The translations under genes and the position numbers were made by a program. DNA of 64,000 nt from Aliidiomarina haloalkalitolerans (GTDB taxonomy: Bacteria > Pseudomonadota > Gammaproteobacteria > Enterobacterales > Alteromonadaceae). Positions 1 through 64,000 of this stretch are shown here, one piece after another; position 1 is the stretch's first letter, and every line of letters begins with the position of its first letter. The stretch spans positions 496,001 through 560,000 of the forward strand of contig NZ_PIPI01000001.1 in NCBI RefSeq assembly GCF_003987315.1, written 5' to 3'. The notes beneath the pieces are model-generated. The model was given only the letters and a program-made list of their open reading frames with translations. It was not told the origin of the DNA and made no database searches.

Positions 1-2
1 AC

Positions 3-1550
3 GATGACCGGATTGCGGGCGTCGTCCTCGATTTGCGGTCATTTTGGGGTGGTGGCGTTGGTAAACTAGAATTAGTTGCCGAGCGTCTCGAATTAGTGCG
101 CGCCGCAGGCAAGCCCATTATTGCTCATGGCAATCTCTTTACCCAATCGCAGTATTACTTAGCGAGCCAAGCGGACACGATTTATTTGAATCCGCAGGGT
201 GCGGTCGCGATTGACGGCTACCATTCTTATCAGACCTACTTTAAAGGGCTGTTCGACAAGCTACACGTTAAGCCCTACATTTTCCGTGTCGGTGACTTCA
301 AGTCCGCTGTCGAACCCTATAGCCGTAGCGATATGTCGCCAGAAGCGCGTGAAGCAAATCAAGAATTTATCGACAGTCTATGGCAGAATTACTTAGCGGG
401 TATCACTCGCCATCGTGAAATTGCGCCAGAACTTCTGTCTGGACGCATGGATGATTATCTTGCGTTATTTGCCGCTGCTGAAAACAGTCAAGCGCAAATG
501 GCATTGCGCGCCGGTTTGGTTGACGAGCTCGCGCATGCAGAAGAAATCCGCCAAAATCTCATTGCCTTGGGTGGCAAAGACTCCGATACCAATAGTTATC
601 GTCACATCGGCTGGCGCGATTACCATCAGGTCATCCAAAATGAAAATATTGTGAAACGGCCAGACACCCGTCCACAAGTTCATGTGGTTTTCGCCGCAGG
701 TACCATCCTTGATGGTCGTCAGCCACGCGGTACAGTGGGTGGTGAAAGTTTAGCGGCCGAATTACGCCGTGCCCGTCTAAATGATGACATTAAAGCGGTC
801 GTCTTACGGATTGACAGCCCCGGCGGCAGTGCGTTTGCTTCCGAACAAATTCGCCAAGAGCTATTACAATTACGCGAAGCCGGTAAACCAGTTATTGCAT
901 CGATGAGTTCGGTTGCTGCATCGGGTGGTTATTGGATTGCTGCTGGTGCCGATGAGATTTTCGCAACCCCAGCGACCATTACCGGTTCAATCGGTGTCTT
1001 CGGTATGTTCTTATCCGTCCAAGACACGTTAGCTGAAGTTGGTGTGTTCACGGATGGTGTGTCGTCGACTGAATTCCCTTATGTCAGCATTGATCGGGAT
1101 TTGAACGAAGCTGCACAAGAAGTGATTCAGCGTGGCGTTGACCGGATTTACCTCGAGTTCCTTGAGTTAGTCGCAAATGCCCGCGACATGACCGTTGATG
1201 AAGTTCACGAAGTTGCCCAAGGTAGGGTCTGGACTGGTACTCGCGCCCTCGAATTGGGGCTAGTCGACCAACTTGGCGAACTTGAAGATGCCGTCATTGC
1301 TGCGGCGGCACGCGCTGAACTCGAGGACTATCAAGTCACTTTCCCAACTTATGAACTCAGTGGCTGGGATGCATTTATTGCGCAAATTCTCGATTCTGGG
1401 GTTAAGTTTGCACCAAGCCTATTTGCACCAAAATCACCGACATTGGTTGATCAAAAGCTGCTACAATTACGCCGCGAAATTGAAGCGATTAACGAATTCA
1501 ATGACCCGCAGCATATTTATAGCCGTTGTTTAGAATGTAAGGTGCAATAA
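3..1550 (+). CDS. sppA: Signal peptide peptidase SppA, 67 kDa type (5' end outside window)
   Basis: Inner-membrane serine protease that degrades cleaved signal peptides. The frame is open from the window edge (reading from base 3 gives DDRIAGVVLDLRSF), so the N-terminus with its membrane anchor is missing; the TTG at 33 is internal. About 515 residues remain of a family member usually near 615. The duplicated ClpP-like fold is visible: the N-terminal half contains FRVGDFKSAVEP with the general-base Lys encoded at 300-302, and the C-terminal half contains SSVAASGGYW with the nucleophile Ser encoded at 921-923. This Ser/Lys dyad is known from E. coli SppA. The C-terminal cysteine-containing end (RCLECKVQ) resembles that of E. 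coli. The stop codon abuts the GTG of ansA, so the two are probably co-transcribed. Confidence 0.97.
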   Translation, partial: DDRIAGVVLDLRSFWGGGVGKLELVAERLELVRAAGKPIIAHGNLFTQSQYYLASQADTIYLNPQGAVAIDGYHSYQTYFKGLFDKLHVKPYIFRVGDFKSAVEPYSRSDMSPEAREANQEFIDSLWQNYLAGITRHREIAPELLSGRMDDYLALFAAAENSQAQMALRAGLVDELAHAEEIRQNLIALGGKDSDTNSYRHIGWRDYHQVIQNENIVKRPDTRPQVHVVFAAGTILDGRQPRGTVGGESLAAELRRARLNDDIKAVVLRIDSPGGSAFASEQIRQELLQLREAGKPVIASMSSVAASGGYWIAAGADEIFATPATITGSIGVFGMFLSVQDTLAEVGVFTDGVSSTEFPYVSIDRDLNEAAQEVIQRGVDRIYLEFLELVANARDMTVDEVHEVAQGRVWTGTRALELGLVDQLGELEDAVIAAAARAELEDYQVTFPTYELSGWDAFIAQILDSGVKFAPSLFAPKSPTLVDQKLLQLRREIEAINEFNDPQHIYSRCLECKVQ

Positions 1551-2567
1551 GTGTCAGAACCGAGAAAGCGGATTTATATTGCCTATACCGGTGGAACCAT
1601 TGGCATGATGCGCTCGGCACATGGTTATGTGCCAGCGCCAGGGTTTCTCGCCGAAAGTATTCAAGGAATGCCAGAATTCTACCGGCCTGAAATGCCAGAA
1701 TTCACACTCTGCGAATACTCGCCATTAATGGATTCTTCCGATATGACGCCAACGGATTGGCAACGTATTGCCGAGGACATTCAGCAGCATTACCATGATT
1801 ACGATGGATTTGTCGTGCTTCATGGCACTGACACCATGGCGTATACTGCATCAGCGCTTTCTTTCATGTTCGAAAACTTAGGTAAGCCGGTCATTGTGAC
1901 CGGCTCACAAATTCCGTTAGCAGCTCTGCGTTCAGACGGTCAAACCAACCTTTTGAACGCGCTATATTTAGCTGCGCACTATCCTATTCACGAAGTTGCC
2001 CTCTTCTTTAACAATCGTTTATTCCGCGGTAATCGAGCGACCAAAGCCGATGCCGACGGATTTAACGCGTTTGAGTCGCCGAATTACCCTCCCTTGCTCG
2101 AAGCAGGGATTGAAATTGAGCTTATCGCCGGTGAAATCTCAGAGATTTCCAATCAACCTTTGCGTTTATCACCAATTACGGCGCAAGAAATCGGCGTCGT
2201 TACTCTTTACCCTGGTATGCGTGCAGAAATTATCAATAGCCTCGTTCAGCATCCGGTCAAAGCCTTGATTATTCAAAGTTATGGTGTTGGTAATGCACCG
2301 CAAAGCGGCGCTTTGATCGAAGCCATTCGAGCAGCAATTAAACAAGGCATTATCGTCGTGAATTGTACTCAATGCTTCAAGGGGACTGTGAATATGACCG
2401 GCTACGCGACCGGCAATGCTTTAGCAGATATCGGCGTGATTAGCGGTCATGATATGACGATCGAAGCTGCTTTAACCAAGCTTCATTATTTATTAAGTAC
2501 TTACGATGACACTCAGGTGATACGTGAGCTGCTGGCCGACAACCTACGTGGTGAGCTGACCATTTAA
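1551..2567 (+). CDS. ansA: Type I (cytoplasmic) L-asparaginase
   Basis: Hydrolyses L-asparagine to aspartate and ammonia. The 338 residues equal E. coli AnsA in length, and no signal peptide is present, which fits the cytoplasmic low-affinity enzyme rather than periplasmic AnsB. Both asparaginase signatures are visible: AYTGGTIG at residues 11-18 with Thr13, and HGTDTMAYTASALS from residue 91 with the Thr93-Asp94 pair. The start is a GTG immediately after the sppA stop (0-bp gap); translation is probably coupled. The sppA-ansA order is the same as in E. coli. A hairpin-rich gap and a terminator follow. Confidence 0.97.
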   Translation: MSEPRKRIYIAYTGGTIGMMRSAHGYVPAPGFLAESIQGMPEFYRPEMPEFTLCEYSPLMDSSDMTPTDWQRIAEDIQQHYHDYDGFVVLHGTDTMAYTASALSFMFENLGKPVIVTGSQIPLAALRSDGQTNLLNALYLAAHYPIHEVALFFNNRLFRGNRATKADADGFNAFESPNYPPLLEAGIEIELIAGEISEISNQPLRLSPITAQEIGVVTLYPGMRAEIINSLVQHPVKALIIQSYGVGNAPQSGALIEAIRAAIKQGIIVVNCTQCFKGTVNMTGYATGNALADIGVISGHDMTIEAALTKLHYLLSTYDDTQVIRELLADNLRGELTI

Positions 2568-2908
2568 AAAGTTGATGGTTAGTCAGCCATTTAAAATATT
2601 TTTGTACACTTTCTGGACAACTCCGAGAAGTTGACTATTATTACTGATCCCTAATGAATGAAATTTGGGTGCAAGTGGTTCGGAGTTCTTGTATTTCTAG
2701 CTGAAAAGCATGTGTCATGCCTCTAGCGTCCCTCGCTGCCGTGACAATGAACCAAACTCGATAGTTCGACGAACCTTATCTTTGCGCAAAGCCCAGTGGC
2801 AAGTTCGCTGGGCTCTTCCCCTAAGCTCGAAACGCCCCCCTTAGTTTCGAGCTTTTTTCTTGACTCAGTTTTGCCAAGTTCATGTAAGTCTCTGCAACTG
2901 CGATGGCA
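2568..2908. other. Intergenic region with several hairpins, possible small RNA or long 3' UTR
   Basis: This 341-bp gap lies between convergent ansA (+) and tatD (-) and has no convincing ORF. It holds several potential stem-loops: AACTCCGA near 2620 can pair with TCGGAGTT near 2685, GCATG-TGT-CATGC lies near 2710, GTTCG-A-CGAAC near 2765, and GCCCAG/CTGGGC at 2791-2813. A strong terminator follows at 2823-2860 on the + strand. A possible start lies at TTGACT near 2632, but the spacing to TAATGA is only 15. It does not match 6S, 4.5S, tmRNA or RNase P RNA as I remember them. A 3'-UTR-derived or independent sRNA is possible but unproven. Confidence 0.3.
2823..2860 (+). terminator. Rho-independent terminator downstream of ansA
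   Basis: An 11-bp perfect stem (2823-2833 with 2844-2854) has a 10-nt C-rich loop and is followed by a run of six T. The opposite strand has no T-run, so it works in the + direction. It closes the sppA-ansA unit or an RNA encoded in the gap. Confidence 0.85.
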
Positions 2909-3697
2909 CTAATTGTTCAGCGCTGTACGCTGCAATTTGAACAGTTCATAAAAGTTATTTCGCGTGATTTCAGCCACTTCTGCAACGTCTAATCCCTTCA
3001 ACTGAGCAACACATTCGGCTACATGCTGCACGTACGCGGGATGGTTTTCTTTTCCGCGGTGCGGAATTGGCGCCAACCAAGGTGCATCGGTTTCAATTAA
3101 TAATCGTTCAATGGGAACATTTTCAACGACATGTCGCAGCTCTTTTGCGTTGCGAAAGGTGACAATGCCGGAAATTGAAATATAAAAACCCAAGTCTAAG
3201 GCTTGTTCAGCCATTTCCAGGCTCTCGGTAAAGCAATGCATGACACCGCGGCAATGCTGCGCCTGCCCTTCGCGTAACATCGCAATGGTATCTTCGCGCG
3301 CATCACGCGTATGAATGATCAAGGGTTTTTGCACGGCGTTCGCGACTTCAATATGGTGGGCAAAGCTATCTTGCTGAGCTTGGATATGATCTTTATCGTA
3401 ATAATAGTCGAGCCCAGTTTCACCTACAGCAACGACGTCTTCGCGGGCACAAACGGCCGCTAACTGAGCGCCGACGTAGCCGTGTTTGGCGACATACAAT
3501 GGATGCACACCACAAGAAAAACTCACGTGTCGATGTTGACCGACAATACCTTGCATCTGTTCGAAGTCGTCAAGTGCGACACCAATACATAGCATGTGCT
3601 CCACGCGAGCCGCTTTGGCATCCGCAAGAACTTGCTCGATACCGAGTTCCTCGGTTACTTTTAGTTTGTCTAAATGACAATGAGAATCTACAAACAT
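2909..3697 (-). CDS. TatD-family metal-dependent hydrolase (YcfH type)
   Basis: TIM-barrel metallohydrolase of the TatD/YcfH family, proposed to act as a DNase; the cellular substrate of YcfH is not settled. The 262 residues are full length (E. coli YcfH 265). Metal-site motifs are in order: DSHCHLD at residues 4-10, GETGLDYYYD, IIHTRDA, MHCFTES and ETDAPWLAP. It is the last gene of the pabC-mltG-tmk-holB-tatD string, as in E. coli, with a 16-bp gap after holB. The position beside holB favours YcfH over the TatD paralogue of the tat locus. Confidence 0.93.
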   Translation of the reverse strand: MFVDSHCHLDKLKVTEELGIEQVLADAKAARVEHMLCIGVALDDFEQMQGIVGQHRHVSFSCGVHPLYVAKHGYVGAQLAAVCAREDVVAVGETGLDYYYDKDHIQAQQDSFAHHIEVANAVQKPLIIHTRDAREDTIAMLREGQAQHCRGVMHCFTESLEMAEQALDLGFYISISGIVTFRNAKELRHVVENVPIERLLIETDAPWLAPIPHRGKENHPAYVQHVAECVAQLKGLDVAEVAEITRNNFYELFKLQRTALNN

Positions 3698-3713
3698 AAT
3701 ACCTAAATCTAAG

Positions 3714-4634
3714 TTAACCCGTTAATACATCACGCTTACGGTAGACCTGCATAAGTAGTTCACTGCACCAGGCCTGCAATAGTAAGCTTAAATTAAGCCC
3801 GGATTGTTTTGCCAGAGCTCGAATTTCTATGCCGCGCCGATACGCAGCAGCCAAAATGTCCGCAGCCTGCGCTGGGGCCAAACTTTTTGGCAGCATTGCG
3901 GTTTGTTCCGCACTTAGTTGATCACTTAAACATGCAACATAGAGCATTTGCAGTTCCACTAACACCTGCTCAAACCAAATCGCTAATTGTGGCGCATCGG
4001 ATTCCTTTGGAAACTCACCACGCAAAAGTTGCCCAAGGCTGACTTGAATACCCGCTTGATCTTGCTGGTGCTCTGCCTGCCAAGCTCGTCGTTGTTGATA
4101 ACTTGGTAATGGCAGTGTGTAGAAGGTGCTACGGCTCCGAATTGTTGGTAACACTTGACTGTACTGCTTGGCAAACAAACAAAAATAGGTATTGTTTGGT
4201 GGCTCTTCGAGCGTTTTCAGCAACGCATTCGCAGCTTGTACGGTCATGTGGTCGATAGCCATGACAGTAATGACCTTATTACCGCCCTGCGCTGCTGTTT
4301 TTTGTACCTGGGTCATCGCCTGACGAATTGCATCAATGCCAAGTTGCTTACCTTCTTCCGCGACCACTTCAATAAAATCCGGGTGATTTCCCGCTAAATA
4401 GAGTTTACAGCTTTTACACTCACCACAGGCTTGTTGTCGCTGGAGACGTGTGTCACAGAGCAAAAATTGTTGGAGCTTCGCGCGCAAGACTTCGCTACCC
4501 ACTTCTGGTGAGTCGGAGAATGCCAAAGCGTGCGGCAAGCGCTGCTGTTGATAGCCGCTAACCAATTGCTGCCAAAGTGGCCGTAACCAAGGCATGTTGG
4601 TCGCTGTTGGTTGCGCGTCGTTATTCGCAGACAT
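3714..4634 (-). CDS. holB: DNA polymerase III subunit delta'
   Basis: Clamp-loader stator subunit of the DNA polymerase III holoenzyme. The 306 residues show the AAA+ layout of delta': an N-terminal segment ending in the four-cysteine zinc module ([18 protein letters not shown] around residues 59-76), followed by GNHPDF, an [18 protein letters not shown] sensor region and an SRSTFYTLP arginine-finger-like stretch. As usual for delta', no canonical Walker A is present. The start overlaps the 3' end of tmk by 14 bp, indicating translational coupling within the operon. The C-terminal third is weakly conserved, as usual for HolB. Confidence 0.93.
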
Positions 4635-5253
4635 TATCTGGCCACCTTGCTGCTAATGCAGCTTGCAGCTGAACTTGCACCTGCTCAAGTTCACAACTAG
4701 CATCGATTACGACAATGTTCGGTTCGCTTGCAGCAATTTCTAAGTATCGCTGGCGTGTACGTTGGAAAAAGTCGAGGGTTTGCTTTTCAATCCGATCGAG
4801 TTCACCGCGACTGTGGGCTCGTTGTAAACCTAATGCCGGGTCGATATCTAAATACAGCGTGAGATCGGGCTGAAAATCTTTCATGGTTAGCTGGCGTAAT
4901 TGCAGAAGAACAGCGTCACCGAGCTCACGGCCACCACCTTGATATGCGCGCGACGACAAGTCATGGCGATCACCAATAACCCATTCACCGCGCGCTAATG
5001 CTGGCTTGATCACATTCTCAACGAGTTGTACCCGCGCTGCGTACATTAGCATGAGTTCTGCTTCTGCTGTAATCGACTCATCCCAGTCCCGTTTTACGAG
5101 CTCCCGTAACGCTTCAGCGAACGGTGTACCGCCAGGCTCGCGAACTAATTGAGCAATTTTTCCGTGCGCTTCAACCCAAGTTTTAACCGTATTTACGGCA
5201 GTACTTTTGCCAGCGCCTTCTAAACCCTCAATGACAATAAACTGTCCTTTCAT
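4621..5253 (-). CDS. tmk: Thymidylate kinase
   Basis: Phosphorylates dTMP to dTDP with ATP, an essential step in dTTP supply. The 210 residues include the P-loop GLEGAGKST at residues 10-18, the dTMP-binding [14 protein letters not shown] segment, the [16 protein letters not shown] region and the LDRIEKQ motif. The start overlaps the mltG stop in an ATGA arrangement and the 3' end overlaps holB by 14 bp. The mltG-tmk-holB-tatD order is conserved in gammaproteobacteria. Confidence 0.97.
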
Positions 5254-6269
5254 CGGTTCCTCTGATAACGGAATACTGCTCGATTATGCTCTTCGAGCGT
5301 ACGTGAAAATACATGCGTGCCATCATTGCGACTCACAAAGTAATAATAGTCAGACTCTGCTGGCATCAAAGTTGCGGCAATCGCAGCGCGGCCTGGCATG
5401 GCAATCGGCGTTGGCGGTAGTCGGTCAATCCGGTAGGTATTATACGGAGTATGTTCTTGAATGTCAGACCGATAGATCACCCCTCGGTAACGATCACCAA
5501 GCCCGTAGATAATAGTTGGATCGGACTGCAAACGCATACCTTTGTGTAAACGGTTGACAAAAACTGATGCCACAAGCTCTCGTTCATCGGCTGCTCCGGT
5601 TTCTTTTTCGACAATAGAAGCCAATACTAACGCCTCATACCAAGATTCAACCGGGACTGAACGATCACGTTGCGGCCATAACTCTTCGACGACACGCTGC
5701 ATGCGGCCGTAAGCCTGGCGATAGATTTGCAAATCCGTGGTATACGCATAAAACCGATACGTATCCGGAAACAGAAGCCCTTCAGGGTGCTCAAATTCGC
5801 TACCCAATTGAACCATAAGCTCGCTAGGCTCTTGGGCTGCGATACCGGATCGAATATAAGGATGACTGGCTAGAATTTGCTGCCATTGTGTGAACTGAGT
5901 GCCCTCAACGAAGGTGATTGCAAATAGATACTGCTCACCCGCTTGCAGTCGTTGCCAAAAATCCGCTAACGGCTCATGTTCGCGAAGTTCATAAACCCCT
6001 GCTTTCACACCGCTCTTTCTTTGGAATAAACGCAAGGCATATTCAAGGCGCTTCGGTGCGCTGACATAGCCTTCCTGGAACAATTGTTGGCCCACTCGGC
6101 GAGAGTGACTGCCACGAGGCACTTCCAACAAGACAGGTTGCACGTCGCTTGTGACGTTGGTCAGTGTCGCACCATGATGGAACCACCAGTGCAAGTAAGC
6201 ATAACTACCCGCGAGCGCTACGAGAGCTAAGCAAAAAAGAGCAATCACACTGCGAACAAAAAACTTCAT
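5250..6269 (-). CDS. mltG: Endolytic murein transglycosylase MltG (YceG)
   Basis: Inner-membrane lytic transglycosylase that cleaves nascent glycan strands and sets their length. The 339 residues begin with a single membrane segment (about residues 7-27), followed by a LysM-like region and the YceG catalytic domain. The catalytic Glu is probably Glu221 in IVEKETG, followed by the family motif [13 protein letters not shown]. The start overlaps the pabC stop by 4 bp and the end overlaps tmk by 4 bp, so translation of the group is coupled. Confidence 0.96.
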
Positions 6270-7117
6270 ACAGGTTCCAATATCGATTCGAGTTGTTGCG
6301 GATAACAGCGAAAGCCTGGTAAGTCTCGGTCAGCAAATCGTTTAACGGGCACGATACCAAGCAAAGAGTTCGACAATACTATTTCATCTGCGTGAGCGAG
6401 ATCGCTCATGCGGTAGTGACCAACCTGAACATGGGGATTCAATGCTAAGACTTGTTCCCGTGCGACCCCAGCAATACCTGCGGCACTTAAGTCCGGCGTA
6501 AACCAAGTGTTGCCGCAGCGCCAAAATAAATTTGCGACCGTAGTTTCAATGACATATCCAGCGGTGTCAGTAACGACTAAATCATCCACAAGTTGGGATT
6601 GCTCCCCCTGTTGCTTTAACTCTTGCTTCAACAGCACTTGTTCCAAACGATTGAGCGTTTTTAAGCCAGCAAGCGCTGGTTGCCGCGCTAATTGCAGTTG
6701 TGCTTGCCCTAATAAAACACCATTCTCACGCCATTGCTGATAGTGTTCAGGGTAGCCACTTAAACTCAAAACCCGGCGGGTAACCGGCGCATCAGGTACT
6801 TGATATCCTCTACCACCGTCGCCACGAGTCAGCACAATTTTGAGCACAGCGTGGTGTAATTCTGCTGCCTGAAACTCCGCTTTCAATAACGACCAGTCTG
6901 CCAATATGCGCTCTTCGGTCACTACGGCTAAGCCGAGCTTCTGCTGACATAACAACAGTCGTTGCCAATGCCGATCCCACGCGACTAGCTCGCCGCCAGC
7001 CACGGCCACTGTGGTAAAACAGCCGTCGCCATATTGCCAACTGCGATCGGTGAGCGGCAAACACTGAGTGCTTTTGCCGTCAACCAATGTCTGAACTAAA
7101 TGTGCCTTCGCAGTCAT
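6266..7117 (-). CDS. pabC: Aminodeoxychorismate lyase
   Basis: PLP-dependent fold-type IV enzyme that releases pyruvate from 4-amino-4-deoxychorismate to give p-aminobenzoate for folate. The 283 residues include the PLP lysine Lys153 in GLKTLNRLEQVLLK, nearly identical to the E. coli site, plus the WQYGDGCFTT N-terminal and ETTVANLFW phosphate-binding segments. It heads the pabC-mltG-tmk-holB-tatD group. A terminator separates it from acpP, so it needs its own promoter, and no clear Shine-Dalgarno precedes the ATG. In many relatives fabF lies immediately upstream; here it does not. Confidence 0.95.
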   Translation of the reverse strand: MTAKAHLVQTLVDGKSTQCLPLTDRSWQYGDGCFTTVAVAGGELVAWDRHWQRLLLCQQKLGLAVVTEERILADWSLLKAEFQAAELHHAVLKIVLTRGDGGRGYQVPDAPVTRRVLSLSGYPEHYQQWRENGVLLGQAQLQLARQPALAGLKTLNRLEQVLLKQELKQQGEQSQLVDDLVVTDTAGYVIETTVANLFWRCGNTWFTPDLSAAGIAGVAREQVLALNPHVQVGHYRMSDLAHADEIVLSNSLLGIVPVKRFADRDLPGFRCYPQQLESILEPV

Positions 7118-7160
7118 AGATAGATAATTACCAATTGTTACCGAGAACAGAACTTTTTAT

Positions 7161-7188
7161 TGTGCCTGAATTCCACCGTCGTGCAACC
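7161..7188 (-). promoter_or_regulatory. Possible pabC promoter
   Basis: Reading the minus strand, TTGCAC is followed after 16 nt by CACAAT, about 45 nt upstream of the pabC ATG. The match is modest, but a promoter is expected here because the acpP terminator lies just upstream. Confidence 0.3.
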
Positions 7189-7244
7189 CCGAAGAGCTCG
7201 CTGCAACAGCTGAGTTAGGCAACTGTCGACGATCAAGCAGGTAA

Positions 7245-7275
7245 TAAAAAAGGCGGAATTTTCATTCCGCCTTTC
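7245..7275 (-). terminator. Terminator after acpP
   Basis: An 11-bp perfect stem (7249-7259 with 7264-7274) with a 4-nt loop is followed on the minus strand by a T-run. It sits 27 bp past the acpP stop and separates acpP from pabC. Confidence 0.88.
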
Positions 7276-7301
7276 TAGAAACAAGTCGTGTTCAGAAACG
7301 A

Positions 7302-7538
7302 TTACGCTGAATGCTTGTTGATGTAATCGATTGCTGCCTGAACGGTACGGATTTTTTCCGCTTCTTCGTCAGGAATTTCAGTTTCGAATTCTTCTTCCAG
7401 AGCCATAACTAGCTCGACGGTGTCTAATGAATCTGCACCCAGATCATTTTCAAAAGAAGCTTCTGGTTTTACTTCTTCTTCTTTAACACCTAATTGTTCA
7501 ATGATGATTTTCTTTACGCGTTCTTCGATAGTGCTCAT
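7302..7538 (-). CDS. acpP: Acyl carrier protein
   Basis: Carries growing acyl chains on 4'-phosphopantetheine during fatty-acid synthesis. The 78 residues are very acidic and contain the [18 protein letters not shown] helix, with the attachment serine Ser37 in DSL. The start is preceded by GAGGG. It has a 133-bp gap from fabG with a plausible own promoter and a strong terminator after it, so it can be expressed at a higher level than its neighbours, as known for acpP elsewhere. Confidence 0.98.
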
Positions 7539-7563
7539 GTTTAACCCTCAATTCAAGGTATCT

Positions 7564-7591
7564 TTATTAAATTTGCGTGTAGTGTAGTCAA
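7564..7591 (-). promoter_or_regulatory. Possible acpP promoter
   Basis: On the minus strand TTGACT (7586-7591) is followed after 16 nt by TAATAA (7564-7569), about 26 nt upstream of the acpP ATG. The -35 matches 5 of 6 consensus bases; the -10 is weak. Confidence 0.38.
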
Positions 7592-7671
7592 TCAGTCGAC
7601 ACGATTAAAGCAAAAATTACAGATTTTGTGGAGGTCTTACCTCGTCTTGCTGCTATTTTCGGCAAAAATGC

Positions 7672-8412
7672 TTACACCATACTCATGCCACCGTTGACGT
7701 GAATCGTTTCACCGGTGATGTATCCCGCTTGCTCCGAAGCTAAAAAGCTCACAGCGGCGGCGATTTCTTCTGGCTTACCAAGACGCGCAGCCGGAATTGT
7801 TTCAAAAATTCGTTCACGCTGCTCATCAGTTAATGCCTTAGTCATATCGGTATCGATAAAACCAGGTGCCACGGCATTGACTGTGACGCCACGCGATGCA
7901 ATTTCTTTCGCTAACGCTTTGGTAAACCCAATTAATCCTGCTTTTGCAGCGCAGTAGTTAGCCTGCCCTGGGTTACCTGTCGTGCCGACCACTGAGCCAA
8001 TATTGACGATACGGCCGTAACGATTTTTCATCATACCACGCATGACCGCTTTGCACATCTTATAAACCGCGGTCAGGTTGGTATCAATGACGCTATTCCA
8101 TTCGTCATCTTTCATCCGCATCAACAGATTGTCACGGGTAATCCCAGCGTTGTTAACCAGAATATCGATCTTGCCAAATTCTTTCTGCAAATCGCTAACC
8201 AGCGCGTCTATGGCACCCTCAGCCGTGACATTTAAGACACAACCACGGCCGTTACCATTCAGATATTCACTAATGGCTGCAGCGCCACTTTCACTCGTTG
8301 CGGTACCAATCACGGTGGCGCCGCCAGCTGCAAACGCCTCAGCAATGGCTTTACCGATGCCACGCGTCGCACCTGTGACAAGCGCAACCTGTCCGGCAAA
8401 TGAGTTCGACAT
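7672..8412 (-). CDS. fabG: 3-oxoacyl-[ACP] reductase
   Basis: NADPH-dependent reduction of 3-ketoacyl-ACP in the fatty-acid elongation cycle. The 246 residues form a classical short-chain dehydrogenase: TGATRGIG cofactor motif at residues 14-21, NNAG at 87-90, Asn112, and the catalytic Ser140, Tyr153 and Lys157 (YCAAK). AGAGGAA precedes the ATG. It lies 21 bp after fabD in the fabH-fabD-fabG-acpP order. Confidence 0.97.
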   Translation of the reverse strand: MSNSFAGQVALVTGATRGIGKAIAEAFAAGGATVIGTATSESGAAAISEYLNGNGRGCVLNVTAEGAIDALVSDLQKEFGKIDILVNNAGITRDNLLMRMKDDEWNSVIDTNLTAVYKMCKAVMRGMMKNRYGRIVNIGSVVGTTGNPGQANYCAAKAGLIGFTKALAKEIASRGVTVNAVAPGFIDTDMTKALTDEQRERIFETIPAARLGKPEEIAAAVSFLASEQAGYITGETIHVNGGMSMV

Positions 8413-8433
8413 GTAAATTCCTCTTTTTAATGA

Positions 8434-9360
8434 TTAGACTTGACGAATGCTTTGAACTGACTCGGCGTCGTTCACCGCAATGGCAGTCAAATCGCCGTCA
8501 ATCCGCTTCGCTAAACCGGTTAGTACTTTCCCCGGTCCAACTTCGTATAAATGGGTCACGCCGCGAGCTTTCATTTCGAGCACTGTTTCGGTCCATCGGA
8601 CTGGCGAATAAAGCTGAGCAATTAACGCTTCACGCACGGTCTCTGGTGAGGTTGCCTCAGCTACATTGACATTGTGCAAGACCGGAATTTGCGGCAAACG
8701 CACTTCGATTTGCCCAAGTGCTGCGGCCAGCTCTTCAGCCGCGGGTAACATTAACGCACAATGCGATGGCACACTAACAGGTAATGGCAGCACGCGTTTC
8801 GCACCCGCTTCTTTACAAGCCGCAGCCGCTCGGTCAACGGCGTTCTTCTCGCCGGCAATCACAACCTGCCCCGGCGAATTGTAATTCACTGGCGCGACGA
8901 TATCGTCCTGCGCCACGGCTTTGCAAGCAGCGGCTACCTTGTCGTCATCGAGGCCAATCACTGCAGCCATCGAGCCTAAACCCGCTGGCACCGCTTCTTG
9001 CATGGCTTTACCACGCAGTTCAACTAATTGAATGGCATCGGCGAAGTCAATTGCTCCAGCACAGACCAATGCTGAATATTCACCTAATGAGTGGCCAGCC
9101 ATGATGGCAGGTGCCGGACCGTCAGCCAAACAACGCCAAATTGCGACACTTGCCGCTAACAACGCGGGTTGGGTCACTTCGGTCGAGTTTAAACGACCTT
9201 CTGGGTCGAACTGGACGACATCCCATAAGTCGTAGCCCAAAACTTCTGAAGCTTCTGCGAAGGTTGCTTCAACTTGTGGAAATTGCTCTGCGAGGTCAGC
9301 AAGCATACCCACAGCTTGCGAACCTTGGCCGGGAAATACAAAAGCAACGTGTTGACTCAT
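8434..9360 (-). CDS. fabD: Malonyl-CoA:ACP transacylase
   Basis: Transfers malonyl from CoA to ACP to supply the elongation substrate. The 308 residues contain FPGQGSQAVGM near the N-terminus, the nucleophile Ser91 in GHSLGEYSAL, Arg116 in VELRGKAM for malonyl carboxylate binding, and the catalytic His200 in VPSHCALM. It lies 53 bp after fabH in the same operon. Confidence 0.97.
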   Translation of the reverse strand: MSQHVAFVFPGQGSQAVGMLADLAEQFPQVEATFAEASEVLGYDLWDVVQFDPEGRLNSTEVTQPALLAASVAIWRCLADGPAPAIMAGHSLGEYSALVCAGAIDFADAIQLVELRGKAMQEAVPAGLGSMAAVIGLDDDKVAAACKAVAQDDIVAPVNYNSPGQVVIAGEKNAVDRAAAACKEAGAKRVLPLPVSVPSHCALMLPAAEELAAALGQIEVRLPQIPVLHNVNVAEATSPETVREALIAQLYSPVRWTETVLEMKARGVTHLYEVGPGKVLTGLAKRIDGDLTAIAVNDAESVQSIRQV

Positions 9361-9413
9361 CGTCTTCTCTCTCTATCTGATACGGTGTAGGCGGCCTGTT
9401 GGCAAACGGCAAA

Positions 9414-10421
9414 TTAATAACGAATGAGCGCCGAGCCCCATGCAAAACCACCACCAAATGCTTCTAATAATAATGTTTGCCCACGCTGAATGCGACCATC
9501 GCGAATGGCCCAGTCTAAGGCAATCGGTACAGACGCTGCCGATGTATTGCCGGTTTCTGCAAGCGTCATCACCACTTGTTCTAACGGTAAACCTAACTTT
9601 TTTGCTGTCGCTTGAATAATTCGAAAATTTGCCTGATGTGGAATTAACCAGTCTAGTTCAGCCGCACTCATTTGATGATGAGATAAGGTATCTTCAACCA
9701 AACTCGCTAGTTTTTCCACTGCGACTTTAAAAACTTCGCGGCCACGCATATACAACCATGCTTCCTGCTGCAGTGCGCTATCATCTCGGCTCGGGTGATC
9801 GGCACCTAATAATGATGCAAATTCACCCGCACTGTAAATGTGCGTCGACAATATGCCCGGCTCATTGGCAGCGGACAAGACCGCAGCGCCTGCGCCGTCA
9901 CCAAATAACACAATGGTATTACGGTCGTCAGGACGACACATGCGCGACAGTGTATCACTACCGACCACAAGCACATGCTTCGCTGCGCCGCTGACAATAT
10001 ATTTCTCTGCCACTGAAAGTGCAAAAATAAAACCAGAGCAAGCAGCCGCCACATCGAATGCTGGCGTATCGGTAATACCTAATGCGTGCTGTACTTCACA
10101 AGCCGCACTTGGGAACGCTCGGTCTGCTGATGTTGTCGCGAGCACAATGAGATCAAGGTCTTGGGCAGCAATGCCGGCAGCTTGAATGGCTTCTTTTGCA
10201 GCGGCAGTCGCCATTGTCACCACTGACTCGTCCGGCCCAGCAATGTGACGATTTTGAATGCCCGTGCGCTCTCGTATCCAGCTGTCAGACGTATCGACAC
10301 GCTGTTCGAGTTCTGCGTTTGTAAGAATTTGGCTCGGCAGAAAATGTCCGGTGCCACTGATGCGTGCAAACAGTTGTTGTACAGATTGCGGTGTTGTATT
10401 GGCAGATTGCCGAACCGACAT
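9414..10421 (-). CDS. fabH: 3-oxoacyl-[ACP] synthase III
   Basis: Condenses acetyl-CoA with malonyl-ACP to start fatty-acid chains. I chose the ATG at 10421 (335 residues) because GAGAGGG stands about 6 nt before it; the in-frame GTG at 10427 lies on top of that site. The catalytic Cys is Cys128 in AFDVAAACSGF; the His is in LIPHQANFRI and the Asn in AETGNTSAASVP. The N-terminus is about 16 residues longer than E. coli FabH (Gln- and Thr-rich before ISGTGHFLP). It lies between plsX and fabD. Confidence 0.96.
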   Translation of the reverse strand: MSVRQSANTTPQSVQQLFARISGTGHFLPSQILTNAELEQRVDTSDSWIRERTGIQNRHIAGPDESVVTMATAAAKEAIQAAGIAAQDLDLIVLATTSADRAFPSAACEVQHALGITDTPAFDVAAACSGFIFALSVAEKYIVSGAAKHVLVVGSDTLSRMCRPDDRNTIVLFGDGAGAAVLSAANEPGILSTHIYSAGEFASLLGADHPSRDDSALQQEAWLYMRGREVFKVAVEKLASLVEDTLSHHQMSAAELDWLIPHQANFRIIQATAKKLGLPLEQVVMTLAETGNTSAASVPIALDWAIRDGRIQRGQTLLLEAFGGGFAWGSALIRY

Positions 10422-10466
10422 AATCACCCTCTCGTACCGACTCTCCCGGCACGAACTGGCGGGAGG

Positions 10467-11504
10467 TTAGCTTTGTTCGCTGAGAACAGCTTCAACCTGA
10501 GCTTGAATGCGCTCAGGCAATTGAATTTGTGCTTCTTTGATCGCGTGTGTAATTGCGCTATAAAATGCGTTGGCACTCGCGTTGCCATGGCTCTTTACCA
10601 CAACTCCGCGCAATCCTATCAGACTTGCACCGTTATACTGGTCGGGGTTCAGCCATTGCCACGACTTTCGTTGACGTTTAACCAACAACCAGGCTAATGC
10701 TTTGCTCAGCCAATGATCTTTCATACTCGCTTGAAAGTGGTCAAACACCAGCTTGGCCATACCCTCACAGCTTTTTAGCGCGATATTGCCAGTAAAGCCA
10801 TCGCAAACAACAACATCTGCTTTACCAGTAAAGAGGTCAGAGCCTTCGATAAACCCGCGATAATTTATGCTTGGCGACTGCGCTAACAATAATCCCGCTT
10901 GTTTCACCACATCGGGACCTTTGATTTCTTCTGTGCCCATATTCAGTAACGCCACCTTGGGCTCACTGACGCCGACCATTTCTTTCGCAAGTACGGTTCC
11001 CATGACGCCAAATTGAAACAACGTTTCAGCATCACAAACTGGATTTGCGCCCAAATCGAGAAGAAACCCTTGCGAACCACCAGCGGTTGGAATCGGTGCG
11101 ACCAGTGCAGGACGAATAACGCCTGGCAATGTCTTGATATGAAGATAAGCCATAGCCATTAACGCACCAGTATTGCCGGCACTCACGCAGGCATCCGCTT
11201 TGCCTTCGGCAACGTAATCAATAGCAACGCGCATGGAAGAATCTTGTTTCTTGCGCAAACACTCACCAGGCTTATCGTCCATATGAACAATCTGGGTAGT
11301 ATGATGAATAGTGAGGCGAGTTAAATCGAGGTTTTTATTAACTTTACTTTCCCGCGCAAAGAGAGCTTTGAGACGCGGTTCATCGCCAGTGACAATAAAA
11401 TTGACATCTGGAAACGACTGCAGCGCTCGGGCGAGCGCTGCAACAACGATGGAGGGACCACGGTCCCCGCCCATCGCATCGATAACAAGGGTTAGATTGG
11501 CCAT
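10467..11504 (-). CDS. plsX: Phosphate acyltransferase PlsX
   Basis: Converts acyl-ACP to acyl-phosphate, linking fatty-acid to phospholipid synthesis. The 345 residues begin with the family signature LVIDAMGGDRGP and include SAGNTGALMA, LLDLGANPVCDAETLFQF and VVCDGFTGNIALKSCEG. It starts only 5 bp after the rpmF stop and precedes fabH, the conserved yceD-rpmF-plsX-fabHDG-acpP order. Confidence 0.97.
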   Translation of the reverse strand: MANLTLVIDAMGGDRGPSIVVAALARALQSFPDVNFIVTGDEPRLKALFARESKVNKNLDLTRLTIHHTTQIVHMDDKPGECLRKKQDSSMRVAIDYVAEGKADACVSAGNTGALMAMAYLHIKTLPGVIRPALVAPIPTAGGSQGFLLDLGANPVCDAETLFQFGVMGTVLAKEMVGVSEPKVALLNMGTEEIKGPDVVKQAGLLLAQSPSINYRGFIEGSDLFTGKADVVVCDGFTGNIALKSCEGMAKLVFDHFQASMKDHWLSKALAWLLVKRQRKSWQWLNPDQYNGASLIGLRGVVVKSHGNASANAFYSAITHAIKEAQIQLPERIQAQVEAVLSEQS

Positions 11505-11509
11505 ACGCC

Positions 11510-11677
11510 TTAAGCGATGACTTTCTTACCTTTGTAGTAACCGTCAGCGGTTACGTGGTGACGCAGATGAGTTTCACCGCTAGTCTGATCTACAGACAAT
11601 GCAGCACCACTCAACGCATCGTGTGAACGACGCATACCACGCTTAGAACGGGTTTTGCGGTTTTTTTGTACAGCCAT
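11510..11677 (-). CDS. rpmF: 50S ribosomal protein L32
   Basis: Small basic large-subunit ribosomal protein of 55 residues, beginning [20 protein letters not shown] and ending KGKKVIA. The N-terminus matches L32 closely; the C-terminal part has [17 protein letters not shown], as expected. The zinc cysteines of some L32 forms are absent, as is usual in gammaproteobacteria. It sits between yceD and plsX and presumably shares their mRNA. Confidence 0.97.
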
Positions 11678-11698
11678 TTGACTCGTCTCCTGAATCGT

Positions 11699-12217
11699 TT
11701 ATTTCTTAAGCTTTTGTAACACAGCAAATGGGTTTGGTTTTTCTGCATCAGCAGGCAAATCGCCCCAACTCATTGCGTCACTCTTAATCGTACAGTCCTG
11801 CTCAGTATGCTTTGCCACAATGGGCAATGCTAAGAGCAGTTCGTCTTCAACTAAGGGATGAAGTAAAACCTCCCCTAGTTCATTTAATTCGACTGCTTCG
11901 TAATGCTCCGGCATATCTTCTGCGGTGACCCGCTTAGTTACCGGCGCATACTGAAACTCTGTCTCTAGTTGCCAAGGCATGGCACTGCCACAGCGTTGAC
12001 AAACTAGCTCGACGTTAGCTTTCGCTTGACCACGAAAATAGTGAATCTTTTGCTCATCTGTATCGAATGTTAGCGTGACCTCTACATCGGTACAGGGTGA
12101 TGCCAGCACTTCATTGAAACGAGGTAAGTTCTGTCCTGGAATAACTCCGTCAAAAGACAGCCGCTTACCTGAGTTTCGTACCGGATCAACCGAAAGCGGT
12201 ATACGAACCTTTTGCAT
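11699..12217 (-). CDS. yceD: Large ribosomal RNA subunit accumulation protein YceD (DUF177)
   Basis: DUF177 protein needed for normal 23S rRNA accumulation in E. coli. The 172 residues align over the full length with YceD: N-terminal MQKVRIPLSVDPVRNSGKRL, a central ELVCQRCG with a CxxC, EYAPVTKR, and C-terminal EKPNPFAVLQKLKK. It lies 21 bp upstream of rpmF. No Shine-Dalgarno is visible before the ATG, and the best promoter would place the transcript start within a few bases of the ATG. Confidence 0.95.
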   Translation of the reverse strand: MQKVRIPLSVDPVRNSGKRLSFDGVIPGQNLPRFNEVLASPCTDVEVTLTFDTDEQKIHYFRGQAKANVELVCQRCGSAMPWQLETEFQYAPVTKRVTAEDMPEHYEAVELNELGEVLLHPLVEDELLLALPIVAKHTEQDCTIKSDAMSWGDLPADAEKPNPFAVLQKLKK

Positions 12218-12514
12218 AGCGCGCGAATGATAATAGTTGATAAACCGATAGTCAAAGAAAATTGCGTGCTAAGCCGCTGTTTTCTTGAAAAACAGTCAAC
12301 TTTTAAAGCGAGCTAGCAATTTCCACCCTTATAAAGGCGGCATTCTAACATAACATCTCGCAGCTGTCTGTTCCCTTCCTAAGGAAAAACCAAGAAATGA
12401 TAGTGATGTTCGATACTCTTCCAGTTAAGAGTCTGGCAAAATAAATAGTGGTACGAGATTTTCGCAGTGAAGCGCTTGTTTAACGGCGTCGCTGTATTGC
12501 ATTAGGAGTTAACT
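12218..12514. other. Divergent promoter region between yceD and the maf-type gene
   Basis: This 297-bp gap has no ORF of note. It holds the yceD promoter candidate at its left end, AGGAG six bases before the maf-type ATG at its right end, and an inverted repeat around 12286 (TTTTC-TTG-AAAA). Confidence 0.6.
12227..12255 (-). promoter_or_regulatory. Promoter candidate for yceD-rpmF-plsX-fab operon
   Basis: On the minus strand TTGACT (12250-12255) is followed after exactly 17 nt by TATCAT (12227-12232), each one mismatch from sigma-70 consensus. Only 9 nt separate the -10 from the yceD ATG at 12217, so transcripts would have an extremely short leader. Confidence 0.55.
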
Positions 12515-13102
12515 ATGTCGCAGGTTCTACCTTTAGTATTAGCCAGCAGTTCAATTTATCGACGTGAGCTCCTGACTAAATTCGGTATCTCTTTTGTCAC
12601 AGACTCACCAAATATCGACGAGTTGCGCCTTCCTAATGAGCAACCCACTGACCTAGTGAAACGCTTAGCGATAGAAAAAGCGCAAGCTCTAAGGCAGAAA
12701 TATCCACACCATTTAATTATCGGCTCCGATCAAGTCGCTGTTTGTCGCAACACCGTGTTAGGTAAACCACACACACGCAGTAACGCCATAGCGCAACTCG
12801 AAAAAAGCAGTGGCGAAACGGTTACCTTTTTAACCGGACTGTGTTTACTCAATAGTGCAACCGGTGAATACCAAGCAGTCGTCGAGCCATTTAACGTTGA
12901 GTTTCGTCATTTGAGTCGCGCCGAAATTGAACGCTACGTTGACCAAGAGCAACCGTTTAACTGTGCTGGAAGCTTCAAAAGTGAAGGTTTTGGTATCACC
13001 CTCTTCGCCCGGCTCAGCGGCGATGACCCCAATAGCCTCGTCGGGCTGCCACTCATTCGCCTAGCGGAGATGTTACGCGGTCACGGTTTGCAACTGCCTT
13101 AA
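12515..13102 (+). CDS. yceF: Maf-family nucleotide pyrophosphatase (YceF type, 7-methyl-GTP)
   Basis: House-cleaning pyrophosphatase of the Maf/HAM1 fold. The 195 residues contain [16 protein letters not shown] at the N-terminus, [19 protein letters not shown] and the C-terminal [32 protein letters not shown], which fits the YceF subfamily (7-methyl-GTP in E. coli) better than the dTTP/UTP-specific YhdE. AGGAG precedes the ATG. It is divergent from yceD, as in E. coli. Its last 30 bp overlap the convergent HAD phosphatase gene. Confidence 0.94.
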
Positions 13103-13753
13103 TAACTGCGGTAATTCCTCAATATGATCGATAATGCCGTGTGGCTGTTCCTGCGATAATCGCGGCGCATCGTGAACGCCCCAAGTAATGCCCGCTGCCG
13201 GCATACCCGCATTGCGCGCCATTTGTAAGTCGTAGCAGGAGTCGCCCACCATTATCGCATTCGCCTTATTAATGCCGGTTTGCTGAAGAATTTCTTCAAG
13301 CATCTGTGGCGCAGGTTTACTGGCCGCTTCATCGGCACAGCGTGAGCTTGTGAAAAAACTCGCGGTATCGGTTTCGTGCCATGCTCGGTCTAACCCTGCT
13401 CGGGCTTTTCCCGTCGCGACGGCCAGTACAAAGTTCTCAGCCTTAAGTTCCGCGAGAACCTCGCGAACACCTGGGAATAATGGTGAGGGGGTGACGTCTT
13501 TGTGAACATATAGGTCGCGATACACGGCAATGAGTTTTGCTTGTTCGTCACTGTCGTAACAATCAAATAAGCGCTCAAGTGCAACCCATAAACTTAAGCC
13601 AATAATATCACGCACAGCGCTTTCACTCGGTACTGCTAGGCCCGTTTGTTGCGCCATTTTTTGCATGCAAGATACAATGCGCGGAACAGAATCCATTAAG
13701 GTGCCGTCCCAGTCAAATACCACTAGTTTTGTATCGTTGAGGCTTTTTATCAT
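13073..13753 (-). CDS. HAD-superfamily subfamily IA phosphatase
   Basis: Small-molecule phosphatase of the HAD-IA group; the substrate cannot be told from sequence. The 226 residues show motif [12 protein letters not shown] (nucleophile Asp), motif [11 protein letters not shown], the SKPAPQM lysine region and motif [18 protein letters not shown]. It is related to phosphoglycolate phosphatases but not specific enough to name. It lies 61 bp downstream of rluC on the same strand, a pairing common in Alteromonadales and Vibrio, and overlaps the 3' end of the maf-type gene by 30 bp, tail to tail. Confidence 0.92.
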
Positions 13754-13794
13754 TAATATTTTCTCATTGCGTGATTACAATTATTAATTAATTG

Positions 13795-13815
13795 AAAGCG
13801 CCCTAAGGCGACTTT
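13795..13815 (-). terminator. Weak hairpin after rluC
   Basis: AAAGCGCC (13795-13802) can pair with GGCG-A-CTTT (13807-13815), touching the rluC stop codon. The T-tract that follows is interrupted, so termination is probably partial and read-through into the HAD gene is likely. Confidence 0.3.
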
Positions 13816-14807
13816 TATACGCCTTTGCGTAACCGCTCAATCACTGCTTGCAGCTGATCATCGAGGGGAGCAAAAAAGCGCATGGGTTCGCCACTTTTCG
13901 GATGTTGGATGGTTAAACTTTCGGCATGCAAAAATAAGCGGTGCAACCCTACCACTTGCAATTGTTCATCAAACCCACGAATACCATATTTGGTGTCCCC
14001 GGCGATTGGATGACCAACGCATTGCGTGTGCACACGAATTTGATGGGTACGGCCGGTAATCGGCGACGCTTCAACTAATGTGGCGCTGATTGCGCTCTGC
14101 GGAAAACGCTCTCGTACTTTAAACCGAGTTAACGACGCTTTTCCGCTGTCGTTAACACGTACAACCCGCTCACCCGATTGTAAGGTGTTCTTTAGTAGTG
14201 GCGAATCGACGGCTTTTATTTTCCCTGGCCAACTACCATAAACCAGTGCAACGTAATTTTTTTCCATTTGCTTGTCGCGTAGTTGCTCGTGCAAGGACCG
14301 CAGTGCTGAACGTTTTTTAGCGACCATTAATACGCCCGATGTATCGCGGTCAAGGCGATGCACAAGCTCAAGAAACTTAGCCTGTGGTCGCAGCGCACGA
14401 AGCCCCTCAATCAGGCCGAAACTTAAACCTGAGCCACCATGCACGGCTAAACCCGCTGGCTTGTTCACCACCAACATGACGTCATCTTCGAAGAGAATGC
14501 ACTGTTCCAGACTAGCAATTTTATCTAGTTTTGGGTTCGGTAACTCTTGTTTCGGTGCTGTACGGACTGGAGGAATACGTATTTCATCACCAGCAACCAG
14601 CTTTTGATCCGGTTTACAGCGCTTTTTATTGACGCGCACTTCACCCTTGCGAACAATCCGATAGATCATGCTCTTCGGCACACCTTTTAATTGCGCAAGT
14701 AAGAAGTTATCTAGACGCTGGCCTGCTTCGTCGGCATCAACAGTATGCCAACGTACACCCGGATTCGTCGATTGTTCTGCCGGAGCGGCGGAATTTGAGC
14801 TGGTCAT
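13815..14807 (-). CDS. rluC: 23S rRNA pseudouridine synthase RluC (sites 955/2504/2580)
   Basis: Makes three pseudouridines in 23S rRNA. The 330 residues have an N-terminal S4 RNA-binding domain (GQRLDNFLLAQLKGVPKSMIYRIVRKGEVRVN, about residues 29-60) and the RluA-family catalytic domain with HRLDRDTSG (catalytic Asp153). The closing TGRTHQIRVH and HRLFLHAESL motifs are present. Divergent from rne across a 607-bp gap, the same arrangement as in E. coli, which supports RluC over RluD or RluA. Confidence 0.95.
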   Translation of the reverse strand: MTSSNSAAPAEQSTNPGVRWHTVDADEAGQRLDNFLLAQLKGVPKSMIYRIVRKGEVRVNKKRCKPDQKLVAGDEIRIPPVRTAPKQELPNPKLDKIASLEQCILFEDDVMLVVNKPAGLAVHGGSGLSFGLIEGLRALRPQAKFLELVHRLDRDTSGVLMVAKKRSALRSLHEQLRDKQMEKNYVALVYGSWPGKIKAVDSPLLKNTLQSGERVVRVNDSGKASLTRFKVRERFPQSAISATLVEASPITGRTHQIRVHTQCVGHPIAGDTKYGIRGFDEQLQVVGLHRLFLHAESLTIQHPKSGEPMRFFAPLDDQLQAVIERLRKGV

Positions 14808-15414
14808 GTCGTTATTTCGTTCCTTTAATTGCCTATCGCAGGCAACAGAAAAATTCCGAGGAATTGTACCACGGAGAAAAACCTGGCGCAGTATATACAG
14901 AGATCGACCAGCAAACGGCTATCACGGCATATTTGTTGCTTGTCAGCGGCCTGTGTTAATGCGACAATACGCTGTCAGATTTTCTAATCTGTACAGTTTT
15001 TCTCGATGAATTTTCTCGAAAAACACAACACTGATACGCAGTGAACGCCTGTTTCGGCAGTTAAGAAATTTATTGTTACACGTAACTAAATATAGAGTTG
15101 TTTGACGTTTTTGGTCACCTGTTGATACGTAAATCCGTACGTACAGCAGCACAGAAATTTGTGCGTTTAGTGGCCTCTCAAACGACCTAATTAGCCAGCA
15201 ACCTGGCGCAGATACGGGTAACCTCGCGGTTCAGATTCTGGCCGCGTTAAAGATAAACAGAAGTCATACAAATAGCATAGAGACCGCTTACCCAAAAAGC
15301 GCGCACCAGCAAAACATATACGGTGCCGGTAAGTCCTTTAGCAACGGAACAGAACCGTCTCCGGCGGTACAGTGTTGTGATTTCGTACCCTTTAAAAAGT
15401 ATGAGTCACACAAT
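14808..15414 (+). promoter_or_regulatory. rluC-rne intergenic region with long rne 5' leader
   Basis: This 607-bp gap separates divergent rluC and rne. In other gammaproteobacteria the long rne 5' UTR folds into hairpins (Rfam rne5) that let RNase E degrade its own mRNA. Here the best promoter candidate is TTGACG (15102-15107) with TACGTA (15126-15131), 18-nt spacer, giving a leader of about 280 nt. A GC-rich element at about 15330-15375 (GTGCCGG opposite CCGGCGG) could form a long imperfect hairpin. I cannot confirm an rne5 match by eye. Small frames inside it do not look coding. Confidence 0.45.
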
Positions 15415-18400
15415 ATGAAAAGAATGCTAATTAATGCCACGCAGCAAGAAGAGTTGCGTGTCGCGTTGGTCGACGGCCAACGCCTATACGATTTAGATAT
15501 TGAAAGCCCAGGTCACGAACAAAAAAAATCCAACATCTACAAAGGTAAAATCACCCGCGTAGAGCCAAGCCTCGAAGCCGCTTTTGTCGATTATGGCGCT
15601 GAACGCCATGGCTTCTTACCTCTCAAAGAAATTGCCCGTACCTACTTCCCTGACGGTTATAGTTTTAAAGGTCGCCCAAACATTAAAGACGTCATTTCTG
15701 AAGGTCAGGAAGTGATTGTCCAAGTCGATAAAGAAGAGCGTGGACAAAAAGGCGCAGCACTTACAACCTTCATTTCTTTGGCCGGTAGCTACTTAGTATT
15801 AATGCCAAACAATCCGCGCGCAGGTGGTATTTCACGGCGTATTGAAGGTGACGAACGTTCAGAGCTGAAAGACGCCCTGTCAACGCTTGAAGTACCTGAT
15901 GGTATGGGTTTAATCGTGCGTACTGCGGGAGTGGGTAAATCTGCGGAAGAACTTGCTTGGGACTTAAATGTTCTGCTTCACCATTGGCAAGCGATCGAGC
16001 AAGCTTCAGCAACACGTCCCGCACCATTTTTAGTGCACCAAGAGTCGAATGTTATTTTCCGTGCAATCCGGGATTATTTACGCCGCGATATCGGTGAAAT
16101 TCTCATTGATGACGCGACGATTTACGACCAAGCACGTGAGCACATCAAAATCGTTCGTCCTGACTTTATGAACCGGGTTAAGCTCTATCAAGGCGAAATC
16201 CCGCTATTCAGTCATTATCAAATTGAAAGCCAAATCGAGTCTGCGTTTCAACGTGAAGTCCGGTTGCCTTCAGGTGGTTCCATCGTTATTGATCCAACCG
16301 AAGCATTAACCTCCATTGATATCAACTCGGCGAAGGCAACGAAAGGCGGTGACATTGAAGAAACTGCCCTGCAAACCAACTTAGAAGCAGCCGACGAAAT
16401 CGCTCGTCAATTGCGGTTACGTGACGTCGGTGGCCTGATTGTCATTGACTTTATTGACATGACGCCACCAAAACACCAACGCGAAGTTGAAAATCGTTTA
16501 CGCGACGCACTGAAGCAAGATCGTGCGCGCGTGCAAACCGCTCGTATTTCTCGCTTCGGTTTATTAGAGATGAGCCGTCAACGCTTGCGCCCTTCCCTTG
16601 GCGAATCGTCAAACCAGGTTTGTCCGCGCTGTGATGGTCAAGGCACAATTCGTGGCGACGAATCGTTAGCCCTGTCGGTACTGCGTCTAATTGAAGAAGA
16701 AGCGCTTAAAGACAACACGGCGCAAGTCAATGCACAGGTACCAGTTACCGTTGCAACCTATTTGTTAAACGAAAAGCGCTCGGCATTACGTGTCATCGAA
16801 GAGCGTAATAAAGTGAATATCTTGGTCATTCCAAATCAGCATTTGGAAACGCCACATTTTGACGTTGCCCGTATTCGCAAAGACGAAATCACTGACGTTC
16901 AAAGCTATAAACTATTACAAGCAGCTGAGATTAAAGAAATTGAATTCTCAGCGCCACGTGAAAAAGCAGCCGACGAACCGGCACTTAAAACACTCGTTGC
17001 ACCAGTACCGCCGGCACCAACACCGCAGCCAGCTGTCGTCAAGAGTGCCGATAAAGCATCTGAAATCGGTTTATTCGGTCGCTTTGCAGCTTGGTTAAAA
17101 GGTATTTTCACGAGTGACGACGATAGCCAAGAAAAAGATCAGAAAGCAAACCAGTCGAAGTCAGGTGATCGTAACCAACGTGGTGGTCAGCGTAGCGATC
17201 AGCGTCGCAATAACAATCGTCGCCGCAACAATAATCAAGGTCGTGGCCGCAATGGTGGCCGTAATAACGACCGCAATGACAATACCAATAACCGAGATAA
17301 GCAAGACGTTAGCGCTGAAGAGGTAAACACCTCTAAAGCTCCAGCGAGTGCTGGCACTGAGCAGCAGGACAAGACAGCTAAAGGTTCTGAGAACCGTCGT
17401 CGTAACCGTCGTCGGAAGTCTGCTGGTGGCAATAAGAAAGATTCCACAACGCAAGCACCACAAGAGCAGAATCAGGCTCAGAGTCAGCATGACGACAACG
17501 AACTGAAAATGCTGAAACAGCGTCGTGAGCGCCGTCAACTTGAAGGTAGCGTGCGCACCACTGGTGCTGCTGCAAAAGCTGCAACGCCGGTTCAAGATAA
17601 AGAAGCAGCTCAGCAACAATCAGCAGAAGCAACTGCGGAAGAACGAGCGAAACAAGATGCTCAAGCTCGAACTGACGAAGAAGCTGTGCAGCAAGTAAGT
17701 TCTCAGCAAACTCCAGAGCAGCAAGACGCAGAGGCAAGCGTCAGCGCTGAAACAACTGAGACAGCTGCAGAAGCAAACGAAACGAATGGCAAAGCGCCGC
17801 GCCGTCGTTCGCGTCGGAAGCCAAATAAAGCGAAAACAGAAGTTGCTGATAACGCAGACGTTGCTGACCAAGCCGCAGCAACTGCAACCTCTGCAAACGA
17901 AACCAACGCAACTGCAACCGACAGTCAAACTGACGATTCGGTCGCTGAAGATGAAAGTAAAGAAGCTGTGAAAAGCGAGAAAGCTGCACCTGTAGACAAA
18001 GACGACGCAGTTGCAGGGGCATCTTCGCAGGAGAATGCTGAAGTATCTGCTGCTGAACAAGCAGAAACGGCAGCAACCGAGCAAGCAACAGACGAGTCTG
18101 CGAGCGAACAAACTGGTAAGCCGCTTGAAGTAGCTGCAGATGAGCCTGCAAACGCCTCTGCTGTACAGGGTTCACCTGAACAGGTTGAGCCTGAACAAGC
18201 AGCTAAGGAAGAAGTTGAAACCGCCTCTCAAGCCGCGAGTGAAACTGCAACGCAAGCCGAAGTTCCAGCTGCAGCAGCGGACGTGAAAGCAGACACAGAA
18301 GTGAAAGCTAAAGCTGATGCCAAAACTGACGAAGCAACGGAACAGGCAGCAGAAGCTCCATTAGAAGCCGACGCTGCAGAGGAAGCGACGGCTGAAGTTA

Positions 18401-18675
18401 ATGATAACGCTGAAGCAGCAGTCGCCCAGACCGAAGAGGCAACAGCGAAGCCAGCTAAAACTGTGCCGCCAAGCCGATCGAAAATAACCGTTCGGAAAGC
18501 GACAGCCCAAGCGCCAATGACGAAAGCTAGCGCAGTTGCGAGCTCTGAAGGTTCGGCACTAAACGCCCTTGCAAATGACAGCCGTATTGTGGTTAATCAT
18601 ACTGGTCGCTATTCAGGTGTGACTGCAGCGCAAAATCGCGTTCAAGCTGAAGCAGCTCGGTGTCAAGTTAGCTAA
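15415..18675 (+). CDS. rne: Ribonuclease E
   Basis: Essential endoribonuclease that starts mRNA decay, matures 9S rRNA and tRNAs and scaffolds the degradosome. The 1086 residues have a catalytic half very close to E. coli: S1 domain about 36-120, catalytic Asp302 ([19 protein letters not shown]) and Asp345 (VIDFIDM), and the Zn-link VCPRCDG near 402-407. The amphipathic stretch [14 protein letters not shown] at 552-565 corresponds to the membrane-targeting helix. An Arg/Asn-rich segment (about 590-640) and a second RRNRRRK patch fit RNA-binding sites. The rest is a disordered Ala/Glu/Gln-rich acidic tail. A long leader precedes the gene and a strong terminator follows. Confidence 0.98.
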
Positions 18676-18704
18676 AACTAACGAAACACATAAGTTAGAA
18701 AATG

Positions 18705-18735
18705 AATAGCCAGGCAAATGCCTGGCTATTTTTTT
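18705..18735 (+). terminator. Terminator after rne
   Basis: A stem of 12 complementary bases (18705-18716 with 19 to 30 in the same block, 18719-18730) is followed by a run of seven T on the + strand. It ends the rne transcript. Confidence 0.92.
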
Positions 18736-18799
18736 GCACGTTTCTTAGCGGAATTGAAACTCCTAAGCAGCAAACACCAGCCGCTAACGATAACCGACG

Positions 18800-19210
18800 T
18801 TAAAGTTCCATCTTCTCGCGGTTGTCGTTGATGACTTTCATGCCGAGGCCACGCACCATGAGCAATTGCTCCACATCGCTAAAGCCACCGAGCTCTTCGC
18901 GTAACGCAACAATAGCTTCGGCACGCGCTTTGCCCACCCCGCGCAACGCAGCTGCGAGTTCAACCGCACTCGCTGTATTGATGTTGATTTTGACGACTTT
19001 CGTTTCGCCATTCACCTCGCCTGGCGTTGTTTCGCTCAGAATAGATTGCTGGCCTTCCATCGATTGAAGATAAGAAGCATAACCTTGCGGTGCGTTTTGC
19101 TCGTCTACTAGCATTGAAGCGTGAGCCGCTGTTACTGAAGTCATCAATAACGCGGATAACACAAGCTGTGCGGTTCGAGTTTGACGCCATTTAGATAGTT
19201 TAGTTTTCAT
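18800..19210 (-). CDS. ComEA-like helix-hairpin-helix periplasmic protein
   Basis: Small secreted DNA-binding-type protein. I chose the ATG at 19210 (136 residues; GAGGGA 7 nt upstream) over a GTG one codon earlier. A Sec signal peptide (TAQLVLSALLMTSVTAAHA, about residues 13-31) is followed by a polar linker and a C-terminal ComEA domain: ININTASAVELAAALRGVGKARAEAIVALREELGGFSDVEQLLMVRGLG, two HhH motifs. Family members bind incoming DNA in the periplasm during natural transformation, but many Alteromonadales encode short paralogues of unknown role. Located after pyrF on the same strand with its own gap of 72 bp. Confidence 0.88.
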   Translation of the reverse strand: MKTKLSKWRQTRTAQLVLSALLMTSVTAAHASMLVDEQNAPQGYASYLQSMEGQQSILSETTPGEVNGETKVVKININTASAVELAAALRGVGKARAEAIVALREELGGFSDVEQLLMVRGLGMKVINDNREKMEL

Positions 19211-19282
19211 CACATATTCCCTCTTATGAATTCACTGTCGTCCTGACAGCGAATTCAGTATCGATGAGTCAGTGAAGAAATG

Positions 19283-19987
19283 CTAGTGCGCAAGGCTGCT
19301 GATTTCGTCAGCTATGGCTGAAAGAGTGGCGACTGGATTTTTGCTTTCGCGAATTGGTCGGCCCATGACGAGGTAATCGACACCAGCAGCTACCGCTTGC
19401 TGTGGTGTCATGATGCGTTGTTGGTCGTGCGTCGCACTGCCCGCGGGGCGAATTCCGGGGGTGACGAGAATAAAGTCGCGCCCTACTTCAGTTTTAATTA
19501 ACTCAGCCTCTTGTGCCGAACAGACCACACCATCGAGACCGCATTGAGCCGACAACTTGGCCAAGGCAAGAACATGCTCTTGTAATGGCCGCTGGACACC
19601 GAGTTGTTTTAATTCCTCGGCACTCATGCTGGTGAGCACTGTCACCGCAATTAACAGCGGTGCTTTCTCACCGTACGGCTCTATCGCTGCACGTGCAGCT
19701 TTCAGCATCGCTTCGCCGCCGCTAGCGTGCACATTCACCATCCAAACCCCAAGTTCGGCTGCCGCAGCGACTGCTTTCGCCACTGTATTCGGAATATCGT
19801 GGAATTTTAAATCGAGGAATACTTCAAAATTACGAGCGTGAATTGCGGCGATTAAGTCTGGACCACCAGCGGTAAAAAGCTCTTTGCCGACTTTGACACG
19901 ACACTGTTGTGGGTCCAAGGTATCAATAAACTTTAGAGCTTCATTTGGCTGAGCAAAATCGAGAGCAACAACAATACGCTTATTCAT
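19283..19987 (-). CDS. pyrF: Orotidine 5'-phosphate decarboxylase
   Basis: Last step of UMP synthesis. The 234 residues form the OMP decarboxylase barrel with the catalytic DxKxxD signature [13 protein letters not shown] (Asp59, Lys61, Asp64), an early VALDF strand, [10 protein letters not shown] and [12 protein letters not shown] phosphate-binding segments. It directly abuts lapB (0-bp gap), matching the lapA-lapB-pyrF order of E. coli. Confidence 0.97.
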
Positions 19988-21145
19988 CTATTCTCCATCT
20001 AATCCACGAGTAGGTTTAATCGAACCCCAAGTTTTACAACTTGGACAATGCCAATACAAAGTCTGTCCTGAAAAACCACAATGGCGACAACGATATCGCG
20101 AACGTTGTTTCAATTGTTCACTCACCATATCGCCCAATAATTTTAAACTATCGCGCGCACGCCCTTCGTCAGCAGAAACAACATGGAAACGAATCAGTTT
20201 ATGGAAAGCTTTCATCGTTGGGTTCTTCTGTAACGCCGCCAACATAAACTGTTCGGCTGCTGCTAAGTCATTCCTTTTGGCAATAATGTCCGCCAACATG
20301 ACGACTGCGGTTGCGCACGGGTGACTTAAAACAATGTCGTGGAGTACAGCAGTAAAGCCTTGTTCGTCATCGGCTTGGCTATACGCTTCTTGCAGTAATG
20401 GCAGCACTTCTGGAATAAAGTCAGGAGACTTCTCAGTAACCGGTAACAAGTAGTCGATAGCACGTTGTGCTTTACTGTGTCCGAGCCACCAGCGGGCTAA
20501 GGCCAACCGTGCTCTGACACACATATCATCATGTTTCAGCGCTTTTTGATAATGTTTTAGAGTGAGTGCTGGATCGTCTTGTAAGTCGGCTAACTCACAA
20601 TAGAATTGCGCAATCGTTGCTTCGATTTGTTTATCTTTGCGACGCAATTTTAGGGCAACGCGAATCGCTTTATCCCATTCATGGGTGGCTTCATAAAGTG
20701 CAAGCAAGCTCATTAAGCTTTCATTTTGGTAATTTGAATGCTCTTGTAACTCAGAGAACATCTGTTCAGCACGATCATATAAACCCGCGGACAAATAATC
20801 TTGACCCAGTTCATACATGGCATGCTGACGCTCTTGCTCCGAAAGTGCAGGCCGCGAAATTAAATTCTGATGGATGCGAATTGCCCGCTCTACTTCGCCG
20901 CGGCGCCGGAACAATTTCCCGAGCGTCCAATGGGTTTCGATGGTTTCACTATCAATGTCGAGCATATCGATAAACAAATCGACGGCTTTGTCACTTTGCT
21001 CAGATAGCAACAGGTTTATGCCCGTCACATAATTCTTGGAGAATTCTTCTTGTTCTTTGCGCTGTTCAACGCGAACGCTATTGCGGCCCATGAACCAACC
21101 ATAGGCTGCCGCAATTGGTAATAAGAGGAACAGCAACTCAAGCAT
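19988..21145 (-). CDS. lapB: LPS assembly protein LapB (YciM)
   Basis: Inner-membrane TPR protein that links LPS synthesis to assembly and promotes FtsH-dependent turnover of LpxC. The 385 residues start with a membrane segment (LELLFLLLPIAAAYGWFMGR), continue with about nine TPR-like repeats, and end with a rubredoxin-type metal module: Cys353, Cys356, Cys367 and Cys370 (CRHC and CPSC). Length and layout equal E. coli LapB (389). Six bp after lapA, and abutting pyrF. Confidence 0.97.
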   Translation of the reverse strand: MLELLFLLLPIAAAYGWFMGRNSVRVEQRKEQEEFSKNYVTGINLLLSEQSDKAVDLFIDMLDIDSETIETHWTLGKLFRRRGEVERAIRIHQNLISRPALSEQERQHAMYELGQDYLSAGLYDRAEQMFSELQEHSNYQNESLMSLLALYEATHEWDKAIRVALKLRRKDKQIEATIAQFYCELADLQDDPALTLKHYQKALKHDDMCVRARLALARWWLGHSKAQRAIDYLLPVTEKSPDFIPEVLPLLQEAYSQADDEQGFTAVLHDIVLSHPCATAVVMLADIIAKRNDLAAAEQFMLAALQKNPTMKAFHKLIRFHVVSADEGRARDSLKLLGDMVSEQLKQRSRYRCRHCGFSGQTLYWHCPSCKTWGSIKPTRGLDGE

Positions 21146-21151
21146 AAAAAA

Positions 21152-21427
21152 CTAGGAATCCTTATTAGTATTTGCTTTGATTTCCTTAATCAGCAATCTT
21201 TTTAACCGTTTGATTTGCCATTTTAAACGGATGTAGCCAAATAAATTCGTCAGCAACCCAAGCGCGAAACCAATCACCAGCACCATGGCCAGTACCATCG
21301 CAAGCGAAGTTTGTTGAGTAACGAACAGCCAATCGACTGTGACCGGCGTCGCATTATGCTTACCGAGCATAAACGACAATAACAGCAGAATTATAATCGG
21401 AATGAGGCTAAGTATCAGACGTACCAT
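21152..21427 (-). CDS. lapA: LPS assembly protein LapA (YciS)
   Basis: Small inner-membrane partner of LapB. I start it at the ATG at 21427 (91 residues) because AAGGGAAA lies about 6 nt before it; an upstream in-frame extension would run into the ihfB terminator. Two membrane helices (about 4-21 and 44-66) are followed by a basic coiled tail RLKWQIKRLKRLLIKEIKAN, the DUF1049 layout. Its promoter seems to lie inside the preceding terminator hairpin. Confidence 0.94.
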   Translation of the reverse strand: MVRLILSLIPIIILLLLSFMLGKHNATPVTVDWLFVTQQTSLAMVLAMVLVIGFALGLLTNLFGYIRLKWQIKRLKRLLIKEIKANTNKDS

Positions 21428-21456
21428 AAGTTTTCCCTTGCCTGACGCAGAAAAAT

Positions 21457-21489
21457 AAAAAGGCATGCCATTATAGCATGCCTTTTTTT
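21457..21489 (-). terminator. Terminator after ihfB (bidirectional sequence)
   Basis: A perfect 12-bp stem (21457-21468 with 21476-21487) with a 7-nt loop and T-runs on both strands. It stands 25 bp past the ihfB stop and only 30 bp before the lapA ATG. Confidence 0.85.
21470..21478 (-). promoter_or_regulatory. Extended -10 element for lapA inside the terminator
   Basis: On the minus strand the loop and one stem base triplet read TGCTATAAT, a perfect extended -10 (TGnTATAAT). No good -35 is present, which extended -10 promoters can do without. Start would be near 21463, giving a leader of about 36 nt for lapA. Confidence 0.5.
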
Positions 21490-21512
21490 AAAAGTTCGGC
21501 TTCTGCAAAGCG

Positions 21513-21803
21513 TTACCCGTTTGCTGCTTCGTTAACCCGCTCACGCAACGCTTTCCCAGGTTTGAAATGAGGGACATATTTGCCTCCCAACTCAACCTGC
21601 TCGCCGGTTTTCGGGTTACGGCCGACTCGTGGTTTCCTAAAGTGTAGTGAAAAACTACCAAAACCTCGAATTTCGATCCGGTCTCCAGCAGCTAAAGAGT
21701 GAACCATGACTTCGAGAATCTCTCGAACGCCACGCTCAACGTCTTTAGGTTGCAGCTCTGGCTGCTTATTTATCAGTTTTTCAATCAGTTCCGACTTGGT
21801 CAT
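21513..21803 (-). CDS. ihfB: Integration host factor subunit beta
   Basis: DNA-bending nucleoid protein that pairs with IhfA. I choose the ATG at 21803 (96 residues) with AAGGAA 7 nt upstream; this gives [10 protein letters not shown], the usual IHF-beta N-terminus. The HU/IHF signature [27 protein letters not shown] and the C-terminal [15 protein letters not shown] are present. It follows rpsA by 44 bp, the conserved rpsA-ihfB arrangement. Confidence 0.97.
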
Positions 21804-21847
21804 TACAGATTCCTTACTCTGATAGCAAACAGCCAGTTTTGACAATC

Positions 21848-23521
21848 TTAATCGTCAGTCTTTGCTGCTTTAAATGCTTCTGCCATTGCGTTGTTGAACG
21901 CGTTGTCGTCAGCATTGTTTACGCTTTCCAGTGCAGCTTTCTCTTCAGCTTCGTCTTTCGCTTTGATTGACAGGCTGATTACACGGTTCTTACGATCGAT
22001 GCCCATATAACGAGCTTCAATGTCATCACCTGCTTTCAACACAGTCGAAGCGTCTTCGATGCGCTCACGAGAAATGTCTGATGCACGGACGTAGCCTTCT
22101 ACACCTTCACCTAAGCTCACAGTTGCGCCTTTCGCGTCAACTTCAGTGATACTACCTTTAACAATAGCACCCTTCTTGTGAGCTGCAAGGAAGTTGTTTA
22201 CTGGATCTTCAGAAATTTGCTTGATACCCAGTGAGATACGCTCACGCTCTGCGTCAACTTGCAGAACAACAGCTTCAACTTCTTCGCCTTTCTTGAAGTC
22301 ACGTACGGCTTCTTCGCCAGCAGCGTTCCAAGAAATATCAGACAAGTGAACAAGACCATCGATGTTGCCATCAAGACCGATAAAGATACCGAAGTCAGTG
22401 ATTGACTTGATCTTACCGCTAACTTTGTCACCTTTCTGGTGGCTCTTCGCGAACTCTTCCCATGGGTTAGGCTTACACTGCTTGATACCCAAAGAAATAC
22501 GACGACGTTCTTCGTCGATTTCAAGAACCATAACTTCAACAACGTCGTCTAAGTTAACGATCTTAGATGGGTGAACGTTTTTGTTCGTCCAATCCATTTC
22601 AGAAACGTGAACCAGACCTTCAACGCCTTCTTCTAACTCAACGAAACAACCGTAGTCAGTTAAGTTGGTTACACGGCCAGTCAAAGTTGAGCTTTCTGGG
22701 TAACGGTTAGCAATGTCGCTCCATGGATCTTCGCCTAACTGCTTCAGGCCTAAAGATACACGAGTGCGATCACGATCGAACTTCAACACTTTACAGTTGA
22801 TTTCGTCGCCAACATTCACGATTTCACTTGGGTGCTTAACGCGCTTCCAAGCCATGTCGGTAATGTGTAACAGACCGTCTACACCGCCTAAGTCTACGAA
22901 TGCACCGTAGTCAGTCAGGTTCTTAACGATACCTTTAACTTCTTGGCCTTCTTGTAGGTTCTCAAGCAGCTCATCACGCTCTGCACTGTTCTCTTTCTCG
23001 ATAACTGCACGACGAGAAACAACAACGTTATTACGTTTCTGGTCAAGCTTGATAACTTTGAACTCAAGGTCACGGTTTTCAAGGTGGGCAGTATCACGGA
23101 TTGGACGCACGTCTACCAATGAACCTGGTAAGAAAGCACGAACACCGTTCAGGTCGACTGTGAAGCCGCCTTTGACTTTACCGCTGATCACACCGATCAC
23201 TGTTTCTTCGTTTTCGTGTGCAGCTTCAAGCTGCAACCACGCTTCAAAGCGCTTCGCTTTTTCACGAGACAGGATGGTTTCACCGAAGCCGTCTTCTACC
23301 GCATCAAGTGCTACTTCAACAGTGTCACCGATAGCGATTTCCAACTTACCTTCAGAGTTAAAGAACTGCTCTGCAGGGATGGCGCTTTCAGATTTCAGGC
23401 CGGCGTCAACCAGAACAAGGTCTTTCTCGATAGCAACAACGGTGCCTTTAACGATAGAACCAGGACGGGTTTCGATTTCTTTGAGGCTTTCCTCAAACAG
23501 CTGGGCAAAATTTTCAGTCAT
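21848..23521 (-). CDS. rpsA: 30S ribosomal protein S1
   Basis: mRNA-binding 30S protein needed for initiation on structured or weak-SD messages. The 557 residues equal E. coli S1 and contain six S1 repeats; domains 3-6 show repeated GxVxxxxxxGxFVxL…GLxHxSD patterns such as [23 protein letters not shown]. No strong Shine-Dalgarno stands before the ATG (nearest GAAG about 13 nt upstream), as known for autoregulated rpsA in E. coli. Lies between cmk and ihfB. Confidence 0.98.
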
Positions 23522-23694
23522 AAGTTTAATTAACTTCGCTTAATGGACATCCACCAGAATTCCTTCTCGGCGGGGTTGTTTAACTTTATCGGTACATTCC
23601 AGTGCGCCGACCCTTGAAATACGTGCTTTGCACGCCACTTCAAAATTTTCTAACGCTATTTTTTCTGCTGAGACATGCGTCGCAATGTCTGCTG
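23522..23694 (-). promoter_or_regulatory. rpsA leader, likely autoregulatory
   Basis: The 173 bp between cmk and rpsA hold no ORF. The minus strand has a GTGC-AAA-GCAC hairpin near 23630, and an AT-rich, SD-poor start region. In enterobacteria the rpsA leader folds into hairpins recognised by S1 itself; the layout here is compatible but I have not verified the fold. Confidence 0.4.
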
Positions 23695-24420
23695 CTAAGC
23701 TGGGTTAGACAGCTTGCTATGAGCGAACTGCAGGATTTCTTGCAGAACCTCATCGATGCTCATGTCTGTTGAATCTAGAATGAGCGAACCCTCCGCAGGC
23801 TTCAATGGCGCTACAGAGCGGTTGGTATCTTGATCGTCGCGAGCTTTAATTTCGTCGATCAAGCTGTTCATATTAGCATCAAAGCCCTTTTCCTGCAATT
23901 GCAGAAAGCGGCGCTGGGCACGTTCTTCAGGGCTCGCGGTTAAAAATATTTTTGCTTCGGCGTCAGGAAAAACAACCGTTCCCATATCGCGCCCGTCAGC
24001 AACTAAGCCAGGGAGCTCTCGAAATGCCCGCTGACGGCGTAACAAGGCTTCACGAACGCGCGGAAGCGCAGCAATTTTCGACGCTTGCATACCCACTTCT
24101 TCAGTGCGAATGGTCAGTGTAATATCTTCACCTTCAAGAATGACGTGTGTTAAGTCAGTCTCTTCGTTTGCAACAAATTCGACATCGAGATCAGTTGCTA
24201 ATGCAATTAAACTTTCTTCGTCTTCTGGCCCAAAATCGTGGTGAGCTGCCGCAATTGCAAGCACACGATAAATTGCGCCACTGTCGAGTAAATGCCAACC
24301 AAGTTTTTCCGACAGCAAACGGCTGACGGTTCCTTTGCCTGACCCACTCGGACCATCAATGGTAATGACTGGCGCGATGACAGGCTTTGTCACTGTGTTG
24401 GTTGGTTCAATATCGGACAT
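23695..24420 (-). CDS. cmk: Cytidylate kinase
   Basis: Phosphorylates CMP and dCMP. The ATG at 24420 (241 residues) is preceded by AAAGAGGT; a longer upstream frame exists but lacks such a site. P-loop [17 protein letters not shown] at about residues 20-36, the CMP-binding LLDSGAIYR and [19 protein letters not shown] with [10 protein letters not shown] lid are all present. About 14 residues longer than E. coli Cmk because of a Thr/Pro-rich N-terminus. Lies between aroA and rpsA, as in E. coli. Confidence 0.96.
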
Positions 24421-24632
24421 GTCGACCTCTTTAACTGCAACATCGAGCTTTAAACCCCATGTTTGAAAACCAATCTCGGATTCAGTTCCAGCATACACCG
24501 AGACTTTTGCCCCACCTACCGCTACTTTTGTAAGCCATAGCGGAAGTACTGGATAAAATCCAAGGCGCGAAAATTATACGGATTTTTGGCGAAATTGCAC
24601 CTTCTATCGTACTTCCACGCAAAATCTCCAGT

Positions 24633-25973
24633 TTATGGATTTTGCGGTAAGCGACACAAAGCTAGAAAGTCTTGGAAAAAATGCGGATATGTTTTTCGGC
24701 AACAGTCTGGATCTAAAATAGTCACGCCTGCCGGTGTAAATGCGAGCAAAGCAAAGCACATGGCCATGCGGTGATCATCGTAGGTAGCGATTTCAGCGTG
24801 CTGAATTTCTAACGGTGGTGTGATGATAATGGCATCTTCGAGTTCTGTAATTTCAGCGCCTACTTTCTGCAACTCAGTTGCCATAGCATGCAAGCGGTCC
24901 GTTTCTTTTAAACGCCAGTTATAAATATTGCGAATTGCCGTCGGCCCTTTAGCAAACAACGCTGTTGTTGCGATGGTCATGGCGGCATCGGGGATTTCAT
25001 TAAGGTCGAAATCACCACCTCGCAATGGCTGGACACCTCGGCTCACAGCAATGGAACGGGGCTGATAATCAACTTCGGCTCCCATTTGCGCTAACACCTT
25101 GGCGAACTCTTTATCCCCTTGCAAGCTTTCCGTGCCGACCCCGTGAACGGTAATCGTACCACCGGCAATTGCTGCTGCAGCAAGGAAATAAGAAGCAGAT
25201 GAGGCGTCACCTTCAATCCAATACTGTTGCGGACTGCGATAGACTTGGCCACCAGCAATGACAAAACGATGCGGTTCCGGCCATTCGACCTGCGCACCAA
25301 AGTGACGCATCATGGCAACCGTCAAAGCAATATACGGCGCTGATACGATTGTGCCAGTTAAAACAACTTCGCTGCGCTGCGGCAATAAGGGTAAAACCAT
25401 TAATAGTGCGGAAATAAACTGGCTGGACAAACTGCCGTCAATACGAACTTGCCCACCGGTTAGCGCGCGACCGTGGATCTGTAATGGCGGATAGCCATCC
25501 TGCTCAGGGTAGTCAATTTCCGCACCTAACTGCCGCAGAGCGTCGATTAATGGTCCAATTGGGCGCTCATGCATGCGTGGTTCACCATGCAAGAGAAACT
25601 CACCCTGGCTGGCTGCTAACGCTGCTGTTAAAGGGCGCATTGCCGTTCCAGCATTACCAAGAAAGAGTGCCAATGGTTGCTCATTCGACGTCGTTGGTGC
25701 ATTAAATAGCCCACCACCACCGACCACGACTGTTTCAGTGCGCGCGCCACCTTCTTGAGTACTAACTCGATCGATGACCTCGATACCTAAAGCCCGCAGC
25801 GCTGCCCGCATGTGCTGGGTATCGTTACTATCGAGCATGTTTTCAAGTACAGTCGTACCCTCGGCTAACGCCGAAAGTAATAAAGCTCGATTAGCAATGC
25901 TTTTCGAGCCAGGGAGGAAGACTTCGCCCTGGCAACCAGAGCGATAATCCAAAGTTAAAGCGTTTTTCGTCAA
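24633..25973 (-). CDS. aroA: 3-phosphoshikimate 1-carboxyvinyltransferase (EPSP synthase)
   Basis: Joins PEP to shikimate-3-phosphate in aromatic amino-acid synthesis. The 446 residues show LPGSKSIANRALLLSALAEG (Lys24), LGNAGTAMRPLTAALA, DGSLSSQFISALLM, DLNEIPDAAMTIATTALFA with the catalytic Asp, and RLKETDRLHAM. The LGNAGTAMRPL motif retains the Gly and Pro positions of the normal, class I type enzyme. The start overlaps the hisC stop by 4 bp. Confidence 0.97.
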   Translation of the reverse strand: MTKNALTLDYRSGCQGEVFLPGSKSIANRALLLSALAEGTTVLENMLDSNDTQHMRAALRALGIEVIDRVSTQEGGARTETVVVGGGGLFNAPTTSNEQPLALFLGNAGTAMRPLTAALAASQGEFLLHGEPRMHERPIGPLIDALRQLGAEIDYPEQDGYPPLQIHGRALTGGQVRIDGSLSSQFISALLMVLPLLPQRSEVVLTGTIVSAPYIALTVAMMRHFGAQVEWPEPHRFVIAGGQVYRSPQQYWIEGDASSASYFLAAAAIAGGTITVHGVGTESLQGDKEFAKVLAQMGAEVDYQPRSIAVSRGVQPLRGGDFDLNEIPDAAMTIATTALFAKGPTAIRNIYNWRLKETDRLHAMATELQKVGAEITELEDAIIITPPLEIQHAEIATYDDHRMAMCFALLAFTPAGVTILDPDCCRKTYPHFFQDFLALCRLPQNP

Positions 25974-27070
25974 AGCAAGGTTTCCATTGCTGCACAGAAC
26001 TTGGCGTTTTCTTCTGGTAAGCCGATGCTCACGCGTAGATGATTTGGCAATTCATAGCCAGCTATTGGACGGACAATCACGCCCTGCTGCAATAACTGTT
26101 GATAGATTTCAGCCGCCTTAGGGCCAACTTCGATGGTGACGAAGTTGCCGTGTGAAGGGATATACGGTAGTCCATGCGCATCACAAAACGTAGTGATTTG
26201 AGCCATACCTTCGGCATTCAGTTGCACAGAACGCTGAATGAAGTCGTCATCTTGCAACGCTGCAAGTGCTGCAGTTAGCGCGAGTTCATTCATATTGAAT
26301 GGTTGGCGAATGCGATTCATTAGGTCTGCAACTTGTGGATGCGAAACTGCATACCCTGCGCGTAAGCCGGCCAAACCATAGGCCTTTGAGAATGTCCGCG
26401 TAACTACTAGGTTCGGGTAATCTTCAATCCACTGCAACGACGGTGCGCGATCACGCTCAGGAACGTACTCGTAATACGCTTCATCCAGTACCACCAACAC
26501 ATGACGAGGAACTTTGGCAATAAAGTCCTGTAGCTCTGCGGTCGTTAAGAATGTACCCGTTGGGTTGTTCGGGTTAGCAACAAAAATCATCCGCGTTTTT
26601 GGCGTAATAGCGGCCAACATGGCATCGAGATCGTGACCATAGTTTTTCGCTGGTACCGCTACTGGTTTTGCGCCGATTGCTTTAGTAACGAGTGGATAAA
26701 CCACGAAAGCGTGCTGAGCGAAGATGACTTCGTGCTCTGCAGTGACGTACGTGCGTGCAAGCAGTTCAAGGACGTCGTTGGAACCATTGCCTAAGGTGAT
26801 TTGGTTCATCGCAATACCGAATTTATCGGCTAACGCTTGTTTCAAGTAAAAGCCATTGGCATCTGGGTAGCGTGCAAGGCTGGAAATCTTTTGCGTGAGC
26901 GCTTCACGAACCAAATGACTGATACCAAGTGGGTTCTCGTTGGAGGCTAACTTCACAATATTCTGAATCCCTAGTTCGCGCTCAACTTCTTCAATCGGTT
27001 TACCTGCTTGATATGGCTGCAACTGACGAATTCCTGGCAATGCTAGGCTTGCCGCATCAAAATCTTGCAT
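25970..27070 (-). CDS. hisC: Histidinol-phosphate / aromatic aminotransferase (HisC type)
   Basis: PLP aminotransferase of the HisC family. The 366 residues contain NENPLG, NPNNPTG, VLDEAYYEY and the PLP lysine Lys229 in TFSKAYGLAGLRAGYAV. Inserted between serC and aroA, with a 4-bp overlap into aroA. Its position among aromatic-pathway genes, as with hisC2 in Pseudomonas (serC-pheA-hisC-aroA), suggests a role in phenylalanine/tyrosine formation beside or instead of histidine. E. coli lacks a hisC here. Confidence 0.92.
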   Translation of the reverse strand: MQDFDAASLALPGIRQLQPYQAGKPIEEVERELGIQNIVKLASNENPLGISHLVREALTQKISSLARYPDANGFYLKQALADKFGIAMNQITLGNGSNDVLELLARTYVTAEHEVIFAQHAFVVYPLVTKAIGAKPVAVPAKNYGHDLDAMLAAITPKTRMIFVANPNNPTGTFLTTAELQDFIAKVPRHVLVVLDEAYYEYVPERDRAPSLQWIEDYPNLVVTRTFSKAYGLAGLRAGYAVSHPQVADLMNRIRQPFNMNELALTAALAALQDDDFIQRSVQLNAEGMAQITTFCDAHGLPYIPSHGNFVTIEVGPKAAEIYQQLLQQGVIVRPIAGYELPNHLRVSIGLPEENAKFCAAMETLL

Positions 27071-27102
27071 AACTTCCTCTATTTATTCTGTGGTTATCGT
27101 TA

Positions 27103-28185
27103 TTATGAATATTGCTTCTCAAATCGAGTCATGAAGTCAACTAAGGCTTGGGCGCCAGCAAAAGGCATCGCGTTATACATACTGGCACGCATACCGCCAA
27201 CAAAGCGGTGCCCCTTCAGTGACATGAGTCCTTCCGCTTCGGCTTCGCGCAAAAAGACTGCATCGAGCGCGTCGTCGCGTAATTGAAATGGCACATTCAT
27301 GCGAGAACGGTTGGCAATGGCGACGGTGTTTCGGTAAAAGCTTGAGTTATCAATACATTCGTATAACAACGCTGCTTTACGCTGATTCAGATCAGCCATT
27401 GCTTCTACACCACCTTCCGCCTTCAACCACTTGAATACTTCAGCGGCGAGATACCATGCAAAGGTATTTGGCGTGTTGTACATCGACTTATCTGCAGCTT
27501 GCACTTTATAGTTCATCACAGTGCAAACTTTGTCTTGGCAGGTTTCTGCTATCAGGTCGTTACGCACGATAACAACAGCAAAGCCTGATGGGCCGATATT
27601 CTTCTGTGCACCCGCATAAATCAAACCAAATTGGCTAACGTCGATGGGCTCCGCAAGAATAATCGAGGACATATCTGCAACCACCGGTACGCTAACATCG
27701 GGTACCGTATGTAATGCGATGCCATCAACGGTTTCGTTTGGGCAATAATGCAAATAAGCGGCATTTTCACTGAGTTGCCAATCGCTCACTTGCGGAATAG
27801 CTTTACCCGCTGCGGTTTCGGTTACTTTCGCAACCACATTAACCTGCTGCACGTATTTAGCTGCTTCGCGAATGGCAAATTGTGACCAGATCCCCGAGTC
27901 GAGATAATCAACGGTTGCGTCGGGTTTGGCGAGGTTTTGTGGGACGGCAGAAAATTGTCCGCGCCCACCGCCATGCATGAATAAAACCGTGTAATTATCA
28001 GGAATGGACATTAAGTCGCGTAAGTCTTGTTCGGCTTCTTCAGTCATCCGCACGTAAATGGGATCGCGGTGGCTAATTTCCATCACTGAAATACCAAGAC
28101 CTTGCCAATCACAGAGTTCTTTTTGTGCTTTCTTTAGAACTGGGGCCGGCAACATCGCCGGCCCCGCAGAGAAGTTAAACTTCAT
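27103..28185 (-). CDS. serC: Phosphoserine aminotransferase
   Basis: Forms 3-phosphoserine from 3-phosphohydroxypyruvate (serine and pyridoxine pathways). The ATG at 28185 gives the typical [13 protein letters not shown] start and 360 residues; a longer upstream frame lies inside gyrA. The PLP lysine is Lys195 in [28 protein letters not shown] and the C-terminal [18 protein letters not shown] are present. The first 11 bp overlap the 3' end of gyrA in another frame, so translation may be coupled. Confidence 0.97.
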
Positions 28186-30799
28186 CACCTGACTCTCCAG
28201 CTGCAGGAGACTCTTCACCCTCACTGCCGCCTTCTGCTAACAACTCATCATCGAGCTCAAGCTCTTCTTCAATTTCTGCAATTCGCGCCATACCGACCAC
28301 GAATTCTTGGTCGCCCGTGCGAATTAAAGTCACGCCTTGAGTATTACGACCAACTTGTGAGACTTCGTCGACACGCGTTCTTACCAAGGTTCCCCGGTTG
28401 CTGATCAGCATTAAGTGCTCACCTGGCACAACTTCCGCTGCACCAACAACGGCACCGTTGCGCTCGGACACTTTAATCGACACAACGCCCATAGTCGCCC
28501 GGCTCTTTGCTGGGTAGTCTGCTAACGGCGTGCGCTTACCATAACCATTTTCAGTCACGGTTAAGATCGCACTTTCTTGGCTGCGCGGAACAATCAGCGA
28601 TACAATTTTTTGACCTTCGCTAATTTTCATACCGCGAACACCCGTTGCTGTACGACCCATCGAACGAACTTGATCTTCGCTGAATCGAACCACTTTACCG
28701 GCGTCAGAGAACAACAGAATTTCGCTTTGACCATTCGTCATGTCAACGCCGATCAGCTCGTCGCCTTCATTCAGGTTCAATGCAATAATCCCGCTAGTAC
28801 GTGGCCGTGAGTATTCCACCAATGGTGTCTTCTTAATGGTGCCTTTGCGGGTTGCCATGACAACGAACCGATCTTCGTCAAAATTCGCGACCGGAAGAAT
28901 GGCGGTAATGCGCTCATTTTCTTCCAGCGGCAATAAGTTCACGATTGGTTTGCCGCGCGCTGCACGACTCGCATACGGCAACTGGTAGGTTTTCATCCAG
29001 TACACACGGCCACGACTTGAGAAACAAAGAATCATGTCATGGGTATTGGCTACCAGCAGACGCTCAATGAAGTCTTCGTCTTTCATTTTCGTTGCTGCTT
29101 TGCCTTTACCACCACGTTTTTGCGCTTCGTATTCTTTCAACGACTGATACTTCACATAGCCTTGGTGCGACAAGGTCACGACGACGTCTTCTTGTTCGAT
29201 CAGATCTTCCATGTTGATATCGTGGCTAGCGGCAGTGATTTCAGTACGACGCTCGTCGCCGAACTCCGCTTTGACTTGCTCTAACTCTTCACGAATCACT
29301 TCCATAAGCCGCTCCGTACTACCCAAAATATGTAGTAATTCGGCAATTGCTTCGAGCAATGATTTGTATTCGTCGAGAATTTTTTCGTGTTCTAAACCAG
29401 TTAACTTATGCAAGCGCAAGTCAAGGATGGCTTGTGCTTGGACTTCAGTTAAGTGGTAGCTTGAACCAACGACACCAAAGCCGGTTTCGACCCAATCTGG
29501 GCGTGCAGCATCGACCCCTGCCCGTTCAAGCATGACCGCAACATCGCCAAGCTGCCAGGCTTGCGCAATTAGTTGCGCTTTCGCTTCGGCTGGTGACGGA
29601 GAGGCCTTGATAAGGTCAATAATTTGATCAATATTCGCCAGTGCAATCGCCAAACCTTCGAGGGTATGCGCACGCTCACGCGCTTTGCGTAACTCGTATA
29701 CCGTCCGACGCGTCACTACTTCACGGCGATGGGTAATGAAGCACTCGAGCATTTCCCGCAAGGTAAATAACTTCGGCTGACCTTTATCTAGCGCAACCAT
29801 GTTGAAGCCGTAAGCTACTTGCATTTGGGTGTTCTGGTATAAGTGATTCAGCATCACTTCGCCCGATTCGCCACGCTTCAGCTCGATAACAATACGCATA
29901 CCGTCTTTATCCGACTCGTCGCGTAATGCACTGATACCTTCTATTCGCTTCTCTTTTACCAGGTCCGCAATTTTTTCAATCAGTTTTGCTTTGTTCACCT
30001 GGTAAGGGATTTCATGCACGATAATGGTGTCGCGACCGTTATTTTCATCGGTAATGACGTCGGCACGTGCACGAATATAAATTTTGCCCCGCCCTGTTCG
30101 GTAGGCGTCAATAATACCTTGACGACCAGACACAATCGCTGCAGTTGGGAAGTCAGGGCCCGGAATATGCTCCATGAGCTCTTCTAACTGAATATCCGGG
30201 TTGTCGACCATGGCTAAACAGCCATTGATGACTTCAGTCAGGTTATGCGGTGGGATATTGGTCGCCATACCAACAGCGATACCCGAAGAACCATTGGCAA
30301 GAAGGTTCGGAATGCGCGTTGGTAAGACTTCAGGAATCTGTTCAGTACCGTCGTAGTTGGGTACAAAATCAACGGTTTCCTTGTCGAGATCGGCAAGTAA
30401 TTGATGGGAGATCTTTGCCATCCGAACTTCGGTGTAACGCATTGCTGCTGCAGAGTCACCATCGACCGAACCAAAGTTACCTTGGCCGTCAGCAAGCATA
30501 TAACGCAGCGAAAATGGCTGTGCCATCCGAACAATTGTGTTGTACACGGCTAAGTCACCATGGGGGTGATATTTACCGATGACGTCACCAACAACCCGAG
30601 CTGATTTTTTGTATGGTTTATTAAAGTCGTTACCGAGCACATTCATCGCAAACAAAACACGACGGTGAACCGGCTTCAGACCATCTCTCACGTCCGGTAA
30701 TGCCCGGCCAATGATAACGCTCATGGCATAATCAAGGTAGGAATTCTTTAGCTCATCCTCGATATTGATGGGCATGACTTCTTTGGCAAGATCACTCAT
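28175..30799 (-). CDS. gyrA: DNA gyrase subunit A (Leu83, Asn87 in the quinolone-resistance region)
   Basis: ATP-dependent supercoiling topoisomerase subunit that cuts and rejoins DNA. The 874 residues carry the active-site Tyr122 in [10 protein letters not shown], the GyrA box as QKRGGKG, six C-terminal pinwheel blades and an acidic tail ([18 protein letters not shown]). Numbering matches E. coli without gaps through the quinolone-resistance region, which reads [18 protein letters not shown]: Leu83 (codon TTA, complement of 30551-30553) and Asn87 (AAC, complement of 30539-30541) replace Ser83 and Asp87. Divergent from ubiG, as in E. coli; runs into serC. Confidence 0.98.
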
Positions 30800-31016
30800 A
30801 TTTTTTCCCTAACTAGTACTCTTAGTATCGTTATAATTTTCGAGTCAATCGTCTTACTTTAATAACCGAGCAGCATACCACAGGGTTCTGCCGTTGACGA
30901 CTCCTGCCAGCGCTCAATTTAGAGGATTTTTGTGCTGATTTCGTAAAGACTAGCCTGTACGCAGAGGTTTCGGTAAACTCTGCGGCAATACAGACAAGAT
31001 AGCCTAGGAATTCAAT

Positions 31017-31754
31017 ATGCAGGACAACGCTAAAGGCGCCGCATTCAACAACGTCGACCCAGCAGAAATCGAGAAGTTTAACGCCATGGCTTCGCGTTGG
31101 TGGGACCCAGAAGGCGACTTTCGTCCGCTACACCAAATCAACCCACTACGTGTTCAATTTATTGACCAATACGGGCTCGGGTTTGCCGGTCGTAAAGTTG
31201 TCGATATCGGTTGCGGCGGCGGCTTATTGAGTGAAGCAATGGCACGTGCTGGTGCGCAAGTCACAGGGATTGATATGAGTCCCGACGCCCTCAGCGTCGC
31301 GCGCTTGCATGCACTTGAATCCGAACTAATCATCGATTACCAACAAGTCACTGCCGAGGAGTTCGCCAGTCGTCATGCGGGACAATACGATATTGTCACT
31401 TGTTTAGAAATGCTCGAGCACGTGCCTGACCCTGCAGCTGTCATTGCCGCTTGTGCAGAACTGGTGAAGCCGGGTGGACGAGTCGTTTTTGCAACTTTAA
31501 ATCGCACACTAAAAGCAAAATTACTCGGTGTTTACATGGCTGAGTATGTGCTGCGTTGGGTACCGCAAGGAACTCACGATGCGAATAAATTCATTCGCCC
31601 ATCTGAGCTCATGAACATGGCTGAACAAGCTGGCTTAACCAGCATCGCGGCCACTGGTATTCATTTTAACCCGTTGCTGAATCAATTTTTCTTAAGTGAC
31701 CGTAACCTTGACGTTAACTATCTTGTTGCATGCGAGAAGCCAGCTGAAGGCTAA
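31017..31754 (+). CDS. ubiG: Bifunctional 3-demethylubiquinol 3-O-methyltransferase / 2-polyprenyl-6-hydroxyphenol methylase
   Basis: SAM-dependent enzyme for both O-methylations in ubiquinone synthesis. The 245 residues contain AMASRWWDPEGDFRPLHQINPLR, the SAM site VVDIGCGGGLLSEAMA, CLEMLEHVPDP and the membrane-associating FxxPSE-like KFIRPSELMNM. Divergent from gyrA with a 217-bp gap that must hold both promoters. Followed after 29 bp by a HAD phosphatase on the same strand. Confidence 0.97.
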   Translation: MQDNAKGAAFNNVDPAEIEKFNAMASRWWDPEGDFRPLHQINPLRVQFIDQYGLGFAGRKVVDIGCGGGLLSEAMARAGAQVTGIDMSPDALSVARLHALESELIIDYQQVTAEEFASRHAGQYDIVTCLEMLEHVPDPAAVIAACAELVKPGGRVVFATLNRTLKAKLLGVYMAEYVLRWVPQGTHDANKFIRPSELMNMAEQAGLTSIAATGIHFNPLLNQFFLSDRNLDVNYLVACEKPAEG

Positions 31755-31783
31755 GCCTTGGTAGCGAAGTCTGGGAGCAGTAG

Positions 31784-32446
31784 ATGACGAAACTAGCAGT
31801 ATTATTTGACCTTGACGGAACCCTACTCGACACTGCGCCGGACCTTGGCGCTGCGCTGAATTGTGTTTTACAGGACTATGGTCTGAGAGCATTACCCTTA
31901 AGTGATACACGCCCGTATGCTTCACATGGCTCTACTGGGCTTTTAAAGTTTGGCTTTGGCGAGCAATTTAGTCTAGCCAGTCCCATGCAACAACAACGAT
32001 GGCGTCAGCAATTTCTTGATTACTACGAAGCCCGCATTTGTGAACAAACCCAACTATTTGCCGGTGTCAGTGAACTCCTTGCGAATCTTCATGCGCGTCA
32101 TCTCGCAATTGGTATCGTCACTAACAAACCAACGCGTTATACCGACTTGGTGCTGCAAAGCTTTCCAGAGCTAGCCAAACTCGGCAGCGTGGTCTGTGGT
32201 GACACTCTGGCGGTCAACAAGCCCGACCCTGCGCCGCTGCACTTAGCTGCTGAACAACTGCAAGTGCCAAGCTCGCAGTGTATCTATGTTGGTGATGCGG
32301 AGCGCGATATTATTGCCGGGCGCAATGCTGGCATGGAAACTGTTCTTGCTCGCTATGGTTACATTCGCTGCGAAGAACAACCCGAAAACTGGCAGGCTGA
32401 TTATGACATTCACGCACCGTTAGAATTACTGAAGATATTGGCGTAA
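31784..32446 (+). CDS. gph: HAD-IA phosphatase, phosphoglycolate phosphatase / MupP-like
   Basis: The 220 residues show motif I LFDLDGTLLDTAPDLGAALN, motif II IVTNKPTRY, NKPDPAPLHLAAEQL and motif IV YVGDAERDIIAGRNAGM, typical of the Gph group. Downstream position after ubiG and the C-terminal ARYGYI…W.ADYDIHAPLELL pattern recall MupP (N-acetylmuramate-6-phosphate phosphatase), which is encoded beside ubiG in Pseudomonas. Sequence alone does not decide between 2-phosphoglycolate and MurNAc-6-P. Probably co-transcribed with ubiG. Confidence 0.85.
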   Translation: MTKLAVLFDLDGTLLDTAPDLGAALNCVLQDYGLRALPLSDTRPYASHGSTGLLKFGFGEQFSLASPMQQQRWRQQFLDYYEARICEQTQLFAGVSELLANLHARHLAIGIVTNKPTRYTDLVLQSFPELAKLGSVVCGDTLAVNKPDPAPLHLAAEQLQVPSSQCIYVGDAERDIIAGRNAGMETVLARYGYIRCEEQPENWQADYDIHAPLELLKILA

Positions 32447-32658
32447 TTTTCAACGAGTTGTTTATCTGTTTTGTTATATATTCCAAAAGCCGTTTACAAC
32501 ATTTTTTATAAGTATAAAAAATTCTTAAGTGCTTGACTCGGCGCAAACACGCGCCAGTCGTACAGGCACAGAAAAATCAAGTCATTTCCGTGGCAAGAAA
32601 TTAAATTTCCTACTTGATCAATTGCCATTCCATGACTAGCATAGCGGTCATCAACGCA

Positions 32659-32674
32659 ACACTATATATTGTGT
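32659..32674 (+). promoter_or_regulatory. NrdR box 1
   Basis: ACACTATATATTGTGT, a near-perfect palindrome matching the NrdR consensus acaCwAtATaTwGtgt. It overlaps TTGTGT (32669-32674), a candidate -35. Confidence 0.88.
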
Positions 32675-32691
32675 AAAAATCCCCCACTGAT

Positions 32692-32697
32692 GAATAT
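32692..32697 (+). promoter_or_regulatory. Candidate nrdA -10
   Basis: GAATAT, 17 nt after the TTGTGT at 32669-32674. The -10 match is moderate (3 of 6); the position between the two NrdR boxes is the main argument. Confidence 0.35.
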
Positions 32698-32700
32698 CAG

Positions 32701-32716
32701 ACACAATATATAGTGA
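32701..32716 (+). promoter_or_regulatory. NrdR box 2
   Basis: ACACAATATATAGTGA, matching the NrdR consensus. Start-to-start distance from box 1 is 42 bp, four helical turns, so both lie on one DNA face. It would cover the predicted transcription start. Confidence 0.88.
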
Positions 32717-32741
32717 TAAGAACAACTACTGCGAGGGACCC

Positions 32742-35081
32742 ATGAGCCAGTCAATTTTTGTCACTAAACGCGATGGCAATCGCGAACCGCTTGATTTAGA
32801 TAAGATTCACCGTGTCGTTAGTTGGGCGGCTGAAGGTCTGTCAAATGTCTCTGTTTCAGAAGTTGAGTTAAAAGCCCGAATTCAGTTTTATGACGGCATT
32901 AAAACAGCGGATATCCATGAGACCATGATTCGCTCTGCCGCAGATTTAATTAGCGAAGACGCGCCTGACTATCAGTACCTCGCAGCTCGCCTTGCTATTT
33001 TCCATCTGCGCAAGAAAGCGTATGGCCAATTCGAGCCTCCGCACTTGTACGATCACGTCACCAAGTTAGTCGAAGGTAAGCGCTATGACGAACACTTGCT
33101 GGCCGACTACAGCAAAGAAGAATTCGAAGAACTTAACAGTTACCTCGATCACAGTCGCGATCTGAACTTCTCCTATGCGGCCGTGAAACAGCTCGAAGGT
33201 AAGTATCTGGTACAAAACCGGGTTTCCGGTGACGTCTATGAAAGCGCGCAGTTTCTCTACATTTTGGTTGCGGCTTGTTTGTTTGCAAACTACCCGAAAG
33301 CAACACGTTTAGATTACGTACGTCGTTTTTACGATGCCACGTCGACATTCAAAATTTCCTTACCAACACCGATTATGTCTGGAGTGAGAACGCCCACTCG
33401 CCAGTTTAGTTCGTGTGTCCTGATTGAATGTGGTGATAGCCTCGACTCAATTAACGCCACCGCAAGTGCTATCGTGAAGTATGTTTCCCAGCGCGCTGGT
33501 ATTGGTATCAATGCTGGACGAATTCGTGCGCTTGGAAGCCCCATTCGCAATGGCGAAGCGTTCCATACCGGCTGTATCCCGTTTTTCAAGTATTTCCAAA
33601 CCGCTGTAAAAAGCTGTTCACAAGGCGGTGTACGAGGTGGTGCTGCTACCCTCTTCTATCCAATTTGGCATTTAGAAGTTGAATCACTGCTCGTATTAAA
33701 GAACAACCGTGGCGTTGAAGAGAACCGCGTTCGTCACCTCGACTACGGTATTCAGTTTAATCGAACCATGTACCAACGTTTGGTCAAAGACCAACACATT
33801 ACACTGTTCAGTCCGTCTGATGTTCCAGGTCTGTACGACGCATTTTTTGCCGACCAAGATGAATTCGAGCGTTTGTACAACCAGTACGAAGCGGATGATT
33901 CGATTCGTAAGAAGCGCATTAAAGCGATTGAGCTGTTCAGTTTGTTCATGCAAGAACGCGCGAGTACTGGCCGTATTTATGTTCAGAACGTTGACCATAC
34001 CAATACGCACAGTCCGTTTGACCCGAAAGTTGCACCAATCCGTCAAAGTAACTTGTGCTTAGAGATTGCATTACCGACTAAGCCACTACAACACATCAAT
34101 GACGAAGAAGGTGAGATTGCACTGTGTACATTGTCTGCTTTTAACCTCGGTTCATTAGAGTCGCTTGACGATTTCGAAGAATGGGCAGACTTAGCCGTGC
34201 GTGCGCTTGATAGCCTACTCGATTATCAAGACTACCCCGTACCAGCCGCGCGAAATGCCTCATTAGCTAGACGTACCCTAGGTATTGGTGTCATTAACTT
34301 TGCCTACTACCTCGCCAAGAATGGTGTGCGTTACTCAGACGGCAGTGCGAATGGCCTTGTCCATCGTACGTTTGAAGCCATGCAATACTACTTGATGAAA
34401 GCGTCAAACGAACTGGCGAAAGAGAAAGGCGCTTGTCCGAAGTTTAATGAGACCACGTACGCCCAAGGCATCATGCCAATCGACACCTACAAGAAAGACC
34501 TTGACGCCGTCTGTGCAGAGCCATTGCATTACGACTGGGACAGTTTACGTGCCTCGATCAAGCAATACGGTTTGCGTAACTCGACCTTATCGGCACTGAT
34601 GCCGTCAGAAACCTCATCACAGATTTCTAACGCCACCAACGGTATTGAGCCACCTCGTGGCCATGTTAGCGTGAAATCGTCGAAAGACGGTGTTATGAAA
34701 CAGGTGGTTCCAGAGTTTGAGCGCTTACGCGACCAATATGAACTATTGTGGTCAATCCCAAGTAATAAAGGCTATCTGGAACTGGTTGGTATCATGCAGA
34801 AGTTCATTGACCAAACTATTTCTGCGAATACAAACTACGATCCGTCTCGTTTTGAAAGCGGCAAAGTGCCAATGAAGCAGCTGTTACAAGACTTGTTGTA
34901 TGCCTACAAGTTGGGCGTTAAGACCTTGTATTACCACAACACCCGCGACGGTGCTTCGGATAGTCAAACCGACATGCCCGCTGAACTGCGCAAGAAGCTC
35001 GCAGAAAAAGAAGCTATGCAAGCGGTCACTGCGGTTATCGAAGAAGACGACGACTGCGCCGGTGGCGCTTGTAAAATCTGA
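32742..35081 (+). CDS. nrdA: Class Ia ribonucleoside-diphosphate reductase, alpha subunit
   Basis: Aerobic reduction of NDPs to dNDPs. The 779 residues start with an ATP-cone (about 1-95) for allosteric activity control. Catalytic residues have the same numbers as in E. coli: Cys225 (FSSCVLIE), Asn437, Cys439 and Glu441 (NLCLEI), Cys462 (LCTLSAF). The C-terminal redox tail has Cys772 and Cys777 (CAGGACKI). Preceded by GAGGGA and by two NrdR boxes; nrdB follows 8 bp later. Confidence 0.98.
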
Positions 35082-35089
35082 GGAACATC

Positions 35090-36220
35090 ATGCGATATTC
35101 AACGTTTAGTCAAGAAAGTGTGAATCCATTAGGAGAGCCGATGTTTTTCGGCAATCCAGTAAACGTGGCGCGCTACGACCAACAGCGCCACCCTATTTTT
35201 GAAAAGTTGATTGAAAAGCAACTCAGCTTCTTCTGGCGTCCAGAAGAAGTTGATGTCAGTCGCGACCGCGTCGACTTTCAAAAAGTAAGCGATAGCGAAA
35301 AGCACATCTTCATTTCTAACTTGAAGTACCAGACACTGCTTGACTCGGTGCAAGGCCGCAGTCCAAATATCGCATTTCTGCCGATCGTTTCTTTACCAGA
35401 GCTCGAAACCTGGATTGAAACTTGGTCATTTTCAGAAACGATCCATTCGCGTTCATACACGCATATTTTGCGTAACTTGTTTACTGACCCGAGTCATGTG
35501 TTTGATGACATCGTCAACAACACCGAAATTCAAGAGCGTGCGACTGATATCTCTAAGTACTATGACGATTTAATTTTCTATACCCAGCTTTGGCAAACGC
35601 ATGGCGAAGGTGATGTCAGCATTGATGGCGAAACCTACTCGGTCAGTGTTCGTGGACTGAAAAAGAAACTCTTCCTGTGCATGAACTCAGTGAATGCGCT
35701 TGAAGCGATTCGTTTTTACGTCAGCTTTGCCTGCTCGTTTGCGTTTGCTGAGCGCGAACTGATGGAAGGTAACGCCAAGATCATTCGCCTGATTGCGCGC
35801 GATGAGAACCTGCACTTAAGCTCAACTCAGCACATTATTAACCTTTGGCAACACGGTGAAGACGACCCTGAAATGAAAGAGATTGCTGCTGAGTGTCGTG
35901 AAGAAGCCTTAAATATTTTCCGTTCAGCGGTTGAACAAGAGAAAAAATGGGCGGGCTACTTGTTTCAGCATGGTTCAATGATCGGCCTGAACGAACAAAT
36001 TCTTTCTCAATATGTTGAATACATCGCAAACTTGCGGATGCAAGCCATCGGCTTTGATGCTGAGTACGCTCAGAAAAGTAACCCACTGCCTTGGATGAAC
36101 AAATACTTAGTTTCAGACAACGTGCAAGTGGCGCCGCAAGAGGCAGAGATCAGTTCTTACTTAGTTGGTCAAATTGACAGTGCAGTCAGCGTTGATGACT
36201 TCGGAGACTTCGATCTCTAA
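35090..36220 (+). CDS. nrdB: Class Ia ribonucleoside-diphosphate reductase, beta subunit
   Basis: Holds the diferric-tyrosyl radical used by NrdA. The 376 residues carry Asp85, Glu116, His119 and the radical Tyr123 ([12 protein letters not shown]), one position beyond E. coli, plus [13 protein letters not shown] for the second iron-ligand group. The C-terminal VDDFGDFDL is the peptide that docks on NrdA. The SD GAGGA overlaps the nrdA stop, indicating coupling. Confidence 0.98.
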
Positions 36221-36225
36221 TTCCC

Positions 36226-36489
36226 ATGACTAGCTTTCGGGTAACCATTAACCAGACGATAGTCACAGAGGTCGCGGCAGATGCCCCGACCTCTTTGCTT
36301 GAAACCATAGAAGCTGCCGGTATTGAAGCTCGCTTTCACTGTCGGAACGGATTTTGCGGAGCTTGTCGCACCCGTCTTATCAGCGGGAATGTGCATTACA
36401 CTACCGAGCCACTGGCTTATGTGCGCACCGGTGACATTCTTCCCTGTGTCTGTCGCCCGAGCACGAATATCGAGATCGAACACGAATAA
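36226..36489 (+). CDS. yfaE: 2Fe-2S ferredoxin, YfaE type
   Basis: Plant-type [2Fe-2S] ferredoxin of 87 residues with Cys39, Cys44 and Cys47 (FHCRNGFCGACRTRL) and the distal cysteine in LPCVCRP (Cys74 or Cys76), nearly the same as E. coli YfaE. Known role: regenerating the diferric-tyrosyl cofactor of NrdB. It starts 5 bp after the nrdB stop, the conserved nrdA-nrdB-yfaE order. Confidence 0.94.
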   Translation: MTSFRVTINQTIVTEVAADAPTSLLETIEAAGIEARFHCRNGFCGACRTRLISGNVHYTTEPLAYVRTGDILPCVCRPSTNIEIEHE

Positions 36490-36615
36490 TCGATTCTTTC
36501 GAACACCCCATTCGCTTAAACACATTTTGTAGTTTTGCTGGCATCTGGCATAATCGCCACCAATTTTTCGCTGCAAGAAACAAACAAAACAAATTTACAA
36601 ATTCTGGAGAGACGT

Positions 36616-36879
36616 ATGTTAACTGTTATTTTTGGTCGCCCTGGTTGCCCTTTCTGTGTTCGCGCGGTGCAAATCGCGAAACAACTCAGCACCCAGCTGG
36701 AAGATTTCGAATATCGTTATGTCGATATTCAACAAGAAGGCATCACCAAAGCAGATCTCGAGAAAACAATTGGTAAGCCGGTACTCACCGTGCCGCAGAT
36801 TTTTGTCGATGAAACCCATGTCGGCGGCTGCACTGAATTTGAAGCCTACGCGAAAGAGAACTTAGGTCTCTACGCTTAA
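36616..36879 (+). CDS. grxA: Glutaredoxin 1
   Basis: Glutathione-dependent disulfide reductase, an electron donor to ribonucleotide reductase. The ATG at 36616 (87 residues) follows GGAGAG and yields MLTVIFGRPGCPFCVRAV with the active-site Cys11 and Cys14 (CPFC); TVPQIFVDETHVGGCTEFEAYAKE binds glutathione. Length and motifs equal E. coli GrxA (85). A 126-bp gap separates it from the ferredoxin gene; placement beside nrdAB fits its role. Convergent with hrpA. Confidence 0.94.
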   Translation: MLTVIFGRPGCPFCVRAVQIAKQLSTQLEDFEYRYVDIQQEGITKADLEKTIGKPVLTVPQIFVDETHVGGCTEFEAYAKENLGLYA

Positions 36880-36920
36880 CCAAAAAGCTTAACCACAACT
36901 CTTACCCACAACACGGCTTT

Positions 36921-39900
36921 CTACCCTTGTTTTAAAAGAGTTTCGAGTTCATCCAGACGCTGTTTTAAGCGTTGCTCCGACACCGGGAACGCCGTTCCTA
37001 GTTGCTGAGCAAACGTGGAGACTCGAAACTCTTCTAAGTACCAACGAAAATCATTTAGTTCTTGAGGCGTTGGATCGCCTTTCGGCACTAAACCATACAA
37101 CCCCTGCCAACGTTGTTCCAAACGCTCAAACAGTAACAGGCGCACACGATCTTTGTTCGGGTCGACCGGCAGCTTTTCAACGCGCAACGCTAATGCTTTC
37201 AGGTAACGTTCTGCATCTGCTAAACGAGCAACACCAAATTCACTGACAAAACCCGGATACACCAAACGTGCCAAGTGCGCTTTGACGTCACCGTATGACT
37301 GCACAAGCGTCAAGGGTACTTTTCCTTTGATTGCCTTTTGAATTTGATGACTTAACAGCAAACAACGCTCAACATGGGCGGCAATTGCTAATGTTTGATC
37401 ATTCAGCTCGGCACGAACCATGGTGGTAAGTTGCCGAAACTCAGTTTCGTTCTGTGGCAACTGGGTACCGATAAGGTGGTCAATGGCTGCCAACATACAA
37501 TCTTCAATGAGAGCTTCAACTTTCCCCCAAGGATTAAAATACATTGCTAGCTTGGCTTTATTGGGCAACTTCTCGCGTAAATAGGCCACCGGCGATGGAA
37601 TTTGCAGCATCACTAATTTACGTAAGCCAGCGCGGTGGTGACGTTCCGCTTCATCGGCACGGTCAAACACCCGAATTGCAACACTTTTACCTTCATCTTT
37701 TAAGGCTGGGTAGGCTTTGATGGCAAATCGACCTTGTTGCTTCTCGACCGCTTGCGGTGCAGGCCCAAACGTCCAATCAGTTAAACCTGTCTGTTCAATA
37801 TCGTCGCCTGCTGTCGCCTTTAACGTTTCCTGCAAGGTCGGTTGCAACTGTTGTTGCAAGCTCTTTAAATTACGATGACGAGCAAGCACCTTGCCTTCGC
37901 CATCGAGGACACGGAAATTCATCCGTAAGTGCGCATCCACCTGATCCCAATCCCAAGCTTCGGCCGGCACTTCAACGCCGGTCATACGCTTTAATTGTTT
38001 GGTTAAAACCGGCAACAACGGCTCTTCTGCAACCTGTTCTTGGCCAGCTAGAGCTTGTAAAAACGCGCGTGCGTAATTAGGTGCGGGCACAAAATTACGT
38101 CGCCATGCTTTCGGTAATGATTTAATAAGCGCGATGACCAAGGCTTCACGCAGTGCCGGTACTTGCCAGTCAAAGCCATTGGCACTGACTTGATTTAAAA
38201 CGGGCAGTGGAATATCAACGGAAACGCCGTCATCAGGATCTTTCGGATCAAACACGTAAGTTAACGGCAGACGCAAACGCCCTTGCACCCACTCGTCTGG
38301 ATAAGCCTGGGCCGTGACGTGCTCAGCCTCTTGTTGCATCAGCTGGGCACGGCTAAAGCGAAGCACATCTGGATTTTCTTGGCGTGCTTGTCGGTACCAG
38401 GTGGCTAAACTGCGTTCGTCCGAGATTTCGGCAGGCAATTGCGCATCGTAGGCTTGCACTAATGCGTCTTCGTCAATCAAGATATCACGACGCCGAGACT
38501 TTTCTTCAAGCTCACGTACGTCCTCTATTAAGGCCAAATTTGCCTGAATAAACGGCAGCGGTTGGCGCAACTCACCGGTCACTAAGGCTTCGCGAATAAA
38601 TACCTCGCGTGCAACCACAGGATCAATCTGACCATATTGCACGGTTCGCTTCGGCACAATAACTAAGCCATACAAGGACACTTGTTCAGTGGCAACAACA
38701 GCTCCGCGCTTCTTCGACCAACGCGGTTCATGATAATTACGCCGAACCAAATGGCCAGCTAACGGCTCTATCCACTCCGGTTCAATGCGCGCTGCATACC
38801 GCGCATACAGTCGACTTGTTTCGACCAGCTCGGCAGCCATCAGCCATTTCGGTGCATGTTTAAATAGACCCGACCCCGGGAAAATAAAGAAGCGACTTTG
38901 TCTAGCACCTTGATACTGATGCTTATCGTCTTTCTGACCAATTTGTGACAGCAAGCCGGTTAACAATGACTGGTGAATTTGCTGGTAAGTTGCCGGCTCA
39001 CTATTGATTCTTAAGCCCAGTTCACGCACGACCTGCCGCAACTGGGCGTATAAATCTTGCCACTCCCGCACCCGCAGATAATGAATAAACTCCTGCTTAC
39101 ACGCTTTCCGAAATTGGTTACCACTGAGCTCCTTTTGCTGTGTTTGCAAATAGTCCCATAGCTTTAAATAGCTCATAAAGTCCGATTGTTCGTCATGAAA
39201 GCGACGATGCAATTCATCCGATTTTTGCTGCTTGTCATGCGGACGCTCGCGCGGGTCCTGAATACTTAGCGCTGCAGTAATAATCAGTGTTTCCCGTAAG
39301 GCATGCTGTTCCGTCGCAGCGAGAAGCATCCGACCTAAACGCGGATCCACTGGTAATCGGCCCAGTGAACGACCAATTGCGCTCAGTTTTGGCGGCCGCC
39401 GGCGTCCTCCTGGCTTCTTACTTTGCGGTACCATGGCCCCAAGCTCTTCTAATAAACGAATACCGTCATTGATAAAGCGATCATCAGGCCGTTGTAGAAA
39501 TGGAAACTTACGAATATCGCCTAGTTTAAGAGTTGCCATTTGCAACACGACGGACGCCAAGTTGGTACGCAGAATTTCAGGGTCAGTGAACTCGGGACGG
39601 TTTAAAAAATCTTCCTCACTGTAAAGACGCACACATATACCCGGTCCAACCCGGCCACAGCGCCCTGCCCGCTGGTTTGCGCTCGCCTGCGAAATCGGCT
39701 CAATCGGCAAACGCTGTACTTTGGTACGATAACTGTATCGTGAAATCCTTGCTGTACCTGGGTCAATCACATAGCGAATACCCGGCACTGTCAGCGAGGT
39801 TTCGGCAACGTTAGTCGCCAGAACGATGCGGCGCCTGCCGTGGGGCTGAAATACACGGTTTTGCTCAGCTGCCGACAAGCGTGCGTATAGCGGCAGGATT

Positions 39901-40685
39901 TCAATGCTCTCGCGATGCTGACGGAAGGTTTCAGTTAGCGCATCAGCGCTATCACGAATTTCCCGCTCACCACTCAAAAACACCAGAATATCACCCGGTC
40001 CCTCTGCTACGAGTCCTTCCGCTGCGTCACAAATACCTTGAATAACATCAAGGTCATATTCGCCGTCTTCGCTTTCTCTGAGTAAAGGCTCGTAACGCGT
40101 TTCCACCGGAAACGTTCTTCCCGAAACTTCGAGCACAGGTGCATTGTTAAAGTGTTTTGAAAAACGCTCTGTTTCAATGGTGGCGGAAGTAATGATCACC
40201 TTAAGGTCGGGACGCTTATCGATCAACTGACGTAAAACACCGAGCAGAAAATCAATGTTTAGTGAGCGTTCGTGTGCTTCATCAATAATGATTGCAGAAT
40301 ACCGTTTTAATAGTCGGTCACGCTGCAACTCCGCCAAGAGGATGCCATCGGTCATCAATTTAATCGCGGTTTGCTCAGACGAGCTTTCTTGAAACCGAAT
40401 TTTGAAACCGACAGTTTGCCCGATTGGTTCACCAAGCTCTTCGGCAATACGCTGTGCGACTGAACGCGCTGCAATTCGCCGCGGCTGGGTATGACCGATT
40501 GTACCGTGCTCAGCAAAGCCCATTTCTAGCAACATTTTCGGTAACTGCGTGGTCTTGCCGGAACCCGTTTCACCCGCTAGAACCACAACCTGATGGTCAC
40601 GAATCGTTTTTTGAATGCGTTCGCGCTCGATAACAACAGGAAGTTGCTCGGGGTAATTGAAATTTCGGCTTGTCTCGGTTTGCAT
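36921..40685 (-). CDS. hrpA: ATP-dependent RNA helicase HrpA (DEAH type)
   Basis: DEAH/RHA helicase; in E. coli HrpA acts on mRNA processing and rescue of stalled or collided ribosomes. The 1254 residues show motif I GETGSGKTTQ at 38-47, motif II DEAHERSLN, SATIE, VATNVAETSLTVPG and QRAGRCGRVGPG, then the HA2/ratchet and OB-fold parts and a long C-terminal DUF3418 region (about 590-1250). Slightly shorter than E. coli HrpA (1300). Convergent with grxA. Confidence 0.96.
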   Translation of the reverse strand: MQTETSRNFNYPEQLPVVIERERIQKTIRDHQVVVLAGETGSGKTTQLPKMLLEMGFAEHGTIGHTQPRRIAARSVAQRIAEELGEPIGQTVGFKIRFQESSSEQTAIKLMTDGILLAELQRDRLLKRYSAIIIDEAHERSLNIDFLLGVLRQLIDKRPDLKVIITSATIETERFSKHFNNAPVLEVSGRTFPVETRYEPLLRESEDGEYDLDVIQGICDAAEGLVAEGPGDILVFLSGEREIRDSADALTETFRQHRESIEILPLYARLSAAEQNRVFQPHGRRRIVLATNVAETSLTVPGIRYVIDPGTARISRYSYRTKVQRLPIEPISQASANQRAGRCGRVGPGICVRLYSEEDFLNRPEFTDPEILRTNLASVVLQMATLKLGDIRKFPFLQRPDDRFINDGIRLLEELGAMVPQSKKPGGRRRPPKLSAIGRSLGRLPVDPRLGRMLLAATEQHALRETLIITAALSIQDPRERPHDKQQKSDELHRRFHDEQSDFMSYLKLWDYLQTQQKELSGNQFRKACKQEFIHYLRVREWQDLYAQLRQVVRELGLRINSEPATYQQIHQSLLTGLLSQIGQKDDKHQYQGARQSRFFIFPGSGLFKHAPKWLMAAELVETSRLYARYAARIEPEWIEPLAGHLVRRNYHEPRWSKKRGAVVATEQVSLYGLVIVPKRTVQYGQIDPVVAREVFIREALVTGELRQPLPFIQANLALIEDVRELEEKSRRRDILIDEDALVQAYDAQLPAEISDERSLATWYRQARQENPDVLRFSRAQLMQQEAEHVTAQAYPDEWVQGRLRLPLTYVFDPKDPDDGVSVDIPLPVLNQVSANGFDWQVPALREALVIALIKSLPKAWRRNFVPAPNYARAFLQALAGQEQVAEEPLLPVLTKQLKRMTGVEVPAEAWDWDQVDAHLRMNFRVLDGEGKVLARHRNLKSLQQQLQPTLQETLKATAGDDIEQTGLTDWTFGPAPQAVEKQQGRFAIKAYPALKDEGKSVAIRVFDRADEAERHHRAGLRKLVMLQIPSPVAYLREKLPNKAKLAMYFNPWGKVEALIEDCMLAAIDHLIGTQLPQNETEFRQLTTMVRAELNDQTLAIAAHVERCLLLSHQIQKAIKGKVPLTLVQSYGDVKAHLARLVYPGFVSEFGVARLADAERYLKALALRVEKLPVDPNKDRVRLLLFERLEQRWQGLYGLVPKGDPTPQELNDFRWYLEEFRVSTFAQQLGTAFPVSEQRLKQRLDELETLLKQG

Positions 40686-40725
40686 GATATCGATGTACTT
40701 CAGCTCTAATTGTTTTCTGCATAAG

Positions 40726-40760
40726 AAAGGCCGCCAAGTTTACCAAAACCGGCGGCCTCT
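40726..40760 (-). terminator. Hairpin after the CBS-domain gene
   Basis: AGGCCGCC (40728-40735) pairs with GGCGGCCT (40751-40758), loop 15 nt, followed on the minus strand by CTTTCTTATG. The T-tract is imperfect, so termination may be partial before hrpA. Confidence 0.45.
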
Positions 40761-40778
40761 GTAGACGAGTTTTTCGCG

Positions 40779-41195
40779 TTAACGATTCCGGTACGAATCT
40801 TTCAAATGCAAGTCAATTGCTCTTAAAACATCAGTACGGCTAATCACGCCAATTAAACTTCCACCGTAATCAATAACCGGATAAAGCTTGGGTTTTTGAT
40901 TACCCAATTGTTGCGCTAAGTCGAGAATCGCCATGTCACCATTCACCGTGAGCACCTCTGCGTGCATGCAGTCCTCCACGGTTGCGGTTTGTTCTTTATG
41001 ATAAGTGTCCTTCAGCATCGATGCTAAGCAATCTTGTTCTGACAGAAACCCTACCACATGGCCTTGCTCATCAACTACCGGCCCGCCCGTTTGCTGTGTT
41101 GATACGAGCATCGCAACCGCTTCCTCAATGGGCATGGTGCGCTTAAATTTCAAAGGATAGCGATTCATGTAGTCCTGTACTTTCATCGAACGCAT
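40779..41195 (-). CDS. CBS-domain pair protein
   Basis: Stand-alone protein of 138 residues made almost only of two CBS domains: VQDYMNRYPLKFKRTMPIEEAVAML…GGPVVDEQGHVVGFLSEQDCL (about 5-60) and VEDCMHAEVLTVNGDMAILDLAQQL…LYPVIDYGGSLIGVISRTDVLRAI (about 72-128). Such pairs bind adenosine nucleotides and usually regulate a partner; none is evident here. GAGGAG precedes the ATG. It begins 4 bp after the stop of the isoaspartyl peptidase gene, so the two are co-transcribed. Confidence 0.9.
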   Translation of the reverse strand: MRSMKVQDYMNRYPLKFKRTMPIEEAVAMLVSTQQTGGPVVDEQGHVVGFLSEQDCLASMLKDTYHKEQTATVEDCMHAEVLTVNGDMAILDLAQQLGNQKPKLYPVIDYGGSLIGVISRTDVLRAIDLHLKDSYRNR

Positions 41196-41199
41196 AAAA

Positions 41200-42258
41200 C
41201 TACTCCTCTTCTTGGTAAATCCCGATCGTCACCTTGCCATTGACTTTACTACCGCGATACATACCTTCGGTATTAAATGGCATGCTGACGTTGCCGTCCC
41301 GATCAAGAATTATTACACCGCCGGTGCCGCCTGCAGGTAACAGCGTGTCGTGAATGACATACTCACCTGCGGTTGCAATTGACTCGCCTAAATACTTCAC
41401 GCGTGAGCAAATCGCCGCAGCAACATGAAAACGAATAAAGTACTCGCCATGACCCGTGGCCGACACGGCACAGCTGCTATTGTCCGCCCACGTGCCGGCA
41501 CCAATAATCGGCGAATCACCAATGCGACCGTACTGTTTCGCGGTCATGCCACCAGTTGATGTTCCCGCAACTAAATTACCCTGACGATCAAGCGCAACCG
41601 CGCCAACTGTCCCCATATTAAAGTTTGGATCCCAATTCGACTGATAGGCGATGTGATCCCCTGTTTTCTCTTGCTCACGCAGCTGTTCCAGCGCTCGCTC
41701 TAATTGTTGATAACGATGCTCGGTATTGAAAAAACTGTTCTCAACCCGCTCAAGCCCCTGCTCACTTGCGAACTGCTCGGCTCCTGCACCACTGAGCATG
41801 ACATGTCGCGAGTTCTCCATAATCGCGCGCACTAAAGCAATCGGGCTGCGCACCGTTTTTACGCCGGAAACTGCACCTGCATCTAGCGTGTCACCACGCA
41901 TAATCGACGCATCTAATTCGTGTTCGCCGGTATAAGTGTACACAGCTCCTTTACCAGCATTAAACAGCGGGTTTTCTTCCATGAGTTGAATGGCTGCTAT
42001 CACAGCGTCAATACTTTCTCCACCTTGCTCAAGAATGGCATAACCTGCGTCAAGGGCGTCTTGCAATGCTTGTTTAAATTGCGCTTCCCGTTCCGGCGAC
42101 ATGTTCTCACGGGTAATAGTCCCAGCGCCGCCATGAATAGCGATTGCTATCGGCTGCTGCTCATTCGTCTCAGCTTGCACTGCCATCGGCACCAACGCTA
42201 GTGTGCATACCGTGCTAATTAGCGCCGCTATTGAAAGCTTTTGCATACCTATTGCCAT
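41200..42258 (-). CDS. iaaA: Periplasmic isoaspartyl peptidase / L-asparaginase (Ntn hydrolase)
   Basis: Plant-type asparaginase family enzyme that autocleaves to expose an N-terminal threonine and hydrolyses beta-aspartyl peptides. The 352 residues start with a Sec signal peptide (LSIAALISTVCTLALVPMAVQA), followed by IAIHGGAGTITR. The predicted nucleophile is Thr217 in NFNMGTVGAVALD, with GTSTGGMTAKQYGRIGDSPIIGAGTWAD after it. AAGGGGAT precedes the first ATG. It adds a second, unrelated asparaginase fold to the window besides ansA. Confidence 0.94.
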   Translation of the reverse strand: MAIGMQKLSIAALISTVCTLALVPMAVQAETNEQQPIAIAIHGGAGTITRENMSPEREAQFKQALQDALDAGYAILEQGGESIDAVIAAIQLMEENPLFNAGKGAVYTYTGEHELDASIMRGDTLDAGAVSGVKTVRSPIALVRAIMENSRHVMLSGAGAEQFASEQGLERVENSFFNTEHRYQQLERALEQLREQEKTGDHIAYQSNWDPNFNMGTVGAVALDRQGNLVAGTSTGGMTAKQYGRIGDSPIIGAGTWADNSSCAVSATGHGEYFIRFHVAAAICSRVKYLGESIATAGEYVIHDTLLPAGGTGGVIILDRDGNVSMPFNTEGMYRGSKVNGKVTIGIYQEEE

Positions 42259-42461
42259 GGATATCCCCTTGTTATTTTTAAGTTTAGACGGTCTTACAGA
42301 AAATGCTGCAGTGGTTGGCGTTCTTTAAACTTCATCTTCCCTATTTTATCCGTCATTATCAACAGCTGTGCCCCTCGCAAACAAGCCTAACACGATGATA
42401 TGCTTAGCAGTACAGTTGAACGTTCGCAGAATAACGTCAAATTCCTAAAAGAGAGTTCATC

Positions 42462-43901
42462 ATGACCGCATCGATCTACTGGTACGATTTTGAAGCTGGC
42501 GGGGTTAACCCGCGTGCTGACCGCCCTATGCAGTTTGCCGGCATACGTACCGACCACAATTTAAATATCATTGATGAACCGTTTAGCGCCTATTGTCGTC
42601 TTGCACCGGACTATTTACCACACCCGCAAGCTTGCTTAATTACCGGCATTACCCCACAAAAAGCGCAACAATTGGGTCTGCCAGAATACGAGTTTGCAGC
42701 AAAAATCCATGCCCAATTCAAGCAAGCTGACACCACCATTTGCGGTTATAACTCCATTCGTTATGACGATGAAATGACGCGCTTTTTGTTTTATCGTAAC
42801 TTCATCGACCCGTATGCTCATACCTGGCAAGACGGAAATTCGCGTTGGGATTTGTTGAACTTAGTTCGAGCAGCCTTTGCGCTACGACCAGACGGTATCG
42901 AATGGCCAGAAAATGACGAAGGCCTAGCTAGCTTAAAACTTGACCAGCTCGCGCCGGCAAATGGCATTGAACATAGCAATGCCCATGACGCCATGGCCGA
43001 CGTATACGCAAGTATTGAGCTTGCCAAACGGATTAAATCGGCACAGCCAAAGCTCTATGAGTTCTGCTTTAGTATTCGCCGCAAAGCTGCGTTGATCAAA
43101 CTGATAGAGCGCGCTATTAACGAACAAAAACCGCTTGTGCATGTGGCAGGCTATTATGGCGTTCAGCAACGTTATTTAAGCTTGGTGTTGCCGCTTGGCT
43201 TTCACCCAGAACAGCCCAACCAGCTCATCGCCTGGCGCCTTGACCGCGAACCGACGCAATGGCAACACAAGTCCGGCGCAGAAATCCTCGCAAGCTACTT
43301 TACTGCTGAAGATGAACTGAACGGTGAACGCCCAGGCTTTGTCACCATTACAGTTAATCAATGTCCGTTTATTGCGCCCGTTGCAACCCTAACGCAGGAA
43401 CAGGCGGCTCTTGCCGGTTTCGATTTGAACCAACTACTTAGCGTTGCTGAGATGCTCACCAACCAACCGCAATTACGTGAACATCTATTTAACGCACTCG
43501 TGCACCAACTTCCTCGTGAAGCTGATGAATCAACGAACCAAGACGCTGACCTAGCACTCTATTCCGGCGGTTTAATTAGCCAACAGAGCCGTTCTCACTG
43601 CGACATGATCCGTCAAGCATCACCGGAACAATTAGCAGGTTTAAAATTACCATGGGACGATGCACGTCTACCGGTATTACTATTCCGTTACCGCGCTCGT
43701 AACTTTCCAGAGAGCCTAACTGCCGGCGAAATGCAACGCTGGCAACAGCATTGTAAAGACCGTTTGCTGCACGGCAGCGAGCACTTTTTAAGTGTCGATG
43801 ATTACGTACTTGCACTCGAAAATCTAGCCGAAACACACCAGAATGACCCACAAAAAATGCGTATTCTGAAGTCACTAGCCGACTACATTATGGCGCTGTA
43901 A
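42462..43901 (+). CDS. sbcB: Exodeoxyribonuclease I
   Basis: 3'-5' single-strand exonuclease in recombination and mismatch repair. The 479 residues open with the DEDDh motif WYDFEAGGVNPRADRPMQFAGIRTD; CGYNSIRYDDEMTRFLFYRNF and GIEHSNAHDAMADVYASIELA complete the catalytic set. SH3-like and C-terminal helical regions follow at the usual length (E. coli 475). Divergent from iaaA. Confidence 0.96.
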   Translation: MTASIYWYDFEAGGVNPRADRPMQFAGIRTDHNLNIIDEPFSAYCRLAPDYLPHPQACLITGITPQKAQQLGLPEYEFAAKIHAQFKQADTTICGYNSIRYDDEMTRFLFYRNFIDPYAHTWQDGNSRWDLLNLVRAAFALRPDGIEWPENDEGLASLKLDQLAPANGIEHSNAHDAMADVYASIELAKRIKSAQPKLYEFCFSIRRKAALIKLIERAINEQKPLVHVAGYYGVQQRYLSLVLPLGFHPEQPNQLIAWRLDREPTQWQHKSGAEILASYFTAEDELNGERPGFVTITVNQCPFIAPVATLTQEQAALAGFDLNQLLSVAEMLTNQPQLREHLFNALVHQLPREADESTNQDADLALYSGGLISQQSRSHCDMIRQASPEQLAGLKLPWDDARLPVLLFRYRARNFPESLTAGEMQRWQQHCKDRLLHGSEHFLSVDDYVLALENLAETHQNDPQKMRILKSLADYIMAL

Positions 43902-43965
43902 ACGCCCGTCAGCTCAGGCATTGAACATGAGGAAATTGTTCGCTCTGCCACAATCGACGAACACA

Positions 43966-43992
43966 AAAAAAGCCCCGCACAGTGCGGGGCTT
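43966..43992 (-). terminator. Terminator after TonB receptor 1
   Basis: An 11-bp GC-rich stem (43970-43980 with 43982-43992, the tips forming the loop) is followed on the minus strand by seven T. On the + strand the downstream bases are not T-rich, so it mainly ends the receptor gene that stops at 44020. Confidence 0.88.
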
Positions 43993-44019
43993 GTTCTTGG
44001 TCGTTAAGTCTTCTAGAAC

Positions 44020-46980
44020 TTAGAACTGATAGCCGAGATTGAAGAATACACGGCGACCTAACTGGTCATACTGTGAGTAAAGCATTGCATTACCAACAGT
44101 AGTCGCACGTGACGGGCTACCTTTCGGTGGCTTCTTGTCAAACAAGTTGTTGACACCGAAGGTTACGTCTAAACCGCTATCAAACTCTTTATTCAACGAG
44201 AATGTGTGGTACAGAGTGGTTGGAGCGCTCGCTACGAAACGAACTGTCTCACCACGGTATGTACCAAACTCGCCATTCTCATAGAGGTGGTCGTTTGACA
44301 CTTTACCGGTATAGCGAATTGCGTAGTTATAGCGCCATGAGTCACGGGTTAAACCAATGTTTAATGTACCCGAATGACGTGGGCTACCCAAACGGCCAAC
44401 AACGTTGTTTGGAATACTGGTTGGGAACTGCTTCGCCGCACGCTCAATTTGGATCGTGTGATCTAAACGGATACGCAATGCACCGAATGGCGTTTGATCC
44501 ATATAGGTAAAGACAACATCCGCACCACGTACTGTTTGCTCAGCAACGTTGACGTAACCGCCACGAACCTCAGTAATGTTGTAGTTGTCGCCTGCATCGC
44601 CACCGTCGTTACGATCGAACTGGTCACAGAACGGTTCGTTCGGGAAGTTCTCAGAGTTGTAACAGAGTGACAAAATACTTGCGCCACCCACGTTACTGAT
44701 CTGGTTACGAATGATTACGTCATAGTAATCAATTGAACCGGCAAACCGGTTATCAGCCGAAGACCACACTAAACCGATACCTTCAGAGACTGAAGTTTCG
44801 GCCTGCAGGAGTCCACGACCACCACCGGTGACTGAGGTTGCAGAACCATAGTTAGAGCTATAATCCGCTGGAATACCGTCGGCCGCACAGTTTGCTGCAG
44901 CGATTGGGTTTAATGTACCTCCATCTAAACGCTCACCCCAAGCCCAGCACGGATCTTGGTTCTGGTTAAAGAAGCCAGTTTGGTTCTCTAAGAAGAGTTC
45001 AAACAGTGCTGGTGAACGGAACGAAGTACCACGTGAAGCACGAATACGGAAACCGTTACCGATAGTCCAGTTTGCACTTAGTTTGTAAGTATCACCTGAA
45101 CCATATGTAGACACGTCGGTATAACGCGCCGATGCAGTCAGGTCGAGTGCTTCAATCAGCGGCAGGTCACGGAGTAACGGGGCTTGAATCTCGGCATAAA
45201 CTGCTTTGGTCGTTGAACGGCCGGCAGTAATACCAGAGCTCGTCATACCCCATGAGTTACCCGCCAAAGTAACCTCGCCCGGAGTGTCTTGGATTTCATC
45301 CGTTTGGTAAGACACACCAACCGCAGTCGCTAATGTACCTGCTGGTAAGTCGAACAAGTCACCAGTGATATAAGCATCAAGAGTGTCTTGCTTATAAATG
45401 GTTTTACCTGTTTCGGTATCAAACAAGAAGTCACGCGTGCCTTGATCGAAGTTACCGTAGATATAATCCGGTGTGAAGAAGTCGATTTCATAGCACGGAC
45501 GGCCAGAAATAGGCGACAAGAAACCTTCACAAGGGTCACCCCAAATTGCATCTGACGCCATAAATAATGCGTCTTGTAGGATAACTTTCTGGAAGTATTC
45601 ACCACGGTTCAACGTACGCTGATAAGACACATCCCAGTTCCAATACCCAAGTGCCCCCTCAAGACCTAGTACAGCGCGCGAGTAATCAATCGTCGTCACA
45701 CTACCTGAATGGTCGGTAACTGCGGTCGGATCAAGGAATACGTTACCGTCCCAACCATCAACCAAACCAAGCCATGCTGGAATGAAGGGTTCCCAGAACT
45801 GGCGATAGCTATGAATGGTAGTTTCCCGGCGACTGTGTAAGAACTCGCTGTAGAACGAGACGGTGTCGGTCAGATCATAATCACTTTGGAAGTACAAAGA
45901 CGCGACTTCCGTTTTCGGTACCATGGTTTGGATTTCTTGGAATGGATGCGTTGAGTTCAACCAACCGTCTGACTCGCGGCTATAACCCATTGGGAACCAG
46001 CCTTCTGGTGCCGAGATGTCACCAGGTTGGGTCGGGTTATATCCAGGAATTCCGATCTCACGCAAACGACCGGTGTGGTCGAAGCCTGTGATTTGTGAGG
46101 TGTAGTTCGGCGCACCATTCGGCGGACTTAAATTCCATAACCACATACCGTAAGGTAAATCGTTACAGTGGAACTCACCAGTGCGCGGATCGATTGGATC
46201 CACTTGTGTGCTTGATTGTGCGTCGAAAATATAGCGCGTACCACATTTGAAGTGATCCCGGTCTCCACGTTTCATTTCTGACTGCAAGTTGTAGTCTGCA
46301 ACAAAACGCAATGAACCACGGTCAAATGAACGGCCAATCGTACCATTAACGCGGAACGTTTCACCGCCCGACTCAATCGGTTGGTTCATACTGACGTTAA
46401 AGCTCGATTCGTCACCACGCTTAGTAATAATGTTAATTACACCAGCAACAGCGTCAGAGCCGTACAGTGATGAAGCACCGTCTTTGAGGATTTCAACACG
46501 CTCAACAGCAGAAACTGGCAGTGCGTTCATATCAAACGCAGCAACCTGACCACGGGTACCCGCAGGCCCTGCACGACGGCCGTTTAATAATACAAGAGTA
46601 CGGTTAGCACCTAAACCACGCATTGAGATTGACTCAGCGCCTGCGCCACCTGCTGTAACCGAACCCACTGACATTGCAGAGATAAGCTGGTTCGAACCAG
46701 AAGCGACGGTTGAAGTACGAAGTAATTCACCAAGGGTGTTTAAACCCTGCTCGGTGGCAATTTCAGTACTGATGATATCGATAGGCGTGGCGTTATCTAA
46801 ACCGTCGGTGCGAATACGCGAACCAACGACTTGAATACGCTCAGGGCGATCCTGTTGCGCCTGCTCTTCTTCTTCGTTTTCGTCTTGTGCTGAAGCTACG
46901 CCAGCGAATGCAAGCGTCGAGGCAGCACCGAAGGCCAATGCCAGACGAACTGATTTACTCAGTTTTGTATTTGTAAACAT
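44020..46980 (-). CDS. TonB-dependent receptor, paralogue 1
   Basis: Outer-membrane active importer of unknown substrate. I choose the ATG at 46980 (986 residues): AGGGAGT stands 6-7 nt upstream, and it matches the starts of the other two copies. Signal peptide LALAFGAASTLAFAGVASA is followed by an acidic linker, RIQVVGSRI as TonB-box-like start, the plug (SMRGLGANRTLVLLNGRRAGPAGTRG; VERVEILKDGASSLYGSDAVAGVINIITK) and a large barrel ending in NLGYQF with a terminal Phe. Own terminator and upstream region suggest independent transcription. Large loops with many cysteines (DPCWAW, CYNSE, FCDQF) could form disulfides. Confidence 0.95.
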   Translation of the reverse strand: MFTNTKLSKSVRLALAFGAASTLAFAGVASAQDENEEEEQAQQDRPERIQVVGSRIRTDGLDNATPIDIISTEIATEQGLNTLGELLRTSTVASGSNQLISAMSVGSVTAGGAGAESISMRGLGANRTLVLLNGRRAGPAGTRGQVAAFDMNALPVSAVERVEILKDGASSLYGSDAVAGVINIITKRGDESSFNVSMNQPIESGGETFRVNGTIGRSFDRGSLRFVADYNLQSEMKRGDRDHFKCGTRYIFDAQSSTQVDPIDPRTGEFHCNDLPYGMWLWNLSPPNGAPNYTSQITGFDHTGRLREIGIPGYNPTQPGDISAPEGWFPMGYSRESDGWLNSTHPFQEIQTMVPKTEVASLYFQSDYDLTDTVSFYSEFLHSRRETTIHSYRQFWEPFIPAWLGLVDGWDGNVFLDPTAVTDHSGSVTTIDYSRAVLGLEGALGYWNWDVSYQRTLNRGEYFQKVILQDALFMASDAIWGDPCEGFLSPISGRPCYEIDFFTPDYIYGNFDQGTRDFLFDTETGKTIYKQDTLDAYITGDLFDLPAGTLATAVGVSYQTDEIQDTPGEVTLAGNSWGMTSSGITAGRSTTKAVYAEIQAPLLRDLPLIEALDLTASARYTDVSTYGSGDTYKLSANWTIGNGFRIRASRGTSFRSPALFELFLENQTGFFNQNQDPCWAWGERLDGGTLNPIAAANCAADGIPADYSSNYGSATSVTGGGRGLLQAETSVSEGIGLVWSSADNRFAGSIDYYDVIIRNQISNVGGASILSLCYNSENFPNEPFCDQFDRNDGGDAGDNYNITEVRGGYVNVAEQTVRGADVVFTYMDQTPFGALRIRLDHTIQIERAAKQFPTSIPNNVVGRLGSPRHSGTLNIGLTRDSWRYNYAIRYTGKVSNDHLYENGEFGTYRGETVRFVASAPTTLYHTFSLNKEFDSGLDVTFGVNNLFDKKPPKGSPSRATTVGNAMLYSQYDQLGRRVFFNLGYQF

Positions 46981-47064
46981 TCCAAGACTCCCTGGTACAT
47001 TGCTCATACTACATTTTATATAGACATGTAGTTTAGTGATGTAAGCGTAAGTTTTATTATTCGA

Positions 47065-47080
47065 GACAGCTGCAGCTGTC
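47065..47080. promoter_or_regulatory. Perfect 16-bp palindrome, possible operator
   Basis: GACAGCTGCAGCTGTC is its own reverse complement. Its centre is about 64 nt upstream of the predicted start of the receptor 1 transcript, a spacing typical of activator sites. The regulator is unknown. Confidence 0.4.
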
Positions 47081-47237
47081 GACTGCCCATTCAGGCGCTA
47101 CAAAGGCATTAAAAACCCAAATTAACAGTCAAAAACTGGCACTGACAGACCATATTAAAGTTAAAACACTGTTAATTGCAACGCTCAATGCTGATTTTAT
47201 GCGATTCTGATGGCTTTTTATGTGAATTTGCCGCAAA

Positions 47238-47267
47238 AAAAAAGCACCAACCCCGAAGGATTGGTGC
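47238..47267 (-). terminator. Terminator after TonB receptor 2
   Basis: GCACCAA (47244-47250) pairs with TTGGTGC (47261-47267), with an inner CC/GG pair, followed on the minus strand by a run of nine T. Confidence 0.9.
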
Positions 47268-47305
47268 AAAAAGAAACTACAAAATGTACGTTTTATTGCT
47301 GTGCT

Positions 47306-50260
47306 TTAGAAACTATAAGAGAAGTTCACAAATGCACGGCGACCTAACAGCTCATACTGAGAAGCAAACAACATGGTGTTACCCGCGGTGTTTACTGCTG
47401 CAGGAGAAGCTTGTGGTGGACGTTTATCAAACGCGTTCGCTAGACCAACAGTGATATCCATGCTGTCCATCAGTGTTTTGTTCACTGAGAATGAATGCAT
47501 CAGATACGTTGGCGCGTCGGCGATGAAACGAACGTCTTCATCACGATATGTAGTCAGGTTACCACGCGTGTAAAGGTGGTAGTTTGACACACTGCTGACG
47601 TACTGAATGTTCCAATTAAAGCGCCAGTCGTCACGCGTCAAGGTAGTATTCAAAGTACCTGATTGTTTCGGGTTACCTAAACGGCCGATATACTGAGTCG
47701 GTACGCTATCCGCAAACTGTTTGAAGTAACGCTCGATTTGCGTCATGTGGTTCAGACGCATACGTAAGTGACCAACCGGAGTTTCGGTTTGGTAAGTGAT
47801 GACAACGTCAGCACCACGAATACGCTGTTCAGAAGTATTCAGGTAACCACCACGGACTTCGTCAACACCCCAGTCGAAGTTGTTTGCTTCGGTACCAGTA
47901 CGACGGTCAATTTGACGACAGAACGGTTCGTTTTCAAAGCCATTCTCTGAGTAATAACACTGGCCAAGAACGCTTGAACCCGCAACGCTCGAGATCTGGT
48001 TACGGATCGTCACGTCATAGTAGTCAACTGACGCAGCAAAGGTATTCTCAGGGCTAGTGTAAACTAAGCCAACACCTTCAGAGGTCGAAGTTTCAGCGTT
48101 AAGTACACCTGCACCGCCACCAGTTACTGAGGTCATTGAACCACCAACACCAGCAACGTAAGTTTCAGGTACGCCAGCAGCTTGACAGTTTGCTTGTAGG
48201 ATTTCGTTAGTCGACTCAACCCAGTTAATACATGGATCAACGTTCTGACCTAAGAAACCAGTTTGACCTTCAAGGTAAAGCTCGAACAATGCCGGTGCAC
48301 GGAACGAAGTACCACGTGAAGCACGTGCCCGGAAGCCGTTACCGATTGTCCAGTTTGCGCTCAGTTTGAAAGTGTCGCCGCTACCATAGGTATTCACGCG
48401 AGTGTGACGTGCAGAGGCAGTCACATCTAATGCTTCAATTAACGGTAAGTCACGCAGCAATGGTGCTTGAACTTCAGCGAATACTGCAGTGGTTGTTCCG
48501 CGACCTGCGGTGATACCAGCAGAGCTTAAGCCCCACGAGTTACCATTTCGGGTATGGAAACCAGGAGTGTCCTGAATTTCGTCAGTCTGGTAAGACACAC
48601 CAACTGCGGTCGCTAACGTACCGTGCGGCAGGTCAAACAAATCACCGGTGATGTAACCTTCAACCGTGTCTTGCTTGTAAACAGTCTTACCTTTGTCTTC
48701 ACCGAATAGGAAGTCAGCAACGCCTGGGCCTAAGTCCGTGCCACTTAAGTGACCATGAGTAAACCAGTTCACTTGCGTGCACTGACGACCAGAGTATTCA
48801 GTCACACCGGTGCAATCATTCAAACCAAGTAAATTCTCATGAGCCATGAGCATCGAATCAGCGAAGATAATCTCTTGCTTGTATTCACCGCGGTTAAGTG
48901 AACGCTGCCACGAAGCTTCCCAGTTCCAGTAACCGAGAGAGCCTTCTAAGCCCGCAACAAAGCGCGTGTAATCGACAGTGGTTTCACTGCTGTAGTGATC
49001 GGTTAATGCAACCGGCATCACGGCTAAGCCAGCACCGTTATCCTGCCAACCAGGTAAAGTATTGATTGGAATATATGACGCCAAACCAGGGTTGTTGGTC
49101 CAGAACTGGCGTACACTGTCAATTTTTGTCGTCCGTTGGCTGTGCATTAATTCAACAAATGCAGAAACTGTATCGGTAATGTCGTAATCGGCTTGTTGGA
49201 ACACAGACCAAACAACAGACTCTGGGATCATGGTTTGATTGCGATGTAAATCACTGGTGTTATCTAACCAACCATCGGTTTCTTTAGTGTGGCCAGCCCA
49301 ATACCAACCATCTGGAGCTGATACAACGAACGGGTTACCGTACTCGCCTTCAGAAGCTAAATGTGGGAAACCAAAGCCAGTGTTATCGAACTGGAAGCGA
49401 CCCATGTGGTTGTTCCACAAGCCATAACCACTACCATTACAATGATATTCACCGGTGCGCGGATCGATCGGATCAGCACGCTCACCTGTGGTTGGATCGA
49501 AGAAATAGCGTGTTGGGCAACCAAAATGGTCGCGATCGCCACGTTTTAAACCCGAATTGTGGTTGTAATCAGCAACAACGCGGTACGAGCCACGATCAAA
49601 TGCAGTACCCCAAGTACCGTTGACACGGAAGGTTTCCCCGCCTGACTCAAACGGTTGGCTGGCAGTCACGTTGATACTCTTCTCGTCACCACGCTTGGTG
49701 ATGATGTTAATAACACCAGCAACAGCGTCTGAGCCGTAAAGTGAAGACGCACCGTCTTTCAGAATTTCGACACGTTCAACGGCAGAAATTGGCAATGCGT
49801 TCATGTCGAAAGAAGCGACCTGACCGCGGGTACCCGCTGGTCCGGCGCGACGGCCGTTTAATAGTACTAGGGTACGGTTTGCACCAAGACCACGCATTGA
49901 AATCGACTCTGCACCTGCACCACCGGCGGTAACAAAGCCAACCGAATAAGCTGAAATCAGCTGGTCTGAGCCCGACGCAATCGTCGACGTCCGCAGTAAT
50001 TCACCGAGGGTATTCAGACCCTGCTCGGTCGCAATTTCAGTACTAATAATGTCGATCGGTGTAGCATTATCTAAACCATCGGTACGAATCCGTGAACCAA
50101 CAACTTGAATTCGCTCAGGACGATCACTAGAGCGCGCTTCACGCTCTTCTTCGTCGTCATTTTCTTGCGCACTCGCAACGCCTGCTAGTGCCATGGTCGA
50201 AGCAGCACCGAAAGCAAGTGCAATGCGCACAGATTTGCTTAATTTTGAGTTCGTAAACAT
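47306..50260 (-). CDS. TonB-dependent receptor, paralogue 2
   Basis: Second copy, 984 residues from the ATG at 50260 (AGGGAGT upstream; the longer frame to 50362 has no such site). Signal peptide LAFGAASTMALAGVASA, acidic linker EEREARSSDRPERIQVVGS, plug nearly identical to copies 1 and 3, barrel ending FVNFSYSF. Closest to copy 3 overall: both share SAYSVGFVTAGG, DHFGCPTRYFFDPTTGERADPIDPRTG, RRTGTEANNFDWGVDEVRGGYLN-like and ASPAAVNTAGNTMLFASQYELLGRRAF. Differs mostly in barrel loops, as expected if substrate range has shifted. Confidence 0.95.
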   Translation of the reverse strand: MFTNSKLSKSVRIALAFGAASTMALAGVASAQENDDEEEREARSSDRPERIQVVGSRIRTDGLDNATPIDIISTEIATEQGLNTLGELLRTSTIASGSDQLISAYSVGFVTAGGAGAESISMRGLGANRTLVLLNGRRAGPAGTRGQVASFDMNALPISAVERVEILKDGASSLYGSDAVAGVINIITKRGDEKSINVTASQPFESGGETFRVNGTWGTAFDRGSYRVVADYNHNSGLKRGDRDHFGCPTRYFFDPTTGERADPIDPRTGEYHCNGSGYGLWNNHMGRFQFDNTGFGFPHLASEGEYGNPFVVSAPDGWYWAGHTKETDGWLDNTSDLHRNQTMIPESVVWSVFQQADYDITDTVSAFVELMHSQRTTKIDSVRQFWTNNPGLASYIPINTLPGWQDNGAGLAVMPVALTDHYSSETTVDYTRFVAGLEGSLGYWNWEASWQRSLNRGEYKQEIIFADSMLMAHENLLGLNDCTGVTEYSGRQCTQVNWFTHGHLSGTDLGPGVADFLFGEDKGKTVYKQDTVEGYITGDLFDLPHGTLATAVGVSYQTDEIQDTPGFHTRNGNSWGLSSAGITAGRGTTTAVFAEVQAPLLRDLPLIEALDVTASARHTRVNTYGSGDTFKLSANWTIGNGFRARASRGTSFRAPALFELYLEGQTGFLGQNVDPCINWVESTNEILQANCQAAGVPETYVAGVGGSMTSVTGGGAGVLNAETSTSEGVGLVYTSPENTFAASVDYYDVTIRNQISSVAGSSVLGQCYYSENGFENEPFCRQIDRRTGTEANNFDWGVDEVRGGYLNTSEQRIRGADVVITYQTETPVGHLRMRLNHMTQIERYFKQFADSVPTQYIGRLGNPKQSGTLNTTLTRDDWRFNWNIQYVSSVSNYHLYTRGNLTTYRDEDVRFIADAPTYLMHSFSVNKTLMDSMDITVGLANAFDKRPPQASPAAVNTAGNTMLFASQYELLGRRAFVNFSYSF

Positions 50261-50661
50261 CCCATTACTCCCTGGGGAAAACTGCAACAGTGAACAGTCA
50301 TCCACTCGTATGTGTATATTATTTTTCTTGAGGCAATAACTACACCATTGGTCAATAACCAATGACTTACAAGAATCGCCTGACGCCCGATACTAGGAGG
50401 AATGGATTAAAATCGATATGAAGCTGAACGCTGAAAACCTACTGTTTATCTCATACTTGACCAAATAGGATAAAAACTAAACAGTTACTTTACCGTTGGT
50501 TTTATTCCATTATGTTATATATGAACTTACATACTCTGAGCTTTGTTAAAATTAGTAAAGATGCATGCAAGCATCCACTAGTAAGTAAAATTGCATAAAA
50601 AAAAACACCAGCTTCGAAAAGCTGGTGCTTATTCAGTTAGACCTAAATTCTAAAATTAAGA
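50261..50661 (-). promoter_or_regulatory. Upstream region of TonB receptor 2
   Basis: This 401-bp gap has no gene. An inverted repeat CATTGGT-CAATA-ACCAATG lies at 50346-50364, about 90 bp before the ATG, and a GATGC/GCATC repeat at 50560-50575. An AT-rich TAATAT about 55 nt upstream of the ATG may be a -10, without a good -35. The distal end has the receptor-3 terminator. Confidence 0.45.
50597..50628 (-). terminator. Terminator after TonB receptor 3
   Basis: CACCAGCTT (50606-50614) pairs with AAGCTGGTG (50619-50627) with a 4-nt loop, followed on the minus strand by nine T. Confidence 0.92.
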
Positions 50662-53616
50662 TTAGAACTTGTACGAAGCATTCAAGAATGCACGACGACC
50701 TAACAATTCGTATTGAGAAGCAAACAACATGGTGTTACCTGCAGTGTTAACTGCTGCTGGTGACGCCTGTGGTGGACGCTTATCAAACACGTTTGAAAGA
50801 CCTAAAGTGATATCTAAACCGCTATCATACTGTTTGTTCACTGAGAACGAGTGCATCAAGTAAGTTGGTGCGTCAGCAATGAAGCGAACGTCTTCACCAC
50901 GATACGTTGTCAGGTTACCACGAGTATATAAGTGGTAGTTAGACACGCTGCTTACATAACGAATGTTCCAGTTATAGCTGATGCCGTCACGTGACAAGGT
51001 CGTATTTAAAGTACCAGTCTGTTTCGGGTTACCGATACGGCCTACGTACTGAATTGGTGTACTATCGTCGAACTGCTTGAAGTAACGCTCGATTTGCGAG
51101 GTGTGGTTCAAGCGAACACGTAACATACCCCATGGTGTTTCGTCTTGGTAAGTTACCACGAAGTCGGCACCACGTACGCGCTGCTCAGACGTATTCAAGT
51201 AACCACCACGAACTTCTTCAACACCCCAGTCGAAGTTATTACCTTCGTTACCGGTACGGCGCGTGATTTGACGACAGAATGGTTCGTTTGCGAAGCCAGC
51301 TTCTGAGAAGTAACAACGACTCATGACTGAACTACCAGCAACGTTTGAAATTTGACCACGAATGGTTACATCGTAATAGTCTACAGACGCTGCAAAACGG
51401 TTTTGCGGGCTAGTGTAAACTAAACCAATACCTTCAGAGGTTGAGGTTTCAGCGTCGAGCTGACCTGCACCACCACCGGTTACTAACGTCATTGAGCCAC
51501 CCACTGCAGCAATGTAGCTTGCTGGTACGCCAGCGGCTTGACAGTTTGCTTGCAAGATTTCGTTGGTTGACTCAATCCAGTTCACACAAGGGTCGGTGTT
51601 CTGGCCGGCGAAACCGGTTTGGTTCTCGAGGAACAATTCAAACAGAGCTGGCGCACGGAATGAAGTACCACGAGATGCACGCATACGGAAACCGTGACCG
51701 ATGGTCCAGTTCGCGCTGATCTTATAGGTGTCACCGCTACCGTAAGTGTTCACTTGGTTGTAACGAGCTGACGCAGTTAAGTCTAACGCTTCAATCAGTG
51801 GTAAATCACGGATTAGAGGCGCTTGGATTTCCGCATACACGGCTTTCGTGGTTGAACGACCAGCAGTGATACCTGCACCAGTTAAGCCCCAAGAGTTACC
51901 CATGCGAGTGTGGTAGCCCGGAGTATCTTGAAGTTCATCAGTTTGATACGACACACCAACTGCAGTCGCTAAAACACCCGCTGGTAAGTCGAATAAGTCA
52001 CCAGTGATATAAGCGTCGATTGTATCTTGCTTATAGATAGTGCGACCCACTTCTTCACCGAATAAGAAGTCTTCTACGCCAGGGCCATAATCGGTACCGT
52101 TGAGGTGGCCATCGGTGAACCAGTTCACTTGCGTACAAGGCTTCAGTGAAATTGCAGTAATACCAGTACAGTCATTTAAACCAAGCAATGCTTCATGAGC
52201 CATGACCATTGAGTCTTGGAAAATAATTTGGTTGCGGTACTCACCACGGTTTAATGAACGCTGCCAAGAGACGTCCCACGTCCAGTAGCCAAGTGAACCT
52301 TCTAAGCCAGCAACAAAACGGCTGTAATCAACGGTTGTTTTGCTGCTGAAGTGGTCGGTTAATGCTACAGGCATAACACCTAACGCAGGGTTAGACGCTT
52401 CCCAACCTGGTAAAGTGTTCACCGGGATGTAAGAAGCCAAACCTGGGTTACTGGTCCAGAACTGACGCACTGAGTCAATGTAGGTTTCACGCGAGCTGTG
52501 CATTAACTCTGAGTAAATTGAAACTGTGTCAGTTAAGTCATAGTCTGCTTGTTGATAAATTGACCACACGCGAGTCTCAGGAATCATCGTACGGTTACGG
52601 TGTAGTTCGCTGGTGTTGTCGAACCAACCATCAGTTTCTTTGGTGTGACCTGCCCAGTACCAGCCAGCTGGTGCTTGAGTAAGTAATGGATTGCCGTATG
52701 GCGAGCCAGACGCTGCACCAGGGAAACCAAAACCATCGCGGTCAAACTGGAAACGGCCACCGTTGTTTACCCACAAACCGAAGCCTGTGTCGTTACAGTG
52801 GTAGTCACCCGTACGTGGATCGATTGGATCAGCACGCTCACCGGTAGTTGGGTCGAAGAAGTAACGCGTTGGACAACCAAAGTGGTCACGATCGCCACGC
52901 TTCAAGCCAGTGTTATGGTTGAAGTCGGCAACAACACGGTATGAACCGCGGTCAAATGCAGTACCCCAAGTACCATTGATACGGAAGGTTTCCCCGCCTG
53001 AGTCAAATGGCTGGCTACCACTAACGTTGATGCTCTTCTCGTCACCACGTTTAGTGATGATGTTGATTACACCAGCGACCGCGTCAGAACCGTACAGTGA
53101 AGACGCACCGTCTTTCAAGATTTCAACACGCTCAACTACCGTAACTGGCAGTGAGTTCATGTCGAACGCTGCAACCTGACCACGGGTACCCGCAGGACCG
53201 GCACGACGGCCGTTTAACAATACGAGAGTACGGTTCGCACCAAGACCACGCATTGAGATTGACTCGGCACCAGCACCACCGGCAGTAACGAAGCCAACAG
53301 AATAAGCAGAAATCAACTGGTCAGAACCAGAAGCGATGGTTGAAGTACGGAGTAACTCACCTAGGGTGTTAAGACCCTGCTCGGTAGCGATCTCTGCACT
53401 GATGATGTCGATTGGCGTAGCGTTATCAATACCGTCGGTACGGATACGTGAACCAACAACTTGAATTCGTTCAGGACGCTCGCTCTCACGAGCTTCGCGT
53501 TCCTCTTCATTTTCTTCTTCTTGTGCGCTTGCCACGCCGGCTAATGCCATTGTTGAAGCTGCACCAAAAGCTAGCGCGAGGCGCACTGCTTTATTTAGTT
53601 TTGAGTTTGTGTACAT
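50662..53616 (-). CDS. TonB-dependent receptor, paralogue 3
   Basis: Third copy, 984 residues from the ATG at 53616, with AGGGAGA upstream. Signal peptide LALAFGAASTMALAGVASA, acidic linker EEENEEEREARESERPERI, plug as in the other copies, barrel ending FLNASYKF. It is a mosaic: some stretches match copy 1 (YDSGLDIT; KAVYAEIQAPL; STSEGIGLV), others copy 2 (CPTRYFFDPTTGE; ASPAAVNTAGN). It is the receptor nearest the RND/Ycf48 pair and is separated from it by 184 bp rich in hairpins. Substrate unknown. Confidence 0.95.
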   Translation of the reverse strand: MYTNSKLNKAVRLALAFGAASTMALAGVASAQEEENEEEREARESERPERIQVVGSRIRTDGIDNATPIDIISAEIATEQGLNTLGELLRTSTIASGSDQLISAYSVGFVTAGGAGAESISMRGLGANRTLVLLNGRRAGPAGTRGQVAAFDMNSLPVTVVERVEILKDGASSLYGSDAVAGVINIITKRGDEKSINVSGSQPFDSGGETFRINGTWGTAFDRGSYRVVADFNHNTGLKRGDRDHFGCPTRYFFDPTTGERADPIDPRTGDYHCNDTGFGLWVNNGGRFQFDRDGFGFPGAASGSPYGNPLLTQAPAGWYWAGHTKETDGWFDNTSELHRNRTMIPETRVWSIYQQADYDLTDTVSIYSELMHSSRETYIDSVRQFWTSNPGLASYIPVNTLPGWEASNPALGVMPVALTDHFSSKTTVDYSRFVAGLEGSLGYWTWDVSWQRSLNRGEYRNQIIFQDSMVMAHEALLGLNDCTGITAISLKPCTQVNWFTDGHLNGTDYGPGVEDFLFGEEVGRTIYKQDTIDAYITGDLFDLPAGVLATAVGVSYQTDELQDTPGYHTRMGNSWGLTGAGITAGRSTTKAVYAEIQAPLIRDLPLIEALDLTASARYNQVNTYGSGDTYKISANWTIGHGFRMRASRGTSFRAPALFELFLENQTGFAGQNTDPCVNWIESTNEILQANCQAAGVPASYIAAVGGSMTLVTGGGAGQLDAETSTSEGIGLVYTSPQNRFAASVDYYDVTIRGQISNVAGSSVMSRCYFSEAGFANEPFCRQITRRTGNEGNNFDWGVEEVRGGYLNTSEQRVRGADFVVTYQDETPWGMLRVRLNHTSQIERYFKQFDDSTPIQYVGRIGNPKQTGTLNTTLSRDGISYNWNIRYVSSVSNYHLYTRGNLTTYRGEDVRFIADAPTYLMHSFSVNKQYDSGLDITLGLSNVFDKRPPQASPAAVNTAGNTMLFASQYELLGRRAFLNASYKF

Positions 53617-53800
53617 TTTGAGCTCTCCCTGGATCACTACACAGTGATTTTGGATTTATTATTATTTCGTGCGAAATCTAACATGCGGTTTCGCACTAGT
53701 ACGGGGCGGAAAGTCCGCCCCGTGAGCTCAAGAATAAATGTAAACGAAATGAAAAATCAACCGAATGTTAAAAAAACTTTATGTACTTAACATCTAGTGA
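53617..53800 (-). promoter_or_regulatory. Structured leader between RND transporter gene and TonB receptor 3
   Basis: Three inverted repeats follow each other: ATCACT/AGTGAT at 53633-53648, GTGCGAAA/TTTCGCAC at 53669-53696, and a 10-bp GC-rich stem ACGGGGCGGA/TCCGCCCCGT at 53701-53723. None has a T-run on either strand, so they are not ordinary terminators. They may be processing or stabilising structures, or a regulated leader. Confidence 0.5.
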
Positions 53801-56167
53801 TTATAAACCGGCTGCCGGTTTCTTCGGCTTTACGCCAAAAATCCGCGCCAGCGCTGGGATTAGGATGAGTGCACCTAACATATTCCAGATAAACATGAAG
53901 GTTAATAATAAACCCATATCTGCTTGGAATTTAATCGGTGACCAAATCCATGTGGCAACGCCTATGGCAAGTGTTAAACCCGTAAAGCCAACTGCTTTAC
54001 CAGTTTTTGACAAGGCGTACAGGTAACTCTCGGTTAAATCCATGCCCTGTTTCAGCGCTTCCTGCATCTTACTATAGATATAAATGCCGTAATCGACACC
54101 GATACCGACTCCTAGCGCAATCACGGGCAGCGTTGCTACCTTGATGCCGATGCCGAGCATAGCCATCAGCGCTTGGCTCATAATGGTGGTGAACATCAGT
54201 GGTAAGACGATGCACAGTACCGTGCGAATGCTACGGAAGGTAATCAAACACAGCGCAATCACCACGCCATACACCCACAACAACATGCGGAACTGAGCAT
54301 CTTCGATAACTTTATTGGTTGCGGCCTCAATTCCAGCATTACCAGCGGCAAGTAAGAAGTCGAGATCATCAGATGGGAACGCAGCTGAGAACGCACGAAC
54401 TTCGTCAACTACACGGTTTAGGGTGTCAGCTTTGTGATCGTTCAAATAAATAATCACTGGCGCCATGCTACAGTCGCCATTAATGAGGCCCGAAGGTGCT
54501 TGCGAAATCGACGCATTCATGACGAAGTTGTCACGATTAATACTCGACCATTTCAAGTTACCCTCGTTAATGCCTGCCATACCGAGTTTTGAAACATAGG
54601 CAATCGACCGAACGGCTTGCACACCTGGAACGTTTTCCATGTGCCATTGGAAACGATCCATCAGCGCCATATTCTGATAATGAATACAAGCGCCTGGAGC
54701 AGTCTCAGCCATTACTACGAAAATATCGGTACTGGCACTGTAGTTCGCCACTTGGAAGGCGTTATCGAGGTTATAGCGCGAATCTGCACGCAATTCCGGC
54801 GCCCCTGTATCTAAGTCACCGATTTGCAGGTCTTGCGCCTTATAAATGCCCCAAGTTGCCATCAAGCCCGCGATAACCACTGCGCCAATGGCCCACTTTG
54901 GCTGCGTAAAGCGATCGAATAATTGGAAGATCGGATGGTCTTTCTTTTGCACTTCTTCAAGGTACTTGACGCCGCGTGGGCTAACACCGATGTACGAGGT
55001 TAAAATTGGCAGCAAACCTAAGTTGGTTAAAACAATGACGGCAACACCAATACTTGCAGCAATCGCGAGTTCCTTAATGACCGCCACGTCGATGACCATC
55101 AAGGTAGTGAAACCCACAGCATCAGAGATCAATGCAGTCAAGCCCGCAACATAAAGACCACGGAATGCAATTCGTGACGCCCCTACTTTGTCGTAACCTT
55201 CAACGCGGTTAGCAATAACTGCGTTAATGATCTGAACGCCGTGACTGACACCAATTGCGAAGACTAAGAATGGCACCAACATTGAGTATGGGTTAATGCC
55301 ACTACCAATCAGTTTGATAATCCCCAACTGCCAAATAACTGCGATACCCGAGCAGAGCAGGACTACAATTGAACTGCGCACACAGCGGCTATAAGCAAAC
55401 AGCATGGCAAACGTAATCAGCATAGCGAGGAAGAAGAAGCCGCCGACTAAAAGCGCGCCATCAATCAAATCACCAATGACCTTGGCAAAACCAACAATTT
55501 GAACTTTTATCGTGTCAGTTTCATAACGGGCTCGAATCTGAGACTCAAGCTGCTGTGAAAATTGATGGTAGTCAAGGCTTTCTCCTGTTTCCGGATCGAT
55601 TTCATTCAGCGGCACATAAATCAGTGCGGAACGGAAATTATTTGCGACTAAATCACCCACGGTGCCTGAACGGAGAATATTTTGCTGCAATTGCTCCATC
55701 GACTCCTGCGAACCATCGTAGTTCTGCGGAATAACCGGACCACCAACGAAACCTTCTTCGGTCACTTCCGACCAACGTACGTTCGGCGTCCAAATAGAGC
55801 GCATACCAGAACGATTAACACCGTTCAAAAACGAGATTTCATCGGTAATTTCACGCAGTAAGTCTTGATATTCTGGTGTGAAAATATCGCCTTCAGTAGT
55901 TTCCACCGATATCCGAACTGCATTCCCCATCGCCGCTAAGTCATCACTATACTTAAAGAAGTTTTGAATGAACTCGTGGTTCCCAGGAATCATTTTCTGC
56001 AAGCTAGCGTCTGGACGTACTTGTGCTGCGTGATAAAACAGAAATGCAGTAATGACGGCGAAGAATAATAACCAAGGCAAACGGAAGTTAAATAAAATCT
56101 TTTCAAATCGCCCGGAATGACCGTGAATTTCAACTAGGTCGAATTTCTTGTTATTTGTGTCGTTCAT
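53801..56167 (-). CDS. RND superfamily transporter, MMPL-like
   Basis: Inner-membrane protein of 788 residues with the duplicated RND layout: helix 1 at about 28-47, a large periplasmic domain (about 50-230), five helices (about 236-395), helix 7 near 428-446, a second periplasmic domain and five further helices to 780. The second half has VIALGVGIGVDYGIYIYSKM with the membrane Asp typical of MMPL/HAE3-type proteins; the corresponding first-half segment reads FAIGVSHGVQIINAV without an Asp. This group exports or moves lipids and other hydrophobic compounds. No periplasmic adaptor or TolC is nearby. Lies 15 bp after the Ycf48-like gene. Confidence 0.93.
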   Translation of the reverse strand: MNDTNNKKFDLVEIHGHSGRFEKILFNFRLPWLLFFAVITAFLFYHAAQVRPDASLQKMIPGNHEFIQNFFKYSDDLAAMGNAVRISVETTEGDIFTPEYQDLLREITDEISFLNGVNRSGMRSIWTPNVRWSEVTEEGFVGGPVIPQNYDGSQESMEQLQQNILRSGTVGDLVANNFRSALIYVPLNEIDPETGESLDYHQFSQQLESQIRARYETDTIKVQIVGFAKVIGDLIDGALLVGGFFFLAMLITFAMLFAYSRCVRSSIVVLLCSGIAVIWQLGIIKLIGSGINPYSMLVPFLVFAIGVSHGVQIINAVIANRVEGYDKVGASRIAFRGLYVAGLTALISDAVGFTTLMVIDVAVIKELAIAASIGVAVIVLTNLGLLPILTSYIGVSPRGVKYLEEVQKKDHPIFQLFDRFTQPKWAIGAVVIAGLMATWGIYKAQDLQIGDLDTGAPELRADSRYNLDNAFQVANYSASTDIFVVMAETAPGACIHYQNMALMDRFQWHMENVPGVQAVRSIAYVSKLGMAGINEGNLKWSSINRDNFVMNASISQAPSGLINGDCSMAPVIIYLNDHKADTLNRVVDEVRAFSAAFPSDDLDFLLAAGNAGIEAATNKVIEDAQFRMLLWVYGVVIALCLITFRSIRTVLCIVLPLMFTTIMSQALMAMLGIGIKVATLPVIALGVGIGVDYGIYIYSKMQEALKQGMDLTESYLYALSKTGKAVGFTGLTLAIGVATWIWSPIKFQADMGLLLTFMFIWNMLGALILIPALARIFGVKPKKPAAGL

Positions 56168-56182
56168 TCGAATGCTATCCCC

Positions 56183-57328
56183 TTAAATGCCGTGCATTGC
56201 CGTCACTGCCGGCAAGGAAAAGGTGAGAAGTCCTGAGCGACCGATTAGAATTAATTGGTCGTCAGACATTTGCCGTACACCAGCTAATGGTGAACTGGAC
56301 TCATGCTCAAAACGGAGTAATGCGCGAGTTTCTGGGTCTATCACTAATAACGTCCCCGAGTGACCTGCTAGAACTACGCGACCATCATTAAGAATTGTGC
56401 CCGCATTTAGGTTATAGCGGGTATTGGTATCGACTTGCTCAAAGTCATAACCGTCGCCCGACACAAACACATTACCGCGTAATCCGTAAATCCAGAGTTG
56501 CCCTAAATCATCAAATAGCGCCCCAAATAGCGAACCATGGTAAGGCGAGTCGAGCATTTCAAAGGTTTCGCCCTGATCATAACTGCGTGCCAACAAGCCT
56601 GCTTCGCCAACGAGGATAAGCTCCCCATCTGGCCCTACAACCAACTTATTAATATGATTGCCAATAATATTATCGATTGCGCCATTGTTTACCGACCAAC
56701 TGCTGCCACCATCAGTGGTTCGCAACATAGTCCCGTAAGCACCAACCGCAATCCCTACTTCACGATTAAAGAAGTGTAAATCAAGAAATGGTTTCGTTGG
56801 CCCGACATCAAATTGAATTTCGGCACCGCCAATATGGAAAAACAGCTCGTCGAGCTCAAACTCCAATTCTTCTGCTTCGAATTCGTCTTCAGCGTTTTCA
56901 ATCGCATCCTCGAGTTCAATTTGGCGTTCTTGCAACCATTCATACTCAAGGGCTAATAACTGATGTCCATCGAGACGCATCTGCCAGCTTTGTCCGCCAT
57001 CGGTACTTTGCAATAAAACACCATCGTGCCCTGCTACCCAAATGTGCTCGTCATCGACTGCGTGAATTGCAGTTAACAATACACTGGTCGGCACTTCGCG
57101 TTGTTGCCAGTTTGCGGGGTTATTAAATTCAATAATGGTACCGAAACCACCCACAGCAATAAAATGTTCACCATGCTGAGCAATGCCGGTAATAAGACCC
57201 TGATTCGCGCGTTGTGCTTGTGGCGCTGGGGTATGCAGCGGGTCATAATTCTCTATTGGCTCTGGAGCACTTGCATAAGCTGTTGCAAGTGCGCTGGCTA
57301 AGATTCCCGCAAAGGCAATCCGTTTCAT
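56183..57328 (-). CDS. Ycf48-like beta-propeller protein, secreted
   Basis: The 381 residues start with a signal peptide (MKRIAFAGILASALATAYASA). The remainder has BNR/Ycf48-type blades (GVLLQSTDGGQSWQM, GTMLRTTDGGSSWSV, GLLARSYDQGETFEM). An acidic, helical insertion at about 124-170 (rich in Glu, Leu, Asp) interrupts the propeller after the second blade. Photosynthetic Ycf48 helps assemble photosystem II; in non-photosynthetic bacteria the family is usually found beside RND/MMPL and DUF1329 genes, with unknown function. Probably co-transcribed with the RND gene. Confidence 0.9.
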   Translation of the reverse strand: MKRIAFAGILASALATAYASAPEPIENYDPLHTPAPQAQRANQGLITGIAQHGEHFIAVGGFGTIIEFNNPANWQQREVPTSVLLTAIHAVDDEHIWVAGHDGVLLQSTDGGQSWQMRLDGHQLLALEYEWLQERQIELEDAIENAEDEFEAEELEFELDELFFHIGGAEIQFDVGPTKPFLDLHFFNREVGIAVGAYGTMLRTTDGGSSWSVNNGAIDNIIGNHINKLVVGPDGELILVGEAGLLARSYDQGETFEMLDSPYHGSLFGALFDDLGQLWIYGLRGNVFVSGDGYDFEQVDTNTRYNLNAGTILNDGRVVLAGHSGTLLVIDPETRALLRFEHESSSPLAGVRQMSDDQLILIGRSGLLTFSLPAVTAMHGI

Positions 57329-57553
57329 AGATTAACTCCAGTTTTTGTTGTCTGCGAAACTGGCGTTTCGCCCAAAATTTGTTATTGTTCACGATTGTAT
57401 AGTCTAACAGGCGTTTGAAAACCCTTCTAACCTAATTTTTCTTGTATTTTATTTTCTTTAAAATTGGTGTAGCTTACAGATTAACCCATTCGGAACTAAT
57501 TTCCGGACTGGTGTTCATAATAAAAGAACGCACAGGAACTAAGGACAACGACA
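57329..57553. promoter_or_regulatory. Divergent promoter region, Ycf48-like gene / DUF1329 gene
   Basis: The 225-bp AT-rich gap between divergent starts must hold both promoters. A CGGAA-CTAAT-TTCCG inverted repeat is at 57490-57504, and AAGGA precedes the DUF1329 ATG. Confidence 0.45.
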
Positions 57554-58903
57554 ATGAAAAAAATCATGCTTACTGCCGGAGTCATGGCACTTTCGCTGGT
57601 ATCAGCTGGTGTCAACGCAGCGGTTTCGCAAGAAGAAGCAGCCCGCTTGGGTCAGGATCTGACTCCATTAGGTGCTGAGCGTGCGGGTAATGCCGACGGA
57701 ACTATCCCCGAGTGGACTGGCGGTTATTCACGTCCAGGTGAGGATGTAAACCGTCCACAAAACCCATTCCCAGACGACCGTCCACTTTTCACTATTACCC
57801 GTGAGAATTTAAATGACCACCGCGACCGCCTGAGCCCAGGTCAAATCGCGATGTTCGAACGTTACGACACCTTCAAAATGCACATTTATGAAACGCGTCG
57901 TACTGCTGCTTACCCGCAAGACATTTACGACATCGTCCGCAAAAATGCGGAGAATGCTCGTTTAGTTGAAGGCGGTAGCGGCCTTGTTGGTTTTGAAGGT
58001 TATGTCCCCTTCCCAATTCCAAATTCAGGTTTAGAAGTCATCTGGAACCACCTCACACGCTATCGTGGTGGTGCAGTACAACGAACCGTTGGCCAGTTCC
58101 CAGTGCAAGCCAACGGCCGTTTCGAAATGGTACGTTTGCGCGAACAACTCGTTTGGCCTGAGCACCTTGAAGGTGGCCGTACTGACGCTGATGACAATAT
58201 TTTGTTCTACTTCTTACAAGAAGTACTGGCTCCAGCGCGTTTAACCGGTACCGTATTGTTGGTTCACGATACCATTGACCAAGTGAAAGAAAGCCGCCGT
58301 GCGTGGTTGTACAACGCTGGTCAGCGCCGCGTTCGTCGTGCACCGAACGTTGCTTATGACGGCCCAGGTACTGCGTCAGACGGTCTGCGTACTTCTGACG
58401 GTCTTGATATCTTTAATGGTGCTCCAGACAAGTACGAATGGAAACTCGTTGGTAAGAAAGAAATGTACATTCCGTACAACAACTACAAGTTGATGGATCC
58501 GTCATTGAAGTACACCGACATCATTATGCCAGGTCACTTGAACCCAGAACATCTGCGGTATGAGTTACACCGCGTATGGGTTGTCGAAGCCACGGTAAAA
58601 GATGGCGAGCGTCATATTTATGCTCAGCGTAACTTCTTTATCGACGAAGACACCTGGACAGCGTCAGTCGTTGACCACTACGACGGCCGTGGTGAATTAT
58701 GGCGTGTTGCTGAAGCCTATAACGCACAATTCTACGGTAGCGACGTACCGTGGATGGCAGCAGAAGCACTCTATGACCTCAACAATGGTCGTTACATTGC
58801 TTTAGGCTTAGCGAATGAAGAAGGTGATTTCATCGACTTCAATATTACGCCTCGTCGCCAAGACTTCACCCAGCAAGCATTACGCCGCATGGGTATTCGT
58901 TAA
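57554..58903 (+). CDS. DUF1329 periplasmic protein
   Basis: The 449 residues have a Sec signal peptide (MKKIMLTAGVMALSLVSAGVNA) and the DUF1329 domain to the end: LTPLGAERAGNADGTIPEWTGGY near the N-terminus, NAYLTG-like central region RRAWLYNAGQRRVRRAPNVAYDGPGTASDG, and ELHRVWVVEATVKDGERHIYAQRNFFIDEDTW. The domain resembles LolA/LolB-type lipid-binding folds and is often encoded with DUF1302 barrels, Ycf48-like and RND proteins; this is family context, not demonstrated here. Divergent from the Ycf48-RND pair. A strong terminator follows. Confidence 0.93.
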   Translation: MKKIMLTAGVMALSLVSAGVNAAVSQEEAARLGQDLTPLGAERAGNADGTIPEWTGGYSRPGEDVNRPQNPFPDDRPLFTITRENLNDHRDRLSPGQIAMFERYDTFKMHIYETRRTAAYPQDIYDIVRKNAENARLVEGGSGLVGFEGYVPFPIPNSGLEVIWNHLTRYRGGAVQRTVGQFPVQANGRFEMVRLREQLVWPEHLEGGRTDADDNILFYFLQEVLAPARLTGTVLLVHDTIDQVKESRRAWLYNAGQRRVRRAPNVAYDGPGTASDGLRTSDGLDIFNGAPDKYEWKLVGKKEMYIPYNNYKLMDPSLKYTDIIMPGHLNPEHLRYELHRVWVVEATVKDGERHIYAQRNFFIDEDTWTASVVDHYDGRGELWRVAEAYNAQFYGSDVPWMAAEALYDLNNGRYIALGLANEEGDFIDFNITPRRQDFTQQALRRMGIR

Positions 58904-58925
58904 GCAGCCCTAGCAAGCGAAACTA

Positions 58926-58954
58926 AAACGGCAGCCCATGGCTGCCGTTTTTTT
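58926..58954 (+). terminator. Terminator after the DUF1329 gene
   Basis: An 11-bp perfect stem (58926-58936 with 58940-58950) is followed by a T-run on the + strand. Confidence 0.92.
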
Positions 58955-59031
58955 ATTGTTCTATAAGATTTAGTTTCGCAGGATTTCGTTTCACACGACT
59001 CTGTTTCAAAAGATTCACTGCAATCACGTTA

Positions 59032-59913
59032 CTAGGTGTGTTTTTTTGCCGCAGTGCCAAGACGGGTAATCAGGCTTGAGGTATCAAAACGTTGACCTCC
59101 TAACGCTTGAACGTCAGCATAGAATTGATCAACGAGTGCAGTTAAAGGTAACCGGCTACCGTTGCGCCCGGCTTCCTGTAATGCAATCTGCAGATCCTTG
59201 CGCATCCAATCCACGGCAAAACCAAACTCAAACTCACCGCGCCACATTGTCGCACTACGGTTATCCATTTGCCAACTACCTGCTGCGCCCTTGCTAATTG
59301 CCGCTACTAATCGCTCTTGGTCAAGTCCGGCATTCTTGGCAAACTGTAACCCTTCGGCTAAGCCTTGGACAACACCAGCAATACAGATTTGATTAACCAT
59401 TTTCGCTAATTGCCCACTGCCTGCCGGACCTTGCAAACCAACGTACCGGGAGAAACAATCGAGTAACGGCTGTACTTTGGCAAGTACTGCTTCCTCACCG
59501 CCGACCATCACTGTCAGCTGGCCATTTTCCGCCCCTGCTTGACCGCCGGAAACAGGCGCATCAAGAAACTCAACCTGTTGGCTCGCACATGCACCAGCAA
59601 GTTCACGCGCTAGTTCAGCAGAAGCGGTCGTGTGGTCAACGAGCACCGTTCCAGCTTTCATGGCCGCTAAAACGCCTTGTTCGCCGTACACGACGCTGCG
59701 CACATCGTCATCATTACCAACACAAACAAATACCACATCGGCACCTGTGGCGGCCTCAGCTGGCGTGTGAAACGCACTGCCGCCGAAACGTGTCACCCAC
59801 TGCTCAGCTTTTGCAAACGTTCGATTGTACACCTGTACCTGATGGCCGCCTTGTTGCAAATGGCCTGCCATCGGAAAGCCCATTACCCCTAAACCAATAA
59901 ACGCAACTTGCAT
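59032..59913 (-). CDS. NAD(P)-dependent beta-hydroxyacid dehydrogenase (3-hydroxyisobutyrate dehydrogenase family)
   Basis: The 293 residues have the Rossmann GLGVMG at 7-12, the substrate-loop DAPVSGGQAGAENGQLTVMVGG and the catalytic Lys171 in QLAKMVNQICIAG, the signature set of the MmsB/GarR/GlxR family. The exact substrate (3-hydroxyisobutyrate, tartronate semialdehyde, other) cannot be assigned; no valine-degradation genes are nearby. It stands alone on the minus strand, convergent with the DUF1329 gene. Confidence 0.92.
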   Translation of the reverse strand: MQVAFIGLGVMGFPMAGHLQQGGHQVQVYNRTFAKAEQWVTRFGGSAFHTPAEAATGADVVFVCVGNDDDVRSVVYGEQGVLAAMKAGTVLVDHTTASAELARELAGACASQQVEFLDAPVSGGQAGAENGQLTVMVGGEEAVLAKVQPLLDCFSRYVGLQGPAGSGQLAKMVNQICIAGVVQGLAEGLQFAKNAGLDQERLVAAISKGAAGSWQMDNRSATMWRGEFEFGFAVDWMRKDLQIALQEAGRNGSRLPLTALVDQFYADVQALGGQRFDTSSLITRLGTAAKKHT

Positions 59914-59997
59914 GCTCGCTCCCCTATTTCATCAATATTTTGCGTATGTGTTCTGACCACGCCTGAATCTGTGATGTCACCGTATTGACAGCACTTG

Positions 59998-60882
59998 CTA
60001 ATCGGTTCGACGTAACAATAAATGCTGATATCGTCCAAGCTGTCGATATGGTTCTTGCCCACGATACTCGAGTTCGAGTTCGATTAACTCCGGACTATTC
60101 TGCAATGCTTGCGCCGCTTGTTGAATCACCTGTGTTGCAACGGTTGCCGAACCAGCGTCACCTAACCCTCGGCGTTGCTGATACACCATTTGGTGGGTGG
60201 GTTCGCGCAGGTAATCATGAAAGCAACGAACACCACTATGTCGATACAGCGTAAACGGCTGTTGAGCGAACTGATTCAGCACTTGCTCTGGCAGCAAAGG
60301 TGAATTCGGACTAAAGCGAACCTTTTTCTTGACCTGCAGGCCCGCCTGCACGTACGCAAAGTTGCCATAGACCATGTTCGCCATACGCTTTGCGTGCAGA
60401 TTGTAAAACATTAGTGATAACCAACCACCCGGTTTCACTCGGGCACAAATTTCCGGTATCGCCGCTAAGGGATCAGCTAACCATTCCAGTACCGCATGGC
60501 AGAGCACAACCTCATATTGTTCATCGCCGATTACCTGTGATAAATCTTGCAACGCTGCAGTATGGTATTGGTAGTTCTCGGCAAGTCCCTGCTGACGATG
60601 GTTCTCTTCCGCGCTAGCGACCATTTCTGCAGCAATGTCCGTATGCACAACCTGATAACCCGCCTGCGCAAAAAGGCTGTTCACTTGGCCGATACCACCA
60701 CCAATATCGAGAACACTGCCCTTGGCTACATGCGGCTGCAGCAAAAAACCTAAATCGGCACTTAGTACCGCCTGCCGAATCTTGCCTTTGGCGGTCGCAT
60801 AAATATTTTGCTGAAAGCGACTGACGTCATCGGTAAAGGCACGATCAGTCGCTTGCACTTGTTCTAATTTTTTATCGGTCAC
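59998..60882 (-). CDS. cmoM: tRNA 5-carboxymethoxyuridine methyltransferase CmoM
   Basis: SAM-dependent enzyme that methylates cmo5U34 to mcmo5U34 in tRNA. The 294 residues align with E. coli CmoM (SmtA): FQQNIYATAKGKIRQAVL, the SAM site VLDIGGGIGQ, CHAVLEWLADP, LMFYNLHAKRMANMVYGNFAYVQAGLQVKKKVRFSPNSPL and RCFHDYLREP, ending RQLGRYQHLL. About 30 residues longer than the E. coli protein, with the extra sequence in the C-terminal third (QRRGLGDAGSATVATQVIQQ). Follows the ybgI-type gene by 36 bp. Confidence 0.94.
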   Translation of the reverse strand: MTDKKLEQVQATDRAFTDDVSRFQQNIYATAKGKIRQAVLSADLGFLLQPHVAKGSVLDIGGGIGQVNSLFAQAGYQVVHTDIAAEMVASAEENHRQQGLAENYQYHTAALQDLSQVIGDEQYEVVLCHAVLEWLADPLAAIPEICARVKPGGWLSLMFYNLHAKRMANMVYGNFAYVQAGLQVKKKVRFSPNSPLLPEQVLNQFAQQPFTLYRHSGVRCFHDYLREPTHQMVYQQRRGLGDAGSATVATQVIQQAAQALQNSPELIELELEYRGQEPYRQLGRYQHLLLRRTD

Positions 60883-60918
60883 AGTGAATCTCTTTTCGCC
60901 GAAATTCGACAGTCGTGA

Positions 60919-61674
60919 CTAAGCAGGATTGTCGATGTCTATAAACTCAACGTCTAGCGAACTGGCTTGCGCTAGTTTAACACCAAGTGCTTGAACCCCG
61001 TAACGCTCAGTAGCGTGATGTCCTGCGGCAATAAACTGAATGCCGCATTCCCGCGCAACATGTATGGTTTGTTCAGAAACTTCACCCGTAATAAAAGCGT
61101 CAGCACCCGCCTGCAGCGCCTGTTCAATAAAGCCCTGACCGCCACCCGTACAAACCGCCACGCGTTGAATGGGTTGCTCATTTAATTCGCAAGCAACTAA
61201 GGTGCGGCCCAGCTTAAATTCGATGCGATCAGCAAGTTCATAGCCGGATATCGGTTCAACGAACTGGCCAAGCTGGAGAATCCCTTCAGGCTTAACGCCT
61301 GCAGCGGCATGAATCGCTTCGCAGCCGAGTAAATTGAGTAACTGGCGGTTATTACCAAACTCAGGGTGAATATCCAAAGGTAAGTGATAGGCAATTAAGT
61401 TAATTTGATGCTCGAGCAATGTCTTAATTCGATTGTATTTCATACCAACAATCGGTTCGGCTTCACCTTCCCAGAAATAGCCGTGATGAACAATAATCGC
61501 ATGTGCTTGCGCTGCAACAGCTTGGTCGATTAGAGCTTGACTGGCCGTGACCCCGGTCACTACCTTATGAATCTCGGCTTGTCCTTGCACTTGCAAGCCA
61601 TTGGGGCAGTAATCTTGGACGAGCTCAGGCTGCAACCAGTCATTTAATTGAGCTAACACTTGTTCGCGTAACAT
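60919..61674 (-). CDS. ybgI: Nif3-like dinuclear metal centre protein (YbgI)
   Basis: The ATG at 61674 (251 residues) follows GAGGAGT by 5 nt; an upstream in-frame ATG at 61695 has no such site. Metal-site motifs of the NIF3 family: IIVHHGYFWEG and, near the C-terminus, FIAAGHHATERYG, with DYCPNGLQVQG at the start. E. coli YbgI is 247 residues. Function uncertain; a GTP cyclohydrolase-I type 2 activity has been proposed for the family. Confidence 0.93.
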   Translation of the reverse strand: MLREQVLAQLNDWLQPELVQDYCPNGLQVQGQAEIHKVVTGVTASQALIDQAVAAQAHAIIVHHGYFWEGEAEPIVGMKYNRIKTLLEHQINLIAYHLPLDIHPEFGNNRQLLNLLGCEAIHAAAGVKPEGILQLGQFVEPISGYELADRIEFKLGRTLVACELNEQPIQRVAVCTGGGQGFIEQALQAGADAFITGEVSEQTIHVARECGIQFIAAGHHATERYGVQALGVKLAQASSLDVEFIDIDNPA

Positions 61675-61797
61675 GAAGCACTCCTCGTCTATCACCTTGC
61701 TGTTAATATGCTTGCTTTCGGCCGCAAATTAGACAGCAACATAAAAAATCGGTATAAAAATAGAGAATCCATTATCTTAACACACAGGGAAACCACG

Positions 61798-62178
61798 ATG
61801 AGCAAACTTGATAAAGACCAGGTGCTTGCCGACTTCACTGCGGCCTATGAAAAAGCCAATGGTAAAAAGCCAGATATCGCCGAGAACAACGGCTGGTTTA
61901 GTGTCGATGGCGGAAAAAACGTCCGCTTAGCTCAGTTAGCGGAACAAGCTTCTGAGCTAACTGGTGGTCAAAGTAGCGATAGTAAGCCCGCTAAGAAAGC
62001 GAGTACTGCCAGCAAAAAAACAGCGACAAGCGACAAGAAAGCCAGCAAAACGCCCGCAACGAAAAAAGCCACGACTCAATCAAAGTCGAGTAGTGGCGGG
62101 CTAAGTGCGAAAGAATTGTGGCAACAGCGCCTCCGTGAAACTAAAGGCGACTCGCGGTTGCCACGCGGTATGCAATAG
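61798..62178 (+). CDS. Small protein with Lys/Ala-rich basic tail
   Basis: The ATG at 61798 gives 126 residues; GGGAAA lies upstream and the longer frame to 61708 lacks support. The N-terminal 60 residues form a compact segment (VLADFTAAYEKANGKKPDIAENNGWFSVDGGKNVRLAQLAEQASEL), followed by a histone-H1-like stretch of Lys, Ala, Ser and Thr (about 62-105) and an ordered end ELWQQRLRETKGDSRLP. Some databases label similar proteins SyrB-like regulators; I cannot assign a role. The tail suggests nucleic-acid binding. Confidence 0.85.
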   Translation: MSKLDKDQVLADFTAAYEKANGKKPDIAENNGWFSVDGGKNVRLAQLAEQASELTGGQSSDSKPAKKASTASKKTATSDKKASKTPATKKATTQSKSSSGGLSAKELWQQRLRETKGDSRLPRGMQ

Positions 62179-62180
62179 AC

Positions 62181-62711
62181 TTACTGCGCTTGTTTACGCT
62201 CGATGAAAATAGTGATATCACCAACGCGGAAACCGAATTTGCGCATTTCCGTTTTGTTAATTAAGCGGTTTTCATCGAGCAAAAACATCCAATCATCAAG
62301 GGTGACTGATATCGTGCCATCACGAAATGGCACTTCTAATTGGTAGACCCAGTGCAGTGCGTTACCCACGGTGGTACCCCGGGCTTCGCCAACCACATCA
62401 CCGGCTGTACCGATATAAGTATTATCGGCCACTTTGGTTAAACGCCAAACTCGCGTTTGCTCGCGGCCGTCGTCCCAATAAAAGACTTCATCGAGCACGC
62501 CGTTGGCACCTTCCCAACTGGCGTCAATTTCAGCTCGAAAGCGCTGAGTTACTTTGCCTGAGCGATCTTGTACCATGCCATACGCGACTAGGTCGCCAAC
62601 AAAGAACTCATCTAAATGTAATGCTGGTTCCACGCCCTGATAATCCTCGATCTTGCTACTGCAACCTGCTAATAAACAGACTGCTATCAACCCTAACCAA
62701 ACTTGTTTCAT
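62181..62711 (-). CDS. DUF3833 lipoprotein
   Basis: The ATG at 62711 (176 residues) follows GGAGAG and overlaps the end of the chalcone-isomerase-like gene by 4 bp. A lipobox LLAGC puts the lipidated cysteine at residue 17. The rest is a small, probably beta-rich lipocalin-like domain (EPALHLDEFFVGDLVAYGMVQDRSG, WRLTKVADNTYIGTAGDVVGEARG). The family usually sits at the end of cfa-containing operons. Its stop is 2 bp from the stop of the convergent small basic protein. Confidence 0.9.
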   Translation of the reverse strand: MKQVWLGLIAVCLLAGCSSKIEDYQGVEPALHLDEFFVGDLVAYGMVQDRSGKVTQRFRAEIDASWEGANGVLDEVFYWDDGREQTRVWRLTKVADNTYIGTAGDVVGEARGTTVGNALHWVYQLEVPFRDGTISVTLDDWMFLLDENRLINKTEMRKFGFRVGDITIFIERKQAQ

Positions 62712-63262
62712 CCCCGCTCTCCTACTAATTCGTCGCGACTGCGACGAAAACGTGCCTGTTCTGACAGCCAAATGGCAAAAAACCGTTCCGCGAATCCGGG
62801 GGCTTCAATTACACCGAGCTCGCGCTCACGCGAAAAGAATCGGGTTCCACCCTCTTCATTACGTACAGCAACGATACAGTCGCCTGAATTAACGTCTGGC
62901 CACATAGCGTTGAGTTCAGCAAGCCAAGTTTCCGAATCAGAGGTCACGAGATCCATACGTTCCCACTCGTCACGGGTTTGATTGACCAACTGTTGTGCAC
63001 TGAAGTTTCGCGCGTATTCGATAGCTAAAGCGACTTGTTCGGCATTGTCTAAATCACCGCTATCGGTAAACAACGCAGCATCGTAGATACGCATGAATAG
63101 AACTCGTAAACGCGTCTCACCGACAGGCTTTAACGCTTCCGCGATTTGCGCTTCGTTTTGGCTTTTAGCTGCATTTAAACATTGTTGTGAAGCCTGTACT
63201 GGCAACGCAACACACGCTGCACAAAAAGCGAATGAGACGAGAGCTTTACTTAACTGCACCAT
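62708..63262 (-). CDS. Chalcone-isomerase-fold protein, secreted
   Basis: The ATG at 63262 (184 residues) follows AAGAGGT by 6 nt. A signal peptide (LVSFAFCAACVALPVQA) precedes the domain, which shows the bacterial CHI-like pattern: VGETRLRVLFMRIYDAALFTDSGD and ALAIEYARNFSAQQLVNQTRDEWERM, ending WLSEQARFRRSRDELVG. Bacterial members are not flavonoid isomerases; they may bind fatty acids. Placed between DUF2878 and DUF3833 genes, a recurrent order. Confidence 0.9.
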   Translation of the reverse strand: MVQLSKALVSFAFCAACVALPVQASQQCLNAAKSQNEAQIAEALKPVGETRLRVLFMRIYDAALFTDSGDLDNAEQVALAIEYARNFSAQQLVNQTRDEWERMDLVTSDSETWLAELNAMWPDVNSGDCIVAVRNEEGGTRFFSRERELGVIEAPGFAERFFAIWLSEQARFRRSRDELVGERG

Positions 63263-63314
63263 AGACAAACCTCTTAGTGATGCGATGACCAACCGGTATA
63301 TGTTGCTATAGTGC

Positions 63315-63872
63315 TCAGGATCGAGAGTCAGCTGGCGCTCGATGTGGTTGCACTATCGCAGCAATAATCACCATCATTACGCTCCAAAACAGGCTATAGA
63401 CCACCAGCGCAGGTAAGAAATTGACTTGGAGCTCGGCCGCACCTAAGCGCTCACCGGCGAAATAGGTAATGGGGCCAAAAATAGCTCCGAGCACCGCCGC
63501 AATTACGAAGCGTTTGCGCAAGTAATCAAAAACCACCAATGCCATGCCGCTAAAACCAACCCAAAGCAAAATCAGCCAGAGGGGAATCCAGTCTGTGCCA
63601 GTAAAGCGGATAACACCGAAGGTTACAGTCGCCAACTCGAGCAAACAACCTAGCACCACTAAACCCATTAACTGCCAACGTTGCCGCCAGAGTATCTTGG
63701 GTGTTGCCGCAAACATCAGGAAAATCAGTAAAAATGTCAGCCAAAGCCAGCCTTCGCGCCCGAGCACTGCTGCTAACCAGACAAAGTCGAAGATGAAAAA
63801 AGCTGCTAAGCGATGATTGCCTAACAGCTTCCAAAGTAAGGCCCTTAGGCGCGGGAAGATTTGCTGGCGCAT
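63315..63872 (-). CDS. DUF2878 integral membrane protein
   Basis: The 185 residues contain about five hydrophobic helices (LAAFFIFDFVWLAAVLG, WLWLTFLLIFLMFAA, LMGLVVLGCLLELATV, WIPLWLILLWVGFSGMALVVF, VIAAVLGAIFGPITYFAG and a C-terminal ALVVYSLFWSVMMVIIAAIV). This fits DUF2878. Function unknown. The start overlaps the end of the cfa-like gene by 28 bp, so it belongs to the same operon. Confidence 0.9.
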   Translation of the reverse strand: MRQQIFPRLRALLWKLLGNHRLAAFFIFDFVWLAAVLGREGWLWLTFLLIFLMFAATPKILWRQRWQLMGLVVLGCLLELATVTFGVIRFTGTDWIPLWLILLWVGFSGMALVVFDYLRKRFVIAAVLGAIFGPITYFAGERLGAAELQVNFLPALVVYSLFWSVMMVIIAAIVQPHRAPADSRS

Positions 63873-64000
63873 AATTGAATGGCACTGATTGTACGTTGTT
63901 TAAAACCACCTTCGCAGTAGCAGAAATAGTAATTCCACATGCGTGCAAAACGTTCGTCATAGCCTAGAGGCTCAAGCTCATGCCGACGGGCGTTAAAACG
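63845..64000 (-). CDS. Cyclopropane-fatty-acyl-phospholipid synthase family methyltransferase, C-terminus only
   Basis: Only the last 51 codons are in the window: the frame runs in from 64000 and stops at 63845-63847. Visible sequence LGYDERFARMWNYYFCYCEGGFKQRTI is typical of the Cfa C-terminus. Cfa-type enzymes transfer a methylene or methyl from SAM to lipid double bonds. The neighbouring DUF2878, chalcone-isomerase-like and DUF3833 genes match operons that, in several proteobacteria, lie under a ChrR/sigma-E system for singlet-oxygen stress; the regulator would be beyond the window edge. Confidence 0.88.
   Translation of the reverse strand, partial: RFNARRHELEPLGYDERFARMWNYYFCYCEGGFKQRTISAIQLCASKSSRA

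Follow-up and report, generated by a model that had tools for sequence, protein, structure and literature searches.

A six-gene block in Aliidiomarina haloalkalitolerans, at positions 44020-58903 of the window (the whole 64,000-nucleotide stretch of DNA that was analysed), raises the question of whether large TonB-dependent receptors can take the place of an outer-membrane barrel in an envelope transport system. Three such receptors lie there beside an RND/MMPL protein, a Ycf48-like propeller and a DUF1329 protein, families which recur in the AmeABCD system of Castellaniella defragrans. In the available text of PMC6394551, that system consists of a DUF1302 barrel, a DUF1329 protein of the LolA superfamily, a periplasmic COG4447 protein related to photosystem II assembly and a 787-aa HAE3 RND protein. 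The earlier note on this DNA had read all six genes as one system, in which the receptors replace a missing DUF1302 barrel. We consider it probable that the block instead holds three components of a known four-part system for envelope transport, together with an unrelated receptor array, the cargo being likely fatty-acyl and the direction likelier inward.

The ORF list and the Pfam matches agree on the six genes, which were correctly placed from the outset and are the only ORFs of at least 150 aa in the block:

44020..47007, minus strand: TonB-dependent receptor 1, with a Plug domain, 66% identical to receptor 3
47306..50362, minus strand: TonB-dependent receptor 2, in tandem with receptor 3 and paralogous to it; translation probably starts downstream of the TTG at 50362
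50662..53637, minus strand: TonB-dependent receptor 3 (Plug, 2.6e-17), with a likely ATG start near 53616
53801..56167, minus strand: RND/MMPL (HAE3-like) inner-membrane transporter, 788 aa (Pfam MMPL, 3.5e-30), corresponding to AmeD in family and gene place
56183..57328, minus strand: Ycf48-like beta-propeller, 381 aa (PSII_BNR, 7.7e-17), of the AmeC family
57554..58903, plus strand: DUF1329 protein, 449 aa, with a LolA/LolB-like domain at about residues 155-448 (Pfam, 1.8e-155), of the AmeB family

The 15 bp separating the Ycf48-like gene from the RND gene and the divergent orientation of the DUF1329 gene were both confirmed. Likewise, as had been claimed, no ORF identified in the block or its near flanks encodes an adaptor or TolC-type partner of the HAE1 (AcrAB-TolC) kind, and none of the ORFs of at least 150 aa within the block is a TonB/ExbBD gene. 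The block is bordered by sbcB on one flank and a 3-hydroxyisobutyrate-dehydrogenase-like gene on the other, and its near neighbours are of the housekeeping type. The best NCBIfam match of the RND protein is HAE3 (TIGR00921), at 136.9 bits and under the model cut-off of 351.9. The Ycf48-like protein matches the Ycf48 structures 5ojr and 2xbg at about 5e-14, whereas PHROGs returned one weak match and nothing more. Its predicted location is periplasmic, with an N terminus that appears signal-like by eye, and an insert near residues 120-170 which, again by eye, seems helical. The three large genes read as TonB-dependent receptors with a Plug domain (E-values 5.7e-18 to 2.6e-17) and a C-terminal barrel; the Pfam barrel model matches receptors 1 and 2 only, receptor 3 having no barrel match at 0.001, and receptors 2 and 3 are 82% identical over residues 5-991. 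An Rfam scan of the window gave no match.

The DUF1302 gene is encoded on another contig of the same genome (G000:C25:166267-168048, 548 bits); its reported absence holds for the block but not for the genome. It lies behind etfBA, a locus at which the Etf domains were confirmed in this genome, and the order of etfBA followed by DUF1302 on the same strand, 152-208 bp apart, recurs in all 17 Aliidiomarina genomes. ETF is an electron carrier of beta-oxidation and also serves other dehydrogenases. The RND, Ycf48 and DUF1329 genes are in turn linked in 17/17 genomes of the genus. The expectation that related triads usually come with DUF1302 was borne out on a broader scale at RND cut-offs of our own choosing (1e-30, 1e-60): 30 of 38 relatives carry the RND gene and exactly those same 30 carry DUF1302, as do all 15 RND-bearing members of a 94-genome class sample and 15/15 named genomes with RND, one of which (G038) is apparently the same as G016. 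Of the 13 relatives beyond the genus that have both genes, 11 carry them no more than 5 kb apart.

The named loci are the best 80 of 579 confirmed RND-Ycf48 loci and, for that reason, lean to close relatives; at least three (L095, L096, L097) were already in the 38-genome set (G005, G016, G011), and in L098 the Ycf48 match is split over two frames. The RND gene adjoins Ycf48 in all of these best 80. A DUF1302 profile of our own, with a reach of about 10 kb and often less on short contigs, found the barrel inside 29 of them, a count that concerns the near locus only and is therefore uninformative on genome-wide absence. A protein of about 880-930 aa at the DUF1302 place in nine Marinobacter-type loci was considered as a new partner and rejected, all seven of those tested being M1 aminopeptidases. 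Four such genomes were searched, and each encodes DUF1302 outside the locus region, elsewhere in the genome.

Judged by gene families, three of the four parts of the published AmeABCD system are encoded in the block and the fourth elsewhere, and the apparent puzzle of a barrel-less triad with receptors in the barrel's place vanishes. RND, Ycf48 and DUF1329 form one conserved unit, which likely serves the movement of hydrophobic compounds, a role that the earlier note had proposed. The idea of a single six-gene system survives for this unit but fails for the receptors, which the neighbourhood survey suggested in that note found to be placed independently of the triad in relatives, the very outcome that the note had named as its refutation. 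Across the genus, the gap between RND and sbcB holds a tandem array of 3, 2, 1 or 0 receptors. Within the window, the intergenic regions contain the following hairpins:

50603..50630, minus strand: terminator-like hairpin and T tract behind receptor 3 (terminator scan)
47244..47267, minus strand: terminator-like hairpin and T tract behind receptor 2 (terminator scan)
43970..43992, minus strand: terminator-like hairpin and T tract behind receptor 1 (terminator scan; listed on the plus strand too, behind sbcB)
53701..53723, minus strand: perfect 9-bp G+C-rich hairpin in the gap between RND and receptor 3, with no T tract directly after it; a candidate transcript boundary, read by eye, as the scan requires a T tract

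A role of the receptors as outer-membrane partner of the triad, in place of DUF1302, is highly improbable and was rejected, although they adjoin RND on the same strand in this genome and five congeners. DUF1302 is present in the same genome; the slot is variable and empty in 10 of the 17 genomes; and in two congeners (G004, G011) homologous receptors sit elsewhere, behind ExbB and TonB genes. Moreover, the receptors of G003, G006 and G013 carry premature stops while the triad genes are open, each window receptor has a terminator-like hairpin of its own, and 79 of the best 80 of 579 confirmed loci lack a receptor-like ORF by our own profiles, the single exception being a congener whose RND is 97% identical. 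A weaker form of this idea, in which the receptors serve as accessory users of the same hydrophobic cargo in a few species, adding to DUF1302, is unlikely too. The same slot is repeatedly occupied by receptors, and in G007 it holds a distant receptor (28% identity) and a GMC oxidoreductase; against this stand the congeners which place receptors behind ExbB and TonB genes and, in G004, beside an S9 peptidase gene, a position suggestive of peptides or some other TonB cargo. As gene placement indicates, the receptors are a separate accessory array and not part of the transport system.

The triad genes share an upstream region, in which the following were noted:

57329..57553, no strand assigned: divergent promoter region between Ycf48-RND and DUF1329, holding the conserved block CTAACNGGYGTTTGAAAAC
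57421-57394, minus strand: promoter-like -35/-10 from a promoter scan that was overall no richer in such sites than shuffles

The conserved block is exact in 13 of the 17 genus genomes, differs by a single base in the remaining four and has exactly one perfect copy in this genome. Neither inspection by eye nor a motif search revealed an operator common to the triad and the DUF1302 gene; the search gave 3 matches at up to 3 mismatches versus 8 in a reversed-pattern control.

Structure prediction bears on how the parts may work together. Residues of about 155-448 of the DUF1329 protein are predicted to adopt a LolA-type lipid-carrier fold (AlphaFold model, mean pLDDT 89.5). Over these residues the VIA comparison, limited to folds ranked by Foldseek, gave Z 22.7 to LolA3 (9tp6) and 20.3 to the DUF1329 structure 4z48, with values of 17-23 across LolA3, 4z48, 3bk5 and 3buu and about 7-11 for classical LolA/LolB chains. 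The DUF1302 model (mean pLDDT 78.4) is porin-like; its best refined matches are Occ/OprD channels (Z 16-17), with the exporter AlgE scoring almost equally, while Foldseek alone ranked general porins at the top with low TM-scores (0.29-0.39 by query). OprD/Occ channels are known for uptake. In the mechanism that we favour, DUF1329 would link the DUF1302 channel with the RND-Ycf48 complex by carrying a hydrophobic molecule across the periplasm, a shuttling modelled on LolA transport of lipoproteins. The cargo would most likely be fatty acids or fatty-acyl compounds, and inward movement would be likelier, with the system as a FadL stand-in in the genus. The direction of transport is unsettled, and direction and cargo are the weakest steps of this explanation.

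The system may substitute for FadL, since FadE is present in 17/17 genomes of the genus and FadL was detected in 0/17, and since all 24 FadL-less relatives carry DUF1302; conversely, all 8 DUF1302-less relatives have FadL, two relatives (G019, G024) having been scored FadL-bearing on weak matches. In the class sample, compared by Fisher tests blind to kinship, FadL was not depleted with the system at the preset cut-off of 0.001 (9/15 with versus 55/79 without, P = 0.55). Among the stricter cut-offs, all picked after the data were seen, 1e-20 gave 6/15 versus 46/79 (P = 0.26), and depletion appeared only at such levels as 1e-40 (3/15 versus 39/79, P = 0.048). A FadL-independent fatty acid import by DUF1302-DUF1329-Ycf48-RND, as the main route in Idiomarinaceae and other FadL-less bacteria, is a tentative extension that we regard as rather doubtful. 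If true, this would be a lipid import line over both membranes, built from an RND complex with a LolA-like shuttle and tied to beta-oxidation through the neighbourhood of etfBA and DUF1302. The co-occurrence of the parts, the genus-wide position of DUF1302 behind etfBA and the presence of FadE without FadL provide a testable hypothesis of fatty acid uptake without FadL, and the same pattern bears on the physiological role of a widespread and little-studied system.

The same four parts could also run outward, exporting or detoxifying hydrophobic compounds such as solvents, terpenes or surplus fatty acids, with DUF1302 as the exit channel; this has a real though lesser chance of being correct. 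It is at odds with the position of DUF1302 behind etfBA, with a genus that has FadE and no detected FadL, and with the resemblance of the DUF1302 model to Occ/OprD channels, a point tempered by AlgE. Furthermore, PP_0765/PP_0766 (DUF1302, DUF1329) of Pseudomonas putida and their partners PP_2018/PP_2019 are reported, in the accessible part of PMC10866462, to be essential on Tween 20. Export is favoured by the description of HAE3 RND pumps as delivering their substrates to the periplasm and by the ameABCD deletion, which lowers monoterpene tolerance and increases the influx of the dye Nile red (both in the available text of PMC6394551); efflux fits this phenotype, and uptake does not. For the betaproteobacterial genes, moreover, it has been proposed that they help the cell to withstand solvent stress and toxic aromatics (accessible text of PMC6449761).

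Inward transport, the direction that we prefer, would give the system a job in common with FadL/TodX (PF03349), namely letting long-chain fatty acids or hydrocarbons into the cell, but these are single proteins of a different family, none of which was detected in the 17 genus genomes. LolA/LolB lipoprotein carriers share the fold of the DUF1329 C-terminal domain, whereas DUF1329 has an additional N-terminal part, and a lipoprotein cargo, as in LolA/LolB, is not established for it. A literature search, in which subscription literature was thinly covered, found no account of this genus among the top-ranked matches. AmeABCD comprises the same four families as in Aliidiomarina, a kinship at the family level. 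The organisation differs, not the composition: in Castellaniella a monoterpene island carries ameABC with ameD immediately downstream (as far as PMC6394551 describes it), whereas in Aliidiomarina the four genes do not form one cassette, DUF1302 being unlinked behind etfBA and DUF1329 divergent from Ycf48-RND. The Desulfobacterota strain ORM2a, a benzene degrader, has a 'nanopod' gene cluster that is similar in family content, with DUF1329, YCF48-related, MMPL and porin-like proteins and a proposed role in benzene movement across membranes (available part of PMC13101534); the cluster belongs to an anaerobic benzene setting and has extra stress-type and hypothetical proteins. In Betaproteobacteria the same four families (COG4447-COG1033-PF07044-DUF1302) form one operon under AphS/AphR/AphT (PMC6449761, in its accessible text), regulated with aromatic catabolism, whereas the Aliidiomarina neighbours are of the housekeeping type. 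In P. putida, the DUF1302 and DUF1329 proteins are accompanied by a periplasmic protein and a transporter of the efflux type, in two loci judging by locus numbers, and contacts between the components were predicted by the authors (PMC10866462, in the part available); PP_2018/PP_2019 are, in a reading of our own which goes beyond that source, putative Ycf48-like and RND members. The locus numbers of DUF1302 and DUF1329 are adjacent there, whereas in Aliidiomarina DUF1329 stays with Ycf48-RND and DUF1302 alone stands apart.

ORF and domain searches of the window confirmed six genes at the positions proposed in the earlier note and in the families named there:

44020-47007 (-), TonB-dependent receptor 1
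47306-50362 (-), TonB-dependent receptor 2
50662-53637 (-), TonB-dependent receptor 3
53801-56167 (-), RND/MMPL protein
56183-57328 (-), Ycf48-like protein
57554-58903 (+), DUF1329 protein

The 15-bp spacing between the Ycf48-like and RND genes and the divergent orientation of DUF1329 were likewise confirmed. These three genes, here called the triad, are a fixed unit: the order RND-Ycf48-DUF1329, followed by 3-hydroxyisobutyrate-dehydrogenase-like and methyltransferase genes, is kept in all 17 genomes of the genus (16 fetched loci and the window). The Ycf48-DUF1329 intergenic region contains strongly conserved blocks in the genus genomes, one of which, CTAACNGGYGTTTGAAAAC, is exact in 13 of the 17 and carries one mismatch in the remaining four. 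Among the best 80 of 579 confirmed RND loci, Ycf48 adjoins RND in all 80, DUF1329 lies inside the locus in 54 and DUF1302, an outer-membrane barrel and the fourth part of the system, in 29; for the 60 that are at least 20 kb long, the counts are 43 for DUF1329 and 23 for DUF1302. The Ycf48-like protein of the window features an acidic, helix-like insert (residues about 120-170), present in Idiomarina, one Paraglaciecola and one Marinobacter sequence and absent from one Pseudomonas sequence, possibly an RND docking element.

DUF1302, which the earlier note took to be absent, is encoded elsewhere in the same genome (G000:C25:166267-168048, 548 bits, from a survey that covered 38 genomes, 17 of them from the genus), and a protein-level check agrees. 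RND proteins of the window's type (E up to 1e-30) were found in 30 of the 38 genomes, exactly those with DUF1302. In a class sample of 94 genomes, G000 among them, RND (profile E up to 1e-60) was present in 15, and all 15 carry DUF1302, which matched at E up to 0.001 in 27 of the 94, with partial matches in G060 and G090. All 15 named genomes reached via loci, one probably counted already elsewhere, also have it. Outside the genus, DUF1302 lies within 5 kb of RND in 11 of 13 relatives with both, the exceptions being G022, where 0.5 Mb lies between the two genes, and G033, whose fragmented assembly has them on separate contigs. A second, divergent DUF1329-DUF1302-RND set was observed in the congener G005 (L070, G005:C2:166000-181000).

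The suggestion that the receptors replace DUF1302 is thereby rejected, also by the neighbourhood survey, in which receptors and triad proved to be independently placed, the outcome that the earlier note had named as refuting it. G000 and G005 have three receptors between RND and sbcB, G001 and G003 have two, G006 and G013 have one, and ten genomes of the genus lack any there. Matches away from the triad occur in G002, G004, G008, G009, G010, G011 and G016 (weak, about 31%, in G009 and G010; a split gene in G016). Of the 38 genomes, 16 have receptor 3 matches (E up to 1e-60): 13 of the 17 in the genus and three of the 21 outside it, where none adjoins RND. Receptor-like ORFs appear in one of the best 80 of 579 RND loci, that of a congener whose RND is 97% identical; the 17 loci L054-L070 contain none.

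The receptors between RND and sbcB form an insert that varies across the genus. The gap itself seems to have been used for insertion more than once, because in G007 (L077:6739-12234) it holds a distant receptor (28% identity), a fasciclin-domain gene and a GMC oxidoreductase gene. The receptor tree (midpoint-rooted) fits two lineages, each in several species. Internal stops near the receptor gene start in G003, G006 and G013 (L073, L076, L083) suggest that receptors are lost or switched, or that the start codon lies further downstream. A terminator-like hairpin lies 3' of each window receptor, and between RND and receptor 3 there is a G+C-rich hairpin of 9 bp that lacks a T tract; since the scan returned 23 sites against 16.8 in shuffles, only long T-tailed hairpins carry weight. 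On the far side of the gap, sbcB has as its neighbour an asparaginase-2-type gene (41200-42258) whose product has a signal-like N terminus; all 16 congener loci fetched keep it, with one copy cut by a contig end.

At two loci, L090:692-10216 and L088:1894-11742, the same receptor family occurs 3' of ExbB and TonB genes; the congeners concerned are G004 and G011. In G011, ExbB, ExbD (confirmed), TonB and TPR genes precede the receptors; in G004, a single receptor is preceded by a pair of ExbB-type genes, an ORF of 133 aa placed where ExbD would be, TonB and a protein that by eye resembles the TPR one of G011. An S9 peptidase adjoins the G004 receptor, a hint that the cargo may be a peptide or some other TonB substrate.

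In all 17 genus genomes, DUF1302 is the next gene after etfB-etfA, in the same orientation and separated by 152-208 bp; a domain check verified the Etf proteins of G000. For Idiomarina aquatica and I. loihiensis, the sequence pieces retrieved show the same neighbours, and in two Pseudidiomarina etfA is near DUF1302; no etf gene was seen near it in three further Pseudidiomarina pieces of about 4.8 kb each. Between etfA and DUF1302, a long inverted repeat (L037:6059-6220; about ACAAGCAGGTTag...ctAACCTGCTTGT, with small variations) occupies the same place in 16 congeners and may be a terminator, attenuator or operator.

The DUF1329 model (mean pLDDT 89.5) has a predicted LolA family fold: residues 155-448, the part compared, the N-terminal 150 being barely probed, match LolA3 with Z 22.7 and rmsd 2.3 over 236 residues. 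The model scores Z 20.3 against the DUF1329 structure 4z48 and about 7-11 against other LolA and LolB chains. The DUF1302 model is a barrel of moderate confidence (mean pLDDT 78.4), for which Foldseek ranked several kinds of porin first, with low TM-scores. After VIA-align refinement, OprD/Occ channels were best (Z 16-17 over about 300 residues; the top ten have rmsd 3.1-3.6), followed closely by maltoporin and AlgE. Channels of the Occ type import carboxylates.

FadE is present in all 17 genus genomes and FadL in none (genome search). Across the 38 relatives, the 24 lacking FadL all carry DUF1302 and FadE, and the eight lacking DUF1302 all carry FadL; by genus, six have both, eight DUF1302 only, eight FadL only and none neither (Fisher P = 0.018, relatedness uncorrected). 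The class sample of 94 genomes gave no association between FadL and the system at the preset cut-off of E 0.001 (P = 0.55) or at 1e-20 (P = 0.26), and one only at stricter cut-offs chosen after the data were seen (P = 0.048 and 0.041). Given these two outcomes, the four-part system is a plausible FadL substitute in this genus and an unproven one in general.

The published counterpart is AmeABCD, composed of DUF1302, DUF1329, COG4447 (Ycf48-like) and HAE3 RND. It supports monoterpene tolerance (PMC6394551), and its families recur in aromatic regulons (PMC6449761), a phenol-hydroxylase cluster (PMC7012976) and a benzene-degrader cluster (PMC13101534); DUF1329 and DUF1302 genes of nanopods lie within a phenanthrene cluster (PMC3110197). 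In Pseudomonas putida, PP_0765 (DUF1302), PP_0766 (DUF1329), PP_2018 and PP_2019 are reported as essential on Tween 20, with predicted contacts that are strong for PP_2018-PP_2019 and weak for PP_0766-PP_0765 and PP_0766-PP_2019 (PMC10866462). To this frame the present analysis adds the pattern of FadE without FadL in the genus. The triad, with its distant DUF1302 gene, is a split-locus member of this known four-part system beside an unrelated receptor array, and the case is ordinary in kind.
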